Translations under genes and position numbers: made by a program
Part shown: positions 1 to 64,000 of the stretch, one piece after another
How positions within the stretch are numbered: the first letter of the stretch is position 1
How the letters are laid out: every line of letters starts with the position of its first letter
Source: Terriglobia bacterium
GTDB lineage: Bacteria; Acidobacteriota; Terriglobia; Bryobacterales; Bryobacteraceae
Direction: 5' to 3'
Assembly (NCBI GenBank): GCA_020073345.1
Contig: JAIQFI010000011.1
Span: 1-64,000 of the forward strand
Length of the DNA: 64,000 nt
The notes under the pieces: model-generated
Seen by the model: only the letters and a program-made list of their open reading frames with translations
Told to the model about the DNA's origin: nothing
Databases searched by the model: none

Positions 1-351
1 CTTGGGGAAGACCGAGGCCAGGTCAGCCAGCTTCGGCAGCATCTTGAGCTTCCCGAGCAGGCCTTCCGGCTTTTGCATCGCCAGTAACTCCGAGATCCGC
101 CCGGCGATCTCTTCGACCGACGACACCTCCAGGGCGATCTCCATACGGCGCATGCTGGCGAATGCGTTGATCAACACCGGGATATCCGAGCCCTTGGGTT
201 TTTCGAACAGCAGTGCCGGCCCGCCGGATTTTACGCTGCGGTCGGCAAACTCCGTGATCTCGAGGACCGGGTCGACCTCGAAGGGGATGCGCTTGAGCTC
301 GCCGTGCTTCTCCAGGGCGCGGATGAAGTCGCGCAAGTCGTCATAAGCCAT
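1..351 (-). CDS. UbiD family decarboxylase, N-terminal part (runs off the window)
   Basis: The reverse strand is open from an ATG at 351 to base 1, giving 117 residues with no stop, so the gene continues outside the window. The protein begins MAYDDLRDFIRALEKHGELK and continues with EVDPVLEITEFADR and a GGPALLFEKPKG stretch, the usual N-terminus of UbiD-type prenylated-FMN decarboxylases. Members act on 4-hydroxy-3-polyprenylbenzoate (ubiquinone route), on the menaquinone/futalosine route, or on aromatic acids. The catalytic residues lie outside the window, so the substrate cannot be assigned. An AAGGGA ribosome site precedes the ATG. The gene is divergent from the reductase at 363, with only 11 bases between them. 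Confidence 0.85.
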   Translation of the reverse strand, partial: MAYDDLRDFIRALEKHGELKRIPFEVDPVLEITEFADRSVKSGGPALLFEKPKGSDIPVLINAFASMRRMEIALEVSSVEEIAGRISELLAMQKPEGLLGKLKMLPKLADLASVFPK

Positions 352-362
352 GTTCCCTTATT

Positions 363-1094
363 ATGGAAGATTACATGACGAACATGACAAACAGGACGGC
401 TTTTATTACAGGGGCGAGTCGCGGGATCGGGCGGGCGTGTGCGCAGGCTCTTAGCGATGCCGGCGCGCGCGTGATCCTGGCCGCGCGGGACGCGAAGAAA
501 CTGGAAGAAGCGGCGATGCAAATTCCCCGCGCAACGTGCGTCACGATTGACCTGGCGTCTCCGGAATCGATCAAGGATGCTTTTGCCAAAGCGGGCAAGA
601 TCGACATCCTGGTGAACAATGCGGGCATCACCAAGGACGGCCTGGCGATGCGGATGAAGAAAGAGGATTGGGACGCCGTGCTGGCCACCAACCTCACCGG
701 CGCCTTCCTGGCGATCCAGCAAGTGCTGCCCACGATGCTCAAGGAACGCTGGGGCCGGATCATCAACATCTCGTCAATCGTCGGCGAGACGGGGAATCCG
801 GGGCAGTCGAATTACGTGGCCTCGAAGGCCGGATTGATCGGGTTGACGAAGTCGCTGGCGCAGGAGATCGCGAGCAGGAACGTCACGGTCAATGCCGTGG
901 CACCGGGGTTCATCGAAACCGACATGACGGCTGTGCTATCCGATGACGTGAAGAACACTCTGCTGGCGCACATTCCCTTGCGCCGGTTCGGCAAGGTGGA
1001 GGATGTGGCGGCGGCGGTGCGGTTTCTGGCGAGCGAAGAGGCCGGCTACATTACCGGGCACGTGCTCGACGTCAACGGCGGAATGTACATGTAG
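363..1094 (+). CDS. fabG: 3-oxoacyl-ACP reductase (FabG-like SDR)
   Basis: Short-chain dehydrogenase of 243 residues, the usual FabG length. It shows the NADP-binding TGASRGIG at residues 16-23, NNAG at 85-88, the catalytic Ser at 137/138 and YVASK with Tyr151 and Lys155. The family reduces 3-oxoacyl-ACP in fatty-acid synthesis, but close paralogues act on other acyl-CoA or polyketide substrates, and no acpP or fabF lies alongside. The start is uncertain: in-frame ATGs at 363, 375 and 384 are all possible, and the last leaves MTNRTAFITGASRG, typical for FabG. The 3' end overlaps the convergent transferase gene by 23 bases. Confidence 0.85.
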   Translation: MEDYMTNMTNRTAFITGASRGIGRACAQALSDAGARVILAARDAKKLEEAAMQIPRATCVTIDLASPESIKDAFAKAGKIDILVNNAGITKDGLAMRMKKEDWDAVLATNLTGAFLAIQQVLPTMLKERWGRIINISSIVGETGNPGQSNYVASKAGLIGLTKSLAQEIASRNVTVNAVAPGFIETDMTAVLSDDVKNTLLAHIPLRRFGKVEDVAAAVRFLASEEAGYITGHVLDVNGGMYM

Positions 1095-2187
1095 CCAGTG
1101 CCTTGCTCACCTGGTCCAGAACGTTGGGCACGTTGCCATCGATAACCGTCCCGATGGGACGCCAACGTGCCGCCATGCGTTCACTGACGAAGCCTTTGGC
1201 GATGCTGATCAGGGGAACTCCGCAGGCCGACGCAACGTGGCCGGCGGCGGAATCGTAGCCGACAAACAATTTCGAACGCGCGATTTCGGCGGCGAAGGGC
1301 GCGAAGGGACCATCGTGGGTTCGCATGCCGGCCGGGAGGGCACGTTCGACGCGGTCGCGTTCCGCCTCGCTTCCGCCCTTGTCGATCAGAACGGACGCGC
1401 CGGTCGCAGCCAGCATCCGCAGCAAGTCGCGCTCGAAGTCGTCGCCGAGGCGCTTGGCGGGATTGTCCCCCACGCCGAGGCTCACCGTGATGTCGACGGG
1501 GGCGCCTTCCGGCGCACGCGGAGCAACGTAGGGCCGAGCCTCCGGATCGTCCGCCCAGCGCCCCGCGAGATCGGGCAGGCGTGCCTCCCCGTTGCCGCCA
1601 AATGACCTGCTTTCGAAGAAGCGGTAACGATCGTCGGGGCAGACGCGAATCAAGCCAAGCTGGGTGAGTCGCGAATCCGGGTCGAGAACGAGGCCATCGT
1701 CGAACCACAACGCCGCGGATGCTTGAAGTCGATCGCGCAACGAGCCGCCGCGGGCGTAAGGCACGTCGCGGTGAACGATCCGCGGATCAGCCTCGAACAG
1801 CTCGTAGTTCTTGCGCGGACCAGCGAAGACGATTTCCGCCGAGGGATAGCGGCGCTTGGCGGCGTCCAGCAGCACGCTGGTGACCGCGACGTCGGCGCCC
1901 AGCGTGATCCGGGAAAGAACGTAAACACGATTCGTGGCCGGCCAGAGGCCACCAGTGATACGGCGAGTGCGGGCGATCAATTCCGGGCAGACCCGCGCGA
2001 TCACGTCGGTAAATAGCCGCGCATACACCGCACACAAGTCCGGCTCAAACAGATCACCTAAACGTTCCACTACGACGGTGAACAGCGCGCGCCCGTCATC
2101 TTCGGCAATTGCGCGATCGAGTAGCTCAGGCGACCACGACTCTCCGCGAAGGCAGAGATCCAGCAGTTCGTTACAGGTACTTGCCAA
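1072..2187 (-). CDS. Glycosyltransferase family 9-like (heptosyltransferase-type) protein
   Basis: 371 residues. The C-terminal half has the GT9/ADP-heptose:LPS heptosyltransferase hallmarks: a [12 protein letters not shown] segment and the donor-site signature [20 protein letters not shown]. The N-terminal ~100 residues are not typical of WaaC/WaaF and are unassigned. It is the last gene of the meaB-mce-mtnP operon and overlaps mtnP by 17 bases, so it is probably translated by coupling. Involvement in sugar transfer is inferred from the fold signature; acceptor and donor cannot be told from sequence. Confidence 0.7.
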
Positions 2188-3028
2188 CCAGCAGCTCCAG
2201 CTTTTTGCGAGTGGCCTCAGGAATGGCCTTGCGGTCGGTGATCAGAGCATGTGCCAGGGCCGATCCGCATTTGCAGGTGCGCATATCCGGCATCGCGGCG
2301 ACCGCGGCCTTCACCAGCTTGGCGGCGTTGGCCGCGTTCTGCGTGAGATTGGCGATGATGTCGTTCACGGTGACCGCATCGTGCTCGGGATGCCAGCAGT
2401 CGTAATCGGTAACCATGGCGATAGTGGTGTAGCAGAGCTCGGCCTCGCGCGCGAGCTTGGCTTCCTGAAGGTTGGTCATGCCGATGACGTCCATGCTCCA
2501 GCTTCGATACAGGTTCGATTCGGCGAGCGTCGAAAACGCCGGGCCCTCCATGCACAGGTAGGTGCCGCCCAGCTTGACGCGCACACCCGCATCCTGACCG
2601 GCGGCGAAAGCCACATCGGCCATCTGGGTGCAAATCGGATGCGCGAAGCTGATGTGCGCGACCAGGCCTTCGCCGAAGAATGTGGACACGCGACCGCGCG
2701 TCCGATCGACGAATTGGTAGGGAATCACGAAATCGAGAGGCTTGTGCTCTTCCTTGAGCGAGCCCACGGCGCTGAGGGACAGAATGCGCTCGACACCCAA
2801 CGATTTCATGCCCCAGATGTTCGCGCGAAAATTCAACTCCGAGGGCGAGATCCGGTGTCCGCGGCCGTGCCGGGCCAGAAAGGCGACCTCCCTGCCGGCC
2901 AGCTCGCCCACGATGTACGCGTCCGACGGCGAGCCCCAGGGCGTCGTGACCGTGCGCTCTTCATGTCGTTCAAATCCCGGCATGGAGTATAGTCCGCTGC
3001 CGCCAATAATTCCGATGGTTGGTTTCAT
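2171..3028 (-). CDS. mtnP: S-methyl-5'-thioadenosine phosphorylase
   Basis: 285 residues, full length for MTA phosphorylase of the PNP/MTAP family. It cleaves methylthioadenosine with phosphate to adenine and methylthioribose-1-phosphate in methionine salvage. Diagnostic segments are GIIGGSGLY at the N-terminus (phosphate loop), [42 protein letters not shown], and [20 protein letters not shown] followed by VTDYDCWH, the last favouring MTA over plain purine nucleosides. The start overlaps the epimerase stop by 4 bases. No other mtn genes are visible here. Confidence 0.93.
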
Positions 3029-3423
3029 TCTTGTATGAGCTCTAAAAGCACGCCGCCGGTGGAGGCGGGGTGAATAAATACGTAAAGGTGGCCGCCGGCT
3101 CCGGCGCGAGGCTCGTTGAGCAGGCGCGCGCCCGCGGCTTTGAGCCTCTCGATAGCGGCGTTCAGATCGGGCACCGTGAGAGCCACGTGATGTAATCCTT
3201 CGCCGCGCTTGTCGATGAACTTCGCGATCACCGAATCGGGGCCAGTGGCCTCCAGAAGCTCGATACGCGATTCCCCCACCGGAAGCATGGCGGCGTGGAT
3301 CTTTTCAACAGCTACAGTTTCCCGCAGTGATACCGTCAAGCCAAGCTGGTCGCGATAGAAACCCAGTGCTTGATCGATGGACCGGACCGCAATCCCTAAG
3401 TGATTAATTCTTGAGCCACTCAT
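3025..3423 (-). CDS. mce: Methylmalonyl-CoA epimerase
   Basis: 132 residues, glyoxalase/VOC fold with two beta-alpha-beta-beta-beta modules. The N-terminal NHLGIAV supplies a metal His, a second His lies in [11 protein letters not shown], and a Glu in the C-terminal LLELI completes the expected metal site. It interconverts (R)- and (S)-methylmalonyl-CoA in propionate metabolism. The neighbouring meaB, which overlaps it by 20 bases and chaperones methylmalonyl-CoA mutase, strongly supports this over a generic glyoxalase. The mutase itself is not in the window. Confidence 0.92.
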
Positions 3424-4297
3424 GAAGTATCGAATACGGATCGCGCTGATGCGTCGCGACTTCGCGTCCCGCGGAGAGAATCGTTTCCGCGGAGAATCGG
3501 TCCATCAGCCGGTCGCGCAACATTTCGCGCAGCCGCGCTGCCCAGATTTCTGCGGATCGCTCAGCGTCGCGACCCCGCGGTTCCGCGCGTCTGGCAGCGG
3601 CCAGCAAATCCGCAACACCCTTGCCTTCGAGCGCGACGGTGTTGACAACTTCGACCTCCGGGCCATGCGCCAGACCCAGGGCCGCATGGATTTCGCGTTG
3701 GAGTTTATCCGCACCAGGGAGATCGGACTTGTTGATGACGAACACTTGAGCGATCTCCATGATACCCGCTTTAAGCGTCTGGACATCGTCTCCGGCGCCG
3801 GGAGTGAGCACGACCAAAGTGACGTGCGCCAGGCGCGCGATCTCGACTTCGTCCTGCCCGACGCCCACCGTTTCGACCAGCACCACATCGCGACCCGCGG
3901 CGTCGAGCAGCATGGTCAGTTCGGTGGTCGCGCGCGCCAGGCCACCTAGCCACCCGCGGGTCGCCATTGAGCGGATGAAGACTCCCGGATCGGCGTGATG
4001 TTCCTGCATGCGGATCCGGTCGCCCAGGACGGCGCCGCCGGAGTACGGGCTGCTGGGATCGACGGCAATCACGCCCACGGTCTTCCCTTCCTTGCGAATC
4101 AGACGCGCGAGCTGATCGCACAGCGTGCTTTTACCGGCTCCAGGAGGCCCCGTGACGCCCAGAATCAGTGCGCGGCCGGTGTGCGGGAAAAGCTCGCGCA
4201 GCAGCGGCTCGGCTTCAGGACTGCGGTCTTCGATCCACGTTGCGGCGCGAGCCAGCGCGCGCAGGTCGCCATCGAGGATTTTTTCGGCGGTGCTCAC
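3404..4297 (-). CDS. meaB: Methylmalonyl-CoA mutase GTPase chaperone MeaB/ArgK
   Basis: G3E-type P-loop GTPase that protects and reloads B12-dependent methylmalonyl-CoA mutase. From the GTG at 4297 the protein has 297 residues, beginning MSTAEKILDGD. Walker A is GVTGPPGAGKST at 47-58, the switch segment VETVGVGQ at 141-148 and the base-specificity NKSD at 189-192. The frame is open further upstream to 4834, but that would run antisense through the kinase gene and the extra residues do not resemble MeaB, so the GTG is preferred. First gene of the four-gene overlapping operon; 33 bases separate it from the divergent kinase. Confidence 0.93.
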   Translation of the reverse strand: MSTAEKILDGDLRALARAATWIEDRSPEAEPLLRELFPHTGRALILGVTGPPGAGKSTLCDQLARLIRKEGKTVGVIAVDPSSPYSGGAVLGDRIRMQEHHADPGVFIRSMATRGWLGGLARATTELTMLLDAAGRDVVLVETVGVGQDEVEIARLAHVTLVVLTPGAGDDVQTLKAGIMEIAQVFVINKSDLPGADKLQREIHAALGLAHGPEVEVVNTVALEGKGVADLLAAARRAEPRGRDAERSAEIWAARLREMLRDRLMDRFSAETILSAGREVATHQRDPYSILHEWLKN

Positions 4298-4315
4298 ACA
4301 GTATCCAGTTTCGCG

Positions 4316-4321
4316 TAGAAT
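4316..4321 (+). promoter_or_regulatory. Candidate -10 box for a leaderless kinase transcript
   Basis: TAGAAT fits TANNNT and ends 9 bases before the GTG at 4331. No Shine-Dalgarno sequence lies between. If transcription starts about 7 bases downstream, the message would have almost no leader. No convincing -35 element is seen. Confidence 0.4.
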
Positions 4322-4330
4322 ATCCCTATC

Positions 4331-6963
<2,633 letters not shown>

Positions 6964-6967
<4 letters not shown>

Positions 6968-8106
6968 CTCTTGAGCAACTGCCGCGCGATCACCATGCGC
7001 TGGATTTCGCTGGTGCCTTCGCCGATGGTGCACAGCTTGGCGTCGCGGTAAAACTTCTCGACCGGATAATCCTTGATGAAGCCATAGCCGCCGTGGATCT
7101 GGACCGCTTCATTCGCCACGCGCACGGCGACCTCGGATGCGTACAGCTTGGCCATCGACGATTCCTTGTTCACCGGCGCTCCGGAATCCTTCAGCCAGGC
7201 CGCGCGCAGCGTCAACAGCCGCGCGGCATCGATCTCCGTGGCCATATCGGCCAGTTTGTTCTGGATCGCCTGAAATTCCGAGATGGATCGTCCGAACTGT
7301 TTGCGCTGTTTGGAGTATTTGAGGGCCGCTTCGAAAGCCCCTTGCGCGACGCCGACGCTCAGCGCGGCGATCGAGATGCGGCCGCCGTCGAGGACACGCA
7401 AGCTGTCGATGAAACCCTCGCCCTGCTTGCCGATCAGGTTCGCGGCGGGCACGCGGCAATCGGTAAAGATCAGCTCTCCGGTGGGCGAACAACGCATGCC
7501 CAGTTTGTTTTCCTTCTTCCCGGTGCGGAATCCCGCAGTGCCTTTTTCGACCACGATCGCCGAGATGCCGTGCGTCGCTTGGGCGCGGTCTGTCATCGCC
7601 ATGACGACGAACACATCCGCGATGTGCGCATTAGTGATAAAAGTTTTGCTGCCGTTGATCACCCAGCAGTCTCCCTGACGCACCGCGGCAGTACGGGTGC
7701 CTCCGGCGTCCGACCCCGATTCAGGCTCGGTGAGCGCCCAAGCCCCGATCAGCTCCCCGGCAGCAAGCTTCGGAATGTAATGCCGGCGCTGTTCGTCACT
7801 CCCGGCGAGATAAATGTGATTGGCGCACAGTGAAACGTGCGCCGCGATGCTCAGCGTGATGGAAGGATCCACGCGGGCCAGCTCCTCCACCAGGATCGAG
7901 TAGTCCACATAGCTGTATCCCGACCCGCCGAGCTCTTCCGGGAACACTGCGCCGAGCACGCCCAGCTCGCCCAGCTTGCGGAATATCTCCACTGGGAACT
8001 GCTGCGACTCATCCCACTCCATGACGTGGGGGAGCATTTCGGCTTCGGTGAACGCTCGGATGGTTTTGCGAAGCTGGTGGTGTTCTTCGGTGAATCCGAA
8101 ATCCAT
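6964..8106 (-). CDS. Acyl-CoA dehydrogenase
   Basis: 380 residues, standard length. Flavoenzyme that introduces the alpha-beta double bond of acyl-CoA and passes electrons to ETF. It shows signature 1 [13 protein letters not shown] (121-133), the FAD-domain QIHGGYGF, and the catalytic base Glu363 in [10 protein letters not shown], the position used by short/medium-chain and isovaleryl-type enzymes. The chain-length preference cannot be read directly. It follows the oxidoreductase gene by 24 bases and may share its transcript. Confidence 0.93.
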
Positions 8107-8130
8107 TTGGGTTACAGGAAGTTTGCCGGG

Positions 8131-9348
8131 TTAAACGATTTCTTCCCGCTGCGCATCCCAGCGTACGGTGCGGCCTTCACGATAGCTGTCCACAGCCATG
8201 CGGCAGGCGATGGAGACGCGATAGCCCAGCTCCAAGGGGCAATTCGGCTCGCCGCCCATGCGGATGCAGTCGAGGAAATTCTGCAAATGGGCTTGCGGGA
8301 CGTGCGCTGTCCGGCCGACGGCTTCCTGCAAGTCGGGCCGGTTCACCTTCTGCGGCACGTAGCGGACCTGGCTGGCGCGCGTGATCGACCCGTGCGTGCC
8401 CAGCACATCTTCAGTGATTCCCAACTGATTGTTGCCGAAGCCGGAAACCCAACTGACCAGGATCTCCTCAGGCTGCTGCAGCGTCACGCTGACGGTATCG
8501 GGCACCTGGCGGCCGTCTTTCCAGAGATAGATGCCGCCCTTCATGGTCGCCGACTGCGGAATGTCCAGATTCAGCGTCCCGTACCAGAAGCTCAACTGCT
8601 GGCTCATGTGCTCGAACACGCTGCCGCCGGAATAATCCCAGAAATAACGCCAGTGCACGAAACGATTCGCATCAAACTCGCGCGGGGGCGCATCGCCAAG
8701 AAACTCAGACCAATCCAAGAGGTCGGGCGTCAGGTCCGGCGTCAGCAGCGCGGGCCGGGCCCATTGCGCCTTGTTCACGGGCGTGTTGCGATGCATCTGC
8801 ATGGCGATCGCAGTGATCTTCCCTAGTCGATCCGGTCGAGAGAGAAACTGGCGGACGTCCGCGACATGTCCCGTGGAACAAGCCTGGTGACCGATCTGGA
8901 CTACATGACCACGCCGATCGGCTTCGTAGACCGCGCGCATCTTCTTGGCCTGCGAGACGCTCAGCGCCATGGCTTTTTCGAGATACACGTGCTTGCCCGC
9001 CGCGATTGCATCGCAGAATTGCTGGGCGTGAAGATGTTGGGGAGTCGCGATGATCACGGCATCCACGGCAGGATCGTCGAGCAGGCTCCGGTAATCGCGA
9101 TGGATCGACGCGCCGGGCGCGATCACCGCAGCCGTCTCCAGACGTTTGGAATAAACGTCGGCGAATCCCGCGATTTCGGTGTTAGAGCAGGCGCGGATAT
9201 GGTTGACCAGCTCCATCCCGCGATCGCCAGCTCCGATGATCCCGATGCGGATGCGGTCGTTGGCCCCCAGCACGCGGGCCGGACCTGCGGCCAGGGTCCC
9301 GGCCAGGCCGTAAGCGACCTTACCGACGAAATTCCGGCGGGAATCCAT
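8131..9348 (-). CDS. Tat-exported Gfo/Idh/MocA family oxidoreductase
   Basis: 405 residues. The N-terminus SRRNFV followed by a weakly hydrophobic stretch ending near VLGAND is a twin-arginine signal, so the protein is probably folded with its cofactor and exported. The Rossmann motif GIIGAGDRG lies at 36-44, ATPQHLHAQQFCDAI matches the nucleotide-domain helix of the family, and EKAMALS replaces the more usual EKP motif. Members oxidise or epimerise sugars, inositols and glycosides, and the secreted acidobacterial/planctomycete branch has mostly unknown substrates. Probable transcript start is discussed under the box at 9357. Confidence 0.85.
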   Translation of the reverse strand: MDSRRNFVGKVAYGLAGTLAAGPARVLGANDRIRIGIIGAGDRGMELVNHIRACSNTEIAGFADVYSKRLETAAVIAPGASIHRDYRSLLDDPAVDAVIIATPQHLHAQQFCDAIAAGKHVYLEKAMALSVSQAKKMRAVYEADRRGHVVQIGHQACSTGHVADVRQFLSRPDRLGKITAIAMQMHRNTPVNKAQWARPALLTPDLTPDLLDWSEFLGDAPPREFDANRFVHWRYFWDYSGGSVFEHMSQQLSFWYGTLNLDIPQSATMKGGIYLWKDGRQVPDTVSVTLQQPEEILVSWVSGFGNNQLGITEDVLGTHGSITRASQVRYVPQKVNRPDLQEAVGRTAHVPQAHLQNFLDCIRMGGEPNCPLELGYRVSIACRMAVDSYREGRTVRWDAQREEIV

Positions 9349-9356
9349 GTATTTTC

Positions 9357-9362
9357 AGTGTA
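9357..9362 (-). promoter_or_regulatory. Candidate -10 box for the Gfo/Idh/MocA gene
   Basis: TACACT on the minus strand lies 8 bases before the ATG at 9348, with no ribosome site between. The arrangement suggests a leaderless or very short-leader transcript. Confidence 0.4.
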
Positions 9363-9367
9363 GCCCA

Positions 9368-9398
9368 GTAGGACAGCCGGTCTGGAGACCGGCCCTAC
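9368..9398. repeat. REP-like palindrome at the end of the exporter operon
   Basis: GCCGGTCT (9376-9383) and AGACCGGC (9386-9393) form a perfect 8-bp stem with a 2-base loop, extended by outer GTAGG (9368-9372) and CCTAC (9394-9398). The hairpin contains the first base(s) of the permease stop codon, so it sits at the very end of the export operon and could act as an end-of-transcript structure. A related palindrome with the same CCTAC flank occurs at 51637-51675. Confidence 0.6.
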
Positions 9399-10540
9399 TC
9401 AAGGTGCTTGTGGAAACGCAGGACGCTGATCCACAGGATCGTTACCCCGAAAACACCCAGCGCGAGAAGATTCGGCCACAAGGTATCGAATCCCGAGCCC
9501 TTCAAGAAAATGCCTCGGACCACTTCCAGAAAATATCGCATCGGATTAAAGTAGGTGAACCACTGCACCGCCTGGGGCATGCTGCGGATCGGAAACGTAA
9601 AGCCGCTCAACATCATGAACGGCTGAAATAGCAGGAACGTCGCAAGGTTGGCCTGCTGCTGCGTGCGTGAGATGGTGGAAATCAACAGGCCTGCGCCCAG
9701 CGTGGTCAGAATGAACAGCAGCGACGCCAGGCACAACAGCCAGAAGCTGCCCGCGAAGGGTATGTGAAATACCACCAACGATGCCGCCAGCACCAGCAGC
9801 ATATCCCAGAAACCGATCAGGACGAACGGGAGCGTTTTGCCGAGGATCAGCTCGGAGGGGCGGATCGGCGTGACCATGAGTTGTTCCATGGTCCCCAGCT
9901 CTTTTTCACGAACGATGGCCATGGTGGTCAGCGACAGGGTCACCAGCATGATGATGTTGACGATCACGCCCGGGATGAAATAATTCCGGCTCTTCAGCTC
10001 GGGATTGAACCAGACACGCGTTTCGGTGAACACCTGGGGAACCGCCGGATGCATCGGTACCCCCGCTGCCACCAGCTTTTCGCGCTGCCGTTCTCCCATG
10101 ACTCCGCTGGTAAAGCGCGCGATGGTCTGGCCGGCGTAGCCTGAAACGATGGAGGCGGCGTTGGAATTGCTGCCATCCAACAGCACCTGGACGCTGGTCG
10201 GACGGCCCCGCTCGATGTCGCGCGCGAATCCGGGCAGTACGCGGATCACTCCGTCGACACGGCCGCGATCCATGGCGTCCTGCATTTCCTTTTCGTTTGC
10301 CGGCGTCGCGGAAATGATGAACCTGCCGGACCCCAGGAATTGGGAAAACAACTCGCGGCTTTGCGGGCTGCGATCCTGGTCCATCCAGGCGATGCGGGCG
10401 GTGTTTACGTCCAGGTTCGCCGCGTACCCGAAAATCAGCAACTGCATCAAAGGAGGTATGAACAGCAGCCCCCGCATGCGCGGATCGCGAAAGGTCTGGG
10501 TGAATTCCTTACGAATCATGGAGCGGAGGCGTTGTCGCAT
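9395..10540 (-). CDS. ABC-2 type exporter permease (YbhR-like)
   Basis: 381 residues. N-terminal KEFTQTFRDPRMRGLLFIPP is the classic start of ABC-2 permeases, followed by one membrane helix, a large extracytoplasmic domain (about 45-175) and five further helices. The segment with EKELGTMEQLMVTPIRP is the coupling motif contacting the ATPase. It is the last gene of the seven-gene exporter operon, 7 bases after its partner permease; together they resemble the YbhS/YbhR heterodimer of enterobacteria. Confidence 0.9.
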   Translation of the reverse strand: MRQRLRSMIRKEFTQTFRDPRMRGLLFIPPLMQLLIFGYAANLDVNTARIAWMDQDRSPQSRELFSQFLGSGRFIISATPANEKEMQDAMDRGRVDGVIRVLPGFARDIERGRPTSVQVLLDGSNSNAASIVSGYAGQTIARFTSGVMGERQREKLVAAGVPMHPAVPQVFTETRVWFNPELKSRNYFIPGVIVNIIMLVTLSLTTMAIVREKELGTMEQLMVTPIRPSELILGKTLPFVLIGFWDMLLVLAASLVVFHIPFAGSFWLLCLASLLFILTTLGAGLLISTISRTQQQANLATFLLFQPFMMLSGFTFPIRSMPQAVQWFTYFNPMRYFLEVVRGIFLKGSGFDTLWPNLLALGVFGVTILWISVLRFHKHLE

Positions 10541-10547
10541 GATTTCC

Positions 10548-11678
10548 TTAGATTTTCTGCCGCAGCTTCCGGACCGCCAGGAACGAGATACCCACTGCGT
10601 ACAGAATCAACAGCAGCAGATCGAACCACAGCAATCGCAGCCCGAGGCCTTTCAGGAAGATTCCCTTAGTCATGTCAATGAAGTACCGGGCTGGAATGAT
10701 TACCGAGATCACGCGGATGATCCACGGCATATTCGCGATGGGATAAATGAATCCCGACAGCAAAAACGCCGGTAGGAAGGACGTCAGCGTGCCCATCTGA
10801 TAGGCCGCCAATTGATTTCGGAACATGGCGGAAATATACAGACCCCAGGCCAAGGCGCCGTACAGAAACACACACGCGGAAAACAGCAGCAGCACGGCAC
10901 TGCCTTTGAGCGGCACCTTGAAAATGACCACACCCACGAACAAGGCGATCAACATGTCCGTCAGCCCGAGCAGGAAGTGCGCGGAGAGTTTGCCGAGCGC
11001 CATCTCCACCGGACGCACCGGCGTGGACAGAAGCTGCTCCATCGTTCCGTTCTCCCATTCGCGCGCTATGGTTAACGATGTCAACAGCGCCGCGATGATC
11101 ATGGTGATCACTCCAATCAGCCCCGGCACGATGAAATTCCGTGAAATCAAGTCGGGGTTGTACCAGACCCGGACGCTCGCATCCACGGGGGGCTGGAGCA
11201 CGCTGCCTGTGCGCTGGCTTTGAGCGTTATCACGGGCATTCCGCGCGTAGGTCTGGATCAAGCCCTCGGCGTAGCCCATGGCGATCGACGCGGTATTGGA
11301 ATCGGCCCCGTCCAGCAGGATCTGCACCGGCGCTATCTTCCCCTGCAGCAGGTCGCGCGAGTAATCGTACGGAATCGCGACGCCCACCAGGATGCGCCGC
11401 TGATCCATGGCGCGCTCGATGGGCTTGTAGGAATCGACCTCATCCACGATTTGAAAATAGCGCGAGCCCCGAAATTGCTGAACCAGGTTCTGGCTTATGG
11501 CGCTGCGGTCGGCGTCATAGATCATGGTCGGGATCCGGTCGACGTCCAGACTGAGCGCATACCCGAATAGCAGCAGCACCAGAACGGGCTGAGTCAGCGC
11601 CGCCATCAAACTGCGCGGATCGCGCACAATGTGCAGCAGCTCTTTGCGGGCCATGGCGCGAGTGCGGCGGAGATTCAT
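10548..11678 (-). CDS. ABC-2 type exporter permease (YbhS-like)
   Basis: 376 residues with the same architecture as the following permease: KELLHIVRDPRSLMAAL at the N-terminus, an extracytoplasmic domain, then EWENGTMEQLLSTPVRP as the ATPase-coupling segment and a C-terminal bundle with AFLLSGFIYPIANMP. It begins 10 bases after the upstream ATPase gene. The two permeases are diverged paralogues, consistent with a heterodimeric channel. Confidence 0.9.
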   Translation of the reverse strand: MNLRRTRAMARKELLHIVRDPRSLMAALTQPVLVLLLFGYALSLDVDRIPTMIYDADRSAISQNLVQQFRGSRYFQIVDEVDSYKPIERAMDQRRILVGVAIPYDYSRDLLQGKIAPVQILLDGADSNTASIAMGYAEGLIQTYARNARDNAQSQRTGSVLQPPVDASVRVWYNPDLISRNFIVPGLIGVITMIIAALLTSLTIAREWENGTMEQLLSTPVRPVEMALGKLSAHFLLGLTDMLIALFVGVVIFKVPLKGSAVLLLFSACVFLYGALAWGLYISAMFRNQLAAYQMGTLTSFLPAFLLSGFIYPIANMPWIIRVISVIIPARYFIDMTKGIFLKGLGLRLLWFDLLLLILYAVGISFLAVRKLRQKI

Positions 11679-11688
11679 CGGGGCACTC

Positions 11689-12648
11689 TCATCGAACTGC
11701 CGCTCTTTCCTGTTCTTCGATCAGCCCAACGAAAACGTCTTCCATGGACGGAGGAATCGGGTCCAGCCCGTCGATCTTGATCCCCGCAGAGCCCAGCGCA
11801 GACCGGATTTCTTCGATGGCGCGCGCCTCGTCGTCTACTTTGACATGCAGTCCGCTTCCGAACACCGCGACATCCACGATTCCCCGGCGGCCGTGTAAGG
11901 CGCGCATGGCGCCCAGCAGGTTCGTGGTTTCCAGCATGAGTAAATGATGCTCGCCGAAAACACGCTTCAGCTCTGCAGGCGAGCCGAGCGCGACGATCCG
12001 TCCGCCATACATCAGCGCTACGCGATGGCAATATTCGGCTTCGTCCATATAGTGGGTGGTCACGAAGATGGTGTGACCCTGTTCGGAGAGCTGATAGATC
12101 AGCTCCCAAAAATTGCGACGGGCGACGGGGTCCACGCCGCTGGTGGGTTCGTCCAGAAACAGAATCGGAGGTTCGTGTAGTATGGCGCAGCCCAGCGCCA
12201 GGCGCTGTTTCAAGCCGCCGGGGAGCTCACGCGTCGAGGCCTTGCGCCGGTCTTCCAAGTTCGCCATGCGGAGGACGTAATCGCGCCGCTGCGGCAAGGT
12301 TTCCGGCGAAACACCATACACCCCGCCAAAAAACTCGATGTTTTCTTCCACTGACAGGTCATCGTAGAGCGAGAACTTCTGCGACATGTATCCAATGTTC
12401 TGCCGCACTAGTTCCGACTGCGTCACGACATCGTATCCGCCGACCGTCGCGCGACCCGAGGTAGGGGCGAGCAGGCCACACATGATGCGAATGGTGGTCG
12501 ACTTCCCCGCCCCGTTGGGACCCAGAAAACCGAAGATCTCGCCGCGGGCGACGTCGATCGAGACATCGTCCACTGCGACAAAGTCGCCGAAGCGTTTGAC
12601 TAGCTTCTCGATGCGGACAGCGGGGCCGTCATGGTTTTTTGGCAGCAT
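11689..12648 (-). CDS. ABC transporter ATPase (second of pair)
   Basis: 319 residues with Walker A GPNGAGKST, Q-loop region NIGYMSQKFSLY, Walker B ILFLDEPTSGVDP and H-loop TTHYMDEAEYC. The signature motif reads LPGGLKQR instead of LSGGQ, a variant also seen in drug-export ATPases. In enterobacterial YbhF two such domains are fused; here they are separate genes four bases apart. The C-terminal ~80 residues form the regulatory-type extension typical of this class. Confidence 0.92.
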   Translation of the reverse strand: MLPKNHDGPAVRIEKLVKRFGDFVAVDDVSIDVARGEIFGFLGPNGAGKSTTIRIMCGLLAPTSGRATVGGYDVVTQSELVRQNIGYMSQKFSLYDDLSVEENIEFFGGVYGVSPETLPQRRDYVLRMANLEDRRKASTRELPGGLKQRLALGCAILHEPPILFLDEPTSGVDPVARRNFWELIYQLSEQGHTIFVTTHYMDEAEYCHRVALMYGGRIVALGSPAELKRVFGEHHLLMLETTNLLGAMRALHGRRGIVDVAVFGSGLHVKVDDEARAIEEIRSALGSAGIKIDGLDPIPPSMEDVFVGLIEEQERAAVR

Positions 12649-12652
12649 GTCC

Positions 12653-13570
12653 TTAGGCGGCCGTAGCCACTTCTTCCTTGCGCGCCAGTGCGATGAACAC
12701 GTCTTCCAGCGACGGCGTGATGAGCTGATACGTGAATGGAGTGATCTTCAGCAGGTTCTCGACAGGAGTGACGCGCTCGTCGACAAACAGGTGGTACTCG
12801 ATACCGGCGTGATGCACGCCCAGCACGCCCGGTTGGCGCTCGAGAAGTGGCCGCGCTTCTTCCGGATGAGGGAAATGGACGCGATAGCAGCTCTCCTCCA
12901 GACTCTCCTTCAACACCGCCGGCGAATCGCACCGGATCATCCGGCCCCGATGCATCATGCCCACGCGATTCGCGCGCTCGGCTTCATCCAGATACGCGGT
13001 AGACACCAGAACCGTCAAGCCTTCGCTGATCAGTTGATACAGGATCGCCCAGAAATCGCGGCGGGAAACCGGATCGACGCCATTGGTGGGTTCATCGAGA
13101 AACAGCACACGAGGCTTATGCAGCAGTGTGCACATCAGCGCCAGCTTCTGCTTCATGCCGCCCGAAAGTTTCGCGGCCTGGCGCTTGCCGAACGGCTCCA
13201 TGCGGGTCATTTGCATGAGCCGACCGCTCAGCTCCTCGCGTTCGCGCCCGATCACGCCGAAAAGGTCGCCGTAAAATGCCATGTTCTCGTTCACGGTGAG
13301 ATCGCCATACAGGCCGAAGCGCTGCGCCATGTAGCCGATCTGATCCTTGACGGCGTCGAGTTCTTTCGAAACATCGTGGCCCGCGACAATCGCCTTGCCC
13401 TCGGTGGGATCCATCAGGCCGCACAGCAGGCGCATCGTGGTGGTTTTGCCCGCGCCGTCGGGGCCCACCAGCGCGAAAATCTCGCCCTGCTGCACTTCCA
13501 GATCCAAATGATCCACGGCAGTGAGCGGGCCGAAACGCCGCGTCAGCCCCTGGGCGGTCACGATTGTCAT
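12653..13570 (-). CDS. ABC transporter ATPase (first of pair)
   Basis: 305 residues: Walker A GPDGAGKTT (36-44), QIGYMAQRFGLYGDLT as Q-loop region, signature LSGGMKQK, Walker B VLFLDEPTNGVDP and an H-loop position occupied by STAYLDEAE, where the usual His is replaced by Ala or Tyr. That could make this the less active member of an asymmetric ATPase pair, an inference. The start lies inside a 20-bp tandem duplication described at 13559. Confidence 0.92.
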   Translation of the reverse strand: MTIVTAQGLTRRFGPLTAVDHLDLEVQQGEIFALVGPDGAGKTTTMRLLCGLMDPTEGKAIVAGHDVSKELDAVKDQIGYMAQRFGLYGDLTVNENMAFYGDLFGVIGREREELSGRLMQMTRMEPFGKRQAAKLSGGMKQKLALMCTLLHKPRVLFLDEPTNGVDPVSRRDFWAILYQLISEGLTVLVSTAYLDEAERANRVGMMHRGRMIRCDSPAVLKESLEESCYRVHFPHPEEARPLLERQPGVLGVHHAGIEYHLFVDERVTPVENLLKITPFTYQLITPSLEDVFIALARKEEVATAA

Positions 13571-13598
13571 AAGATCCGCACGATTGTCATACGATCTG
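13559..13598. repeat. 20-bp tandem duplication spanning an ATPase start codon
   Basis: Two adjacent 20-base units (13559-13578 and 13579-13598) differ at two positions. On the minus strand each contains ATGACAATCGTG. The second ATG (13570) is the real ATPase start; the first (13590) opens a frame of seven codons (MTIVRIL) whose TGA overlaps the real ATG in ATGA fashion. Confidence 0.85.
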
Positions 13599-13606
13599 AA
13601 TGCCGC

Positions 13607-14782
13607 TCACAACAGAATTTCCCCGTCCACCGGCATGTTGTTCTTCAGCTCCTGGTGCGGATTGTCCACATCGATCTTGATCCGGTACACCAGCTTCACG
13701 CGCTCTTCCTTGGTCTGGATTTGTTTAGGCGTGAATTCCGCCTCGGAAGAAATGAACGAGATGTGGCCGTCATAGGTCTTGCCGGGGAAGGAATCCGTGC
13801 TGAGCCTCACTTGGCCGCCTAGCTTCACGCGGCCAAGATCGGTCTCGTTGATATAGGCGCGCAGCCAAGGGTGTGCCAGATCGCCCAGGCTGACGATGGT
13901 GGTGCCAGCGGCGATTACTTCGCCCGCTTCGGCCGACTTCACCAGCACAACTCCGTCGATGGGAGCGACAATCGTGGAGTCGGCGATCTGCGTCTGCGTC
14001 ATGCCGACCTGCGCGCGAGTGCGGTCGATTTCCGACTTTCGCGCGGCGAGTTCCTGTTGCTTGCGGCGCAGTTCGATTCGATTGGCTTCGGCAGTCTGCA
14101 CCGCTGCCTGCGCCCGGGCCACCTGCGCGCGGGCCCCGGCAATTTCTTCTTTGCGCGGACCCTCTTTCACCAGGGCCAGATGGTCTTCGGCCTGGCGAAG
14201 CTGCGCCGCCGTGCTGTCCAGCTTTGCGCGTGCCTGATCGTATTGCGACTTGGAAATATCTTCTCGCGCGAACAGAGCTTGGGCGCGGTCCCAATCCGAC
14301 TTCGCCTGGTCGTTCCAGGCTTTCGCGTCCGCGACGGCGGATTGCGCCTGCTGGATCTCCTGCGGCCGGCTTCCCGCCACTAGTTCGTCCAGTCGCGCCT
14401 GCATCTGCGCGAGTTCGGCGCGGCGGGTGGAGATATCACTGTCGATCGTCGCGGCCTGATACTCGATCGAGGTCTGCAACTGTTGCAAAGAAGATTGCGC
14501 AGAAGCGACGGCGGCTTGGTCCCGGAGCAGCTGCTGCTCCAGTTGCGCGGAATCGAGTTTGGCGATCAGATCCCCTTTCTTCACGAAATCGCCTTCGCGC
14601 ACGGCCAACTCGGTCATGCGTCCCGCGGTCTTGAAGGAGAGGTCCACCTGGGTGAGCTCCAGATTGCCGGAAGCCAGGATCCGGTTCGTCGAGCCGTTCA
14701 TTCCGCCGTAAAACCAATACCATGCGCCACCGCCGGCGGCGGCCAGGACCAGAAGAATCAGGACTACGCGTCTTCTCTTCAT
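13607..14782 (-). CDS. HlyD/YbhG-type membrane fusion protein
   Basis: 391 residues. An N-terminal membrane anchor (RVVLILLVLAAAGGGAWYW) is followed by a biotinyl-lipoyl half (GRMTELAVREGDFVKKGDLI), a long alpha-helical coiled-coil hairpin from about 85 to 245 rich in Ala/Gln/Glu, then the second lipoyl half and a beta-barrel region. It should bridge the inner-membrane permeases to the TolC-type channel encoded just upstream. Its ATG overlaps the TolC stop by 4 bases; 36 bases separate it from the ATPase gene. Confidence 0.92.
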   Translation of the reverse strand: MKRRRVVLILLVLAAAGGGAWYWFYGGMNGSTNRILASGNLELTQVDLSFKTAGRMTELAVREGDFVKKGDLIAKLDSAQLEQQLLRDQAAVASAQSSLQQLQTSIEYQAATIDSDISTRRAELAQMQARLDELVAGSRPQEIQQAQSAVADAKAWNDQAKSDWDRAQALFAREDISKSQYDQARAKLDSTAAQLRQAEDHLALVKEGPRKEEIAGARAQVARAQAAVQTAEANRIELRRKQQELAARKSEIDRTRAQVGMTQTQIADSTIVAPIDGVVLVKSAEAGEVIAAGTTIVSLGDLAHPWLRAYINETDLGRVKLGGQVRLSTDSFPGKTYDGHISFISSEAEFTPKQIQTKEERVKLVYRIKIDVDNPHQELKNNMPVDGEILL

Positions 14783-16104
14783 TTCTGGACATACTCCTGA
14801 ATAGCGCCGGTGGCCGTAGCCAATTCCAGCCGGGCAAGATTGTAGCTATAGAGCGCGTCGATCTGGTTCGAGCGCGCCCGATCCAAGCGGGTCTGAGCAT
14901 CCGTGACTTCGAGCGAATTCGTCACGCCGGCCTGATAGCGGCGCTGGGCCTGTTCGAGTTCGCTTTGCGCCAGCGTTAATCCCTGGCCCGCTGTTTGCAC
15001 CTGGCTGTCGGCCGAATGCAGGCTGTCGAGCGCCAGGCGTACATCCAATTCCACCTGCAACCCCAGGTCGCGCGTGCGAATTTCTTCCTCGCGGACCTGC
15101 ACCAGGCTTTCTTGCCGTCGGGAAGCCCGCCGCCCGCCATCAAATAACGGCACCTTGAGCTGAACCCCGATGGTGTGGGTCGGATGCGCCCCCACGATCT
15201 CGTTTCCGATCGTGCCGTAGTCGCCGAACGCGGAGACCGAAGGCAGCCGCTCGGCTTCCATGGCCGAATAGTTCATCCGGGCGGTTTGCTGGTGCTGTTC
15301 CTGCGCCTTGAGGTCGGAGCGGCCCTTGCGCGCAGTTTCGAGGAGCGCCTCCACCTTCGCGGTGTCTACCGCTTGATAGGAGAGTTTATCGCTCAGCTGG
15401 ACATCCATGTCCAGGTTCAAACCCATGGCGCGCAGCAATTGCATGACGGCCCGGCGACGGTCGTTCTCGGCCACCGTCAGGCGCTGGCGATCGTTAGCCA
15501 GCTGGACCTGGGCACGCGTAACTTCGATGCCCGTCCCGGTGCCGGCGTCCTTCTGGGACTGGGCCAACCGCTCCAGAGCCACGGAAAGTTCGACATTCGC
15601 GCGCGCGGTATCGAGCGCAGCGTCCTGGCGCAGGCTGGCGAGATATGCGCGGGCCACCTGCTCGCTCACCTGGTCCTTGGTCACATCCAGATCCGCTTTG
15701 GCGGCCTGCAAACCGGTGCGCGAAGCCTGATACTTGCGGATGGTCGTGAAATCCAGCACCGTAAGTTGCGTGGAGGCGCGCGCATCGAAAATGCTGAAAG
15801 GCCCCACGACGGCCGGAATCGAAAACCCCGGTATCGGAAACTGGAAATTGAAGCCGAACGTATGCAGGTTGACGGTTTGGCTGCGTTCCTGCACCGAGCC
15901 GTCGAGATTGGGAAAAAACGCGGCGCGGGCCTGACTCACGTGCGTTTCCGACACCCGGATGGACTGCTCGGCCAGGGCCACCCGGGCGCTGCCTTCGGGA
16001 GTCAGCGCGATGTCCACCGCGCGTTTCAGACTCAATTGCATGACGCCCTGCTGCGCCAAACCCAGAGGGGCAAACAGCGCGAGAACAGGAAGGATACGCT
16101 TCAT
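14779..16104 (-). CDS. TolC family outer-membrane efflux protein
   Basis: 441 residues from the ATG at 16104, which is preceded by GGGGAG at a good distance and gives the signal peptide MKRILPVLALFAPLGLAQ. An upstream in-frame start at 16152 would run into the regulator gene and spoil the signal. The body has two repeated OEP domains with long helices; the family pattern is visible in ARVALAEQSIRVSETHVSQA near the N-terminus and in the C-terminal half. It begins one base after the TetR stop, so regulator and channel are co-translated. Confidence 0.92.
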   Translation of the reverse strand: MKRILPVLALFAPLGLAQQGVMQLSLKRAVDIALTPEGSARVALAEQSIRVSETHVSQARAAFFPNLDGSVQERSQTVNLHTFGFNFQFPIPGFSIPAVVGPFSIFDARASTQLTVLDFTTIRKYQASRTGLQAAKADLDVTKDQVSEQVARAYLASLRQDAALDTARANVELSVALERLAQSQKDAGTGTGIEVTRAQVQLANDRQRLTVAENDRRRAVMQLLRAMGLNLDMDVQLSDKLSYQAVDTAKVEALLETARKGRSDLKAQEQHQQTARMNYSAMEAERLPSVSAFGDYGTIGNEIVGAHPTHTIGVQLKVPLFDGGRRASRRQESLVQVREEEIRTRDLGLQVELDVRLALDSLHSADSQVQTAGQGLTLAQSELEQAQRRYQAGVTNSLEVTDAQTRLDRARSNQIDALYSYNLARLELATATGAIQEYVQK

Positions 16105-16105
16105 T

Positions 16106-16723
16106 TCAGTCACTCCCCTTGGATGCCGGCGCACGGAATCCGGCGGCAACAAACCGCACCGCTCGCTCCACGAACGCCTCGCGATCCGAAATATCGCATA
16201 CGCCGTTAGTGATTTTCGGATAGATTCTTCCCCACAACATGGTGTGCGTCATAACGCCGACGGAAAAGTGCAGCCGCCATAAGATCTCCGAGGGCGGCAA
16301 ATCCGGCAGCGCCTTGGATAGAGCCTCGACGAAACGCTGCGAAACCGGGGCCAGATGCTTGTGGAACACGCGTTCCACAAACACCTCCGGGTTGGAAAGA
16401 ATCCTTCCGATCAACGGCACGACGGCGTCCACTTTGACTTGCATCACCGGGGCCATGAACGCGGTCAGGATCTGCTCGACCGTCGGATTCGGACCGGCTG
16501 CGCTCAGAAGTTCGAAGCGCTTCTTGTTGACGGGTTCGATCCGGCGGGCCACAATCGCGTCGATTAGGCTGTCTTTCGTCTGGAAATGATAGTTGATGGC
16601 GGCTAAATTGACGTCCGCCGCGGTTGTGATATCACGTAAAGATGTAGCATCAAAGCCATTCATTCCAAATAGCTTCTCCGCGGAATCCAAGATACGGCTC
16701 TTGGTGTCGATCTTCTCAGTCAT
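16106..16723 (-). CDS. TetR family regulator, CecR-like
   Basis: 205 residues. The N-terminal HTH (about 27-57) contains TSLRDITTAADVNLAAINYH, the standard TetR recognition region. The C-terminal domain with LHFSVGVMTHTM is of the DUF1956 type found in CecR/YbiH, which in E. coli controls the ybhGFSR exporter. As first gene of the exporter operon it is expected to repress its own promoter, where a matching inverted repeat is present, until a ligand, perhaps an exporter substrate, binds. Confidence 0.9.
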   Translation of the reverse strand: MTEKIDTKSRILDSAEKLFGMNGFDATSLRDITTAADVNLAAINYHFQTKDSLIDAIVARRIEPVNKKRFELLSAAGPNPTVEQILTAFMAPVMQVKVDAVVPLIGRILSNPEVFVERVFHKHLAPVSQRFVEALSKALPDLPPSEILWRLHFSVGVMTHTMLWGRIYPKITNGVCDISDREAFVERAVRFVAAGFRAPASKGSD

Positions 16724-16764
16724 ACGTTCGTTTCAATCATACGACCGAACGTTTCCCGGGTCAA
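16724..16764 (-). promoter_or_regulatory. Exporter-operon promoter with overlapping TetR operator
   Basis: Reading the minus strand: -35 TTGACC (16764-16759), a 17-base spacer, then -10 TATGAT (16741-16736); predicted start near 16729, leaving a leader of about six bases before the ATG at 16723. An inverted repeat, ACGTTCG (16752-16746) and CGAACGT (16730-16724) with a 15-base centre, has one arm in the -35/-10 spacer and the other across the predicted start. This is where a TetR dimer would block polymerase. Confidence 0.75.
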
Positions 16765-16954
16765 GCAAATCTTGCACACCTTAGAACATAATTTCACACC
16801 AAGATCTTACGCTCGCTTGAGAGTAAGCGATCGCGGCAAGGTCCAGTCCTTTTCGACGCAGATGCTTACCAGGGCCTGGCATTTGGAAGGATTCGTGCAC
16901 TCTCGACGCGGTCCCGTTCGAGCGTCGCAAGCGGTTTGGCAAAGAGGCCCTTCC

Positions 16955-17275
16955 ATGGATCCACGTTATCTGGCAATCGTACCGTCCGTGATTGTGATCG
17001 TGTCAGTTTGGGCAGGGTTTATGATCCGGAGTTTCGCGCGAGGCTGGGCCGTTCCGCAGTGCTGGCACTGCGGAGCCCACAAAGTCCGGCGGTCCCGCTC
17101 AAGCGGCGTTGCCGACGTGGCGGCTTCCCTGCTTCTGCTACGGCCGTACCGCTGTAAAGGCTGCCGCGTACGATTCTACGGAACGCGTTTCGTGAAGAAC
17201 CGTCTTAAGCCTTCGCGGGAGCCAGCACCGGCGCATTCGCGAGCAAGGCGTCTTCAAACGCAAAATCCGGTTTAG
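16955..17275 (+). CDS. Small membrane-anchored zinc-ribbon protein
   Basis: 106 residues from the ATG at 16955, which has AAAGAGG eight bases upstream; longer in-frame starts from 16772 add an implausible basic N-terminus. One membrane helix (IVPSVIVIVSVWAGFMI) is followed by CWHCG and YRCKGC, two CxxC knuckles expected to bind one zinc, and a basic tail. Function unknown. The last 71 bases are antisense to the 3' end of the epimerase gene, so either the tail is dispensable or the two genes constrain each other. Confidence 0.65.
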   Translation: MDPRYLAIVPSVIVIVSVWAGFMIRSFARGWAVPQCWHCGAHKVRRSRSSGVADVAASLLLLRPYRCKGCRVRFYGTRFVKNRLKPSREPAPAHSRARRLQTQNPV

Positions 17276-18203
17276 GGAAGGCACTGTTGCGCAGGTACCA
17301 GCGATGCGTTTCCTTTAAGGCCGTGACGAAGTCGGTAGGTTTGAATTTCAGGACGCGCTGGGCCTTGGCGGTGACCAGCGTAATCGGTGGCACGTCGAAG
17401 TACATTCCGAAATACAGCTTGGGACCCATTGGATGCCCCCCGGCCCGCAGAATATACTCGCGCGGGATACGGACGAACTTGGGCTGCTTGCGGCAGGCCT
17501 TGGCGAAAGCCTCCACGGCCTCGGTCTGGGAAATCGGTCGCGGATTGGCGACGTTGAACGCGTGGCCGACCGCGGCTGGTTCGTCCACCGCGCGCAGCGC
17601 CGCCTTTACCAGATCCTTGATGTAGACGAACTGCATCAGGCGGCGGCCGTCGCCTGGAACGATGATCGCGCGCCCGGCGCGCAGGCGATCCCAGAAGAAG
17701 GCTTCCCGATAGTACGGATTCCCCGGCCCGTAGATATAAGGCGGCCGCAGCGTCACCACCGGCAGCCCGATGCGCTGATGCAGCCGGAACAGGGCTCGCT
17801 CGCTCATGGCCTTGTTGCGGACGTACAACTCGGGGGCGTCGTCGGGCGCCAGAGCGTCGCCTTCATGATGATTCAGGCCATCGCCATAGGCAGCCACGCT
17901 GGACATGAATACATACCGTTTAATGTTGTCGCCGGCCGCGCGCACCGTGGCTTCCACATGACCCGCGGTGGTTCCGCGATCCCAATCGTAAACGTTATCG
18001 AAGACCAGTTCGAATTTCGACCCAGCCAGCGCGGCGCGCACCGCCTGCGCGTCGTTACGATCGGCCACGATATTGCGCACGCGGCGGCCCAGGTTGTGCT
18101 TGGCGCGGCGATGCATCACTGCGACGCTGTGGCCGGCTTTCAGAAGCTCTGCCACCAGCGTCTGGCCGACGAATCCTGTTCCTCCGATCACGAGGCAATT
18201 CAT
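17205..18203 (-). CDS. NAD-dependent epimerase/dehydratase
   Basis: 332 residues, extended SDR fold. GGTGFVG at 7-13 binds NAD, SSVAAYG supplies the Ser near 101-102, and YVRNK gives the catalytic Tyr127 and Lys131. RPPYIYGPG is typical of nucleotide-sugar enzymes. It lies 42 bases after ino1 on the same strand and may act on a sugar- or inositol-derived substrate, but this is only context. The last 71 bases overlap a convergent small gene. Confidence 0.85.
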   Translation of the reverse strand: MNCLVIGGTGFVGQTLVAELLKAGHSVAVMHRRAKHNLGRRVRNIVADRNDAQAVRAALAGSKFELVFDNVYDWDRGTTAGHVEATVRAAGDNIKRYVFMSSVAAYGDGLNHHEGDALAPDDAPELYVRNKAMSERALFRLHQRIGLPVVTLRPPYIYGPGNPYYREAFFWDRLRAGRAIIVPGDGRRLMQFVYIKDLVKAALRAVDEPAAVGHAFNVANPRPISQTEAVEAFAKACRKQPKFVRIPREYILRAGGHPMGPKLYFGMYFDVPPITLVTAKAQRVLKFKPTDFVTALKETHRWYLRNSAFPKPDFAFEDALLANAPVLAPAKA

Positions 18204-18245
18204 GGGCGGGCATTCATAGGCAACCCGGGCGCGCGCGCGACGAGA

Positions 18246-19565
18246 TCAGTCGTAATACTCCAGACCTAAGTGCGTGATCAGGTCCTCACCGCGCATCCAC
18301 CGGAGCGTGTTCTTCAGCTTCATCAACTGGATGAAGATGTCGTGCTCAGGGTAGAGCCCTGGCGCGGTCATGGGAGCCTTGAAATAGAATGAAAGCCATT
18401 CCTGGATGCCGCGCATTCCGCAGCGTTGCGCCAGGTCCATGAACAGAACCAGGTCCAGGACGATGGGGGCGGCGAGAATAGAGTCGCGGCACAGGAAATC
18501 GATCTTGATCTGCATGGGATAGCCCAGCCATCCGAAGATATCGATGTTATCCCAGCCTTCCTTGGAATCGCCGCGCGGCGGATAGTAATTAATCCGAACA
18601 GCGTGATACAGATCCTTGTAAAGCTGCGGATACAACTTAGGCTGGAGAATCTGATCCAGCACGCTGAGCTTGGTTTCTTCCTTGGTCTTGAAAGAGCCGG
18701 GATCCTCCAGCACCTCGCCGTCGCGATTGCCCAGGATATTGGTCGAGAACCACCCGGAAATGCCCAGCATGCGCGCCTTGAGGCCGGGCGCGATCAGGGT
18801 CTTCATGAAGGTCTGGCCAGTCTTGAAGTCCTTCCCGCAGATGGGGAGATTGCGCTCGCGAGCCAGCTCCTGGAGCGCCAGCGTATCGGTAGTCAGATTA
18901 GGCGCGCCATTGGCGAACGGAATACCGGACTTCAGTGCCGCATACGCGTAGATCTGGCTGGGCGCGATTTCCGGGTCGTTCTGCATCAGTCCGCACTCGA
19001 AGTCCTTGAGCGTTTTGTGGACGGCCGCGGGCTTGTGGTAGACCTCGGTGGATCCGCACCAGATCATCACGTTTCGGGAAGTGTTGTTGGTTTTGCGGAA
19101 TTGCTCGATGTCTTCCATGAGCATGTCCGCTTTGTCCATCTTAGTCTTGGCTTCCTTGACGTTGGGACCGTTGATGCGGCGAATGTATTCCGAATCGAAA
19201 ACCGCCTTCATCGGTTTAATCGCAGAGAGGGGTCCCTTGAGTTCGTCGAGCTGGGTGCGTTCCAGCACCTTGGCGTTCACCGCGGCCTCGTACGCGGTGT
19301 CTTCGTAAATATCCCAGCCGCCAAACACCAGGTCGTTCAACCCGGCCAGCGGGACGAAGTCCTTGATCATGGGAGTGCGGCCGTCGGTGCGCTTGCCCAA
19401 GCGGATGGTCGAGAGCTGGGTCAGCGATCCGATGGGTGCGGCCGTGCCACGCTTCACGGCTTCCACTCCGGCGATGAAGGTAGTGCTCACGGCGCCAATG
19501 CCGGGAATCAAGACGCCAAGTTTTCCGTCCGCGGGCGCAATCTGGACGTTATCGCGATTGGGCAA
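18246..19565 (-). CDS. ino1: myo-Inositol-1-phosphate synthase
   Basis: 439 residues, the length of bacterial/eukaryotic-type Ino1. It converts glucose-6-phosphate to inositol-3-phosphate with internal NAD redox. Recognisable segments are GVLIPGIGAVSTTFIAGVEA (NAD loop), CGSTEVYH, PNLTTDTLALQELA, CGKDFKTGQTFMKT with a catalytic Lys, and ILGNRDGEVL. The start is TTG at 19565, chosen because a perfect AGGAGG (19574-19579) lies eight bases upstream and no ATG fits. Likely co-transcribed with the epimerase gene. The product may feed inositol phospholipids or compatible solutes. Confidence 0.95.
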   Translation of the reverse strand: MPNRDNVQIAPADGKLGVLIPGIGAVSTTFIAGVEAVKRGTAAPIGSLTQLSTIRLGKRTDGRTPMIKDFVPLAGLNDLVFGGWDIYEDTAYEAAVNAKVLERTQLDELKGPLSAIKPMKAVFDSEYIRRINGPNVKEAKTKMDKADMLMEDIEQFRKTNNTSRNVMIWCGSTEVYHKPAAVHKTLKDFECGLMQNDPEIAPSQIYAYAALKSGIPFANGAPNLTTDTLALQELARERNLPICGKDFKTGQTFMKTLIAPGLKARMLGISGWFSTNILGNRDGEVLEDPGSFKTKEETKLSVLDQILQPKLYPQLYKDLYHAVRINYYPPRGDSKEGWDNIDIFGWLGYPMQIKIDFLCRDSILAAPIVLDLVLFMDLAQRCGMRGIQEWLSFYFKAPMTAPGLYPEHDIFIQLMKLKNTLRWMRGEDLITHLGLEYYD

Positions 19566-19689
19566 CTGCTAATCCTCCTAGCCTACTTGGGCTGGCCTAT
19601 CGGGTTCGCCTTTTGGATTCCGGCAGTGGTCTTGGGCCGTATCATGCAGGGTGCGGCGAGGACGCGCGAAGGCAAATCACCTGTCTTGA

Positions 19690-19695
19690 TATACT
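19690..19695 (+). promoter_or_regulatory. Candidate -10 box for the LytTR regulator gene
   Basis: TATACT, a five-of-six match to consensus, ends eight bases before the ATG at 19704. No ribosome site is present, so a leaderless transcript is likely. Confidence 0.5.
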
Positions 19696-19703
19696 AGCAT
19701 TTC

Positions 19704-20480
19704 ATGCAGAATCGCGCGACAGCGACCATCTCCGCGATCCTGGTGGACGACGAAAAACTCGCATCCGAGGAACTGGCATACCAGCTCAAGGAGTTCCCCG
19801 ACATCGACATCATCGCCACGGCGTCCAACGGCCTGGAGGCGCTTAAGCTGATCCAGGATCTGGAGCCGGACCTGGTCTTTCTGGACGTGCAGATGCCCGG
19901 CCTGGACGGTATGGGCGTGATCCGAAAACTGCGCGAGCAGGAGATTCCCCTCCCCTATTTCGTTATGGCGACTGCCTACGACCAGTACGCTGTGGAAGCT
20001 TTCCGCTGGGAGGCGCTCGACTACGTTCTGAAACCCGTAGACAAGGAACGATTGACGGTAGCCGTAGATCGCGCGCGCAAAGCAGTAAGCGATCGAAATA
20101 AAGGCGCTCAGCCCGAGCCGGTTTCGTCCAAGCCAGCTCTGCAACGCAGCAAGCTCCTGGTGAGAAGCAACCAGCGCAATTTCATCGTCGACGCGCAGGA
20201 CGTGGTTTACGCCACCATCGACGATGGGCTGATCACGGTGGTCGCTAGCAACCTCGAGGGCCAGTCCAATTACCGTACTATCGAGGAGCTGCAATCCAAC
20301 CTCGATCCCGACACTTTCTGGCGCGTGCACCGCTCTTACCTGGTGAATATCCACCGGATCAAGGAAGTGATCCCCTGGTTCAAGTCCAGCTTCCAGCTCC
20401 GCATGGATGACAAGAAGCAGACCGAGATTCCCGTGAGTCGCGTCCAGACCAAACGGCTGCGAGCCCTGCTGAAGCTGTGA
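19704..20480 (+). CDS. LytTR-type response regulator
   Basis: 258 residues. The receiver domain has the acidic pair Asp15/Asp16, phosphoacceptor Asp61 in FLDVQMPG, Thr90 and Lys110 (LKP), so it is a complete phospho-receiver. A LytTR DNA-binding domain occupies about 150-255 with WRVHRSYLVNIHRIKEV, the family signature. No histidine kinase is adjacent, so the partner is elsewhere. It overlaps the downstream MaoC-type gene by 4 bases, an unusual regulator/enzyme pairing. Confidence 0.93.
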   Translation: MQNRATATISAILVDDEKLASEELAYQLKEFPDIDIIATASNGLEALKLIQDLEPDLVFLDVQMPGLDGMGVIRKLREQEIPLPYFVMATAYDQYAVEAFRWEALDYVLKPVDKERLTVAVDRARKAVSDRNKGAQPEPVSSKPALQRSKLLVRSNQRNFIVDAQDVVYATIDDGLITVVASNLEGQSNYRTIEELQSNLDPDTFWRVHRSYLVNIHRIKEVIPWFKSSFQLRMDDKKQTEIPVSRVQTKRLRALLKL

Positions 20481-20911
20481 GCGATCGTTATTTAGAAGAC
20501 CTTCGGGTCGGCGAAAAAACGCTGACCGGCTCGGTGACGATCCCGGAGGCGGAGATGCTCGCTTTCTCGCGCCAATTCGACCCGCAGCCGATGCACACCG
20601 ACCCGAACGTTGAGGGAGGATTAATCGCCAGCGGATGGCATACCGCTGCCCTGGTGATGCGTCTGGTCGCCGACGCCAGACCGCTGGGGAATTTACCCAT
20701 CTTGGGAATGGGTGTGGATAACCTGGCATGGCCGCAGCCGGTGCGCCCCGGCGATACCATTCAGGTCGAGACGGAAGTACTCGCGATCCGGCCTTCGAAG
20801 TCGCAGCCCACTCACGGAATCGTGAAGCTCCGATCCACCGCGCGGAATCAGCATGGCGAGGTGGTGTACGTGGTCACTCCGAATTGCTGGGTGCCGCGCC
20901 GCCCGGTCTGA
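20477..20911 (+). CDS. MaoC-like (R)-hydratase / hot-dog dehydratase
   Basis: 144 residues with a GTG start overlapping the regulator stop. The hydratase-2 motif is recognisable in FSRQFDPQPMHTDP, containing the catalytic Asp and His, followed by IASGWHTAALVMRL. Such proteins hydrate trans-2-enoyl-CoA to the (R)-3-hydroxy form or act on related thioesters. The substrate is unknown; translation coupled to a LytTR regulator suggests a small autonomous unit. Confidence 0.88.
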   Translation: MSDRYLEDLRVGEKTLTGSVTIPEAEMLAFSRQFDPQPMHTDPNVEGGLIASGWHTAALVMRLVADARPLGNLPILGMGVDNLAWPQPVRPGDTIQVETEVLAIRPSKSQPTHGIVKLRSTARNQHGEVVYVVTPNCWVPRRPV

Positions 20912-20918
20912 AGCAGCG

Positions 20919-23117
20919 TCATTTTCGGGTTGGCCCCTTGCGCTCCGGCTGATTGAACCCCAAATCCTCCAGCCGCGCCACGATGGAAGGGCTGGAGTCC
21001 AACAGGTTGGCCAGGGCTTCCTCGGCGGGCACTCCGCTTCGTTCCGGAGGCGCCACTGGACCTTCGATCTGCGCGGCCAGTTGCTCACGAAGCCCCTTGG
21101 GCAGAACGCTGTCCAGGTATTCCAGAGCCACGCCGCGCAGCTTGGCGTCGTCAGTGTGCAGCGCGCGGAATGCCAGCCGGACGGACTGCTGGGGCAGCAC
21201 CAGGCCGAGCAGCGTGGAAACATGCGTCATGACCTGAGAGGCTCTTTCGCGAAGCACTTCATCCACCAGCAGGAAGTCAGCGTCCTCGGCTCCTGCTCCT
21301 TCCGGCCCGCTAGCGGCGCGTTTTGAAAAAGCCTTCCGGCCGGCGGTCAGCTCGCTCCCGACGATTTCGAAAATCAGCGCAGGCTGAGGCCGGTATTCCG
21401 GATTTCCTTGCAGCATCTTTTCCAACCCGCGGGCGCACCGCTGGCGAATTTCGAAGCGATCGTCGCGCAATTGCCGTAACAGTCCCTGCCACGCGAGCGG
21501 ACTCTTGGAGGCCGCCAGCACGCGGGGAATGCGCCGGCGTACTTTTTCGTTTTCCGCGGGATCCGCCAGGCGGTCCGCGAGTTGTCCCGCAATTTGGTCC
21601 ACCGCCCGCGAAAGAGCATCGTGAGCGGCACGCGCGGTCTCATCGCGGCCCAGAAGTTTGATCACCTGGGGTATCAGCAACGGTTCTCGAAGGTCGATGG
21701 AATGAAGAGCGGCGCGGGCGCGCAGCGGGTCGCTGGATCGCAACTCCCCGAGAAGCCGCATCGTTACATCGGCCGGATGGGCGGGGTGAGCTTCCGGTGT
21801 TTGCTGTACTGCTCCCAAGCCGGAAATCGACGACGCCGAACGAAGCACGATAGATCGGGTGACCTCGTCTTCGACTTCTTCCGGACGAATAACAACGGTT
21901 TGCCGGGCCAGACCTTTCTCCAGCACGGAAACGTACGCCCGGTCCAGCCGGAATGCCAGCCAGGCCGCCACGCCGGACCACACCGCGACAGCGGCCAGGA
22001 TGAAGCGGACCGCGGCTTCGGGAAACACCAGGAGCAACTGAATGGCCGCGGCCGCCAAACCCTCACCGAGGCGATCCGCACCGATATCGATTACGGTCTT
22101 GACCGAGCGCCGTTCGGTCGCGGGCATGGGCGTGAAAAACAGCTCGTAACCGGAGCGGAATAGCGATCCTCGTAGTAACACCTCCAGTCCGCGGTTGATG
22201 AAGACGGCCGCCATGCCGGGCGCGAACAGAGAAACCAGACTGACTCCAGTGACTGCCACGGGAAGCACGGCCACGGTGCGCCCCGGACCGAATCGCCTCA
22301 ACCAAATCCGGCTGAGGCCGGCCTGGACTGCGAACGTCGCCAAGGAAATGGAGGTGTAAAAGATCGCAAAGAAGCGGCTGAGCCCGGCACCCTTGCCGAA
22401 TTCCGCGACGGCACGCGCACGGAACAGGTAGTCGAGACCGGCCGCGCTCATCGAGACCAGCATGACAAAGGCGGCCAGTCCGACCAGGTAAGGCGCGCCC
22501 GAGATCATTTCAGGGAAAGAGAGAACATCCTGGCTCTTTTCCGCCCCTTGGGCCGGAGCAAAACGGAACAGCGCCAGACTACCCGCGACTTGCAACACCG
22601 CCAGCAGGATCAGCAGGTCGGCGCTGGAACTCAAGGCCGCCACGCGCTCTGCCATCACACCACCGGCCAGACTCCCCAACGTCCCGAACGCCGCGATTTG
22701 GCCGAATCGGCGGCGGGCCTCGCGGGGATCGAAGCGTTCGCTGGCCAGGGCCCAAAAGCCGGAAAGCATCACCGGGCCCAGGGCCATAATGTGGATATAG
22801 ATGAAAGCCGCAACGGGGCGCGGAAAGGTCGTAAGAAGCATCCATTCCGCCCCGTGTAGCCCCGCCCCCAAAAGATACAGCGATGGAATCAGGCGGTACG
22901 GACCAAAGCGATGCACGAGCTTGGCGCTGAAGAGCGCGACTAAGATGGAACAGACTGCCGCCGCTCCGACGGCTGGAGGCAACGCGGTCGCCGGGAATTC
23001 CGCGAGGAACAGGCTGTCCCGGGTGGTCTTGGCGGCCAACTGCCAGGCCATCATCAGGCCAGACACCAGAACTGCCTGGCGGGCTGCGGAGGAGTTCGGT
23101 AGCCCCGGGATTTTCAT
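20919..23117 (-). CDS. MFS/nucleotide-transporter-like protein with soluble helical-repeat tail
   Basis: 732 residues. The first ~410 form about twelve membrane helices; segments such as AAKTTRDSLFLAEFP, FGQIAAFGTLGSLAGG and NRGLEVLLRGSLFRSGYE resemble bacterial ATP/ADP-translocase-like (Npt) and related MFS families. The remaining ~320 residues are soluble, alpha-helical, and contain HEAT-like units (LRSSDPLRARAALHSIDLRE, DDRFEIRQRCARGLEKML). Two bases separate it from the upstream Npt-like gene, so the pair is likely made together. Substrate unknown. Confidence 0.75.
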   Translation of the reverse strand: MKIPGLPNSSAARQAVLVSGLMMAWQLAAKTTRDSLFLAEFPATALPPAVGAAAVCSILVALFSAKLVHRFGPYRLIPSLYLLGAGLHGAEWMLLTTFPRPVAAFIYIHIMALGPVMLSGFWALASERFDPREARRRFGQIAAFGTLGSLAGGVMAERVAALSSSADLLILLAVLQVAGSLALFRFAPAQGAEKSQDVLSFPEMISGAPYLVGLAAFVMLVSMSAAGLDYLFRARAVAEFGKGAGLSRFFAIFYTSISLATFAVQAGLSRIWLRRFGPGRTVAVLPVAVTGVSLVSLFAPGMAAVFINRGLEVLLRGSLFRSGYELFFTPMPATERRSVKTVIDIGADRLGEGLAAAAIQLLLVFPEAAVRFILAAVAVWSGVAAWLAFRLDRAYVSVLEKGLARQTVVIRPEEVEDEVTRSIVLRSASSISGLGAVQQTPEAHPAHPADVTMRLLGELRSSDPLRARAALHSIDLREPLLIPQVIKLLGRDETARAAHDALSRAVDQIAGQLADRLADPAENEKVRRRIPRVLAASKSPLAWQGLLRQLRDDRFEIRQRCARGLEKMLQGNPEYRPQPALIFEIVGSELTAGRKAFSKRAASGPEGAGAEDADFLLVDEVLRERASQVMTHVSTLLGLVLPQQSVRLAFRALHTDDAKLRGVALEYLDSVLPKGLREQLAAQIEGPVAPPERSGVPAEEALANLLDSSPSIVARLEDLGFNQPERKGPTRK

Positions 23118-23119
23118 CG

Positions 23120-24505
23120 CTAGGTCCCGGCAGGACGAGCGACCGCATCCGCGGGGACAAGCGTGTCCTGTGAGCGCGGCGGGGTGCTGGGCTGAGTCTG
23201 CCGCCGGTGCGCGCGGGCGATCCCAAAGGCGACGGCCAGCCAGACCACCGTCAGAACCAGATTGATGACCGCGAAGCCCTTGATCCCCAGCGCGAAAGCA
23301 GATCCCACTTTCACCACGCCTGCTTCGAGCACATCTCCGGCGCGTTTGAAGAAGGTGTCGATCGCGGCTTTGGCCTTATACTTCGCTTCCCGGCTGGTGG
23401 GCAGGAACAGGGCGTGCACAGTGGTGTTCTGCACCGAGTAATCCGCGCCGTTCTCCAGGATCTTGAGCCAGCGTATCACCGGCAACACCGGCAGCCATAG
23501 CAGAAACGAATAACTTCCCATGGCCAGGGCGGGAAGGATAAACAGCGCACCGCGAACTCCCGCATACCGGAAGATGCGGGACACTGCGAACATCTGCAAC
23601 CCCAGCGCCACGCTGTTGTACCAGACCTCGTAGTGTCCGTAGAATTCCCCGATAAACTTCTGTTGCCCGAGAACGTCCGAGCCGGCCGCGCGAACCGCCT
23701 CCGCCGTCACCAGCTTGCCGAGCAGGAACTCTCCGGAATTGTTGACAATGTTCAGCAGCAGAACCAGGATTGCGATCAGCAGCAGATAGCGGTCGCGCAT
23801 CAGCAGTTCCAGCGCGCCCGTACTGGCCAAAGGAGCTTCCGCGTGTACGGCGGAGAAATGGACCGCGTCGGACGCAGCCCGGAAGTGAATCACCCGGCTG
23901 ATCAAAATGCAGATCACCAGCAGCCCCGCTGCAATCAGCATCAAAGGATAGGGCCCGGTGGCTTTCACAGCCATGGCGGCGGCTTGGGCGCCCACCAGAC
24001 TGCCCACGGAGCCGCCTACCGCGATCGCGGGAAACAGCCTCTTGCCGTGCGATTCCGAATACAGATCATTGGCGAAGGACCAGAACTGCGCGACCACAAA
24101 GACATTGAAGATCCCGACCCACACGAAGAAGACCACACCCTCGCGAACGCCCGCCACGCCGAATATGTAGAACAGCAGCAAATTGGAAATAAAAATCAGC
24201 GTGACCCAGGTGATCAGGCGGATGCGGCTCACCCTCGAAGCGAAAGCTCCATAGGCCGGGACAATGGCCAGCAAGAGCAGAGCTTGCGCCGCGGCCGAAT
24301 ACGCCTTCACCTCGGCCCCCCCTTGGGTCAGAATCAGAGGCTCCCGCACTGTCTTCAGCAGGTAGTAGCTCATCAGCAGCAGGAAGGAATTCAGTCCCAG
24401 CAGCAGGACGCCCACACCCTCGCCCGCCCGCACATCAGCCAAAAGGGACAATGCCCTTTCTGCGATGCTTTTGGGCCCGGAATCGGCCGCTGCGACGCCA
24501 GACAT
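23120..24505 (-). CDS. Npt1/Npt2-type nucleotide transporter-like membrane protein
   Basis: 461 residues with about twelve predicted membrane helices. SYYLLKTVREPLILTQGG near the N-terminus and QFWSFANDLYSESHGKRLFP are the recognisable family segments; the final cytoplasmic tail is short. The family includes ATP/ADP exchangers of intracellular bacteria, but free-living members are widespread and mostly of unknown substrate. It is upstream of and presumably co-translated with the larger transporter-like gene. Divergent from the secreted kinase-like gene with 57 bases between. Confidence 0.8.
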   Translation of the reverse strand: MSGVAAADSGPKSIAERALSLLADVRAGEGVGVLLLGLNSFLLLMSYYLLKTVREPLILTQGGAEVKAYSAAAQALLLLAIVPAYGAFASRVSRIRLITWVTLIFISNLLLFYIFGVAGVREGVVFFVWVGIFNVFVVAQFWSFANDLYSESHGKRLFPAIAVGGSVGSLVGAQAAAMAVKATGPYPLMLIAAGLLVICILISRVIHFRAASDAVHFSAVHAEAPLASTGALELLMRDRYLLLIAILVLLLNIVNNSGEFLLGKLVTAEAVRAAGSDVLGQQKFIGEFYGHYEVWYNSVALGLQMFAVSRIFRYAGVRGALFILPALAMGSYSFLLWLPVLPVIRWLKILENGADYSVQNTTVHALFLPTSREAKYKAKAAIDTFFKRAGDVLEAGVVKVGSAFALGIKGFAVINLVLTVVWLAVAFGIARAHRRQTQPSTPPRSQDTLVPADAVARPAGT

Positions 24506-24562
24506 TTGATTTAGGGGCCTATTTTACTACAACGGATGGTGATAAACTTTTGAGAACAAATT

Positions 24563-25360
24563 ATGCGAACACTTCATCGCTCTGCTCTCAGCGCGGTTCT
24601 GCTTGTAGTTCCCTTCGCCTTTCTCCACGCGGCCGACGTACTCACGCCCGAGCAAAAGGAGGATTTCCTCACCAAGGCGACAATCAAGCAGAGTAAAGAC
24701 GTGAACAAGGGAACTACGGGAACCTTGCGCGTCACCCTGACCGATGGAACGCTAACCCACGAGGCGAGCGTGCAGGCCATCGACGATTACAAACAGTCCT
24801 TCCTGAACGAAATCCAATTTAAAGATACTTACAAGGACAACATCGCCGCCTGGAAACTGGCACGGCTGCTGGGAATCGGCGACATGGTGCCTCCCTCAGT
24901 GAAGCGGACCTATCAAGGGAAGCCAGCGTCTTTCACCTGGTGGATCGACAACGTGAAGATGGACGAAACCGAGCGAAGAGCTAAGAACATCGAGGCCCCC
25001 GACAAGGACGCCTGGAACCAAGAAAACAATGTTATGCAGGTCTTTGACCAGTTGATCTACAACATGGATCGCAACCAGACCAACATGCTGATCGACCAGG
25101 GCTGGCACCTTTGGTTGATCGACCACAGCCGCTCCTTCCGTACTCACAAGACTCTAAAGGACTCGAGCGTTCTGAAAGCGATCGACCGGAACATGCTGGC
25201 CAAATTGAAAACGCTGGATGAAGCGACTCTGACCAAGGAGTTCGGCCGGGACGTATCCAAACCGGAAATTCAGGGACTGCTGGCCCGGCGCGATCTCATC
25301 GTGAAACTTTTCGAAGCCAAGGGCGAAAGTGCGCTGTTCGACCGTCCCCAAAGGAACTAG
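24563..25360 (+). CDS. Secreted protein with PI3K/HipA-like catalytic motif
   Basis: 265 residues. A Sec signal (MRTLHRSALSAVLLVVPFAF, cleavage after LHA) marks it as exported. The core reads AAWKLARLLGIGDMVPP, then YNMDRNQTNML (Asp169, Asn174) and WLIDHSRSF (Asp187). The DRxxxN ... IDxxxxF layout is the catalytic and metal-binding loop of PI3/4-kinase-like, FAM20 and HipA-type kinases. The N-terminal part has strands as expected for the small lobe, but I cannot identify the ATP-binding Lys. A secreted atypical kinase, or an inactive relative, is the best reading; the substrate is unknown. Confidence 0.6.
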   Translation: MRTLHRSALSAVLLVVPFAFLHAADVLTPEQKEDFLTKATIKQSKDVNKGTTGTLRVTLTDGTLTHEASVQAIDDYKQSFLNEIQFKDTYKDNIAAWKLARLLGIGDMVPPSVKRTYQGKPASFTWWIDNVKMDETERRAKNIEAPDKDAWNQENNVMQVFDQLIYNMDRNQTNMLIDQGWHLWLIDHSRSFRTHKTLKDSSVLKAIDRNMLAKLKTLDEATLTKEFGRDVSKPEIQGLLARRDLIVKLFEAKGESALFDRPQRN

Positions 25361-25377
25361 CGGGCAACTTAGCCCGC
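25360..25377. terminator. Short hairpin between convergent genes
   Basis: GCGGGC (25360-25365) and GCCCGC (25372-25377) pair around a six-base loop that includes the ligJ stop codon. It could terminate both converging transcripts, but there is no T-run. Confidence 0.35.
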
Positions 25378-26391
25378 GGCCTTGAGCCTCTTGGCGATCC
25401 GCGGGTATACCCGCCGGGCGTTGCCTTCAAACAGCTTGTAGCGATCGCCCTCGCTCAGCGGAAGTGCGTCCAGATACTTCTTGGTGTCGTCGTAGTATTG
25501 CCCCGTCCGCGGATCGATGCCGCGCACTGCACCCACCATCTCCGAGCCGAACAGGATATTGTCCACTGGCACGACCTTGAGCAGCAGCTCGATTCCCGGC
25601 AGGTGATACACGCACGTATCGAAGAAGACATTCTTCAACAGGTGTTCTTCGAGCGTCGGACGCTTCATATCCTGCGCCAGCCCGCGATAACGACCCCAGT
25701 GGAACGGCACCGCGCCGCCGCCGTGCGGGATGATGAACCGCAGCGTGGGGAAATCCTTGAACAGATCGCCCTGGATGAACTGCATGAACGCCGTAGTGTC
25801 TGCGTTGATGTAGTGCGCTCCGGTCGCATGGAACACGGGATTGCACGACGAGCTGACGTGAACCATCGCCGGTACGTCCAGCTCCACCATCTTTTCGTAC
25901 ACGGGATACCAGTACTTGTCGATGAGCGGCGGCGCGGTCCAGTGGCCGCCCGAAGGGTCGGGATTCAGGTTGCAGCCGATAAAGCCGAACTCGTTCACGC
26001 AGCGTTCCAGCTCGGCGATAACGTTCTGGGGGGGAACACCCGGCGATTGCGGCAACTGGCACACGCCGACAAAATTACTCGGATAGAGCGTGCAGACCCG
26101 GTGAATCAGATCATTGCAGTGCCGCGACCAATCCGCACTTGTCATAGCGGTGCCAATATGATGAGCCATGGCGGAAGCTCGCGGCGAGAAAATGGTGACA
26201 TCCGTGCCCCGCTCGCGCTGCAGTTTGAGTTGCGCGCCTTCCAGGCTCTCGCGAATCTGATCATCGCTGATATTGATTTTGCCGTCGTAGGGAGGTTGCG
26301 ACGGATCCTTCAGCGCAGCGATCTGCGCGTCGCGATAATCCTGGAGGGCCTTCGGAGCCGTCGTGTAGTGACCATGGCAATCGATAATCAT
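25369..26391 (-). CDS. ligJ: 4-Oxalomesaconate hydratase-type amidohydrolase
   Basis: 340 residues from the ATG at 26391, giving MIIDCHGHYTTAPKAL, the exact style of LigJ N-termini; a TTG at 26412 would add seven residues. The first two metal His lie in DCHGHY; further segments are FSPRASAMAHHIG, NLNPDPSGGHWTAPPLID, VHVSSSCNP, HGGGAVPFHWGR and FGSEMVGAVRGIDPRTG. In the protocatechuate 4,5-cleavage/gallate pathway LigJ hydrates 4-oxalomesaconate to 4-carboxy-4-hydroxy-2-oxoadipate. No lig dioxygenase, dehydrogenase or aldolase gene is nearby; instead it follows a deacetylase and an HMGL-type enzyme. Confidence 0.88.
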   Translation of the reverse strand: MIIDCHGHYTTAPKALQDYRDAQIAALKDPSQPPYDGKINISDDQIRESLEGAQLKLQRERGTDVTIFSPRASAMAHHIGTAMTSADWSRHCNDLIHRVCTLYPSNFVGVCQLPQSPGVPPQNVIAELERCVNEFGFIGCNLNPDPSGGHWTAPPLIDKYWYPVYEKMVELDVPAMVHVSSSCNPVFHATGAHYINADTTAFMQFIQGDLFKDFPTLRFIIPHGGGAVPFHWGRYRGLAQDMKRPTLEEHLLKNVFFDTCVYHLPGIELLLKVVPVDNILFGSEMVGAVRGIDPRTGQYYDDTKKYLDALPLSEGDRYKLFEGNARRVYPRIAKRLKAAG

Positions 26392-26405
26392 GTTAAATCG
26401 TGATC

Positions 26406-27041
26406 CTAACAAAACTCGTCGAGCGGCTGCACAACTTTTCCGTTCACGATCGGCGTGCAGTCCGGTGGAAAATCCTGGATTAGATCGTGCCCTTCGTCGC
26501 GAAGCTTCCGCAGGAAGCTCTCAAGGTGCCTCATTGCGCCATTGTCACGATCATGCAAGACCACCAGGCTCCACTCACGCGTTCTGCAATCGGCTAATGC
26601 TCGATCCATCCAGCCGTCCGGATCCCGGAAATCGCCCGGCACGACGTTCCAGAGCACGCAGGTATAACCGCCAAGCTTCATCCGATCGACAACCGCCGGA
26701 TGCAGCAGACCTCGGCCTAGCCGCCCCGCGCCCCCGTGAGGACGAAACAACCGTGGAGACTGATCCAGCCAAGAAAGGGCTTGTTCGGTGCGATCGAATT
26801 CCCCCAGCGCACTTTCACGATCCAGGTCGCCCAAACGTGCCCCATGCGACCAGGTGTGATTTCCGACCCAGTGCCCTTCCCTGCTCGCGCGGCGCGCCAG
26901 ATTCAGACCGTCGGGTGTGCTCACCTTCTGGCCCAGCACAAAGAAGGTGGATTTGATGCCATGATGCCCGAGGCAATCGAGCACCAACGGCGTGGCTTGC
27001 GGATCAGGACCGTTATCGAAGGTCAGAGTGACTTTAGCCAC
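26406..27041 (-). CDS. NodB-type polysaccharide deacetylase, cytoplasmic
   Basis: 211 residues, no signal peptide. Motif 1 reads TFDNGPD (Asp9, Asn10) where most family members have TFDDGP, so the first metal ligand is Asn. Motif 2 NHTWSH supplies His62 and His66, and RPHGGAGRLG is motif 3. The family removes N- or O-acetyl groups from glycans or, for soluble short forms, from small molecules or purine/allantoin-type amides. The ATG abuts the stop of the upstream HMGL gene. The substrate may belong to the same pathway as its neighbours. Confidence 0.78.
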   Translation of the reverse strand: MAKVTLTFDNGPDPQATPLVLDCLGHHGIKSTFFVLGQKVSTPDGLNLARRASREGHWVGNHTWSHGARLGDLDRESALGEFDRTEQALSWLDQSPRLFRPHGGAGRLGRGLLHPAVVDRMKLGGYTCVLWNVVPGDFRDPDGWMDRALADCRTREWSLVVLHDRDNGAMRHLESFLRKLRDEGHDLIQDFPPDCTPIVNGKVVQPLDEFC

Positions 27042-28262
27042 CTACCGCTTGGCGACCAACACGCTATCAACGATCTCGCGAAACTCTTCGTCGGTCAGTA
27101 GGCCGCGCTTCTCGATGCCCTTGTCCTTGACGCGTTTCAGCATCTCGCCGATGGCGTCATCGTCAGCATCGGTGATGCCGAGCTTCTCAAGATTGTAGGT
27201 GATCGAAAGCTTGCCGCTCTTCTTGCCGAGCACCACTTCGCCCTTGCGCCCCGTCAGCGCAGGATGCGTCCCGAACATCGCCAGCGGCTCTTTCACGACG
27301 AGATCCACGCCGATTCCGGATTCGCGCGTGAAGTTCCGGTCTCCCAGGATCGGCTTGTTCGCGGCGATGGGAAACCGGCTGATGCGGCTCACCAACTCGC
27401 CCAACTCGGGAAGCTTGGCCAGGTTGTACTTCGTGTCGTAGCCGTATAGTACGTGCAGCGCAACAATGAGTTCCTCGAGCGCCGCGTTTCCGGTCCGCTC
27501 GCCCAACCCGTTGGCGCAGCTATGGACGCAGTCCGCGCCCGCCTCGACGCCGGCCAGCTCGGTGGCCACCGCCATGCCGAAATCGTTGTGCGTGTGCACT
27601 TCCACGGGCAAGTTGTTGGTCAGCTTCTTCACCATGCGGACCATGAACTTCATGGCTTCGGGAAGAATGCAGCCCATGGTGTCGACCACGCCCACCGCAT
27701 CCGGCGGCGCTTCCTGCATGATCCGCGTGAGCACGTTGGATAGATCTTCCTCGCGCGCCCGAGTGGTGTCGTATGGGAAGTACACCACATGCATGCCGCG
27801 CGACTTGGCATAGTTGATCACCGGAACGCTCTTGCGCAGCACGTCTTCCCAGGTCCACTTGAACTGATACTTCAGCTTGGGATACCCGATGGGAACCTCG
27901 ATGATCACGCCGTGGCAGCCGCATTCGATCGCCTTGTCGATATCGGCGTTGATGGCGCGCGCGAAGGTGTAGATCTTCGACTTGAGTCCCAGCTTGGAGA
28001 TTTGCTTGATGGCCTGGAAGTCCTGATCGGAGACCGCCGGCATTCCGGCTTCGATCCGGTCCACGCCGATCTCGTCCAGCTTTTCGGCGATCTCGACCTT
28101 TTCGGCGATGCTCATCACCACGCCGGGCGTCTGTTCGCCGTCGCGCAGTGTCGCATCGTGGATGCTTACGCTCTTGGGAAGTTGGTAGGTGTTCCGGACT
28201 TCGGGGACGAAGTTATAGGGGCTGACCCACCACTCGTTCTCGCGAAAGTACTTGTCGTTCAT
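27042..28262 (-). CDS. HMGL-like / isopropylmalate-synthase-type carboxyltransferase
   Basis: 406 residues, TIM-barrel of the DRE family. HDATLRDGEQTPGVVM (35-50) carries the catalytic Arg and Asp with Glu, and EVHTHNDFGMAV the metal-binding His pair. Members are 2-isopropylmalate, citramalate and homocitrate synthases and HMG-CoA lyases. The protein lacks the long C-terminal LeuA allosteric domain, so it is not a classic LeuA; the reaction cannot be named from sequence. First gene of the operon with the deacetylase and ligJ. Confidence 0.85.
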   Translation of the reverse strand: MNDKYFRENEWWVSPYNFVPEVRNTYQLPKSVSIHDATLRDGEQTPGVVMSIAEKVEIAEKLDEIGVDRIEAGMPAVSDQDFQAIKQISKLGLKSKIYTFARAINADIDKAIECGCHGVIIEVPIGYPKLKYQFKWTWEDVLRKSVPVINYAKSRGMHVVYFPYDTTRAREEDLSNVLTRIMQEAPPDAVGVVDTMGCILPEAMKFMVRMVKKLTNNLPVEVHTHNDFGMAVATELAGVEAGADCVHSCANGLGERTGNAALEELIVALHVLYGYDTKYNLAKLPELGELVSRISRFPIAANKPILGDRNFTRESGIGVDLVVKEPLAMFGTHPALTGRKGEVVLGKKSGKLSITYNLEKLGITDADDDAIGEMLKRVKDKGIEKRGLLTDEEFREIVDSVLVAKR

Positions 28263-28271
28263 CAGCTAACA

Positions 28272-28277
28272 ATTATA
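28272..28277 (-). promoter_or_regulatory. Consensus -10 box for the HMGL-deacetylase-ligJ operon
   Basis: A perfect TATAAT on the minus strand ends nine bases before the ATG at 28262, without a ribosome site. A leaderless or nearly leaderless message is expected. No -35 at 17 bases is apparent. Confidence 0.5.
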
Positions 28278-28303
28278 AACCCGGGGAACGTGAAGCGATG
28301 TGT

Positions 28304-29650
28304 TTACTGGACTTCTACGTCGGCGTGCAGGTCCTGCCAGTCAGGCAGCTCGAGCGGGCCGATGGTCCGCTCAATGGAGCTGAACATTTCCTTGGCTTCA
28401 AAGGCCGCCAGGGCGGGCGAACGGAAGGTCAACCTCGCGATCGGTGGCTGTCCGGACTTCGCGTTCGCGGCGCGCAGGGTCACGTAGACCATAACGCTGC
28501 CGAGGGGGGCGCTCGAATGATTCACCACCAGGTACTGAATCTGCGGCTTCTTATTCACTTCCATGAAGCGAATCCCGGTCACTTCGACGAAACGCGCCAG
28601 AGAGTTTGCGGACCGGGCTGAGACGGGTGGTGGGGGCGCCGGGTCGGGAGCCGGTTTCGGCGGGGCGCTTGTCGAAGGGCCCGGCATCACGCTATAAGTC
28701 GCCGCTAAGCCGGCGGTGAGCAAGATCCCCAACACTACGAGTCTAGTCGCCCATCCGTAGCGGTTCGCCTGTGCTCCCGTTCTCCGAGCCCTCCGGATGG
28801 GTACCAAACCGGCCGCTTGGAGCGACATCAGTTCCCGCGGAAGCGCCGGACCTGGCAAGGTCACTTTGAGCTCGGATACGATGCCGTTGGCGATCGTTTT
28901 GGTGGCGTACGCCGCGGGACCCATCAGGCGGTCGGCGGCTTTGTAGTAATCCTGAAACGGCGCGAAGCGGGGCGCTGCCACGCGATCCGGACGGTTTGGA
29001 AATTGAGCCGGGCGCAGAGACGATGGCTCTGCTCCCATGGGCTGTTGGGATCGTGCGGGGCTTTCCGCTGGGCGTGGATGGAATACCTGCTCCGCCGGAA
29101 TCCCCGCGGCCACCGAGGGAGGCTGCGGCTCCGCCAGCAAGCGCACACTCGGCGGGGGGGCAAGCAGCGGCTGGACGGGAGTCACGTCGAGGACCAAGGG
29201 GGGCCGCGCTGCCGGGGCTGGCGTAGGGCTTCCGGAGATGATCCGCGGCGCAGTGTAGGGAAGCCGCTCCCCGTGGAGGTGTTCCGCGAGGTCCGCCAGA
29301 CGATCGGCGAATGTTTCCAGCTCGGCGGGCCTCGCCAGCGGTTCAGGCGGCACCGTAGGTGGCGCATCCAGCGCCGGCTTCAAGGCCACGGCGGGCTGCA
29401 CAACCACTGCTGGCATTAAGATAACTTGCGGCTCGGGAACCGGCTGCTCTGGAGGGGCAGCTGGGGCTAGTTCAATCACCGGCTGCCTCACCATGGGCGC
29501 CGCCGGGGGCACTACTGGCATGGGTGCTGGCGCGGTCGAATGGCCACTGGATAGAAGGGGAGAGACGCTCGCTTGCGGCTCACAAACCGGACATTCCTTA
29601 ACCCCGGGAGCGATCTCCTGGCCGCACTCCGGGCAGATCCAGTGGAACAT
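28304..29650 (-). CDS. Zinc-ribbon, proline-rich single-pass membrane protein
   Basis: 448 residues. The N-terminus has CPECGQEI and CPVCEP, a zinc ribbon. A long Pro/Ala-rich, probably disordered segment runs to about 290, a basic stretch precedes one membrane helix (LVVLGILLTAGLAATYSVM), and the final ~100 residues form a beta-rich extracytoplasmic domain (FVEVTGIRFMEVNKKPQIQY and following) of the kind used for ligand or partner binding in DUF3426/FxLYD-like proteins. Function unknown; a cytoplasm-to-envelope tether is a fair guess. Confidence 0.75.
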   Translation of the reverse strand: MFHWICPECGQEIAPGVKECPVCEPQASVSPLLSSGHSTAPAPMPVVPPAAPMVRQPVIELAPAAPPEQPVPEPQVILMPAVVVQPAVALKPALDAPPTVPPEPLARPAELETFADRLADLAEHLHGERLPYTAPRIISGSPTPAPAARPPLVLDVTPVQPLLAPPPSVRLLAEPQPPSVAAGIPAEQVFHPRPAESPARSQQPMGAEPSSLRPAQFPNRPDRVAAPRFAPFQDYYKAADRLMGPAAYATKTIANGIVSELKVTLPGPALPRELMSLQAAGLVPIRRARRTGAQANRYGWATRLVVLGILLTAGLAATYSVMPGPSTSAPPKPAPDPAPPPPVSARSANSLARFVEVTGIRFMEVNKKPQIQYLVVNHSSAPLGSVMVYVTLRAANAKSGQPPIARLTFRSPALAAFEAKEMFSSIERTIGPLELPDWQDLHADVEVQ

Positions 29651-29656
29651 GCATCC

Positions 29657-29662
29657 AATTTA
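29657..29662 (-). promoter_or_regulatory. Possible -10 box before the zinc-ribbon membrane protein
   Basis: TAAATT on the minus strand lies six bases from the ATG at 29650. It fits TANNNT, but the spacer contains GGAT, a weak ribosome site, so the reading is tentative. Confidence 0.25.
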
Positions 29663-29764
29663 CACGGAACTGCTTTAAATGCCCTTCAGGGACTCACCCT
29701 ACCTACTCATACGGGGCACCTTAGCCGGGTTGAGATTCGATCTCAGGACCCTCAATGCTGCAGT

Positions 29765-30973
29765 TTAGCGGGAAGAAGGGACGGTGCGACTGCCGGCCAG
29801 CGTCTGAGTCGGAGCCGAGAGGAATTCCAGAAACTTGCGCTTCGAACCGGTCTCAACAATCGGCCGGTTAAGCAGGCTGGCCGCCAAGTCGGCGAATTGC
29901 GCCCCCAGCTTGGATTTCGGATCGACGAACTCACCCGCACGGGTCGCGGTGTTGACCACCTGGTAGTCGTTGATGAAGCTATACATCACCGGCACGCCCA
30001 AAACGTCTTGCACCTGCTGCGGCGTCAGCAGCGATTGCTTGGAGATCCGGTTCAACACCACGGAGACACGGCCGTCCAACTCAAGATTCTTAAGAAAGGC
30101 CAGCTTCTCACGGGTCAGATGCAACGAAGGCACCTCCGGTGTACACACCAGAAATACCTGCTGGGAATCGCGGAGAATTTCCAGAGAATAACGTTCCAGG
30201 TTACCCGAGAGATCCACGCATACTACGTCGTAGTTACGCAGCCAGAACTGGGCCAGGTCATGAACCTGCGCTGGCTCCACGTGCACGTTCGGGTTCAGGG
30301 GACCGGAGTGCAGGACATCCAGCTTAGCCACCGTTGTGACCAGTTGCTCCCACAAGTTCTCATCCAGCTCGTGCATGTGCTCGAGCACTTCCATGATGGC
30401 GTGCTCGTTCCGGATCTTGAGCAGGAAGCGCAGAATGCCTGAGCTGAGGTCGAGATCGGACAGCAGCACCTTGGTGTTTGCCACGCGTGCCAGGGCCGCA
30501 CTCAGATTGAGGGCCAGCGTGGTCGCGCCGGAACCCGCTTTGGCTGGAAGGAAGGAATAAATCCTGCCTTTAGTCGAGTAGGTCGGCGGCTTCTGTTCTA
30601 CCAGTGCCTTTACACTTCTCAACGATTCGACCAGGGCGCTGAGCTCGAACGGCTCGGAAACGACTTCACGTACGCCAGCGCGCATGACTTCCCGAAGCGT
30701 GGCCGCGTCGCAGTGCCGGTGATAGGCGATGTACTGAACGCCTTCCACCTCCTGATTCACGCGCTCGACTACTTTCACGGCGAGATCGCCCTTTTCAAAG
30801 CTGATAAATATGACGTCGGGAGCGTTTGTGCGGAGGGTCCGAATCAGCTCGCCTTCGTCCGGGTAGCCGGGCACAATACGGCTGACGCTCACGTCATTGG
30901 CTAGCGCGCTCAGCGCTTTCTCCAGTTGTTGCGCCTGCCTGGCGTCTGAACCGATGATGACTGTCCTCAGCAT
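29765..30973 (-). CDS. CpaE/TadZ-type pilus-localisation ATPase (orphan)
   Basis: 402 residues. An N-terminal receiver-like domain (1-125) lacks a clear phosphoacceptor Asp, and a MinD-like domain follows with the deviant Walker A AKAGSGATT (144-152), LLSDLDLSSG and VVCVDLSGN. The second Walker Lys is missing, as in CpaE proteins. These place Tad/Flp pilus machinery at the pole. No other cpa/tad genes are in the window, so the partner machinery is elsewhere or the protein has another polar role. Confidence 0.85.
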   Translation of the reverse strand: MLRTVIIGSDARQAQQLEKALSALANDVSVSRIVPGYPDEGELIRTLRTNAPDVIFISFEKGDLAVKVVERVNQEVEGVQYIAYHRHCDAATLREVMRAGVREVVSEPFELSALVESLRSVKALVEQKPPTYSTKGRIYSFLPAKAGSGATTLALNLSAALARVANTKVLLSDLDLSSGILRFLLKIRNEHAIMEVLEHMHELDENLWEQLVTTVAKLDVLHSGPLNPNVHVEPAQVHDLAQFWLRNYDVVCVDLSGNLERYSLEILRDSQQVFLVCTPEVPSLHLTREKLAFLKNLELDGRVSVVLNRISKQSLLTPQQVQDVLGVPVMYSFINDYQVVNTATRAGEFVDPKSKLGAQFADLAASLLNRPIVETGSKRKFLEFLSAPTQTLAGSRTVPSSR

Positions 30974-31219
30974 CTAGCCTTGCCCTCACCTCTGAGCCTA
31001 CGTGACATATCGCGCCCCGACAAATCGTTCTTCCCCCCAATTCCGGTTCGAGATCTCCCTATACGCCAAGAGATTTCGCTTAACCCGGCCTCGGGTGTTT
31101 CCCCTAAGTGCCCACCTGTGTCTACGAGTAATGGATCGGCTGCCAGCTCCCATTCAAGTAGGCCCTAGACGAGAACCGTGCATGCAGGACACCGGCTCGG
31201 CTATTCTTGACATGAAGCC

Positions 31220-33259
31220 ATGGGCCGAATCCTGGGACGTATTCTGTGGGCCGCGATTTCTCTGGCAGCGGCCTTCTCTCTGGGTACCGTTGCGCAAAGC
31301 CGCGGCGAGCCGGTCAACAGCACCTGGCTGGTGATCGCCTCGGTTTGCACCTACCTGGTGGGATACCGCTTCTATGCCAGCTTCGTGGCGGCTCGGGTCA
31401 TGGCTCTCGACGATAAACGCGCCACGCCCGCGGAACGGCTGCGCGACGGCCATGATTTCGAGCCCACCAATAAGTGGATCGTCTTCGGCCACCATTTCGC
31501 GGCGATCGCCGGTCCGGGACCCCTGGTCGGACCCACGCTGGCGGCGCAGTTCGGCTACCTTCCCGGATTCCTGTGGATCGTGATCGGAGCGACCCTGGGC
31601 GGGGCCGTGCAGGATTTTGTGATCCTGTTCGGTTCGATCCGGCGGGACGGAAAATCGCTCGGCCAGATCGCCCGCGAAGAGGTCGGCAAGGTGGGTGGTT
31701 TCACGGCGCTGGTCACTGTGTTGCTGATCATGATCATCCTGCTGGCGGTAATCGCACTGGTCGTGGTCAACGCGCTCAAAGGTAGCCCATGGGGGACGTT
31801 CACGATCGCCGCGACCATGCCCATCGCGGTATTCATGGGGTTATATCTGCGGTTCTGGCGGCCGGGGAAAGTGGTGGAAACCTCGCTGATCGGATTCGCG
31901 CTGGTGATGGCCAGCGTCTTTGGCGGCCAGGCTGTGGCGCAATCAGCGGTACTGGCTCCCTGGTTTACGTACTCGGGCGTGGCCCTGGCCATAGGGCTGA
32001 TCGTCTATGGATTCTTCTCGAGTGCCCTGCCGGTATGGCTCTTGCTCGCTCCGCGTGGATACTTAAGCACCTTCGTGAAGCTGGGAGTGGTGGTGCTGCT
32101 GGCGGTGGGGATTATCTTCCTGCGCCCGGAGCTGAAGCTGCCCCCTTTCACGCGCTTCGTCGACGGGACTGGGCCCATCTTCGCCGGAAAGATTTTTCCG
32201 TTCTGCTTCATCACCATCGCCTGCGGAGCGGTTTCCGGATTCCACTCCCTGATCTCGTCCGGCACGACTCCTAAACTGCTCGCACGGGAGCGCCACGCGC
32301 TGGCGGTAGGATACGGTTCGATGCTGCTCGAAAGTTTCGTGGCCGTGATGGCGCTGATCGCCGCGGCTTCGCTGCAACCGGGCGTGTTCTTCGCGGTGAA
32401 TTCTCCCGCGGGCATCGTGGGCACGACGCCCGAGGCCGCGGTCGCCACCATCAGCAACTGGGGATTCCCGGTGACGGCGACTGAGATGCAGACTCTGGCG
32501 CGGGATGCCGGCGAGCAATCCCTGTTCTACCGCACCGGCGGCGCGCCCTCGCTCGCGCTGGGCATGGCGCAAATCTTTGCCTCCAGCGGCGGTGGCCGCG
32601 CGCTGCTGGCCTTCTGGTATCACTTCGCCATCATGTTCGAAGCGCTGTTTATCCTGACCACGCTCGATTCCGGCACTCGCGTGGGGCGGTTCATGCTGCA
32701 GGATATGTTGGGACAAGTGTGGCCCAGGTGGGGCCGAACCAATTGGAAGCCGGGCATGCTGGCCACCAGCGGGGTGATCGTGGCCGCATGGGGCTATTTT
32801 CTGTATCAGGGTGTGATCGATCCGCTGGGCGGCATCAATACGCTCTGGCCGCTGTTCGGCATCGCGAATCAGTTGCTGGCCGCGGTAGCTCTGTGCGTGG
32901 GAACCACCCTGTTGGTGAAGATGCACGGATCGCGCTACATGTGGGTGACTGCGGTTCCCCTGGTGTGGCTGGTGGTGGTGTGTTTCGTGGCCGGATGGCA
33001 GAAGATTTTTTCTCCGCTTCCGGCGCTCGGGTTTTTGGCGCAGGCCGATCAGCTGGCGGCCGGTCCGCAGTCTGCCACCACTGCCGCGCTGGTCTTCAAT
33101 GCGCGGCTGGACGCAGCGGTCACCGGAATCTTCCTGGTGCTGGTTGCGACCATCCTCATCGACTCCATCCGTGTATGGATCGGCGTCCTGGGCGGCTCGC
33201 GGGTATCGAAGACCACGGAGACGCCGTTTGTTCCCTCGCGGCTGGCGGAGGAGTCATGA
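31220..33259 (+). CDS. cstA: CstA family carbon-starvation / pyruvate transporter
   Basis: 679 residues with about 16-18 membrane helices. The region VFGHHFAAIAGPGPLVGPTL is the family hallmark, with further matches in TIACGAVSGFHSLISSGTTPK and ILTTLDSGTRVGRFMLQD. CstA and BtsT import pyruvate or peptides under carbon limitation. The start gives the usual N-terminal helix followed by SRGEPVNSTWLVIASVCTYL. The stop overlaps the downstream ybdD-like start. A TATTCT box lies 12 bases upstream of the ATG. Confidence 0.95.
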   Translation: MGRILGRILWAAISLAAAFSLGTVAQSRGEPVNSTWLVIASVCTYLVGYRFYASFVAARVMALDDKRATPAERLRDGHDFEPTNKWIVFGHHFAAIAGPGPLVGPTLAAQFGYLPGFLWIVIGATLGGAVQDFVILFGSIRRDGKSLGQIAREEVGKVGGFTALVTVLLIMIILLAVIALVVVNALKGSPWGTFTIAATMPIAVFMGLYLRFWRPGKVVETSLIGFALVMASVFGGQAVAQSAVLAPWFTYSGVALAIGLIVYGFFSSALPVWLLLAPRGYLSTFVKLGVVVLLAVGIIFLRPELKLPPFTRFVDGTGPIFAGKIFPFCFITIACGAVSGFHSLISSGTTPKLLARERHALAVGYGSMLLESFVAVMALIAAASLQPGVFFAVNSPAGIVGTTPEAAVATISNWGFPVTATEMQTLARDAGEQSLFYRTGGAPSLALGMAQIFASSGGGRALLAFWYHFAIMFEALFILTTLDSGTRVGRFMLQDMLGQVWPRWGRTNWKPGMLATSGVIVAAWGYFLYQGVIDPLGGINTLWPLFGIANQLLAAVALCVGTTLLVKMHGSRYMWVTAVPLVWLVVVCFVAGWQKIFSPLPALGFLAQADQLAAGPQSATTAALVFNARLDAAVTGIFLVLVATILIDSIRVWIGVLGGSRVSKTTETPFVPSRLAEES

Positions 33260-33435
33260 GGGCGTTCTTCCGCTCTTTTATGCGCATCGTTGTCGCAGTG
33301 GTTGACGAGATATCCGATCAGAACGCCTATCGCCGTCACCTTGCGGCGCACGGAACCGTCCACTCCCCCGACGAATGGCGCCGCTTTCAGGACGAGCACG
33401 CATCCGCCAATTCCCGCCGCCCCCGCTGCTGCTGA
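33256..33435 (+). CDS. YbdD/YjiX family small protein
   Basis: 59 residues. GGCGGAGGAG gives a strong ribosome site, and the ATG overlaps the cstA stop (ATGA). NAYRRHLAAHG and DEWRRFQDEH follow the family pattern, and the C-terminus RPRCC matches the characteristic terminal Cys pair of YbdD, which is encoded after cstA in enterobacteria and is needed for transport. Good support from both sequence and position. Confidence 0.88.
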   Translation: MRAFFRSFMRIVVAVVDEISDQNAYRRHLAAHGTVHSPDEWRRFQDEHASANSRRPRCC

Positions 33436-33505
33436 GTTTTGATAGCGCGTTATTTGTCCAAGTTCTCACTGGAACAAATCACTCAAGAATGGTATCCATT
33501 AAGTC

Positions 33506-34684
33506 ATGCGGCTTTTGTCCCTCGCAAAGCTGAGTGCAGTCGCCTGCGTGGCCACATTTGCCCCAGTCCAATTATTTGCCTGCCAATGCGCCGGATTTTA
33601 TGGAAAGAATGCCTGGGAGCGTTCCCAAAAGCGCGAGCAGGCGTCGACGGTGATCTTCGAAGGCGTGCTGGAACACTCCGAGTTGCGGTGGAGTCGATGG
33701 AACGGAGAAAGTCTTGAGAATCCCTCCAGCTTGCCCGAGAAGATGCGCTTAACATTTCGCGTGCAAAGAGCGTATAAGGGAGACTTAGGCCACGAAGCCA
33801 TTCTCACCACGGGGCTGGGAGGAGGCGATTGTGGGGCCAGGTTCTCTACAGGCTTGACCTATTTGGTTTTCGGGGCTGGTTCGAGTCCGGGCGGGTTGGG
33901 CGTAAGCATGTGCAGCCCGGGAGGATGGATCGAAGGGGGCGATTTAGCGTCAGATCTGCGATATCTCAGGAAGCAGCCTCCTATCACGAGTGATCTGGAA
34001 CTTGGTCGACCCCTGAAGCAACGACAACAAGGCGATCTGGATCAGGACCAGAAGCGCTATTCGGCCGCCACCGGGAGTATCTGCGGTACTGTCGTTACGG
34101 AAAAGACCAAAGACGCGAGTGGCGGCGTGGTTTCATTTCTCTCCATCGCAGGATTTTCACCGGTAGAGCACCCGACCGCGAATGTAAATGCGGACGGCAC
34201 TTTTTGTTCGGACCGTTTGGGCCCAGGCGAGTACTACCTTTTCTTCGGGCGGACAACGGATGGACAACCGACGTCTGCCGTCTTCTATCCCGGCGTGAAC
34301 ACTCGCGCGGAAGCAACGGCAGTCGAGATCGGAGCTGGGCAGAATCAATCCCGCTTCATTTTCAAAGTTCCGGCAAAAAAGGCGTATGCGGTGCGAGGCT
34401 TGATTTCTACCAATGACAAGTCGGGGCTAAAAGCCTACCATGGTATTCGGGTCGATCTGGTGAACTTGGATGCCCCCTATTCGGCTTGGTACCACACTGA
34501 GATCCATTTCAATGGCGTCTTCCCTCTTCCGAACGTGAAGTACTTCACTTTCGGCGACGTCCTTCCTGGCCAGTACACCGCTTACATTTACCGGATTGCG
34601 CCGGGTTGGTCCTCCAAGAAAGTAGATGTCAGCGTCACTACTCACATGAAGTTCGTCTTTCTCGACTTGGTGCACAGGAAGTAG
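33506..34684 (+). CDS. Secreted protein with netrin/TIMP-like N-terminal module
   Basis: 392 residues with a Sec signal (MRLLSLAKLSAVACVATFAP) followed by CQCAGF, the start of the module. In TIMP/NTR-like bacterial proteins this Cys pair precedes a beta-barrel with VIFEGVLEH, FRVQRAYKGD and a CGARFSTGLTYLVFG end; all are present. The second half has carboxypeptidase-regulatory/Cna-like beta segments (SICGTVVTE, GGVVSFLSI, LGPGEYYLFF). Role unknown, perhaps protease inhibition or adhesion. It abuts the VWFA gene with no gap. Confidence 0.7.
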   Translation: MRLLSLAKLSAVACVATFAPVQLFACQCAGFYGKNAWERSQKREQASTVIFEGVLEHSELRWSRWNGESLENPSSLPEKMRLTFRVQRAYKGDLGHEAILTTGLGGGDCGARFSTGLTYLVFGAGSSPGGLGVSMCSPGGWIEGGDLASDLRYLRKQPPITSDLELGRPLKQRQQGDLDQDQKRYSAATGSICGTVVTEKTKDASGGVVSFLSIAGFSPVEHPTANVNADGTFCSDRLGPGEYYLFFGRTTDGQPTSAVFYPGVNTRAEATAVEIGAGQNQSRFIFKVPAKKAYAVRGLISTNDKSGLKAYHGIRVDLVNLDAPYSAWYHTEIHFNGVFPLPNVKYFTFGDVLPGQYTAYIYRIAPGWSSKKVDVSVTTHMKFVFLDLVHRK

Positions 34685-36505
34685 TTGCCACAGGGCGATC
34701 GCCAACTTGCAACTGCCCACGTGGGCGGGTCGCCGTGGCTCCGTCCGCTGAACACCTCTGACCGTTATTCAGATCGCGCTACAATAATCCAGGAAACCGG
34801 CGAATTTACGAGACTCGTATTTCAAGTCGGACTTATTAGCGCCCTTTGCTACGCGCAGGCGCCAGCCCCCGAGGTGAGCTCCCGGGAGACGCCCGTTACG
34901 TTCACCAGCCGGGTCAACCTGGTGCTGGTTCCCGTGGTGGTGCGCGACAATCAGGGACACGCCATCGGCACACTGCGCCAGGAAGATTTTCAGCTCTTCG
35001 ACAAAGGCAAGCCGCAGTTGATCACCCGGTTTTCGGTGGAGAAGCCGGCCAGCCCATTCATCCCCGTCGTGGTAGCATCGTCCCTCGACGAGAAGGGTGC
35101 CGAAAAATCCGCTAGCGCTCCCACGCCCGGCGCCGTTCCAGAACGCTTTGTCGCGTATTTGTTCGATGACATCCACCTGAATGCCGCCGACTTGCTGACG
35201 GCGCGGACTGCCGCCGACCGTCATCTGAGCGAGTCTTTTGTACCAGGCGGCCGCGCCGCGATCTACACCACGTCCGGCCAGATCGTCCTCGATTTCACGG
35301 ATGACCGCGACAAGTTGCGTGAGACGCTGAACCGCATTCAACCGCTCGCAACCGTCCGGGAAGCGACTGAGTGTCTGGACATCAACTACTACTGGGCGGA
35401 TGCAATCATAACCAAGTCGGATGCCCAGGCTACGGCCGCCGCAACAGACGAAGTCATGGCGTGCCGGGGATACCCGGCAGACCAAAGAGATGCCGCGGCG
35501 TCAGAAGCCCACGCTACCGCCATGAGCGTTTTTAACCTGGGAGAACGTGAAAGCCGCCTCAACTTAAGTGTTCTGAAGGACGTTATACGCCGCCTTTCCG
35601 CTACACCCGGAAGCCGGAATGTGATTCTGGTTTCACCTGGGTTCTTTCTGCCGCCCGAGATGCGTATTGAAGAAGCCGAATTGATGGATCGCGCGATCCG
35701 CGCCAATGTGACCGTGAATTCCCTGGACGTGCGTGGCGTCTATACCGTGATTCCCGGAGGCGACGCAAGTCAGCCTGGACGTGCCAGCATCTCGGCATCC
35801 AACTTGATGATGTTGATGAAGCAGAACGCGATGTCCGCGGATTCCGATGTGTTGGAGGAACTGGCGGATGCAACCGGCGGGCGGTTCTTCCATAACGACA
35901 ACGGCCTGTTCGAGGGGTTCCGGCAATTGGTAGCTCAGCCCGAGTACATCTACATATTGGGATTCTCTCCCCAGAATCTGAAGCTCGACGGCGCTCGTCA
36001 TGGCTTGAAGGTTGCGCTGAAAAATCCCAAAGGTTTCGAGATGCAGGCGCGCAACGCTTATTACGCTCCCAGCCATGCCGTCAACTCCGAGGAGCAGGCC
36101 AAGCAGGAGATTCAGGAGGCTGTCTTTTCCCGCGACGAAATCCAAGACCTCCCGGTCGATTTGAACTTGCAGTATGCCAGAGCCGGCGAAACCGCGGTCA
36201 AGCTCAATGTTCTCGCCAAGGTAAATCTGAAACTGCTCCACTTCCGGAAAGCCGATGATCGAAATCTCAACACGCTGACGGTGGTCGCAAGCGTGTTCGA
36301 CCGGAATGGAAACTTCGTCGCTGGAATACAAAAGATTGTCGACATGCGCTTGCGCGACCAGACACTCGACTCTTTGAACTCCGCCATCACCGTCAAGACC
36401 ACATTGGATGTGACACCGGGCAGCTACCTGGTGCGGCTGGTCGTCAGGGATTCTGAAGGGCAAACCATGTCGGCCCGCAACGGCGTGGTGGAGATTCCAT
36501 TTTAG
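34685..36505 (+). CDS. VWFA-related Acidobacterial domain protein (first of pair)
   Basis: Up to 606 residues. After a hydrophobic signal-like stretch (LVFQVGLISALCYAQAP) come VNLVLVPVVVRDNQGHAIG and EDFQLFDKGKPQLI, the start of the TIGR03436-type domain, then a von Willebrand A-like fold with VAYLFDDIHL in the position of the metal site and VILVSPGFFL. The start is unclear: the open frame begins with TTG at 34685 directly after the upstream stop, but a promoter-like CTGACC-16 bp-TACAAT (34758-34785) sits inside it and the signal peptide has no ATG, GTG or TTG just before it. Likely outer-surface function unknown. Confidence 0.8.
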   Translation: MPQGDRQLATAHVGGSPWLRPLNTSDRYSDRATIIQETGEFTRLVFQVGLISALCYAQAPAPEVSSRETPVTFTSRVNLVLVPVVVRDNQGHAIGTLRQEDFQLFDKGKPQLITRFSVEKPASPFIPVVVASSLDEKGAEKSASAPTPGAVPERFVAYLFDDIHLNAADLLTARTAADRHLSESFVPGGRAAIYTTSGQIVLDFTDDRDKLRETLNRIQPLATVREATECLDINYYWADAIITKSDAQATAAATDEVMACRGYPADQRDAAASEAHATAMSVFNLGERESRLNLSVLKDVIRRLSATPGSRNVILVSPGFFLPPEMRIEEAELMDRAIRANVTVNSLDVRGVYTVIPGGDASQPGRASISASNLMMLMKQNAMSADSDVLEELADATGGRFFHNDNGLFEGFRQLVAQPEYIYILGFSPQNLKLDGARHGLKVALKNPKGFEMQARNAYYAPSHAVNSEEQAKQEIQEAVFSRDEIQDLPVDLNLQYARAGETAVKLNVLAKVNLKLLHFRKADDRNLNTLTVVASVFDRNGNFVAGIQKIVDMRLRDQTLDSLNSAITVKTTLDVTPGSYLVRLVVRDSEGQTMSARNGVVEIPF

Positions 36506-36515
36506 GAGAGTGTCT

Positions 36516-38885
36516 ATGCATCATCGAAGCATCCTGCTATTCGCAACCGCGCTCTGTCTGGGTTGCGGGACGGCTACGGCTCAATCTTCAAAAAACAATG
36601 CTCCCGCCGATGCGGGAAACGTGATTCGAACGGAAACCAAGCTGGTTCTGGTGGACGCAGTCGTAACAGACAAAAAAGGGAACTACATTCGCGATCTCAC
36701 GGCGAAGGATTTTCGAGTCTGGGAGGACAAAACGGAACAGACCGTGAAGAGCTTTTCCCTGGAAGGTGGCGAGCCTTCCCCCGGCGCGCAGAAACAATAC
36801 CTGGTGTTCTTCTTCGATGTCACCAGCATGAGTGTGCCTGATCAAACCCTCGCGCGGCAGGCAGCCGGCCGCTTCGCTTCCGCCAGCTTCGGTCCCAACC
36901 GGATGATGGCGGTCGCCGATTACGGCGGCACAATGAGGATGACGCAGAACTTCACGGAGAATCCCGAATTACTCGCGAAGGCTTTTAGTGCCATCACACA
37001 AGGCACAATTTCGTCGGTCACCACACAGGGCTTCGGAGGAACTGGCTCTGACTCCAATCGTAGCGGCCTTTCCTCAGGTCGCGGAGGTGCGGGTGGGAAC
37101 GGTTTCGGCGGAAATGCATCCGGAGGGAATGGCCCCGGGGCGAGCGGCCCAGTCTCGGATTTCGCCGCGCGCAACGCGCTTCTTTACCTGAAGCTTCTCG
37201 CGCGGAACCTGAGAACCCTGCCGGGCCGTAAGGCTTTGATCCTGTTCACCGGAGGACTTGCCGTCAGCCAGGACCATATTTCGGAGCTGACCGCGGCTGT
37301 GAACGCCTGCAATATGGCGAATGTCACGGTTTATACCGTGGATGTCCACGGTATCGGGAAACTCGCACAGGCTTCCCCGGAACGCCCCGCGGGCGTGATG
37401 GCAGGTCTTCGCCAAACGCTGCTAGGAGCTTTATCGTTTCCTGGTGAAAACAGCGGCGGATTCGCGACCTCGTTCCTGCCCCAAGCGCGTGGCGGTGGTG
37501 GCGCGCCGGGCGGCGGTGCGCCCGGCGGGGCTGCACCCGGTGGCGGTGGAACGGGCGGTGGGGCACCTGGCGGTGGCGGCCGTGGAGGAGCACCGGGCGG
37601 CGGAACCGGCGGGCCGTCGGCTCCGGGCACGGGAACACCGGGCGCGGGCGCACCAGGCAACAACCCATTCCCCGGGAACAATCCCAACTCGAATAACGGA
37701 CGAGGGAATTCTCAAACGGATCCCTTCAACCGCGACCAGAATCAAAATGCGGAGCGACCCAATCAGGAGGTCGCCCATCTGTTAGTGAGCGGCACGGGCG
37801 GACTGGAGATACGAAATACCAACGATCTGCTCGGGGGCCTGGAAAAGATCGGCAAGGAGCAGAACGAGTATTATCTGATCGGCTACACCCCGCCGCCGTC
37901 GGACGAGGAAAGCTGCCACAAACTGCGCGTCCAGGTGAGTCGCAGCGGGACCCAGGTACGGGCGCGCCCTGGCTACTGCAGCGCAAAACCGCGCGATCTT
38001 CTTTCCGGAAAACCAGTCGAGAAGGTTCTGGAGAGCCGCGCCGCAGCCCCGCAGGCGGGCAGCATAGGCGCCTCCATGCAGATCCCCTACTTCTACACTT
38101 CTTCGAACATGGCGCGAGTGAATGTGGCAATGGAAATTCCCTCCGACTCGTTGAAGTTCCAGAAGCAGAAAGGCAAGCTGCACGCCGCCATGGATGTCTT
38201 GGGCATTGCAACCACGGCCGATGGCACCATCGGGGCACGCTTCAGCGACACCCTGAAGCTGGATTTCGACGACCAGCGCCAGATCGACGGTCTGAAGCTC
38301 AAGCCGCTCCATTATGAGAATCAGTTCGACATCGCGTCCGGAGCCTACACTCTCAAGATTGTGTTCAGCGCGGGCGGCGACAGCTTCGGCAAACTCGAAT
38401 CGCCGCTGGTGGTGGGCGAGTACAAGCCCAGCCAATTTAGCCTGAGTGGAGTAGCGCTTAGCAAGGAGTCCCGTCCGGCTATGGATGTGACCCTCGGATT
38501 GGATGCGCTGCTGATCGACGATCAGACGCCGCTGATTGCCAACGGCAAGCGCATCATTCCCTTCGGTTCAAACCGATTCAAAAAGACTGATCCAGCGGGT
38601 TTCTACTTTGAGATTTACGAACAGCTGCTGGCGACTGCCGGACCGCAGAATCGTCCGGAGATCGGGGTTCAGATTCGAACCCTGGATCGCCAGACCGCGC
38701 AACCGAAGACGGACTCCGGAGTCATTAAGCTGAACACCCAGAATGCCAATGAGAACGGGATGCTTCCCGTAAGTGTAAGCATGCCCCTGACTCAAGTAGA
38801 GGCGGGTTCCTATCTACTGGAAGTGCAAGCTCTGGATAGCGCTGGCAACAGTGTCCGGCGCGTTACGCCTTTTGACGTAGAGTAG
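36516..38885 (+). CDS. VWFA-related Acidobacterial domain protein with Gly-rich inserts (second of pair)
   Basis: 789 residues from the ATG at 36516, preceded by AGGAG that includes the upstream stop; a GTG two codons earlier is less likely. Signal peptide MHHRSILLFATALCLGC is lipoprotein-like in its Cys. The TIGR03436 domain follows (TKLVLVDAVVTDKKGNYIRD, KDFRVWEDK), interrupted by two Gly-rich inserts at about residues 172-210 and 326-400, then the closing VWA part YYLIGYTPPP and a beta-rich C-terminal half. Paralogue of the preceding gene and probably its partner; function unknown. Confidence 0.85.
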   Translation: MHHRSILLFATALCLGCGTATAQSSKNNAPADAGNVIRTETKLVLVDAVVTDKKGNYIRDLTAKDFRVWEDKTEQTVKSFSLEGGEPSPGAQKQYLVFFFDVTSMSVPDQTLARQAAGRFASASFGPNRMMAVADYGGTMRMTQNFTENPELLAKAFSAITQGTISSVTTQGFGGTGSDSNRSGLSSGRGGAGGNGFGGNASGGNGPGASGPVSDFAARNALLYLKLLARNLRTLPGRKALILFTGGLAVSQDHISELTAAVNACNMANVTVYTVDVHGIGKLAQASPERPAGVMAGLRQTLLGALSFPGENSGGFATSFLPQARGGGGAPGGGAPGGAAPGGGGTGGGAPGGGGRGGAPGGGTGGPSAPGTGTPGAGAPGNNPFPGNNPNSNNGRGNSQTDPFNRDQNQNAERPNQEVAHLLVSGTGGLEIRNTNDLLGGLEKIGKEQNEYYLIGYTPPPSDEESCHKLRVQVSRSGTQVRARPGYCSAKPRDLLSGKPVEKVLESRAAAPQAGSIGASMQIPYFYTSSNMARVNVAMEIPSDSLKFQKQKGKLHAAMDVLGIATTADGTIGARFSDTLKLDFDDQRQIDGLKLKPLHYENQFDIASGAYTLKIVFSAGGDSFGKLESPLVVGEYKPSQFSLSGVALSKESRPAMDVTLGLDALLIDDQTPLIANGKRIIPFGSNRFKKTDPAGFYFEIYEQLLATAGPQNRPEIGVQIRTLDRQTAQPKTDSGVIKLNTQNANENGMLPVSVSMPLTQVEAGSYLLEVQALDSAGNSVRRVTPFDVE
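37491..37715 (+). repeat. Gly/Ala/Pro-rich low-complexity insert coding region
   Basis: An in-frame run of imperfect GGAPGG-like codons, about 75 residues, ending in an Asn/Gly/Pro-rich stretch. It interrupts the VWFA fold of the 36516 gene as a flexible loop. Repeated GC-rich units make it prone to length change. Confidence 0.75.
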
Positions 38886-39050
38886 GTCACCCCGTCGGAA
38901 CGTTCGACTTGATCACGCGTGCCAGGGCATGCAGCGCCCGGGCGCGCGAAAATGTGGGACGGCTCACCAGGGTGATCCTCCGTGATGCCTTACCAGCCAG
39001 CGGGCCAGGGCCACGCCCCCACTGCAGATTGGCCGACGAGCATTGCTAAA

Positions 39051-41762
39051 ATGAATCGATCTGCCGTGACGACTCCAACTCATTGGCTGTTCTCGCGAAT
39101 CTTTCATCCGCGCACCACTAACTTCAGACGCTGGACGCCTCGCGCGGCCGTATGCACCCTGCTGGCCCTGGGCCTGATCCCCATCCGCGGCCAGCGGAGC
39201 CTTACTGGTGAAATCGAAATTCGCCAGGCGTTGGAGCGGCTGAACACGCTCGGCAGCGTCATGATGATCGGCGCGCATCCGGACGACGAGCGCGAGCAGG
39301 TCCTTGCGTATCTGGCGCTGGGCCGTCACGTGCGGACCGCATATCTATCGCTCACGCGCGGCGAGGGCGGGCAAAACCTGATCGGGCCGGAACAAGGCGA
39401 CGAGTTGGGGATCATCCGCAGCCAGGAGCTGCTCGCTTCCCGGCGAATCGACGGAGCCGAGCAGTATTTCACCCGCGCGATCGATTTCGGCTTCTCCAAA
39501 ACCGCGGACGAGACCCTCCAGAAGTGGGATCGCAATAAGGTCCTGGGCGACGTGGTGTACAACATTCGCCGGTTCCGTCCGGACGTCGTGATTCTGGTAT
39601 TCTCCGGCACACCGCGCGACGGGCACGGGCATCACCAGGCGTCCTCCATCCTCGGTAAGGAAGCCTTTTCGCTCGCGGGCGATCCGACCAAGTTCCCCGA
39701 GCAACTGGCGTACGTCCAACCCTGGACGCCCAAGCTCCTGATGATGAACGCGGGCTTTCCCGGCGGCGCACAGAATAAGGGCAAAGGCGGCAAGAATAAG
39801 GCCGACGACACGCCCCCGGCGGACCGGCTGAATATCGACGTCGGCGTCTATTCGCCCGAGCTGGGCGCTTCCTTCGGCGAAATCGGCGGAGCGAGCCGCA
39901 GTGCCAATCGTACCCAGGGGACCGGATCGGCGGAAGCGAAGGGTTCGCAGCTGGCTCCCATGGAAACCGTGATCGGGGACAAAGCCAGGAAGGATCTGTT
40001 CGAGAACCTCGACATCACCTGGAACCGTCTGCCCGGCGGCGCGGCTGTGACCCAGGTGGTGCAGCAGGCACTTGATTCTTTCGCTCCCGCGCATCCTGAG
40101 GCGCTGCTGCCCGCGCTGATCAAGGCGCGTCCCCTCATTGCGGCGATTAAGGATCCCTTGGCCGAACGGAAGCTGAAAGAGGTGGATGACTTGATCGCCC
40201 TCTGCGCGGGCCTGTCGCTCGAAGCTCAGGCCGACAAAGCGTCCGTGAGCCCGGGGGCTACGCTTAAGGTCAACTTCACGGCGATCCAACGTCTGCCCGG
40301 GCAAGTGGCGCTCACGGGAATCCGGCTTACCGGAATGGAAGGCGCACCCACGGTGAACTTGGCTCCCACGGTTCTTGTGAATAATCAGCCGAGCCGGTAT
40401 AACGCGAGCTTCACCGTGCCCCAGAATCAGCCCTACACGCAGCCGTCTTGGCTTGAACAACCGAAAGACGGCGCGTTGTACTCTGTTCGCGATCCCCGCA
40501 ACGTCGGACTGGCGGAAGACGCCCCGGTTCTGGAGGCTCATTTCCGCCTGCAAGTGGCTGGTGCGGATCTCGAGCTGACCCGTCCTGTGCAATATCGCTA
40601 TGTGGACCGCGTTTTCGGCGAGCAGGTGCGTCCGTTCACCATACTCCCTCCGGTGGCGGTGAGCCTTCCCGAGCACGCCCTGGTCTTCGGCGACGCCAAG
40701 CCGCGCAGAATCGAAGTAGCCGTGCGGTCCAACGGCGGCAAAGTCGCCGGCGACCTGCGCCTGGACGTGCCCACGGGTTGGACTGCCGACCCGGCTTCGC
40801 GCCATTTCGAGCTCGCTGCGACCGAGGAGCAGACCAACGTCTTCTTCAACCTGGTTCCGCCCGCTGGCGACTCTCGCGGCAAGATTCGCGCTGTCGCGCA
40901 AGTAGGAACCCAGACCGTTTCAACAGGAACAGAGGTGATCCAGTATCCGCACATCACCACGCAGACGCTCCTGCCGCCGGCGGAGGCTACGCTGGTTCGC
41001 GCCGATATCCGGATCCTTTCGAAAACCGTCGGGTACGTGATGGGAGCGGGCGACGACGTGCCCCAGGCCATCCGGCAGCTTGGCTGCGAAGTGACTCTGT
41101 TGACCGAAGCCGATCTGGCGCACGGCGATCTTGCGCGCTTCGACGCGATCGTTACGGGCGTGCGCGCGTTCAACACCCGGCCCGATCTGCGCGCGAACTA
41201 CCAGCGGTTGTTCGATTACGCCAATAACGGCGGAACGCTCATCGTCCAATACAACGTGCCGGAAGGGGGTGCACCTGGGGGCCCTGGCGCCGGCGGACCG
41301 GGCGCGCCGGGTCAAGCTCCAGCAGGTCAAGCGCCTCCTCCAGCCGCACCCGCACCAGCCGTTGCAGCGGCCGGAGATGGCGGATTGTTGGCGCATATCG
41401 GTCCGTATCCGATCCGCATCACTCGCAACGATCGGGTCACGCTGGAGGAGGCTCCCGTCGCTTTCCCCAACCCGGACCTCCACCTGCTGCACGCGCCCAA
41501 TCAGATCTCGAGCGCGGATTTCGACGGATGGGTCCAGGAACGCGGGCTATATTTCGCCGACGAATGGGATCCCAAATACAAGAGCGTGCTTGAATCGCAC
41601 GACCCCGGCGAAATGCCGCTGCCCGGCGGCATGTTGTACGCACCCCTCGGCAAGGGCGCCTATATTTTCTCCGCCTACGACTGGTTCCGCGAACTGCCGG
41701 CGGGCGTTCCCGGCGCCTATCGAATGTTCGCCAACATGCTGAGCGCGGCCAAGACCCAGTGA
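39051..41762 (+). CDS. Large secreted PIG-L/LmbE-type deacetylase
   Basis: 903 residues from the ATG at 39051; an upstream ATG at 38982 is in frame but not needed. A basic N-region and hydrophobic AAVCTLLALGLIPI suggest export. IGAHPDDE (HPDDE at 76-80) is the zinc-binding motif of LmbE/PIG-L N-acetylglucosamine deacetylases, with GHGHHQAS the second His motif. A beta-sandwich middle and a ThuA-like C-terminal part (VGYVMGAGDDVPQAIRQLGC) follow, with a Gly/Pro/Ala-rich linker near 750-790. The next genes encode a tiny membrane protein and a symporter, suggesting deacetylated product uptake. Confidence 0.85.
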   Translation: MNRSAVTTPTHWLFSRIFHPRTTNFRRWTPRAAVCTLLALGLIPIRGQRSLTGEIEIRQALERLNTLGSVMMIGAHPDDEREQVLAYLALGRHVRTAYLSLTRGEGGQNLIGPEQGDELGIIRSQELLASRRIDGAEQYFTRAIDFGFSKTADETLQKWDRNKVLGDVVYNIRRFRPDVVILVFSGTPRDGHGHHQASSILGKEAFSLAGDPTKFPEQLAYVQPWTPKLLMMNAGFPGGAQNKGKGGKNKADDTPPADRLNIDVGVYSPELGASFGEIGGASRSANRTQGTGSAEAKGSQLAPMETVIGDKARKDLFENLDITWNRLPGGAAVTQVVQQALDSFAPAHPEALLPALIKARPLIAAIKDPLAERKLKEVDDLIALCAGLSLEAQADKASVSPGATLKVNFTAIQRLPGQVALTGIRLTGMEGAPTVNLAPTVLVNNQPSRYNASFTVPQNQPYTQPSWLEQPKDGALYSVRDPRNVGLAEDAPVLEAHFRLQVAGADLELTRPVQYRYVDRVFGEQVRPFTILPPVAVSLPEHALVFGDAKPRRIEVAVRSNGGKVAGDLRLDVPTGWTADPASRHFELAATEEQTNVFFNLVPPAGDSRGKIRAVAQVGTQTVSTGTEVIQYPHITTQTLLPPAEATLVRADIRILSKTVGYVMGAGDDVPQAIRQLGCEVTLLTEADLAHGDLARFDAIVTGVRAFNTRPDLRANYQRLFDYANNGGTLIVQYNVPEGGAPGGPGAGGPGAPGQAPAGQAPPPAAPAPAVAAAGDGGLLAHIGPYPIRITRNDRVTLEEAPVAFPNPDLHLLHAPNQISSADFDGWVQERGLYFADEWDPKYKSVLESHDPGEMPLPGGMLYAPLGKGAYIFSAYDWFRELPAGVPGAYRMFANMLSAAKTQ

Positions 41763-41772
41763 AGAAACAGCG

Positions 41773-41913
41773 GTGATCGAGCCTCAACGCACGGTAGCCG
41801 ACGAACCGCCGCCGTTTCTCGGGGCGTGGAAACGCCTTTACATCCTGGTCGTCATCTACCTCGCCTGTGTCATCGGGCTGTTCTACTGGTTCACTAGGTC
41901 GTTTTCACCATGA
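41773..41913 (+). CDS. 46-residue membrane protein coupled to a symporter
   Basis: GTG at 41773 opens a 46-codon frame ending in a TGA that overlaps the symporter ATG (ATGA). One membrane helix (LYILVVIYLACVIGLFYWF) with a proline-containing N-terminal tail and short FTRSFSP end. Small single-helix proteins often accompany sodium:solute symporters of this type as subunits or assembly factors. The spacing of 10 bases after the PIG-L stop and the overlap argue that the gene is real. Confidence 0.7.
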   Translation: MIEPQRTVADEPPPFLGAWKRLYILVVIYLACVIGLFYWFTRSFSP

Positions 41914-43541
41914 GGACCCTTGACTGGGTCGTGATGTTCGCCTGGCTGGTCTTTTTGGTTTCGTACGGACTGTGGCGCGGCCGCGGCTCCAGCAGCACGC
42001 AGGAATTCATGCTGGCCAACAAAACGATGCCCTGGTACGCCATGGGGCTTTCGATCATCGCCACCCAGGCCAGCGCCATCACCTTCATTTCGACCACGGC
42101 GCAAGCCTATGTGGACGGCATGCGCTTCGTGCAGTTCTACTTCGGACTTCCACTCGCGATGGTGATCCTCTCCGCCACGGCAGTGCCGATTTTTCATCGC
42201 GCCAAGGTCTACACCGCCTATGAGTATTTGGAACACCGCTTCGACGCCAAGACGCGGCTTCTGGTAACCATCATTTTCCTGATATCGCGCGGCTTGGGCG
42301 CGGGGCTTGCGCTCTCTGCGCCGGCTATCGTGTTGTCGGTGGTCCTCGGCTGGCCGTTTCGCGTGACGATTCTGATTATGGGCGGACTGGTAGTGCTCTA
42401 CACTACTCTGGGCGGGATCAAGGCGGTTACCTGGGCCGATGTGCAGCAGATGACGGTGATCATGGTGGCACTGGTGATTGCGTTCGCCATCGCGATCTCG
42501 ATGCTCCCTCCGAACGTGTCGTTCTTGGATGCGGTGAAGCTCGCCGGAGCCGCCGGCAAACTGAACGCCGTCACGACTACCTTCGATTGGAACGATCGCT
42601 ATAACATCTGGAGCGGCTTGATTGGCGGGATGTTTCTCGCGCTGGCGTACTTCGGAACCGATCAGAGCCAGGTCCAGCGCTACTTGACCGGCAAGTCCAT
42701 CGGCCAAAGCCGCCTGGGCCTCCTGCTCACCGCTATGGCGAAGGTGCCCATGCAGTTCTTCATCCTATTTATCGGTGCGATGGTGTTCGTGGTGTTTCTC
42801 TTCGTACGGCCGCCGCTAATATTTCAACCGGTGGCGATGGCACAGATCCAGACATCGCCGCAATACGCCGGAATCGAGAGCCGCTACGAGCAAGCCTTCG
42901 AACAGCGCCAGACGGCTGCGCGCAGGATCGTAGCTTCTCAAGCTGGCGCGCTCCGGGATTTTCGGGCGGCACAAACCAATCTAGACGCCGCGCGCGCCGA
43001 TGCGCTCAGTCTATCCGGCGGGTCCGACACGAATTACATCTTCCTGTCCTTCGTGACTCGCTATTTGCCGGTAGGTGTCGTCGGCCTTTTGATCGGGGTG
43101 ATTTTCACAGCAGCCATGTCGGCGATATCCGGGGAGATCAACTCACTCGCCACCGTCACGGTAATTGACATTTATAAACGACACATTGTCAAGCAAGGTC
43201 TCGATTCCCATTACCTCAATGCGTCCCGTGTGGCGACGGTATTTTGGGGTATCTACGCCATCGTCTTCGCCAGCACGGCCACCGGATTCGGGGCGCTGAT
43301 CGAGGCCGTCAACCAGGTCGGTTCACTGTTCTACGGTGGGATGCTGGGCGTGTTCGTGCTGGCATTCTTCGTAAAGCGATGCACCGCCACTGGAGCTTTC
43401 GTGGGGGTCCTGGCCGGTGAGGCCGCCATCTTCACCACGGCGCAGTTTACGGGCGCGTTTCTTTGGTACAACGTGGTCGGGTGCCTGGTCGTGGTCGCGG
43501 TGGGGTGGTCGATTTCGGCGATGCAGCCACGGAACCTTTAA
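41910..43541 (+). CDS. Sodium:solute symporter family transporter
   Basis: 543 residues with about 13 membrane helices. RGSSSTQEFMLANKTMPWYA and GLSIIATQASAITFISTT match the first helices of SSS transporters, and GGIKAVTWADVQQMTV is the family motif. A long soluble insert (about 310-375) sits between helices. Substrate not predictable from sequence; the context with a secreted deacetylase suggests a sugar or amino-sugar. The start overlaps the 46-residue protein. Confidence 0.93.
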   Translation: MRTLDWVVMFAWLVFLVSYGLWRGRGSSSTQEFMLANKTMPWYAMGLSIIATQASAITFISTTAQAYVDGMRFVQFYFGLPLAMVILSATAVPIFHRAKVYTAYEYLEHRFDAKTRLLVTIIFLISRGLGAGLALSAPAIVLSVVLGWPFRVTILIMGGLVVLYTTLGGIKAVTWADVQQMTVIMVALVIAFAIAISMLPPNVSFLDAVKLAGAAGKLNAVTTTFDWNDRYNIWSGLIGGMFLALAYFGTDQSQVQRYLTGKSIGQSRLGLLLTAMAKVPMQFFILFIGAMVFVVFLFVRPPLIFQPVAMAQIQTSPQYAGIESRYEQAFEQRQTAARRIVASQAGALRDFRAAQTNLDAARADALSLSGGSDTNYIFLSFVTRYLPVGVVGLLIGVIFTAAMSAISGEINSLATVTVIDIYKRHIVKQGLDSHYLNASRVATVFWGIYAIVFASTATGFGALIEAVNQVGSLFYGGMLGVFVLAFFVKRCTATGAFVGVLAGEAAIFTTAQFTGAFLWYNVVGCLVVVAVGWSISAMQPRNL

Positions 43542-43583
43542 GGCAGCAGCTACGTACCGGTCAGTAGGGGCAAGGAGGGCACA

Positions 43584-44051
43584 ATGTTTTGTGATGGTTG
43601 CGGGACCCAGCTAGGGAATGCGGCCACGTTTTGTTCCAGATGCGGCAAATCAGTGGGGGCGACTCCGCTCATGCCGCGGCAGGGGCGCATCGCCGGGCAC
43701 GTTCGGTTGTTGGGCATTCTGTGGCTGGCGATATCAGCGCTTCGGCTGATTCCCGGACTCTTTCTGGTGGCATTCGGCGCCACGAGAGGGTTTGGATCCG
43801 GTATGCCGCTGTTCGTCCACGACCTCCTGCCCGCCATCGGAATGGTATTCCTGTTCTGCGCAGGCATCGGGATCGCCGCCGGCTGCGGTCTGCTAACCCG
43901 GCAGCCCTGGGCGCGCATGCTGGGGATTATTTTCGGGGCTCTCAGCTTAGTCGATATACCCTTCGGCACTGCGATCGGGATCTACACGCTGTGGGTCTTG
44001 CTGCCCGCGGAATCAGAGCAGGAGTACCGCACCTTGTCGCAGGCGGCGTAG
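43584..44051 (+). CDS. Zinc-ribbon membrane protein
   Basis: 155 residues with a strong AGGAGGG ribosome site. CDGCG and CSRCGKS at the N-terminus form a zinc ribbon; four hydrophobic stretches follow (for example VRLLGILWLAISALRLIPGL and GMVFLFCAGIGIAAGCGLL). Such zinc-ribbon plus DUF-type membrane bundles are common in Acidobacteriota and of unknown role. Confidence 0.78.
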   Translation: MFCDGCGTQLGNAATFCSRCGKSVGATPLMPRQGRIAGHVRLLGILWLAISALRLIPGLFLVAFGATRGFGSGMPLFVHDLLPAIGMVFLFCAGIGIAAGCGLLTRQPWARMLGIIFGALSLVDIPFGTAIGIYTLWVLLPAESEQEYRTLSQAA

Positions 44052-44215
44052 CCGTGTCAGGCAAGTCCAATTCAAGTAAACTTCAGCACTGGACTGGCGT
44101 CTTATCGCCAGCCTCGCCCTCTGAATTTCTCCCAACAAAACAGTAAATCTTTTCTGAAAAAAACGCAACCGTTTTTCTAAACTCTGCATCCAAACGGCCA
44201 CAAGGGGGAACGAAT

Positions 44216-46594
44216 ATGCTTCGTTCATTTTGGGTCGTACTTGCTCTGTCCGTCATCGCGCCGGCTCAAACTCCGGCGCCCGATAAACTTCCCATCAAGC
44301 GAGTAGTACTGTACAAGAACGGGGTCGGGTATTTCGAACACCAAGGCCAGGTGCAAGGGAATCAAGACGTGGGGATTTCCTTCACCTCGGGCCAGCTCAA
44401 CGACGTACTAAAGTCACTCACCGTACTAGACCTGAACGGCGGCCGGATCACCGGGGTGAACTACGGATCTTCCGCGCCCATCGACCGCCAGATCGGCGAC
44501 CTTCGTCTTCCCATCGGGCAGAAGACTTCTCTCATGGATTTTCTCGACGCCATCCGCGGAGCCCGAGTCGAAGTCAAAAGCGGACAGCAGAGCCTGAGCG
44601 GCCGGCTGCTCAGCATCGAGCGCAAGACGCGAATCGCGGGCGGAAACACCTCGGAAGTGGACTTCCTCTCGCTCATCACCGAATCAGGAGAAGTACGTAC
44701 CACCGAACTATCTCCAGCTTTCTCCGTAAAGCTCCAGGAACGAGGCCTATCCGATAAAGTGGAGCGCTATCTCGATTTGGCGTCTGCCTCACGGGAACCA
44801 GATATTCGCCGGATGTCGGTGTCCACCGAAGGAACCGGCGAGCGTTCCCTGTTCCTTAGCTACATCAGCGAGGTTCCAGTCTGGAAGGCGACATACCGGA
44901 TCGTGCTCAGTCCCAAACAAGTCAAGATGCCGTTGTTGCAGGGATGGGCCATCGTTGATAACACAGTTGGACAGGATTGGGAGAACGTTCAGTTATCGCT
45001 GGTAGCGGGCGCGCCGCAGTCGTTCATCCAGAACCTTTCGCAGCCGTTCTATACCCGCCGGCCCGTAGTACCCCTGTCCGAGGCTTTGATGATGCAGCCG
45101 CAAACGTACCAGGCGACGCTGATCCCGGGCGTTGCGCAAATCGCGGGCACTATTTCTGACCCGTCCGGAGCGGTGGTCGCCAACGCCACCGTCAGGGCAT
45201 ACGACCTGAACGGCAACCTCTTGGGCTCAGTCAATACCGACGCTCGTGGCGATTATGCCTTTAATTCCCTTCCCGCCGGTCAGGTGCGACTGGAAGTCAG
45301 TGTTGCCGGGTTCAAGAAGTATGTTCACCAGGGAGTCAACGTTGGTTACGGGGCTCCCATGCAGCGCGACGTACGACTCGAAGTGGGCAGCGTGGCCGAA
45401 TCCGTGACGGTGACGGCGGAAGCCTCGCGGCTCAATACGCAAGCCAGCACTGTTTCTCGCAATAACCTCGGTAGTGGTTCCAATCTCGGCAACTTCGACC
45501 GGCTCAACCAGTACACAAACCTACAGAAGTCCTACGGTCAGGTCGGCGGGGGTTTGCCGTTCGCGCCCAACCTCGAGGCCGCACGATCTAGCGTCGAGAC
45601 CGCGGCTGTAGCCCGCGATCTCGGCGATCTGTTCGAGTACAAACTAAAGGAGCCGATCAGCATCATCAGAAACCAGTCGGCGATGGTTCCCATCGTGCAG
45701 TCGCCGATCTCCGCGGAGAAAGTCTCTGTGTGGAACTATCGTTCCAGCGCTGCGCGCCCGCAACGCGCGCTGTGGCTCAACAACACCACCGGGGTTACGC
45801 TCGACGGCGGCAGCTTCAACGTTCTGGAGCAGGATACCTTCGCCGGAGAAGGCATCTTCGACAATATCCGCCCGAATGAGCGCCGCTTGGTCTCCTACGC
45901 CGTGGACCTGGCGATCAACGCAAGCTCGCGCAACTCGACTGACCGGCAGCGTGTGACCAGGGTTCGCATCAACAAAGGTGTCTTGATCCAGGAAAGTGAA
46001 ATGCGTGAGACCAAGACCTATACGTTCCGCAACGAGGACACCACTCCCCGGACGGTGATCGTCGAGCACCCAGTACGGGCCGGTTACTCGCTGCGCGGGG
46101 AAGCGAAGCCTGAGGAGACGACGGCACAGTGGATGCGCTTCCATCTGGAAATCGGGGCCAAGCAGACGGCGACGCTAAAGGTGGAAGAAGCCCGACCGCT
46201 GGAGGCTTCCTTCCAGATCTCGCAGTTGAACCACGACCAGGTCGCTCTTTTCGTGAAGGAGCGTTCCATCAGCTCCGCGGTAGAGGAAGCACTGCGCGGC
46301 GTCTTCAGCCAAAGGAGCGCGGTCGATAGCCTCGAATCGCAGAAAGACGAACGAGATGAGGAGATCCATAACATTTACGACGACCAGCAGCGTATCCGCG
46401 AGAATCTGAAAGCCCTGACGGATAGCGCTAACGAGAAGGCCCTGGTGCAGCGCTACACCAAGCAACTGGACGATCAGGAGAACCGCCTCGATGCGCTCCG
46501 CCGGGAAAATGCGCAGATCCAGTCCCGGATCGACGCCGCGAACGAAGTTCTGGAGAAAACCATCCAGAGCTTGTCTTTCGATGAAAAGCTCTAG
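44216..46594 (+). CDS. DUF4139-type secreted protein with inserted carboxypeptidase-regulatory domain
   Basis: 792 residues, AAGGGGGAA ribosome site, signal MLRSFWVVLALSVIAPAQ. The N-terminal half has DUF4139 features: VVLYKNGVGYFEHQG and VWKATYRIVL, and they resume with VWNYRSSAARPQRALWLNN. Between them, residues about 306-420 read AGTISDPSGAVVANATVRAY, ARGDYAFNSLPAGQVRLEV and GSVAESVTVTAEA, the N-terminal module of Oar-type TonB-dependent proteins. The C-terminal ~100 residues form a coiled coil (QRIRENLKAL region). Insert and host appear to be one continuous frame. Confidence 0.75.
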   Translation: MLRSFWVVLALSVIAPAQTPAPDKLPIKRVVLYKNGVGYFEHQGQVQGNQDVGISFTSGQLNDVLKSLTVLDLNGGRITGVNYGSSAPIDRQIGDLRLPIGQKTSLMDFLDAIRGARVEVKSGQQSLSGRLLSIERKTRIAGGNTSEVDFLSLITESGEVRTTELSPAFSVKLQERGLSDKVERYLDLASASREPDIRRMSVSTEGTGERSLFLSYISEVPVWKATYRIVLSPKQVKMPLLQGWAIVDNTVGQDWENVQLSLVAGAPQSFIQNLSQPFYTRRPVVPLSEALMMQPQTYQATLIPGVAQIAGTISDPSGAVVANATVRAYDLNGNLLGSVNTDARGDYAFNSLPAGQVRLEVSVAGFKKYVHQGVNVGYGAPMQRDVRLEVGSVAESVTVTAEASRLNTQASTVSRNNLGSGSNLGNFDRLNQYTNLQKSYGQVGGGLPFAPNLEAARSSVETAAVARDLGDLFEYKLKEPISIIRNQSAMVPIVQSPISAEKVSVWNYRSSAARPQRALWLNNTTGVTLDGGSFNVLEQDTFAGEGIFDNIRPNERRLVSYAVDLAINASSRNSTDRQRVTRVRINKGVLIQESEMRETKTYTFRNEDTTPRTVIVEHPVRAGYSLRGEAKPEETTAQWMRFHLEIGAKQTATLKVEEARPLEASFQISQLNHDQVALFVKERSISSAVEEALRGVFSQRSAVDSLESQKDERDEEIHNIYDDQQRIRENLKALTDSANEKALVQRYTKQLDDQENRLDALRRENAQIQSRIDAANEVLEKTIQSLSFDEKL

Positions 46595-46629
46595 GTAAAT
46601 AGGGGGCTGCCGTCAGCTGCGCGGCGTGT

Positions 46630-47454
46630 TCATCGCAACGACGCGTTCAGTGAGCCCTGACGGTAGCCTTCCAAATCCAGCGTCACGTAGTGGAAGCCGA
46701 GCGGCTTGAAAATCGCAGTGAACGCTCGCGCCATTTCAGGAGCTAAAGCGCGCTCCAGCTCTTCCGGCGCGATCTCGATCCGCACCAGGTCGCCGTGAAA
46801 CCGTACGCGAAATTGGCGGAAGCCCAGCGCCTTGATCGCTTCTTCGCCGCGCTCCACCGTTTTCACGTTCTCGATGGTCACCGGAGTCCCGTACGGAATC
46901 CGCGAGCTCAGGCAAGCCGACGCAGGCCTGTCCCACGTCTTGAGTCCAGCGCGTTGCGATAACTCGCGGATCTCGGCCTTGGTTAATCCCGCTTCCACAA
47001 GGGGCGCCTTCACCTGATGAATCTTCGCCGCGCTCTGACCCGGCCGGTAATCACCAAGATCATCGACGTTCACCCCGTAGATCACGTGCGCGATGCCCCG
47101 CTCGCGAGCCACCTCATCGAGCCTCGCGAACAACTCATCCTTGCAGTGAAAACAGCGGTCGGGACCGTTCTTGACGTAATCCGGATTCTCGAACTCGCGC
47201 GTCGCGATGTACTCGTGCCGGAACCCCCACTCGCGCGCGAACTCCTCGGCATCGCGCTTGTGCGATTCGGGAAACGATGCGGAATCGGCGGTGATCGCGA
47301 TCGCTTGGTCGCCCAAAGCCTCGTGCGCTGCCCATGCGAGATATGCCGAATCGGCGCCGCCGGAATACGCTACGATGACGCTGCCCAGATCGCGCAGGGA
47401 CTCAAGAAGCGCGTCCTGCTTAGTTTGTACGTCGGAGCCCGCCACCGGAATCAT
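46630..47454 (-). CDS. larE: LarE-type sacrificial sulfur transferase
   Basis: 274 residues. PP-loop SGGADS at 31-36, NPDYVKNGPDRCFHCKDEL in the middle, and ASACLSSRIPYG with Cys181 at the position of the sacrificial sulfur-donor Cys of LarE. LarE makes the nickel-pincer cofactor of lactate racemase and related enzymes. larB, larC and the racemase larA are not in the window. The start overlaps the upstream zinc-ribbon gene by 35 bases. Confidence 0.9.
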   Translation of the reverse strand: MIPVAGSDVQTKQDALLESLRDLGSVIVAYSGGADSAYLAWAAHEALGDQAIAITADSASFPESHKRDAEEFAREWGFRHEYIATREFENPDYVKNGPDRCFHCKDELFARLDEVARERGIAHVIYGVNVDDLGDYRPGQSAAKIHQVKAPLVEAGLTKAEIRELSQRAGLKTWDRPASACLSSRIPYGTPVTIENVKTVERGEEAIKALGFRQFRVRFHGDLVRIEIAPEELERALAPEMARAFTAIFKPLGFHYVTLDLEGYRQGSLNASLR

Positions 47455-47866
47455 ATCTTGAGTATACCGGGTAGTGGTCCGGAGCCATCACAATGCGCTG
47501 AAGCTCATTGCGATCGAGCCAGATCACGGAACACGACTCGCACGTATCGATATTGACATTCCCAGGGCCGCCGTAAGGATGACCCGTCATGCTTTTGCCG
47601 CACTGCGGACACGTGAAATGGCGGTCTGCATCCGAGTTGTCGCGAGGCTGGATATCCGATCCAGTAGGCCGCCGCAAAGTGCGCAGGAATTCGACCAACG
47701 GCAAAAAGTTCGCGATCGGAAGCAGCAGGCCCCGGCACTTCGTGCAGTACAGCACGGACTTGCCCTGAATGGTCCCGTCCGAAAGCAGCGCTTGGCAGGC
47801 CGGGCAGACGCTGGCAGTCTCCGCGCCGACCTGAACTTCGTCTTCGTTTACTTGTATCTCGGCCAT
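47420..47866 (-). CDS. Zinc-ribbon protein upstream of larE
   Basis: 148 residues with two zinc-ribbon-type Cys pairs, CPACQ ... CTKCRG and CPQCGKS ... CESC, and a WLDRNELQRI helix typical of TFIIB-type zinc-ribbon proteins (DUF-type). The 3' end overlaps larE by 35 bases, so it is co-transcribed; a role in nickel or sulfur handling would be a guess. It begins 26 bases after gyrA. Confidence 0.75.
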   Translation of the reverse strand: MAEIQVNEDEVQVGAETASVCPACQALLSDGTIQGKSVLYCTKCRGLLLPIANFLPLVEFLRTLRRPTGSDIQPRDNSDADRHFTCPQCGKSMTGHPYGGPGNVNIDTCESCSVIWLDRNELQRIVMAPDHYPVYSRYDSGGGLRRTN

Positions 47867-47892
47867 GCCGAATCTATCGGCATTTGGCCCAA

Positions 47893-50472
47893 CTACTGCA
47901 GCGGCAGATCGCTTTGCCCGTTCGTTCCGCCTTCCGGCGCGTCCGGAATCAGACTGGCCGCGGCCACCTGATCGCCTTCCTCGACGTTCACCAGCCGGAC
48001 GCCCTGCGTCGACCGGCCCGCCTGGCGGATCTCGCTCGAATCGATACGGATGATCTGACCCTGCTTGGTGATGATCATCAACTCAGAATCTTCCTTCACC
48101 GAGAGGATGCCCACCACTTTGCCGATACGCGGCGTTGTCTTCATGTTGATCACGCCCTTGCGGCCGCGAGCAGTCAGCCGGTAATCCTGGAGCGGCGTAC
48201 GCTTGCCGTAGCCATTTTCGGAGATCGAAAGAATCAAGCCTTCTTTGGCGACGACTTCCGCGCCCACCAGGTAATCGCCCTCTTCGAGATCCATGCCCCT
48301 AACGCCGCGCGCCGGACGGCCCATTGGACGGACATCTTCTTCGTTGAAGCGGCACGCCATGCCTTCATGCGATCCCAGGAAAATGTAGTCCTCGCCGCTG
48401 GTCAACCGCGCCGCCAGCAGTTCGTCGCCTTCGTCCAGACCCAAAGCGATAATGCCCCGCGCCATGGGATTGTCGAACTCGGTTAACTCGCACTTCTTGA
48501 TAACGCCGTGCTTGGTAACCATCACGATGAATTTGCCCGCCACGAACTCCTTCACGGGCAGGAAGGCCGTGACCACTTCTTCCGGCTGCAAATTCATCAG
48601 CCCCGAAGCGTGTTTGCCCTTGCCGGTGGTGCCGGCATCGGGGATGTTGTAGATCTTGAGCCAGAACACGCGGCCCTTGTTGGTGAAGATCAACAGGTAC
48701 GCGTGCGTGGAGGCGATGATCAGGTGCTCCACCACGTCCTCGGCGCGCGTGCCCATCCCGATGCGGCCCTTGCCGCCGCGCGTTTGCCGCCGGTAGGTAT
48801 CGACAGCCGTGCGCTTCAGGTATCCGCCGCGTGAGACGGTCACCGCGACGTCCTCGACCTGGACCAGGTCTTCGAGCGTAATCTCGCCGGTATCCTCGAT
48901 GATCTGGGTCTTGCGCTCGTCGCCGTATTCCTTCAAGACTTCCTTCAGTTCGTTCACGACCACGCCCCGCAGAACTTTCTCGGAGCCCAGGATGTCCATG
49001 TACTCGGCGATCCGCTTCTGGATCTCCGCCAGCTCATCCAGAATCTTCTGCTGCTCCATGCCGGTCAGGCGCTGGAGTTGCAATTCGATGATGGCCTGCG
49101 CTTGTCTCTCTGTGAATCGCGGACCACGCGGATCCGCGTCCACAAGCTTCGCGTATTCTTTCGCCTCGGCCGGCGTGATGAACGCCATCAGCGCTTCCCG
49201 GGCTTCTTTGGGATTCTTGGCCGCACGGATCAGCGCAATCACCTGATCCAGATTCGTCAGGGCTCGTTGGAAGCCGAGCAAAATATGCTCGCGTTCCCGC
49301 GCCTTGCGCATCAAGTAATCGGTTCGCCGCCGGACCACATCCAGACGGTGATCGATGAAGCGCTTCAGCGCGTCCAGCAATCCCATCTCCTTCGGCTGCC
49401 CGTTGACGATCGCCAGCAGGATCACACCGAAGGTGATCTGCATCTGCGTGAGCTTGTACAGGTTGTTCAGAATGACTTCGGCCTGCTCGCCGCGCTTCAG
49501 CTCGAAGACGATGCGCATGCCGTCGCGGTCGCTCTCATCGCGAATCTCGGAGATGCCTTCGAGGCGCTTCTCGTTAACCAGCGCCGCGGCGTTCTCGATC
49601 AGGCGAGCTTTGTTGACCTGGTAGGGCAGTTCCTGGACGATGATGGCCTGGCGATCCTTGCCCATGTCCTCGGTCTTCGCGAGCGCGCGCAGCTTGATGG
49701 TGCCGCGGCCGTTCGCGAAGTAGTCATGAATGCCCTGCCGGCCCAGGATGAGGCCGCCGGTGGGGAAGTCGGGACCGGTCACCAGCTCGGCGATCTTGGG
49801 AAGACCGATGCCCGGATTCTGCACCAGCGCGATGCAGGCGTTGACGATCTCGGTGATATTGTGCGGCGGAATCTTGCTCGCCATTCCCACCGCGATGCCT
49901 TCGCTGCCGTTGATCAGAAGATTCGGCACCCGCGTGGGCAGGACTTCCGGCTCGATCTCCTGCTCGTCGTAGTTGGGTTTGAAATCGACGGTTTCTTTGT
50001 CGATGTCTTCCAGAAGTTCGGCCGCGATGCGAGCCAACCGCGCCTCGGTATACCGCATGGCCGCTGGCGGATCGCCGTCCACGGACCCGTAGTTTCCCTG
50101 CCCGTCGATCAGCGGATAGCGCATCGAAAACGGCTGCGCCATGCGGACCAAGGCGTCATAAATCGCCGAGTCGCCGTGCGGATGGAGCTTACCCATGACA
50201 TCGCCGACCACACGGGCGGACTTCTTCGTCGGGCGGTTAAAATGCAACCCCATCTCGTGCATCATGTAGAGAATCCGGCGATGCACCGGCTTTAAACCAT
50301 CGCGGACGTCGGGCAGGGCGCGTCCCACGATCACGCTCATGGCGTAATCCAGGTACGAGCGCTTCATCTCGTCTTCGATGTTGATGGGGATCAGGTTTTT
50401 CGCCCCACCATCGCCGCCTAGAGGTATCTGCCCGCCCGGAGGCGGAGTTGTCGGGTCCTGAGGATCTGCCAA
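47893..50472 (-). CDS. gyrA: DNA gyrase subunit A
   Basis: 859 residues. Catalytic Tyr141 in AMRYTEARL; the quinolone region [10 protein letters not shown] has Ser102 and Asp106, the sensitive residues. The winged-helix domain, coiled-coil tower and C-terminal beta-pinwheel are intact. The GyrA box reads QTRGGKG (codons 48766-48786), one change from the usual QRRGGKG. The start is TTG at 50472, supported by AGGAG nine bases upstream and by the lack of other starts. gyrB is not adjacent. Confidence 0.97.
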
Positions 50473-50527
50473 GTGTTAGTACTCCTAAGTGGACGTGCCG
50501 CGAGTGCGGCGGTTAAGTACTATTTTA
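50473..50527 (-). promoter_or_regulatory. gyrA 5' region: SD, hairpin and -10 box
   Basis: AGGAG (50486-50482) lies nine bases before the TTG. GCCGC (50497-50501) and GCGGC (50506-50510) form a five-bp stem with a four-base loop in the leader. TAAAAT (50527-50522) fits a -10 box, with a start near 50515. No matching -35 is clear. The hairpin could modulate gyrase expression. Confidence 0.5.
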
Positions 50528-50599
50528 CCTCATTGTGTCACTTGAGAAAGTGCCACAATCCGGCCGTTTTTCTCATCGGTGGAATCGTATTCTGGCGGC

Positions 50600-51049
50600 A
50601 TGAGAAAACAACCTATAGCGCTCCTTCTGGCATCAATTCTTGCCATTTCCTCAGCCCAGGCAGCCGACGCGGTCCGATGGGAGGACCTTCCCAAGAAAAT
50701 CGGAAAGGGGAATAACAGCGAGTATACGATCGTCACCCAAGACGGGAATAACCAAAAAGGACGAGCACCGGAGTTCAGTGCGAAAGGCGTCCGGGTCGGT
50801 AATTCGAGCCTGGTTGTCGCTCGAGGAGAGGTTGCCGTAATCAGAGTCCATCACCACCAAAAAATGGGTGATGCCGCGGATGTGCCTTTCAAGTGGGTTT
50901 TCAGGAGGATGGACGAGGGCTGGTTGATTTTTGCATGGGCGCTCTTGCCTGCGTTCATCGGAGTGTACGCCGCCACAGCCCCGCCCGCGATCGCCGTCGA
51001 AGGCATCCGGCGGCTGCTACCCGACAAAGTGATAACAGTCGCACCATGA
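50600..51049 (+). CDS. Small secreted/membrane protein of unknown function
   Basis: 149 residues from the ATG at 50600, giving the signal peptide MRKQPIALLLASILAISSAQ with cleavage after AQA; a GTG at 50579 would spoil it. The mature part has a beta-rich segment (SEYTIVTQDGNN to VAVIRVHHHQK) and a C-terminal hydrophobic stretch (WLIFAWALLPAFIGVYAATA). No family recognised. Confidence 0.65.
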   Translation: MRKQPIALLLASILAISSAQAADAVRWEDLPKKIGKGNNSEYTIVTQDGNNQKGRAPEFSAKGVRVGNSSLVVARGEVAVIRVHHHQKMGDAADVPFKWVFRRMDEGWLIFAWALLPAFIGVYAATAPPAIAVEGIRRLLPDKVITVAP

Positions 51050-51061
51050 CACGCAGTCTGT

Positions 51062-51067
51062 TACACT
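51062..51067 (+). promoter_or_regulatory. Candidate -10 box for the first fused spermidine-synthase-like gene
   Basis: TACACT ends six bases before the GTG at 51074, and no ribosome site is present. A leaderless transcript is the simplest reading. Confidence 0.45.
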
Positions 51068-51073
51068 GCGCCG

Positions 51074-53077
51074 GTGGTTCTGTACCTGGCGACAATCTTC
51101 CTCAGCGCCTTTCTTCTGTTCCAGGTCCAGCCGATCATGGGCCGATTCATCCTGCCCTGGTTCGGTGGCACACCGGCCGTCTGGAGCGTCTGCCTTCTGT
51201 TCTTCCAGGCGGCTCTCCTGGCTGGATACGCATACGCGCACTGGCTGGGCTCGCGAAAAAACCCCCGTATTCACATCGTGCTCCTGGCCGCGTCGCTGGT
51301 ATTCCTCCCGGTTATTCCCACGCGGCCAGCGATTACCGACACCCCATCCGCACGGATTCTGCTGTTACTCGCAGTAACTGTCGGCGTCCCGTACTTTCTT
51401 CTTTCGGCGACAGCGCCCCTATTGCAGAAATGGTTGGCATCGGAGCGGTCGCCGTGGCGCCTCTATGCTCTGTCTAATTTCGGATCGTTCCTGGCGCTGC
51501 TGAGCTATCCGTTCCTGGTCGAGCCGTACGTGCGACTGCGCGCGCAAGCCTGGGTCTGGTCGGGACTCTATATCGCATTCGTCACCCTGTGCGGGGTGGT
51601 AGCGTGGGCCTCCAGACCCGCGGCTCCTTCAAGCGAGTCCGGCCAGGAGGCCGGACCTACTGACGCCGGACCTACCTTCCCTACAATTCTCTTCTGGCTG
51701 GGACTCTCTGCAGCCGGCTCGACCGTGCTCCTGGCCACCACCAACATTCTCACGCAGGATGTCGCCGTGAGCCCGTTTCTGTGGATCGCCCCGCTTGCAC
51801 TCTACCTGCTCAGTTTCGTCCTGACTTTCGAAAGCGATCGCTGGTATTTGCGGCGGCCTTTCGCGATCGCGATAGGAGTCCTGGCCCCCGCGTCCTACGC
51901 CGTTCTCAACGCCGGAGTGGGGATCAGTTTATCGATTCAGTTGGCTGTGTACCTGGCTGCGTTGTTCGTGGCTTGCATGATTTCAAACGGCGAACTCTGG
52001 CTTGCGCGGCCCGAGCCGTCGCACCTTACCGCTTTCTACCTGACGATTGCCGGTGGCGGAGCTTTGGGCGGCGTGTTCGTCGCGCTCATCGCGCCGCGCA
52101 TTTTCAAGGAGTTCGACGAATATCCCCTCGGGCTCGCTGCCACTTGCCTGCTGGGACTCGTTGGCTGGATGCGGGCCGGCGCATGGAGCATGTGGACCAA
52201 ACACAACATCATGGTCCGCATCCCGCTGATGGCCCTGCTGATCGGCGGGCTGGGCGGCGTGGTGGCGATCAATCTCAGTGGTGTTCGGCCGATTGTCGCC
52301 AAGTGGCGAAATTTTTACGGGATTCTTCAAGTCACCGATCACCCCGATCCCAAAGGCGCGATGCGTGAACTGACGCATGGTCGCATCAAGCACGGCTCGC
52401 AGTATCTGGAACAGGCCTGGCGCGACCGCCCGACGTCGTACTACGGCCCGCACAGCGGCGTCGCGATGGCGCTGAACGCGCTCCCCGAAGCTCCCCGGCA
52501 GATCGCTGTGATTGGACTTGGCACCGGAACTATGGCCGCCTGGGGCCGTCGCGGCGACCTCGTCCGGTTCTACGAGATCAATCCGCTAGTGCCGACGATC
52601 GCCACCACGTGGTTCACCTTTCTGCCGGATTCGAGAGCCAAGACCGATGTCGTGCTCGGCGATGCTCGCATCCAGATGGAGCGCGAAGTGTCGGTTTTCG
52701 ATCTTATCGGGGTCGACGCTTTCTCGAGCGATGCCATCCCGATGCATCTGCTCACCGCGGAAGCCGCCGACATCTACCGGAAGCGCTTGATTCCGGGCGG
52801 CCTGCTGCTCTTTCACATCTCCAACCGCTCGCTCAATCTGGAGCCGGTCACCCGAGGCCTCGCGCAACACCTCAACTGGAACGCCGCGCAAATACTGGCG
52901 GAGGACAGCCCGTCGACCGGCGAGGACGGCTCGCGTTGGGTAATTCTTACCGAGAATCTCGGGCTGCTGCAGAAGGTCACGCAAGCCGCGCCGCATGTCG
53001 GCTGGACCGACCCAAATCGCAAGCCGATTCTGTGGACCGACGACTTCGCCAGTCTCTGGCACGTCCTGAAGTGGTAA
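51074..53077 (+). CDS. Membrane-fused spermidine-synthase-like protein
   Basis: 667 residues, GTG start. The N-terminal ~400 residues hold about ten helices; the C-terminal domain is a SpeE-type Rossmann fold with IAVIGLGTGTMAAWG (SAM site), RFYEINPLV, GDARIQME and DAFSSDAIPMHLLTAEA. Such fused proteins are widespread, and whether they make polyamines is unproven. An in-frame palindrome at 51637-51675 adds a loop between helices. The stop is one base from the convergent secreted-protein stop. Confidence 0.85.
   Translation: MVLYLATIFLSAFLLFQVQPIMGRFILPWFGGTPAVWSVCLLFFQAALLAGYAYAHWLGSRKNPRIHIVLLAASLVFLPVIPTRPAITDTPSARILLLLAVTVGVPYFLLSATAPLLQKWLASERSPWRLYALSNFGSFLALLSYPFLVEPYVRLRAQAWVWSGLYIAFVTLCGVVAWASRPAAPSSESGQEAGPTDAGPTFPTILFWLGLSAAGSTVLLATTNILTQDVAVSPFLWIAPLALYLLSFVLTFESDRWYLRRPFAIAIGVLAPASYAVLNAGVGISLSIQLAVYLAALFVACMISNGELWLARPEPSHLTAFYLTIAGGGALGGVFVALIAPRIFKEFDEYPLGLAATCLLGLVGWMRAGAWSMWTKHNIMVRIPLMALLIGGLGGVVAINLSGVRPIVAKWRNFYGILQVTDHPDPKGAMRELTHGRIKHGSQYLEQAWRDRPTSYYGPHSGVAMALNALPEAPRQIAVIGLGTGTMAAWGRRGDLVRFYEINPLVPTIATTWFTFLPDSRAKTDVVLGDARIQMEREVSVFDLIGVDAFSSDAIPMHLLTAEAADIYRKRLIPGGLLLFHISNRSLNLEPVTRGLAQHLNWNAAQILAEDSPSTGEDGSRWVILTENLGLLQKVTQAAPHVGWTDPNRKPILWTDDFASLWHVLKW
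51637..51675. repeat. REP-like palindrome inside a coding region
   Basis: GTCCGGCC (51637-51644) and GGCCGGAC (51649-51656) are a perfect 8-bp stem with a 4-base loop, followed by GCCGGACCTAC twice (51650-51660 and 51665-51675). The frame of the membrane protein stays open, giving GQEAGPTDAGP. The CCTAC flank and stem match the 9368-9398 element. Confidence 0.6.
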
Positions 53078-53078
53078 G

Positions 53079-53453
53079 CTACTTTGCCCGCGTAGCGACC
53101 GCTTCTTCGGTGAACATGTCCAGGATCGTGCGGGTCAACTTAAGGTCATTGCCCGCGAGCTTCCCTTTATAGACGATCCGCAGCGGCATGTCCTGGAAAT
53201 TGAGGTTCTCAACGAACGAGATATCGTCGCCGTTCACGGTGCCCTCGGTAATTTCGGTTTCCGTCATGGCCAGCTCTGATTTCGCTTTGCCGGTGAGCTT
53301 GGTGCCTTCGACCTTGAAGGTGTAGGTGTACTTCTGGGCGCCCACCTGCGTATCGAAGGTCGCAGTCCACGTCCCGGTTACATCCGCAGCAAATGCCGCT
53401 GCCGCCATCGCAGCCACGATCACCGCACCGATCAGAAATCTCTGTTTGACCAT
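53079..53453 (-). CDS. Small secreted beta-barrel-like protein
   Basis: 124 residues. Signal MVKQRFLIGAVIVAAMAAAA with cleavage after AFA. The mature part GTWTATFDTQVGAQKYTYTF and GKLAGNDLKLTRTI is the pattern of small lipocalin-like exported proteins common in Acidobacteriota and Planctomycetes. Ligand unknown. Convergent with the spermidine-like gene, one base apart. Confidence 0.75.
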   Translation of the reverse strand: MVKQRFLIGAVIVAAMAAAAFAADVTGTWTATFDTQVGAQKYTYTFKVEGTKLTGKAKSELAMTETEITEGTVNGDDISFVENLNFQDMPLRIVYKGKLAGNDLKLTRTILDMFTEEAVATRAK

Positions 53454-53540
53454 CCCCGGTCTCCTTTCTTAGATCCTACTAGTTTTCCTTAGGTGCGCGC
53501 CGGCTTCTGGTGTAGAATCGGGCTGAGCTAGTAGGTGTAG

Positions 53541-53753
53541 ATGTCGCAGTTTGCTGTTTCCGATCCCCCCAAAAGCCCTCGTACCTCCGGGCTTCTGGAT
53601 CGCCTTGCTGATTTGTGGTGCCGCCGCATTCACGACAGCCCAATGATGCCCATCCATGGCCGGTATCAATGCCGCAAGTGCCAGCGTTACCATGACGTCC
53701 CCTGGGAACCTCCCAAGGACCAGCCACCCCGCCAAAACTCTATTTCAGCTTGA
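53541..53753 (+). CDS. Small CxxC protein
   Basis: 70 residues with YQCRKCQRYHDVPWE, a half zinc ribbon found in small acidobacterial proteins. Reading frames on the other strand in the same span lack any motif. It overlaps the hydrolase stop by 14 bases. No Shine-Dalgarno is clear. Function unknown. Confidence 0.5.
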   Translation: MSQFAVSDPPKSPRTSGLLDRLADLWCRRIHDSPMMPIHGRYQCRKCQRYHDVPWEPPKDQPPRQNSISA

Positions 53754-55038
53754 TCTTGATCTCGGCCGCGTAGAGCATGGTCCGATCGTTATCCCGCGCG
53801 GCCCATTTCAATAGTGTTTCAACGCTCGGTTGCACTTTGGTATGAAACACTTCGCGACCGTTGGCGGTCACGGTCACCGGCTGGCTGAGATCGAACCTGT
53901 CCGGCGACAGCAGCAGCGTGAACGCGGTTACGCCCTTGGTCGTCGCTTGCACGGTGTTACCCGATCGAGCCACGTCCACTCGCCCCGGTTCCTTCGGCCG
54001 GCCGAATAACGGGTCGGTACCCAGCGAATCGGTGAAGACGTTCGCGTCCTGCAACTGTTTGGCCTCTCCCGGCGCGATTCCAAACGCATCGATCACCAGC
54101 CAGTGAGCGCGATTGTTCACGGCATCCGCGGCTTCCCAGGTCAGCTTGTCCGGATGCGGGTCGCGCGGGTGATCCGCCACGAATTTCTCGAACGGACCTT
54201 TGATCTCCGGCCACCAAGCGGTGTTGTGTTCGCCGTCAGGTTGCGGATGGTAGTCGATCTGGACTCCGTTCTTCATTAAGTGGCGCGTGTACGGCTCGAC
54301 GATCGAAATCGGATAGAGGCGGTCTTTGCCCCCATTCACCACGAACAGCGGTTTGTTGCGAATGTTATTGGGAAAGTTGCGGCCGTCATCGATCTCGCCA
54401 TTCGCCAGCACCATGATGTAGCCGTTCAGCGGCAGAAAACTCGCATACGGCGTGGTGTCGCGCATGGCGACGAAGTAAGCACCGGTGCCGCCGTCGGAAA
54501 CGCCCGCCACCACCACGCGGTTCTCGTCGATGTTGTACCTCCGCTTCAATTCGTCCACGATCGCGTGCAGATTCAGCACCTCATCGTCGCTCCACCAGGG
54601 TTCGTCATTCCAGGCGTAAGGGATCACGTAAAACTGTTCGGCGCCCGCCCCCTCACCGGACAAAGCCCCGATCTGGCCGTTGCCGCGGGGCCTATTGTCT
54701 GAGCGGCCGCCCACTCCTCCGTGGAGCTGAAACCGGACTTGGTAGCGCCGCCCCGGATCGTATCCCGCCGGAACGGTGACTGCGTAGTAATGTTCGACGC
54801 CATCGGCGGTGCGATTGGTGAACTGCACGACGCCTTGTTTCTGCGCCGCATACGTCCTGCCCTGCTTCAGCCGGAGTAGCGCGACGTCAAAACTGACGCC
54901 GGCCTTCAGAATCTCTTCAGCGGCACGCGCGGCCGAAGCCGGGGAATCGGCTGCCCAGAACTTCTGGAACGAAGCATCAACCCGATTTTGACTCTGGGCA
55001 ACGGGCACCAAGAGGAGTAGAGCAGCGAAGCGGATCAT
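53740..55038 (-). CDS. Secreted alpha/beta-hydrolase (esterase-like)
   Basis: 432 residues from the ATG at 55038, which overlaps the upstream stop (ATGA) and gives signal MIRFAALLLLVPVAQSQ; an earlier in-frame start is 69 bases upstream. HGG at 106-108 is the oxyanion motif, GVSDGG places the nucleophile at Ser181, GGKDRLYPI the Asp and DGEHNTAWW the His. The C-terminal ~100 residues are a beta domain. It resembles PHB-depolymerase/feruloyl-esterase-like enzymes; substrate unknown, perhaps an acyl group on the glycan handled by the same operon. Confidence 0.8.
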   Translation of the reverse strand: MIRFAALLLLVPVAQSQNRVDASFQKFWAADSPASAARAAEEILKAGVSFDVALLRLKQGRTYAAQKQGVVQFTNRTADGVEHYYAVTVPAGYDPGRRYQVRFQLHGGVGGRSDNRPRGNGQIGALSGEGAGAEQFYVIPYAWNDEPWWSDDEVLNLHAIVDELKRRYNIDENRVVVAGVSDGGTGAYFVAMRDTTPYASFLPLNGYIMVLANGEIDDGRNFPNNIRNKPLFVVNGGKDRLYPISIVEPYTRHLMKNGVQIDYHPQPDGEHNTAWWPEIKGPFEKFVADHPRDPHPDKLTWEAADAVNNRAHWLVIDAFGIAPGEAKQLQDANVFTDSLGTDPLFGRPKEPGRVDVARSGNTVQATTKGVTAFTLLLSPDRFDLSQPVTVTANGREVFHTKVQPSVETLLKWAARDNDRTMLYAAEIKIKLK

Positions 55039-55457
55039 CGCGATGCCCCCATCCCCTGCCCTCCTACCGCCTCCTTGAACTGGGCTGTATCCGTGTAGCT
55101 CTGCCACACGGCGATCTTGCCATCTTTGAATCGAAATACGTGCACGAACTCCGCGTCAATTGTGGTCCCCGTGGCTTTGTAGGTTCCGCGATACCGGCCG
55201 CGCGCGATCACTACTTCCCCGGCACCCAGAATCTCCTCAGTCGTGGCGGTAAACTCGTCCCATTCCGAGTCAATCCGAGTGAAAATGCTGTCCCGGATCG
55301 AGTCTGGACCGATATAGGGGCTTCCCGTCGCATAGATGAAGTTTTCCGCCGGGTGCATCTCTACTTGCGAATCGAACAGGTCCATGGTCGCCGCGATGTC
55401 CTTGATCGCGTATAGCCGATAGAAACGCTTCACGATTTGACGATGGTCAGCTACCAT
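55035..55457 (-). CDS. SnoaL/NTF2-like protein
   Basis: 140 residues from the ATG at 55457, which overlaps the GH88 stop by seven bases; the frame is open to 55499. VKRFYRLYAIKDI and DEFTATTEEILGAGEVVIAR fit the NTF2-like cone fold. Such proteins bind or isomerise small ligands; the reaction is not predictable. Fully coupled to both neighbours. Confidence 0.8.
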   Translation of the reverse strand: MVADHRQIVKRFYRLYAIKDIAATMDLFDSQVEMHPAENFIYATGSPYIGPDSIRDSIFTRIDSEWDEFTATTEEILGAGEVVIARGRYRGTYKATGTTIDAEFVHVFRFKDGKIAVWQSYTDTAQFKEAVGGQGMGASR

Positions 55458-56569
55458 AACACTCGTTCCAATGCCTCGCAAAAGAAGTACTCGCCCCACA
55501 TCACGGACTCATCCACGCCCAGGCTTTTGTTGACGTGATACATCCCGCCCTTGAGGATCCCTTCCCACTTGGGGTCGGATTTCGCCAAGTGCCGTTCGCA
55601 CAGCGAACGCAAGATGTGAACCGCGGTGGACCAGTACAGGTGTCCTTTGAGGGAATCCGGGACCAAGCGACACAGGCGCAGCAGTCCCGCGGCGCAGATC
55701 GCCGCCGAGGACGAATCCGGCAGCGTTCGATTTTCGGCGGGCGCGTTGAAATCCCATGGTGGAATGCCGTCGGGCGGCGAGTGCGTAATGTAGAAATCGG
55801 CGCACGCTTCGGCGGTGTCCAGGAAATGCGGATCGCGGCTGTACTCGTAGCAGGTGGTGAAGCCGTACATCGCCCAAGTGAGTCCGCGCGACCAGCACGA
55901 ATCGCCGCGAAATCCCTGATGCGTAGTCTGCCGCAGGAATTCGCCAGTGTCGGTGTCGAAAATCCCTTCCTGCGCGGTGGATCCGTCACCCCGCACCAGC
56001 ACTCGCCGCGTGGTGTGAGAATGGCGCATGGCGATATCGCGCAGCCGCCGGTCCCCCGTTTCCCTGGCGGCGAAGAAAATGATCCCGACATTCATCATGA
56101 TGTCGATGAACAGCGAATTATCCGCGACAAACGAGCGCAGATACTGCCCCTTTTCCTTGAACCGCTGAGCCAGCGTTTTGCCGGCCTCGATCAGCACCTC
56201 TTTGTGCGCTGGATCTCCGGTGAGCCGCCACCAGCGGTAATACGTCGACAAAAATAGGAATCCAAGATCGTGAACGTCGTGATCGTGTTTGCGAGGCTCC
56301 AGCGGCGTAGTGTACTTAATGGCCTGCTCCTGCCAATAGTTGGCTTCGTTGGAATTCGGCGTGGAATGCTTGCGGAAGATCCACATCATGCCGGGCAGGA
56401 ATCCGTCGCCCCAGTGAGTCCAGGCCGGACCCTCCACTTCCCATTTGCCGTTCTGGGTATGCAGTGGATAGAAGCCGGGATGCTTCTCGATCAGTTTTCG
56501 CACCTGTTTTTGCGAGTAGGCGTAAGCCTGTTCGAACAAGTCGCCGGTGTCGCTGGAAAGATGAATCAC
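55451..56569 (-). CDS. Unsaturated glucuronyl hydrolase (GH88)
   Basis: 372 residues, no signal peptide. (alpha/alpha)6 barrel with WTHWGDGFLPGMMW, HDVHDLGFLFL (Asp101) and FIDIMMN (Asp156), the two Asp used for hydration and proton transfer in GH88 enzymes, and WSRGLTWAMYGF. It removes unsaturated uronate left by polysaccharide lyases. Together with the secreted hydrolase and SnoaL protein it forms a small glycan-processing operon. Confidence 0.9.
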   Translation of the reverse strand: MIHLSSDTGDLFEQAYAYSQKQVRKLIEKHPGFYPLHTQNGKWEVEGPAWTHWGDGFLPGMMWIFRKHSTPNSNEANYWQEQAIKYTTPLEPRKHDHDVHDLGFLFLSTYYRWWRLTGDPAHKEVLIEAGKTLAQRFKEKGQYLRSFVADNSLFIDIMMNVGIIFFAARETGDRRLRDIAMRHSHTTRRVLVRGDGSTAQEGIFDTDTGEFLRQTTHQGFRGDSCWSRGLTWAMYGFTTCYEYSRDPHFLDTAEACADFYITHSPPDGIPPWDFNAPAENRTLPDSSSAAICAAGLLRLCRLVPDSLKGHLYWSTAVHILRSLCERHLAKSDPKWEGILKGGMYHVNKSLGVDESVMWGEYFFCEALERVLW

Positions 56570-57715
56570 TTATTCCGTTCTCCAGAACATGAGGATACCG
56601 CTTAAACGCGTGCCGGCTTGGCGCGAGATCATGATGTCGCCGCCTGCCAGCCGGCCCATCAGCCGCGTAGAAAACGCCGGCTGGTCAAAGCGGAGCTTCA
56701 GGCGGGCGTGCCCACCGGGCCAATCCAGATCCTGAAACTCGACCTGGAGTATGAAATTGCCCGAAGACCGGTCCAACCGGACGATCCGGCCGCTCGCGAC
56801 ACTGCCCTTGGGTGCGAGCAATTGCCCGCGGTTCTTCACATCCGCCCAAAGCTTCGCCCGAACCGGATCGCCCACCGCCGCCCGTATCAGGTCCAGGCCG
56901 GACATTTCGAGTTGCAACGTAAGATGGGCGGGAATCTCCACTTCCTTGGGCGGGACCGGCGCCGGCGTTTCCGTCAGGACTGGATCGTTAAATAACAAAG
57001 TGCTTTCACCCGTGAATTTCCGGCAATTGGCGAAGCGGACCCAGTTCCGATTCACCAGATCGGGCGTGGCCATCATCAATTTGCTTTCCACCGGCAGGAG
57101 AAAAGCGTCGTCGCCGATTGTGAGCCAGCCATAGTCGACACTGTTTTCCGCCGCGGTGATTCCCAGATCAGCCGGAATATCTTCCGCTGCAATTTCCATC
57201 CGGCGGACGTCGAGCGTCATCGGATCGGCGTAAAACGACCCGTGAAATCCGGCCACACCCTCGCGTTTGCCGTTCCGTAGGCGGGATCCACTGACCGAGC
57301 GGGATACTCGAAAATCGTAACGCCGAACGGAAAGACCGTTCAGCTGGGTCTCCCCCCCGTCTTCGAACACGGCAACATCGGAAAGAAATAGAATCCTCGC
57401 ATAAATGGCGAAATTTCCATTTCCAAACATTCCCGTGGCCACCAGGTCGCCCAGTTCGCGGTCTTCGAATTGCTTCGACCCCGGCCACGCGAACATTTCC
57501 TTGCCGTCCACCAATGCGACTTCCAGACGCAGCGTGTCTTCAACTCGCGCAGTGCCTCCCACCGCCTGACGCGTCCGCTCCACGGTCTCCGTGCAGGTGT
57601 AATCCGGCTGCCGCTGCAGAATCTGGGCCATTTTTTCGCGGATACGAGGCAACAGATCGGCTCCCTGTAAAGGCAGCAACGGCGCCGCGACTAAAAGGAT
57701 CCAGAAGTTTGCCAC
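56570..57715 (-). CDS. Secreted protein of acidobacterial YTCTETVER type
   Basis: 381 residues, GTG start (57713-57715), signal MANFWILLVAAPLLPLQ. DYTCTETVERTRQ near the N-terminus recurs in exported acidobacterial proteins of unknown function; the rest is beta-rich with no catalytic motif seen. It abuts the GH88 gene with no gap, so it is first in that operon. Confidence 0.7.
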   Translation of the reverse strand: MANFWILLVAAPLLPLQGADLLPRIREKMAQILQRQPDYTCTETVERTRQAVGGTARVEDTLRLEVALVDGKEMFAWPGSKQFEDRELGDLVATGMFGNGNFAIYARILFLSDVAVFEDGGETQLNGLSVRRYDFRVSRSVSGSRLRNGKREGVAGFHGSFYADPMTLDVRRMEIAAEDIPADLGITAAENSVDYGWLTIGDDAFLLPVESKLMMATPDLVNRNWVRFANCRKFTGESTLLFNDPVLTETPAPVPPKEVEIPAHLTLQLEMSGLDLIRAAVGDPVRAKLWADVKNRGQLLAPKGSVASGRIVRLDRSSGNFILQVEFQDLDWPGGHARLKLRFDQPAFSTRLMGRLAGGDIMISRQAGTRLSGILMFWRTE

Positions 57716-57771
57716 TGGGATTAATTATGGCATCGCGGCCATGATTTTTATGAGATCCGGGGACGATCTGC

Positions 57772-57777
57772 TAGCAT
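57772..57777 (+). promoter_or_regulatory. Candidate -10 box for the CDGSH gene
   Basis: TAGCAT ends seven bases before the ATG at 57785. The spacer has only a weak GAGAG, so a near-leaderless message is plausible. Confidence 0.4.
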
Positions 57778-57784
57778 CGAGAGA

Positions 57785-58015
57785 ATGTCTGCGAAGATTA
57801 CCATCAATGCCAACGGCTCAATCCGCGTGGAAGGCGACTTTGAGATCAGCGACGCGGAGGGTAAGCCGTTCGGCCTGGGCGGACGCACGGCCATTGGCTT
57901 GTGCCGCTGTGGACACTCCGAGAACAAGCCCTTCTGCGACGGATCGCATCGCAAGGTTAACTTCCAGTCGGTGTGTGCGGCGCGCGATCTGCCGCCGCCG
58001 GCGCCTAAGCCCTAG
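57785..58015 (+). CDS. CDGSH iron-sulfur domain protein
   Basis: 76 residues. LCRCGHSENKPFCDGSH gives the 3Cys-1His ligand set (Cys40, Cys42, Cys51, His55) for a [2Fe-2S] cluster. Likely a small cytoplasmic electron or cluster carrier. No further partner gene. Confidence 0.92.
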   Translation: MSAKITINANGSIRVEGDFEISDAEGKPFGLGGRTAIGLCRCGHSENKPFCDGSHRKVNFQSVCAARDLPPPAPKP

Positions 58016-58016
58016 C

Positions 58017-58040
58017 TACGTGGAATTAGTTACGTGGAAT
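58017..58040. repeat. Short direct repeat after the CDGSH gene
   Basis: TACGTGGAAT occurs twice, at 58017-58026 and 58031-58040, separated by TAGT. Intergenic, possibly a slippage duplication. Confidence 0.7.
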
Positions 58041-58053
58041 GTAATACGCCGGG

Positions 58054-58326
58054 CTATCGCCAGGTTTCCTGAAGCGGCTGCGAAAAGATGTCCTCGGCGA
58101 CGCCCTCGGCGACAGCCGCTTCCTTGGTGCAGATCCAGTATTCAGGTTGCCAGTGCTCCGTGCGATCGTAAGGAGCCTTGTAAACGTAGAAATTTTCGGC
58201 CCGCCGGCGGACGCGGGGCTCAGTACGGGTTTCCTTGCCAAGTGCGCAAGCTTCCCGTAAGGCCGCTTCGTAGCTGTCGAACGGCCCGTCGATGTAATCG
58301 CGATGGTTGATGATGTGCCACTGCAT
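58054..58326 (-). CDS. Small protein of unknown function
   Basis: 90 residues starting MQWHIINHRDYIDGPFDSYE; no signal, no membrane helix and no known motif. The frame is clean and bounded by an ATG at 58326 and a stop at 58054, and it lies in its own gap. No family recognised; 82 bases separate it from the downstream protease gene. Confidence 0.55.
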   Translation of the reverse strand: MQWHIINHRDYIDGPFDSYEAALREACALGKETRTEPRVRRRAENFYVYKAPYDRTEHWQPEYWICTKEAAVAEGVAEDIFSQPLQETWR

Positions 58327-58408
58327 GGCGTGAACGAGTAGTTTCTAAACCGCTTTCAATCAGTTAGATGAGGCCCGAGGCCAGTTGGTTTCAAAACCCA
58401 ACCTATTG

Positions 58409-59521
58409 TTATTGTTCCAGTTCGGCCCGCGTTTGTAAATAGTTGACGACTTCGGCTCGCGAGAGCACACCATCCAGGTGGCTGTTGGACATGACGGGAA
58501 GCTGATTCACATTCTCCCGGGCCATGACTTCCAGCGCATTGGCCAAAGGCGCGTCGGGGCGGACGGCCTGCATCCCCTGCAAGGGCCGCATCACGGAATC
58601 CACCGGTGTCCCGGGCCATAGACTCCGATCGACCTTGCGAATCTCGTGCGGCGTCACCAATCCGGCCACGTGCCCGTCCTCCAGTACCACGAAACATCGC
58701 CGGCCAGTCCGGAAAAGCCTCTCCACCAACTCCTGGACGCTCTGCCGGCCATCCACCGTGGCACAGTCGTGCGACATGATGTCGGCCACGTGTACATCCT
58801 GCAGCGCGCGCTTAAACCCGGCCTGCCGGCGAGTCTCCCCGGCTGCCTGGAGCAGGAACCAGCCGATGAAAGTGATCCACAGGCCGCCCACGTTCGCCCC
58901 AAAGAAAAACTGGACTAACCCCAATGTAATGAACAGTCCGCCGACCACCTGGCCCGTCTTGGCGGCCGTTCCGGTAGCTCGCGCGGCATCGCCGCTCTTC
59001 CACCACACCAGCGCCCGCAGGACGCGTCCGCCATCCAGAGGATAGCCCGGTACCAGGTTGAACACCGCCAGACCGATGTTGATGTAACCCAGCCACATCA
59101 GCATGGTCTTCGCTGGCGCCGCCGGTCCGGGCAGCAATACGGCTACTCCCAGACACAGTAGCCCGATCGCGATGCTGGTCAGCGGTCCCACGATCGCGAT
59201 CTGGAATTCGGTTTTGGCGTCCGGGGATTCGCCGTCAATCTGCGACACTCCACCCAGCGCGAACAGGGTGATTTCGCGCACCGGAATCCCGTGCGACTTG
59301 GCCATCAAGGAATGGGCCAGTTCATGCAACAGCAGGGAAACAAAGAAGAGAACCGTCGTGGCGAGGGCCAGCGTCCAGACCAGCCCGGCGGACCATCCCG
59401 GGTTGGCGGCACGGAATTGTGAGCTTAAAGAAAAAACCAGCAGCAGCGCGATCAGAAACCAGCTGAAGTGCAGGCCGACCTTGATGCCGAAAACCGTCCC
59501 AAGTGGTATGTGTGACCGCAT
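58409..59521 (-). CDS. Site-2 protease (M50) with CBS domains
   Basis: 370 residues. HELAH at 66-70 and the second metal motif [12 protein letters not shown] with Asp163 define an intramembrane zinc protease; about six helices occupy the first 240 residues. Two CBS domains follow (about 243-365; [20 protein letters not shown]), which in relatives sense nucleotides. It may cut a membrane-bound anti-sigma factor or similar target. The start ATG has AGAAGGG upstream. Confidence 0.92.
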
Positions 59522-59613
59522 AGACCGCGCCCTTCTGAAGATACCTCGAGCAATATCACTGCCATTTTAGATGTTCAGCGGGGGAGCCGGCCAGTGCTAT
59601 TGCGCTGGCGCTA

Positions 59614-59619
59614 TAAGAT
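59614..59619 (+). promoter_or_regulatory. Candidate -10 box for the M20 peptidase-DDAH operon
   Basis: TAAGAT (also TATAAG one step earlier) ends six bases before the ATG at 59626, without a ribosome site; consistent with a leaderless transcript. Confidence 0.4.
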
Positions 59620-59625
59620 AGTTCC

Positions 59626-61020
59626 ATGAGAATTGCGGCTTTCGTGGCGCTCACCACCGGTATCGTGATTGGTCAAGTGCCCGCGATTGATTGGAAAGCC
59701 GAAGAAGCCGAGATCCTGCGCCACTACAGTGCCTTAGTCCAGATCGACTCCAGCAACCCGCCCGGGAACGAGACCCTGGTGGTGAACTACATCAAAAAAG
59801 TTTTCGACGCAGAGGGCATCCCAAGCCAGGTGTTCGCCCTGGAGCCTGCGCGGGCCAACCTGGTCGCGCGCATCAAGGGCAACGGCAGCAAGCGCCCGAT
59901 CCTCATCATGGCCCACACCGATGTGGTCGGCGTGCAGCGCGAAAAATGGCCGGTGGACCCGTTTGGCGCCATCCGCAAGGACAGCTACGTCTGGGGCCGG
60001 GGCACGGTGGACGATAAGGACAAGCTCTCCGCGAATCTGATGCTCATGCTGCTGCTGAAGCGAACCGGCGTGAAGCTCGATCGGGACGTGATCTTCCTGG
60101 CCGAATCGGGCGAGGAGGGAAGCACCAAGCCGGGAATCGAATTCATGGCGAATCAGCATTTCGACCAGATCGATGCCGAATACTGCCTGACGGAAGGCGG
60201 GGGCGCAACCTTGAATGGAGGGCGAACTACGACCGTAACCGTCTCTACGACCGAAAAACTGCCGCGCCGCATCCGGCTGGTGGTCAATGGCACATCCGGG
60301 CACGGGTCCATCCCTCGCACTGATAATGCGCTGGTGCATTTGTCCTCGGCGGTAGCGAAGATCGGCACCTGGGAGACTCCACTGCGCCTGAACGACACGA
60401 CGCGAACCTACTTCGAGCGGCTCGCGGGGATCAGCTCCCCGGAGGTAGCCGCGCGCTACAACGGGATCACCGATTCGCGCCGCACTGCGGCGGTTCAGCA
60501 TTATCTGGCCGAGAACGAGCCGATGCACTACTCCATGCTGCGGACTTCGGTGGTCCCGACCATCCTCACCGCCGGGTTCCGCATGAACGTGATCCCCTCG
60601 CAGGCGGAAGCGACAATCGATGTCCGCATGGCCCCCGGCGAGGATGACCGTACGTTTTTCGATCAGATGCAGCGCGTGATCGGCGATCCGGCGGTAAAGA
60701 TCGAGCGCTTGACCGACGGCGAGCGCCCCGCGACGCCTCCCTCGCGCCTGGACACGGAGATGTTCCGCGCCCTGGAGACGGTGAGCAAGCGAGTCTATCC
60801 TGGCTCGGTGACGCTGCCCACGATGCTGACGGGCGCGACCGACATGGCCTTTCTGCGAGCGAAGGGAATCCAGAGCTACGGCATCGGGCCTGCCTCTAGC
60901 GATTCGGACCGCACGAACTACGGCGCGCATAGCGACGTCGAGAGGCTGCTGGAATCGTCACTCTACACTTTCGTCCGCTTTACCTGGGAATCGGTCCTGG
61001 AAGTGTCCGCGAGTAAGTAA
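59626..61020 (+). CDS. Exported M20 family metallopeptidase
   Basis: 464 residues. Signal MRIAAFVALTTGIVIGQ suggests export. Metal ligands: His97 and Asp99 in MAHTDVVGV, Asp129/130 in GRGTVDDKDKL, catalytic Glu163 and Glu164 in ESGEEGS. An M20 dimerisation domain sits in the middle. Such enzymes release C-terminal residues or deacylate amino acids. The stop and the DDAH start overlap (TAATG), so they form a two-gene unit. Confidence 0.9.
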   Translation: MRIAAFVALTTGIVIGQVPAIDWKAEEAEILRHYSALVQIDSSNPPGNETLVVNYIKKVFDAEGIPSQVFALEPARANLVARIKGNGSKRPILIMAHTDVVGVQREKWPVDPFGAIRKDSYVWGRGTVDDKDKLSANLMLMLLLKRTGVKLDRDVIFLAESGEEGSTKPGIEFMANQHFDQIDAEYCLTEGGGATLNGGRTTTVTVSTTEKLPRRIRLVVNGTSGHGSIPRTDNALVHLSSAVAKIGTWETPLRLNDTTRTYFERLAGISSPEVAARYNGITDSRRTAAVQHYLAENEPMHYSMLRTSVVPTILTAGFRMNVIPSQAEATIDVRMAPGEDDRTFFDQMQRVIGDPAVKIERLTDGERPATPPSRLDTEMFRALETVSKRVYPGSVTLPTMLTGATDMAFLRAKGIQSYGIGPASSDSDRTNYGAHSDVERLLESSLYTFVRFTWESVLEVSASK

Positions 61021-61787
61021 TGCTCAGGGCGCTTACGCGCGAGGTCAGCCCAACCATCGCGAACTGCGAGCTGGAATTCCTGGATCGCCAACCCATCGAT
61101 TTGGCCCTTGCTGTCGAACAGCACCGGCAATACCAGGCGTGTTTGGCGGAACTGGGCGTACATGTTGAAGTACTGCCTCCGGCACCCGACATGCCGGATG
61201 GGGTCTTCGTAGAGGATCCGGCGATTGTGCTGGACGAGATCGCAGTGATCACCCGGATGGGTGCATTGTCGCGGCGAGGCGAGAGCGAAACACTTGCACG
61301 GGCGCTAGCAAAGTATCGAGAGCTGCGTCACATCGTCGAGCCGGGAACGCTCGAAGGTGGCGACGTGATGCGTGTGGGCAAGACCTTGTACGTGGGATAT
61401 TCGCGGCGGACCAACGTCGCGGGCATCCAGCAGCTGGCAACCATGCTCCATCCGCTGGGATACTTCGTCGTGCCGGTGGAGGTGCGCGATTGCCTGCACC
61501 TCAAGACCGCGTGCTGCTATATCGGTAACGACACGGTGCTGGCGAATCGTGCGTGGATGGATCCCGACGCTCTCTGTAGTCTGAAAATCCTGGACGTGCC
61601 GAGTGACGAGTCTCGCGGCGCGAACGCATTGCGGCTCGGCGATACGGTTCTGATGCCCGCGGCGTTCCCTCGCACTCGCGAATTACTGGAACGCTCGGGT
61701 TTCCGCGTCCTTACGATCGACAATTCAGAGTTGCTCAAGGCCGAAGCAGGAGTAACCTGCACCAGCCTCATCTTCGACGCCCCCTAG
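61020..61787 (+). CDS. DDAH-type dimethylarginine hydrolase / amidinotransferase-fold enzyme
   Basis: 255 residues, guanidine-group modifying fold. PDGVFVEDPAIVLDE supplies the substrate-binding acids, LEGGD the Glu112, catalytic His160 in CLHLKTACC and nucleophile Cys247 in GVTCTSLIF. DDAH converts methylated arginines to citrulline. A relation to the M20 peptidase upstream could be release of arginine derivatives from peptides. An arginine deiminase-like or other guanidine role is not excluded. Confidence 0.85.
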   Translation: MLRALTREVSPTIANCELEFLDRQPIDLALAVEQHRQYQACLAELGVHVEVLPPAPDMPDGVFVEDPAIVLDEIAVITRMGALSRRGESETLARALAKYRELRHIVEPGTLEGGDVMRVGKTLYVGYSRRTNVAGIQQLATMLHPLGYFVVPVEVRDCLHLKTACCYIGNDTVLANRAWMDPDALCSLKILDVPSDESRGANALRLGDTVLMPAAFPRTRELLERSGFRVLTIDNSELLKAEAGVTCTSLIFDAP

Positions 61788-61833
61788 TGTTCTGAGTCAG
61801 AAAAGCGTCGAATACATTCGCGGGCCGCTTCGA

Positions 61834-62370
61834 CTAACGAATTGCCGTTTTGATTATGCTGACCCGTTCCGCTAGAGTTCCTCGCTCGACTGAGACCAGT
61901 TCGAAGCCAAAGTCTCGGTAAGTCTCTTCGTGGATTTTCTCAAAACGCAGCGCATCTTCAAAGCTGATTCGCCGCGCTTCGGTTGGCGTGATGAAGCCAA
62001 CGTTGCGAATGAAGAAGACCCGGTTCTGGTAGATCGATTCTTTTTGGATGCGCTCCAGTTCGCTGGTAAGAAAAGGAGAAAAAGGGTACCCAAGGTGGAC
62101 TGCCAACGCCGCGGTACAGACAACGCAGCGATCGTGAAACTGAACCTCATCCGGTTGATAAGAAGCTCGAATCTGACGGTCCCTTTGCAGATGAGCGATT
62201 GCATCAATGAACGAGGGACGTCTCCAGAGGTCAACCGTTCCTTGCGCATGCGCGGCAGCGATGACGTCCGTAGCCGCCTCTTCGACTACGCTGAACCCGT
62301 CGAGCTCTAACTGACGGATGATGGCTGTCTTGCCCGCACCCGGCGCGCCGGTGATGATGAACCTTCTCAT
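61834..62370 (-). CDS. Small P-loop NTPase (AAA_28 / NadR-like)
   Basis: 178 residues with Walker A GAPGAGKT at 8-15 and FHDRCVVCTAALA, as in small AAA_28/Ttd14-like NTPases of unknown target. No further domain. The gene is separated from the neighbouring DDAH gene by 46 bases in convergent orientation. Confidence 0.78.
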   Translation of the reverse strand: MRRFIITGAPGAGKTAIIRQLELDGFSVVEEAATDVIAAAHAQGTVDLWRRPSFIDAIAHLQRDRQIRASYQPDEVQFHDRCVVCTAALAVHLGYPFSPFLTSELERIQKESIYQNRVFFIRNVGFITPTEARRISFEDALRFEKIHEETYRDFGFELVSVERGTLAERVSIIKTAIR

Positions 62371-62415
62371 GTGCTTTCACTTTTCAGAGAAGCCCTCGCC
62401 ATGCGCGCCCGGACA

Positions 62416-64000
62416 CTAGAATCTCACCAGAGAACCCTGCAGCTCCGCGATCGTTTCCGGCGAGCCGCTGAATAAATCCGGCGGGAATTGGCGGACACGC
62501 GCAATCTCGCTGGCGATAGCGCCCGCACTGAAATTGTTCACCCCCATCCCGGCCAGATATTGCAGGCGCAGGTCGATATCGCGGTTAATCTGCGCGCCTG
62601 CGAGCCACTTCCGCAGGTCGGATGCGCGACCGAGATACGTATCGAGCAGACTCAGCGCGTTCGGGAATCCGACCGCTTGCAAGGACGCGCGCACCGTCGC
62701 ATAATCCGGGCGATCCAGGCGAGCCTGAAGCGAGTCCACGTCGATCTTCGTCGGCTCGACCTGTCCCAGCAGCACCACGTCGTAGCCCTGGCCGTTGTTG
62801 TCATTGGCCCAGATGGTCCCGTTGGGGAAAACCTCGAAGAACGTGGCGATCTCGCTCTTCACCGTGTCCGGATCGCTCTCATACAGCGGCACCCATTGTG
62901 TGATCACACCGCCCGGCTTCAGATGCCGCTTGCACTCTTCGAAGTATTCTTTCGAGTACAGCGTCGCGGCGCCCTTCACCCACGGATGTATGGGATCAGA
63001 AGTAATGATGTCGAACTTCTCCGCGGTGGTCAGCACGAAGTGGCGCGCGTCGTCATAGTGAATGTCGGTGCGGGGATCGTTCAGCACGTGGTAGTTTTCC
63101 TCGCCGAAATACTGCGTGGCCGCGGGCGGGATCAGCTTCTCAATCTCACAGATCACGATTCGCATAATCTCGGGATAGGTCGTGAACGACCCCGCCGTGA
63201 CACCCGCGCCGAACCCGACGATGAGCACCGAGCGCGGGTCTTTCGTGATGAGCGCGGAGATGTGCCCCAGCATGCGCTGCAGACGCATATCGAAAGGCTC
63301 CGTGGAAGCTTCCACCTTCCCGCTCACGTGGAAATAGCGCTGCCCGCTGGGAAGCTGCGAAATTACCACGGAGGAGTTCATGCCTTCGCCGATGTAGAGC
63401 GGCTGGCCGGCGTCGGTGGTAGTGATACTGCGGCGGCCGTACGCCAGCGATAGCCAGGGAACATCGTCAACCGTGCGGATTAGAAAGGAGATCACGAAGC
63501 AGCCAGCGAGCATATACGCAGCGAACTTCTTGCCCAGATACGCGAGCGCAATCATGGCCGCGACAGCTGAGATCGTCATGAGGATTCGCTCGGCGTTCCT
63601 GGTTCCAGCCACGGGTATGATCACGATACTGAACGCCAGCGCACCGAGAATCGCTCCCACGGTATTTGCCGCGTAGGTCTCGCCCGCCAGCCTCCCCGGA
63701 TCTTCGCCCGGCGCCGCAACCGCCGCCAGCGCCAGGGGGAAACTGGCGCCCCACATGAGGGTGGCGGGCAGCACGGCCCACAAACATCGCACCAGATCGA
63801 TTTGGAATGTGAACCACGGGCTGGTGGACAGAATCGGATTCACCGGCCAATAGGGAATGGAATCGGCCAGCATGAACGCGGTCCAGCCAATCCCAGCAGC
63901 CGCCAGGAACTGGCAGAGTCCCAGCGCGACTCGTGGCCTCGCGATCGATCGCGCCAGCAATGCCCCGGCGCTGCTGCCGATCCCCAACCCGACCAGGAAC
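62416..64000 (-). CDS. Fused membrane/spermidine-synthase-like protein (runs off the window)
   Basis: The frame is open from 62416 to the end of the window, 528 codons; sequence before an apparent start at 63987 (FLVGLGIGS) still matches the family, so the N-terminus lies outside. Helices occupy the first part, then VLIVGFGAGVTAGSF (SAM site), VICEIEKLIPPAA, YDDARHFV and DIITSDPIHPWVKGA. A second member of the same broad family as the 51074 gene, but clearly distinct in sequence. Confidence 0.88.
   Translation of the reverse strand, partial: FLVGLGIGSSAGALLARSIARPRVALGLCQFLAAAGIGWTAFMLADSIPYWPVNPILSTSPWFTFQIDLVRCLWAVLPATLMWGASFPLALAAVAAPGEDPGRLAGETYAANTVGAILGALAFSIVIIPVAGTRNAERILMTISAVAAMIALAYLGKKFAAYMLAGCFVISFLIRTVDDVPWLSLAYGRRSITTTDAGQPLYIGEGMNSSVVISQLPSGQRYFHVSGKVEASTEPFDMRLQRMLGHISALITKDPRSVLIVGFGAGVTAGSFTTYPEIMRIVICEIEKLIPPAATQYFGEENYHVLNDPRTDIHYDDARHFVLTTAEKFDIITSDPIHPWVKGAATLYSKEYFEECKRHLKPGGVITQWVPLYESDPDTVKSEIATFFEVFPNGTIWANDNNGQGYDVVLLGQVEPTKIDVDSLQARLDRPDYATVRASLQAVGFPNALSLLDTYLGRASDLRKWLAGAQINRDIDLRLQYLAGMGVNNFSAGAIASEIARVRQFPPDLFSGSPETIAELQGSLVRF

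Follow-up and report, generated by a model that had tools for sequence, protein, structure and literature searches.

A Fam20-like, putatively exported kinase-fold protein encoded beside ATP/ADP-translocator genes in Acidobacteriota: a candidate extracytoplasmic phosphorylation module

How exported kinases are supplied with ATP is a basic question in bacterial extracytoplasmic phosphorylation. The question is raised by a gene at positions 24563 to 25360 on the plus strand of the window, by which we mean the whole stretch of 64,000 nucleotides analysed here. The gene encodes 265 amino acids plus a stop codon, and its ATG at 24563 is the first ATG, GTG or TTG codon after the upstream in-frame stop. 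Judged by eye, the N-terminus opens with basic residues, continues as a long hydrophobic segment extending to ...FLHAAD, and reads as a Sec-type signal sequence of approximately residues 1-24 (predicted; 24563 to 24634, plus strand), in agreement with a preliminary description of the locus that had noted a Sec signal. A signal-like N-terminus, as scored by a heuristic of our own, was also present in 137 of 143 kinase ORFs and in all 14 ORFs in which kinase and phosphatase are fused, compared to 54 of 166 control ORFs; the heuristic is crude, as these passing controls indicate, and in an earlier version with a less fair control 69 of 222 passed. From these N-terminal sequences, export looks to be a property of the whole family.

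An AlphaFold2 model of the window protein, computed with 78 sequences, adopts a kinase fold (pLDDT 91.9, pTM 0.87). The top two Foldseek matches were hydra Fam20 (E = 2.3e-8) and DrFam20C1 (E = 8.2e-8). Hydra Fam20 also headed the VIA-align ranking (Z 20.3; 3.9 Å over 237 residues; 21% identity), followed by further Fam20 entries (Z 18.1-19.4), PI4KII (17.0-18.1), CtkA (15.7), actin-fragmin kinase (12.6) and HipA (12.3). Searched singly against PDB sequences, the protein gave weak matches, among them FAM20A at 0.28, and the Pfam cut-offs were not reached for Fam20C (PF06702; 0.0013, 18.9 bits against 26.8), PI3_PI4_kinase (PF00454; 0.052, 13.9 bits against 27.1) or HipA_2 (0.083, 12.6 bits against 27); the TCAD9 profile gave a sub-threshold match at 0.042. 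A profile of 31 family members, in turn, had FAM20A as its best hit among PDB sequences (2.7e-8) and also recovered FAM20C (3.4e-5) and hydra Fam20 (3.5e-4). Fold and family-profile matches together therefore identify the window protein as a bacterial Fam20-like protein. The preliminary description had proposed an exported PI3K/Fam20/HipA-type kinase fold, to be tried by structure prediction and to be given up if an unrelated fold emerged; the predicted fold is that of a kinase, and fold comparison and profile similarity to FAM20A and FAM20C back the proposal, with Fam20 as the closest of the three.

The weak HipA_2 match and the appearance of HipA in the fold ranking would fit a HipA-type toxin or regulator kinase. 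We consider this extremely unlikely and rejected it, since the Pfam score lies below the cut-off, the fold is much nearer to Fam20 (Z 20.3 versus 12.3), the N-terminus looks like that of an exported protein and the immediate neighbours are an ATP/ADP-translocator-like (NTT) gene and an amidohydrolase gene. Membership in the SCO1664 family was rejected as well: TIGR03843 was the best NCBIfam match (5.5e-8 over residues 91-247), at 32.5 bits against a cut-off of 172.4.

A match to the kinase family occurred in 60 of 297 sampled genomes of the phylum. The source genome carries three copies, namely that in the window, one on contig C93 (60% identity) and one on contig C50 (67-75%). The C50 copy (C50:74215-74992; loci L003, L004 and L038) is split over two reading frames and is therefore either broken or mis-sequenced. 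Querying named genomes with the window protein by itself gave 60 matching stretches, with no relative among them, while a scan with 11 aligned members returned 156 relatives among 168 stretches, from which 79 loci were kept. Because all 11 query members have Gln at position 71, this named set leans to the Gln class described below. The titles of the 79 loci name Acidobacteriota lineages (L102 is labelled Aminicenantes), bar one MAG labelled Acidimicrobiia. Two contigs of that MAG (L097 and L103) hold family members at 41-42% identity, and the label is perhaps an error. A viral origin was dropped, as a scan of viral contigs gave 44 pattern stretches with no relative among them.

Conservation was counted over 155 distinct domains aligned to the window protein, each covering at least 170 of the 232 core positions. 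Owing to an in-frame stop in the matched range, the set designated A3 does not include L115 and L128, although their ORFs were used in the neighbour counts. Two motifs that had been singled out in the preliminary description, DRNQTN (169-174) and IDHSRSF (186-192), are present and conserved beyond chance. The first is the putative catalytic loop from Asp169 to Asn174 (25067 to 25084, plus strand), and the second contains the putative metal-loop Asp187 (25121 to 25123, plus strand). D187 and F192 are invariant in 155 of 155 domains, position 169 is Asp in 143 and Cys in 9, and position 174 is Asn in 138; a lack of conservation of these three polar residues among homologues, named beforehand as speaking against a kinase, was thus not observed. 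In profile alignments with Fam20, D169 aligns with the Asp of DRHHYE and D187 with the Asp of LDNGRGF; the common pocket suggested beforehand for Asp169, Asn174 and Asp187 was assessed by way of these alignments.

A further acidic position is Asp88 (24824 to 24826, plus strand), which is Asp or Glu in 153 of 155 domains. In the alignments it falls at, or one column off, the Glu/Gln that separates Fam20C from Fam20A, its counterparts being Glu306 of Fam20C, Glu213 of ceFam20 and Asp152 of hydra Fam20. Passages of PMC5865150 describe ceFam20 Glu213 as also important, hydra Asp152 as pairing with Lys133, and Fam20A as having Gln. An assignment of Asn93 to the position of Fam20A Gln258 was dropped, because parts of PMC5413348 and PMC5865150, together with the alignments, place Gln258/Glu306 at or next to Asp88.

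Two positions depart from the canonical pattern. Position 71, which aligns with the Lys of AxFK and thus takes the place of the Lys that contacts the ATP phosphates, holds Gln (Gln71; 24773 to 24775, plus strand), and position 93, which aligns with the Glu of the AEIAAF helix, holds Asn in place of the canonical ion-pair Glu (Asn93; 24839 to 24841, plus strand). The preliminary description was therefore right to find no obvious ATP-binding Lys. The AAWKLARLLG stretch (95-104), previously read as a helix, lies in and just after model helix 91-102, which by profile alignment corresponds to the FAM20A/C helix carrying the canonical ion-pair Glu; the part of PMC5865150 concerned aligns ceFam20 Glu218 with this same Glu.

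Of the 155 domains, 96 carry Gln at position 71 and 45 carry Lys or Arg, the other 14 having another letter or a gap there. Position 93 follows this division: it is Asn in 88, Asp in 6 and Ser in 2 of the Gln-class domains, and Glu in 41 and Asp in 4 of the Lys/Arg class. Since Gln is found in 96 of 155 domains, in 88 of them with Asn93, the pair does not represent simple decay of one gene. The preliminary description had weighed an active kinase against a degraded relative; the latter, understood as one-gene decay, does not stand, given that the Gln state is common to a large clade, while the choice between activity and its loss is otherwise retained. On a tree built without columns 71 and 93 (quick search; rows with other letters omitted), the Gln versus Lys/Arg label changes once, which therefore indicates one Lys-to-Gln switch followed by conservation; with the 14 other-letter domains included, the three labels need 11 changes. 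Repeated co-evolution from Lys/Glu to Gln/Asn is unsupported, as the Gln versus Lys/Arg label changes only this once. Within the Gln class (n = 96), H66 is kept in 94 domains, E83 in 90, D169 in 95, and D88, W126, N174 and D187 in all 96. The Gln71/Asn93 class offers a ready-made way of asking whether the Lys-Glu pair is dispensable for a working kinase fold.

The neighbourhood of the gene suggests where ATP might come from. In general, NTTs exchange adenine nucleotides, and gradients set the direction. Divergent from the kinase gene, across a spacer of 57 bases (24506 to 24562) without a promoter-like match, a gene on the minus strand (23120 to 24505) encodes an NTT (TLC) ATP/ADP-translocator-like membrane protein of 461 amino acids, which passes PF03219 with 47.7 bits against a cut-off of 21. 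A scan for promoters and terminators gave no more sites than shuffled sequence did, with 0 promoter-like and 2 terminator-like matches. Two bases downstream of the first NTT gene, and also on the minus strand, 20919 to 23117 encodes a second NTT-like protein of 732 amino acids with a HEAT-like C-terminal half (PF03219 18.4 bits, HEAT_2 16.9 bits, both below the cut-offs). As the two proteins gave no mutual match in a one-to-one phmmer comparison up to E 10, their kinship rests on family profiles, a profile built on the first recognising relatives of the second with values that reach about 1e-60 to 1e-109. On the other side, convergent with the kinase gene, 25369 to 27041 (minus strand) holds an amidohydrolase (PF04909) and a polysaccharide deacetylase (PF01522).

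The protein encoded at 23120 to 24505 shows sequence similarity to the solved translocator 9j3n (1.2e-4), and its model, folded with 21 sequences (pLDDT 90.1), is nearest to ATP-bound AtNTT1 (Z 38.1), CpNTT1 (36.3) and ADP/Pi-bound AtNTT1 (35.7), with LacY next (30.2). Going by this model, the neighbour has the NTT fold, well above other MFS proteins. K379, D383 and R388 are invariant in 21 of 21 sequences, as is the K..xID....R motif that includes K379. Transport by AtAATP1 involves four charged residues, K155, E245, E385 and K527. For K527, a passage of PMC4256464 states that it matters for triphosphate transport, and we infer that K379 occupies the corresponding site.

A second neighbour of the kinase recurs among its relatives, a calcineurin-like phosphatase (PF00149). 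In the closest relative (L057, 77%), genes for NTT-HEAT, NTT, kinase and phosphatase follow each other in a row. The phosphatase of L057 matched the Shewanella protein-tyrosine-phosphatase 2z72 at 1.5e-42 and then PP2A, PP5 and other PPP protein phosphatases. All three metal motifs that were sought occurred in 41 of 55 phosphatase ORFs and none in 3, some of these ORFs being cut. Within the 64-kb window no phosphatase adjoins the kinase. The amidohydrolase takes the position held by the phosphatase in L057. On contig C67 (8359-9468, L138), away from the kinase, the source genome encodes a phosphatase that shares 80% identity with that of L057, and in the stretches read around the other two kinase copies (L037 and L038) neither partner was found.

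The identity of the phosphatase bears on whether the cluster could serve nucleotide salvage, in which the NTT would import nucleotides and the exported phosphatase and the kinase-fold protein would have extracellular nucleotides or small molecules as substrates. Import of ATP is indeed the activity of characterised NTTs from intracellular bacteria, as stated in part of PMC5381601. We nevertheless regard salvage as improbable, since the phosphatase has protein phosphatases as its nearest matches and the kinase is nearest to protein, glycan and lipid kinases.

Both partners are common in genomes that encode the kinase: NTT genes occurred in 59 of 60 kinase genomes versus 36 of 237 others, and the phosphatase in 52 of 60 (the search giving no match in the other 8) versus 27 of 237, only two of the 27 below 1e-30, although these co-occurrence contrasts are confounded by phylogeny. 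Linkage was counted as places among the matches listed, omitting second pieces of one gene, with the expectation computed from NTT number and genome size in the 59 kinase genomes with NTT. Among the matches listed, 41 of 149 kinase places lie within 10 kb of an NTT gene, with about 1.0 expected, and 108 do not; by genome, an NTT gene is located within 10 kb of a kinase in 24 of 59, with about 1 expected. The 24 linked genomes represent 13 family-level groups and show different gene orders. On the same basis of matches listed, 59 of 149 kinase places (36 of 59 genomes) have a phosphatase within 10 kb, 35 (20 genomes) have both partners and 65 (40 genomes) have either partner within that distance.

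Correspondingly, 18 of the 79 named loci have an NTT ORF, 26 a phosphatase ORF and 11 both, the NTT lying 19-2006 bases and the phosphatase 0-1367 bases from the kinase, with up to 10 kb read on each side. Where the sequence extends at least 5 kb to each side (40 loci), an NTT lies within 5 kb in 11, a phosphatase in 16, both in 9, either in 18 and neither in 22. The stretches L037-L056 and L138-L157 were picked mostly for proximity of kinase and NTT, which biases counts over them; the linkage statistics rest instead on the listed genome places and the 79 named loci. As a separate observation, L040, L041 and L053 (the f42 group and a relative) have several kinases, NTTs and a phosphatase clustered with RsbW-like, SpoIIE-FHA-GAF, STAS or SdiA-regulated-like genes.

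Might the genes have become neighbours through shared mobility or history, without functional meaning? The many members lacking such a neighbour in the available sequence, and the phylogenetic confounding of co-occurrence, would be in keeping with this. It appears very improbable to us, however, in view of NTT adjacency in 13 family-level groups with varied gene orders, the 24 linked genomes where about one was expected, and the existence of kinase-phosphatase fusions.

Of these fusions there are 14 ORFs, 13 belonging to the Lys/Arg class and one to neither class; their proximity to NTT genes is not an independent count, because the stretches were chosen largely for a nearby NTT. All nine domains with Cys at position 169 keep Lys71. 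Five of them are fused to a phosphatase (L043, L044, L052, L142 and L151), and four immediately follow a phosphatase ORF of the same strand (L040, L041, L053 and L054). By their residues, the Cys169 domains look like a second, different subset of degenerate appearance.

These variants lead to the main rival of an active kinase, namely that the Gln71/Asn93 class is a conserved pseudokinase which binds a nucleotide or a partner but transfers no phosphate, while the Lys/Glu members catalyse. Fam20A, which activates Fam20C, would be the model: in the relevant part of PMC5413348 it binds ATP in an inverted manner, and the K271A and D478A variants of Fam20C show no ATP binding. Gln71 and Asn93 replace the Lys and the canonical Glu, Fam20C Lys271 being needed for ATP binding (PMC5413348, same part), the best hit of the family profile is FAM20A, and the nine Cys169 domains, tied as they are to phosphatases, likewise appear degenerate. 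On the other hand, the Gln class keeps Asp88, Asn174 and Asp187 in 96 of 96 domains and Asp169 in 95. Among the matches listed, ten genomes have a single kinase match, which is of the Gln71 class; this speaks against a Lys-type partner being obligatory, with the caveat that distant paralogues may have escaped the search. Each of the ten also has an NTT. Moreover, eleven loci of the Gln class retain both NTT and phosphatase, which suggests continued dependence on a nucleotide and does not in itself establish catalysis. On balance, we hold a pseudokinase role to be rather unlikely.

The NTT genes next door and the recurrent phosphatase, neither of which figured in the preliminary description, alter the meaning of the finding. 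The reading that we prefer, and to which we give an even chance, is that of a kinase/phosphatase module which acts outside the cytoplasm and draws its ATP from the NTT. In such a module, the Sec-exported Fam20-like protein would work outside the cytoplasm, and the NTT encoded at 23120 to 24505, probably with the HEAT-bearing protein of 20919 to 23117, would swap cytosolic ATP for periplasmic ADP and so supply the kinase. The kinase would then phosphorylate an envelope or secreted target, which may be a protein, a glycan or a lipid, and the exported Shewanella-like PPP-type phosphatase would take the phosphate off again. Fold, homology and linkage are computed; from them we infer ATP flow and the direction of exchange, activity including catalysis by the Gln71 member, reversibility and the target. 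More tentatively, we extend this to Acidobacteriota in general, which may possess a dedicated extracytoplasmic phosphorylation system, composed of a Fam20-like kinase, a PPP-type phosphatase and an NTT(-HEAT) sending ATP out for ADP, in which the clade devoid of the Lys-Glu pair uses Gln/Asn.

If true, this would parallel, in bacteria, the ATP-fed kinases of the animal secretory pathway and would provide a function for the NTT-HEAT proteins of free-living bacteria. NTT-HEAT fusions are described in part of Major et al. 2017 (PMC5381601) as widely distributed, with their interplay and function uncharacterised, and the module would offer these widespread transporters a possible job. The locus indicates that the Fam20 kinases have a relative in bacteria, and the recurrent clustering of kinase, phosphatase and ATP/ADP exchanger makes the question of ATP supply directly testable; working as proposed, the module would represent a bacterial system of a new type. 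Searches of the open-access literature turned up no description of a Fam20-like kinase encoded next to an NTT in bacteria, which is weak evidence of absence, subscription journals and preprints lying outside this scope. The word 'kinase' has 0 occurrences in the main text of PMC5381601, and no link between NTTs and kinases was found there; 'bacteria' and 'prokaryot' are absent from PMC5865150, and 'bacteri' appears once in PMC7948968, in the reference list.

Compared with known systems, the window protein resembles Fam20 in being secreted, as predicted, in having it as its nearest fold and in retaining the Asp of both the catalytic and the metal loop. It differs in being bacterial, in scoring below the Pfam cut-off, in carrying Gln71 and Asn93 for the Lys and the canonical Glu, and in being encoded beside an NTT gene; it also has no Cys in its 265 residues, whereas Fam20 has disulfides. 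Type II PI4-kinases, CtkA and HipA belong to the same kinase-fold group and are less similar than Fam20, and the SCO1664 family, although the best NCBIfam match, stays far below its cut-off. The neighbouring protein shares the fold of the NTT translocators AtNTT1 and CpNTT1 and passes PF03219, and the product of the next gene resembles NTT-HEAT. From the Shewanella-like PPP-type phosphatases (PDB 2z72), finally, the phosphatase of the relatives differs in being paired with, or fused to, a kinase-fold protein.
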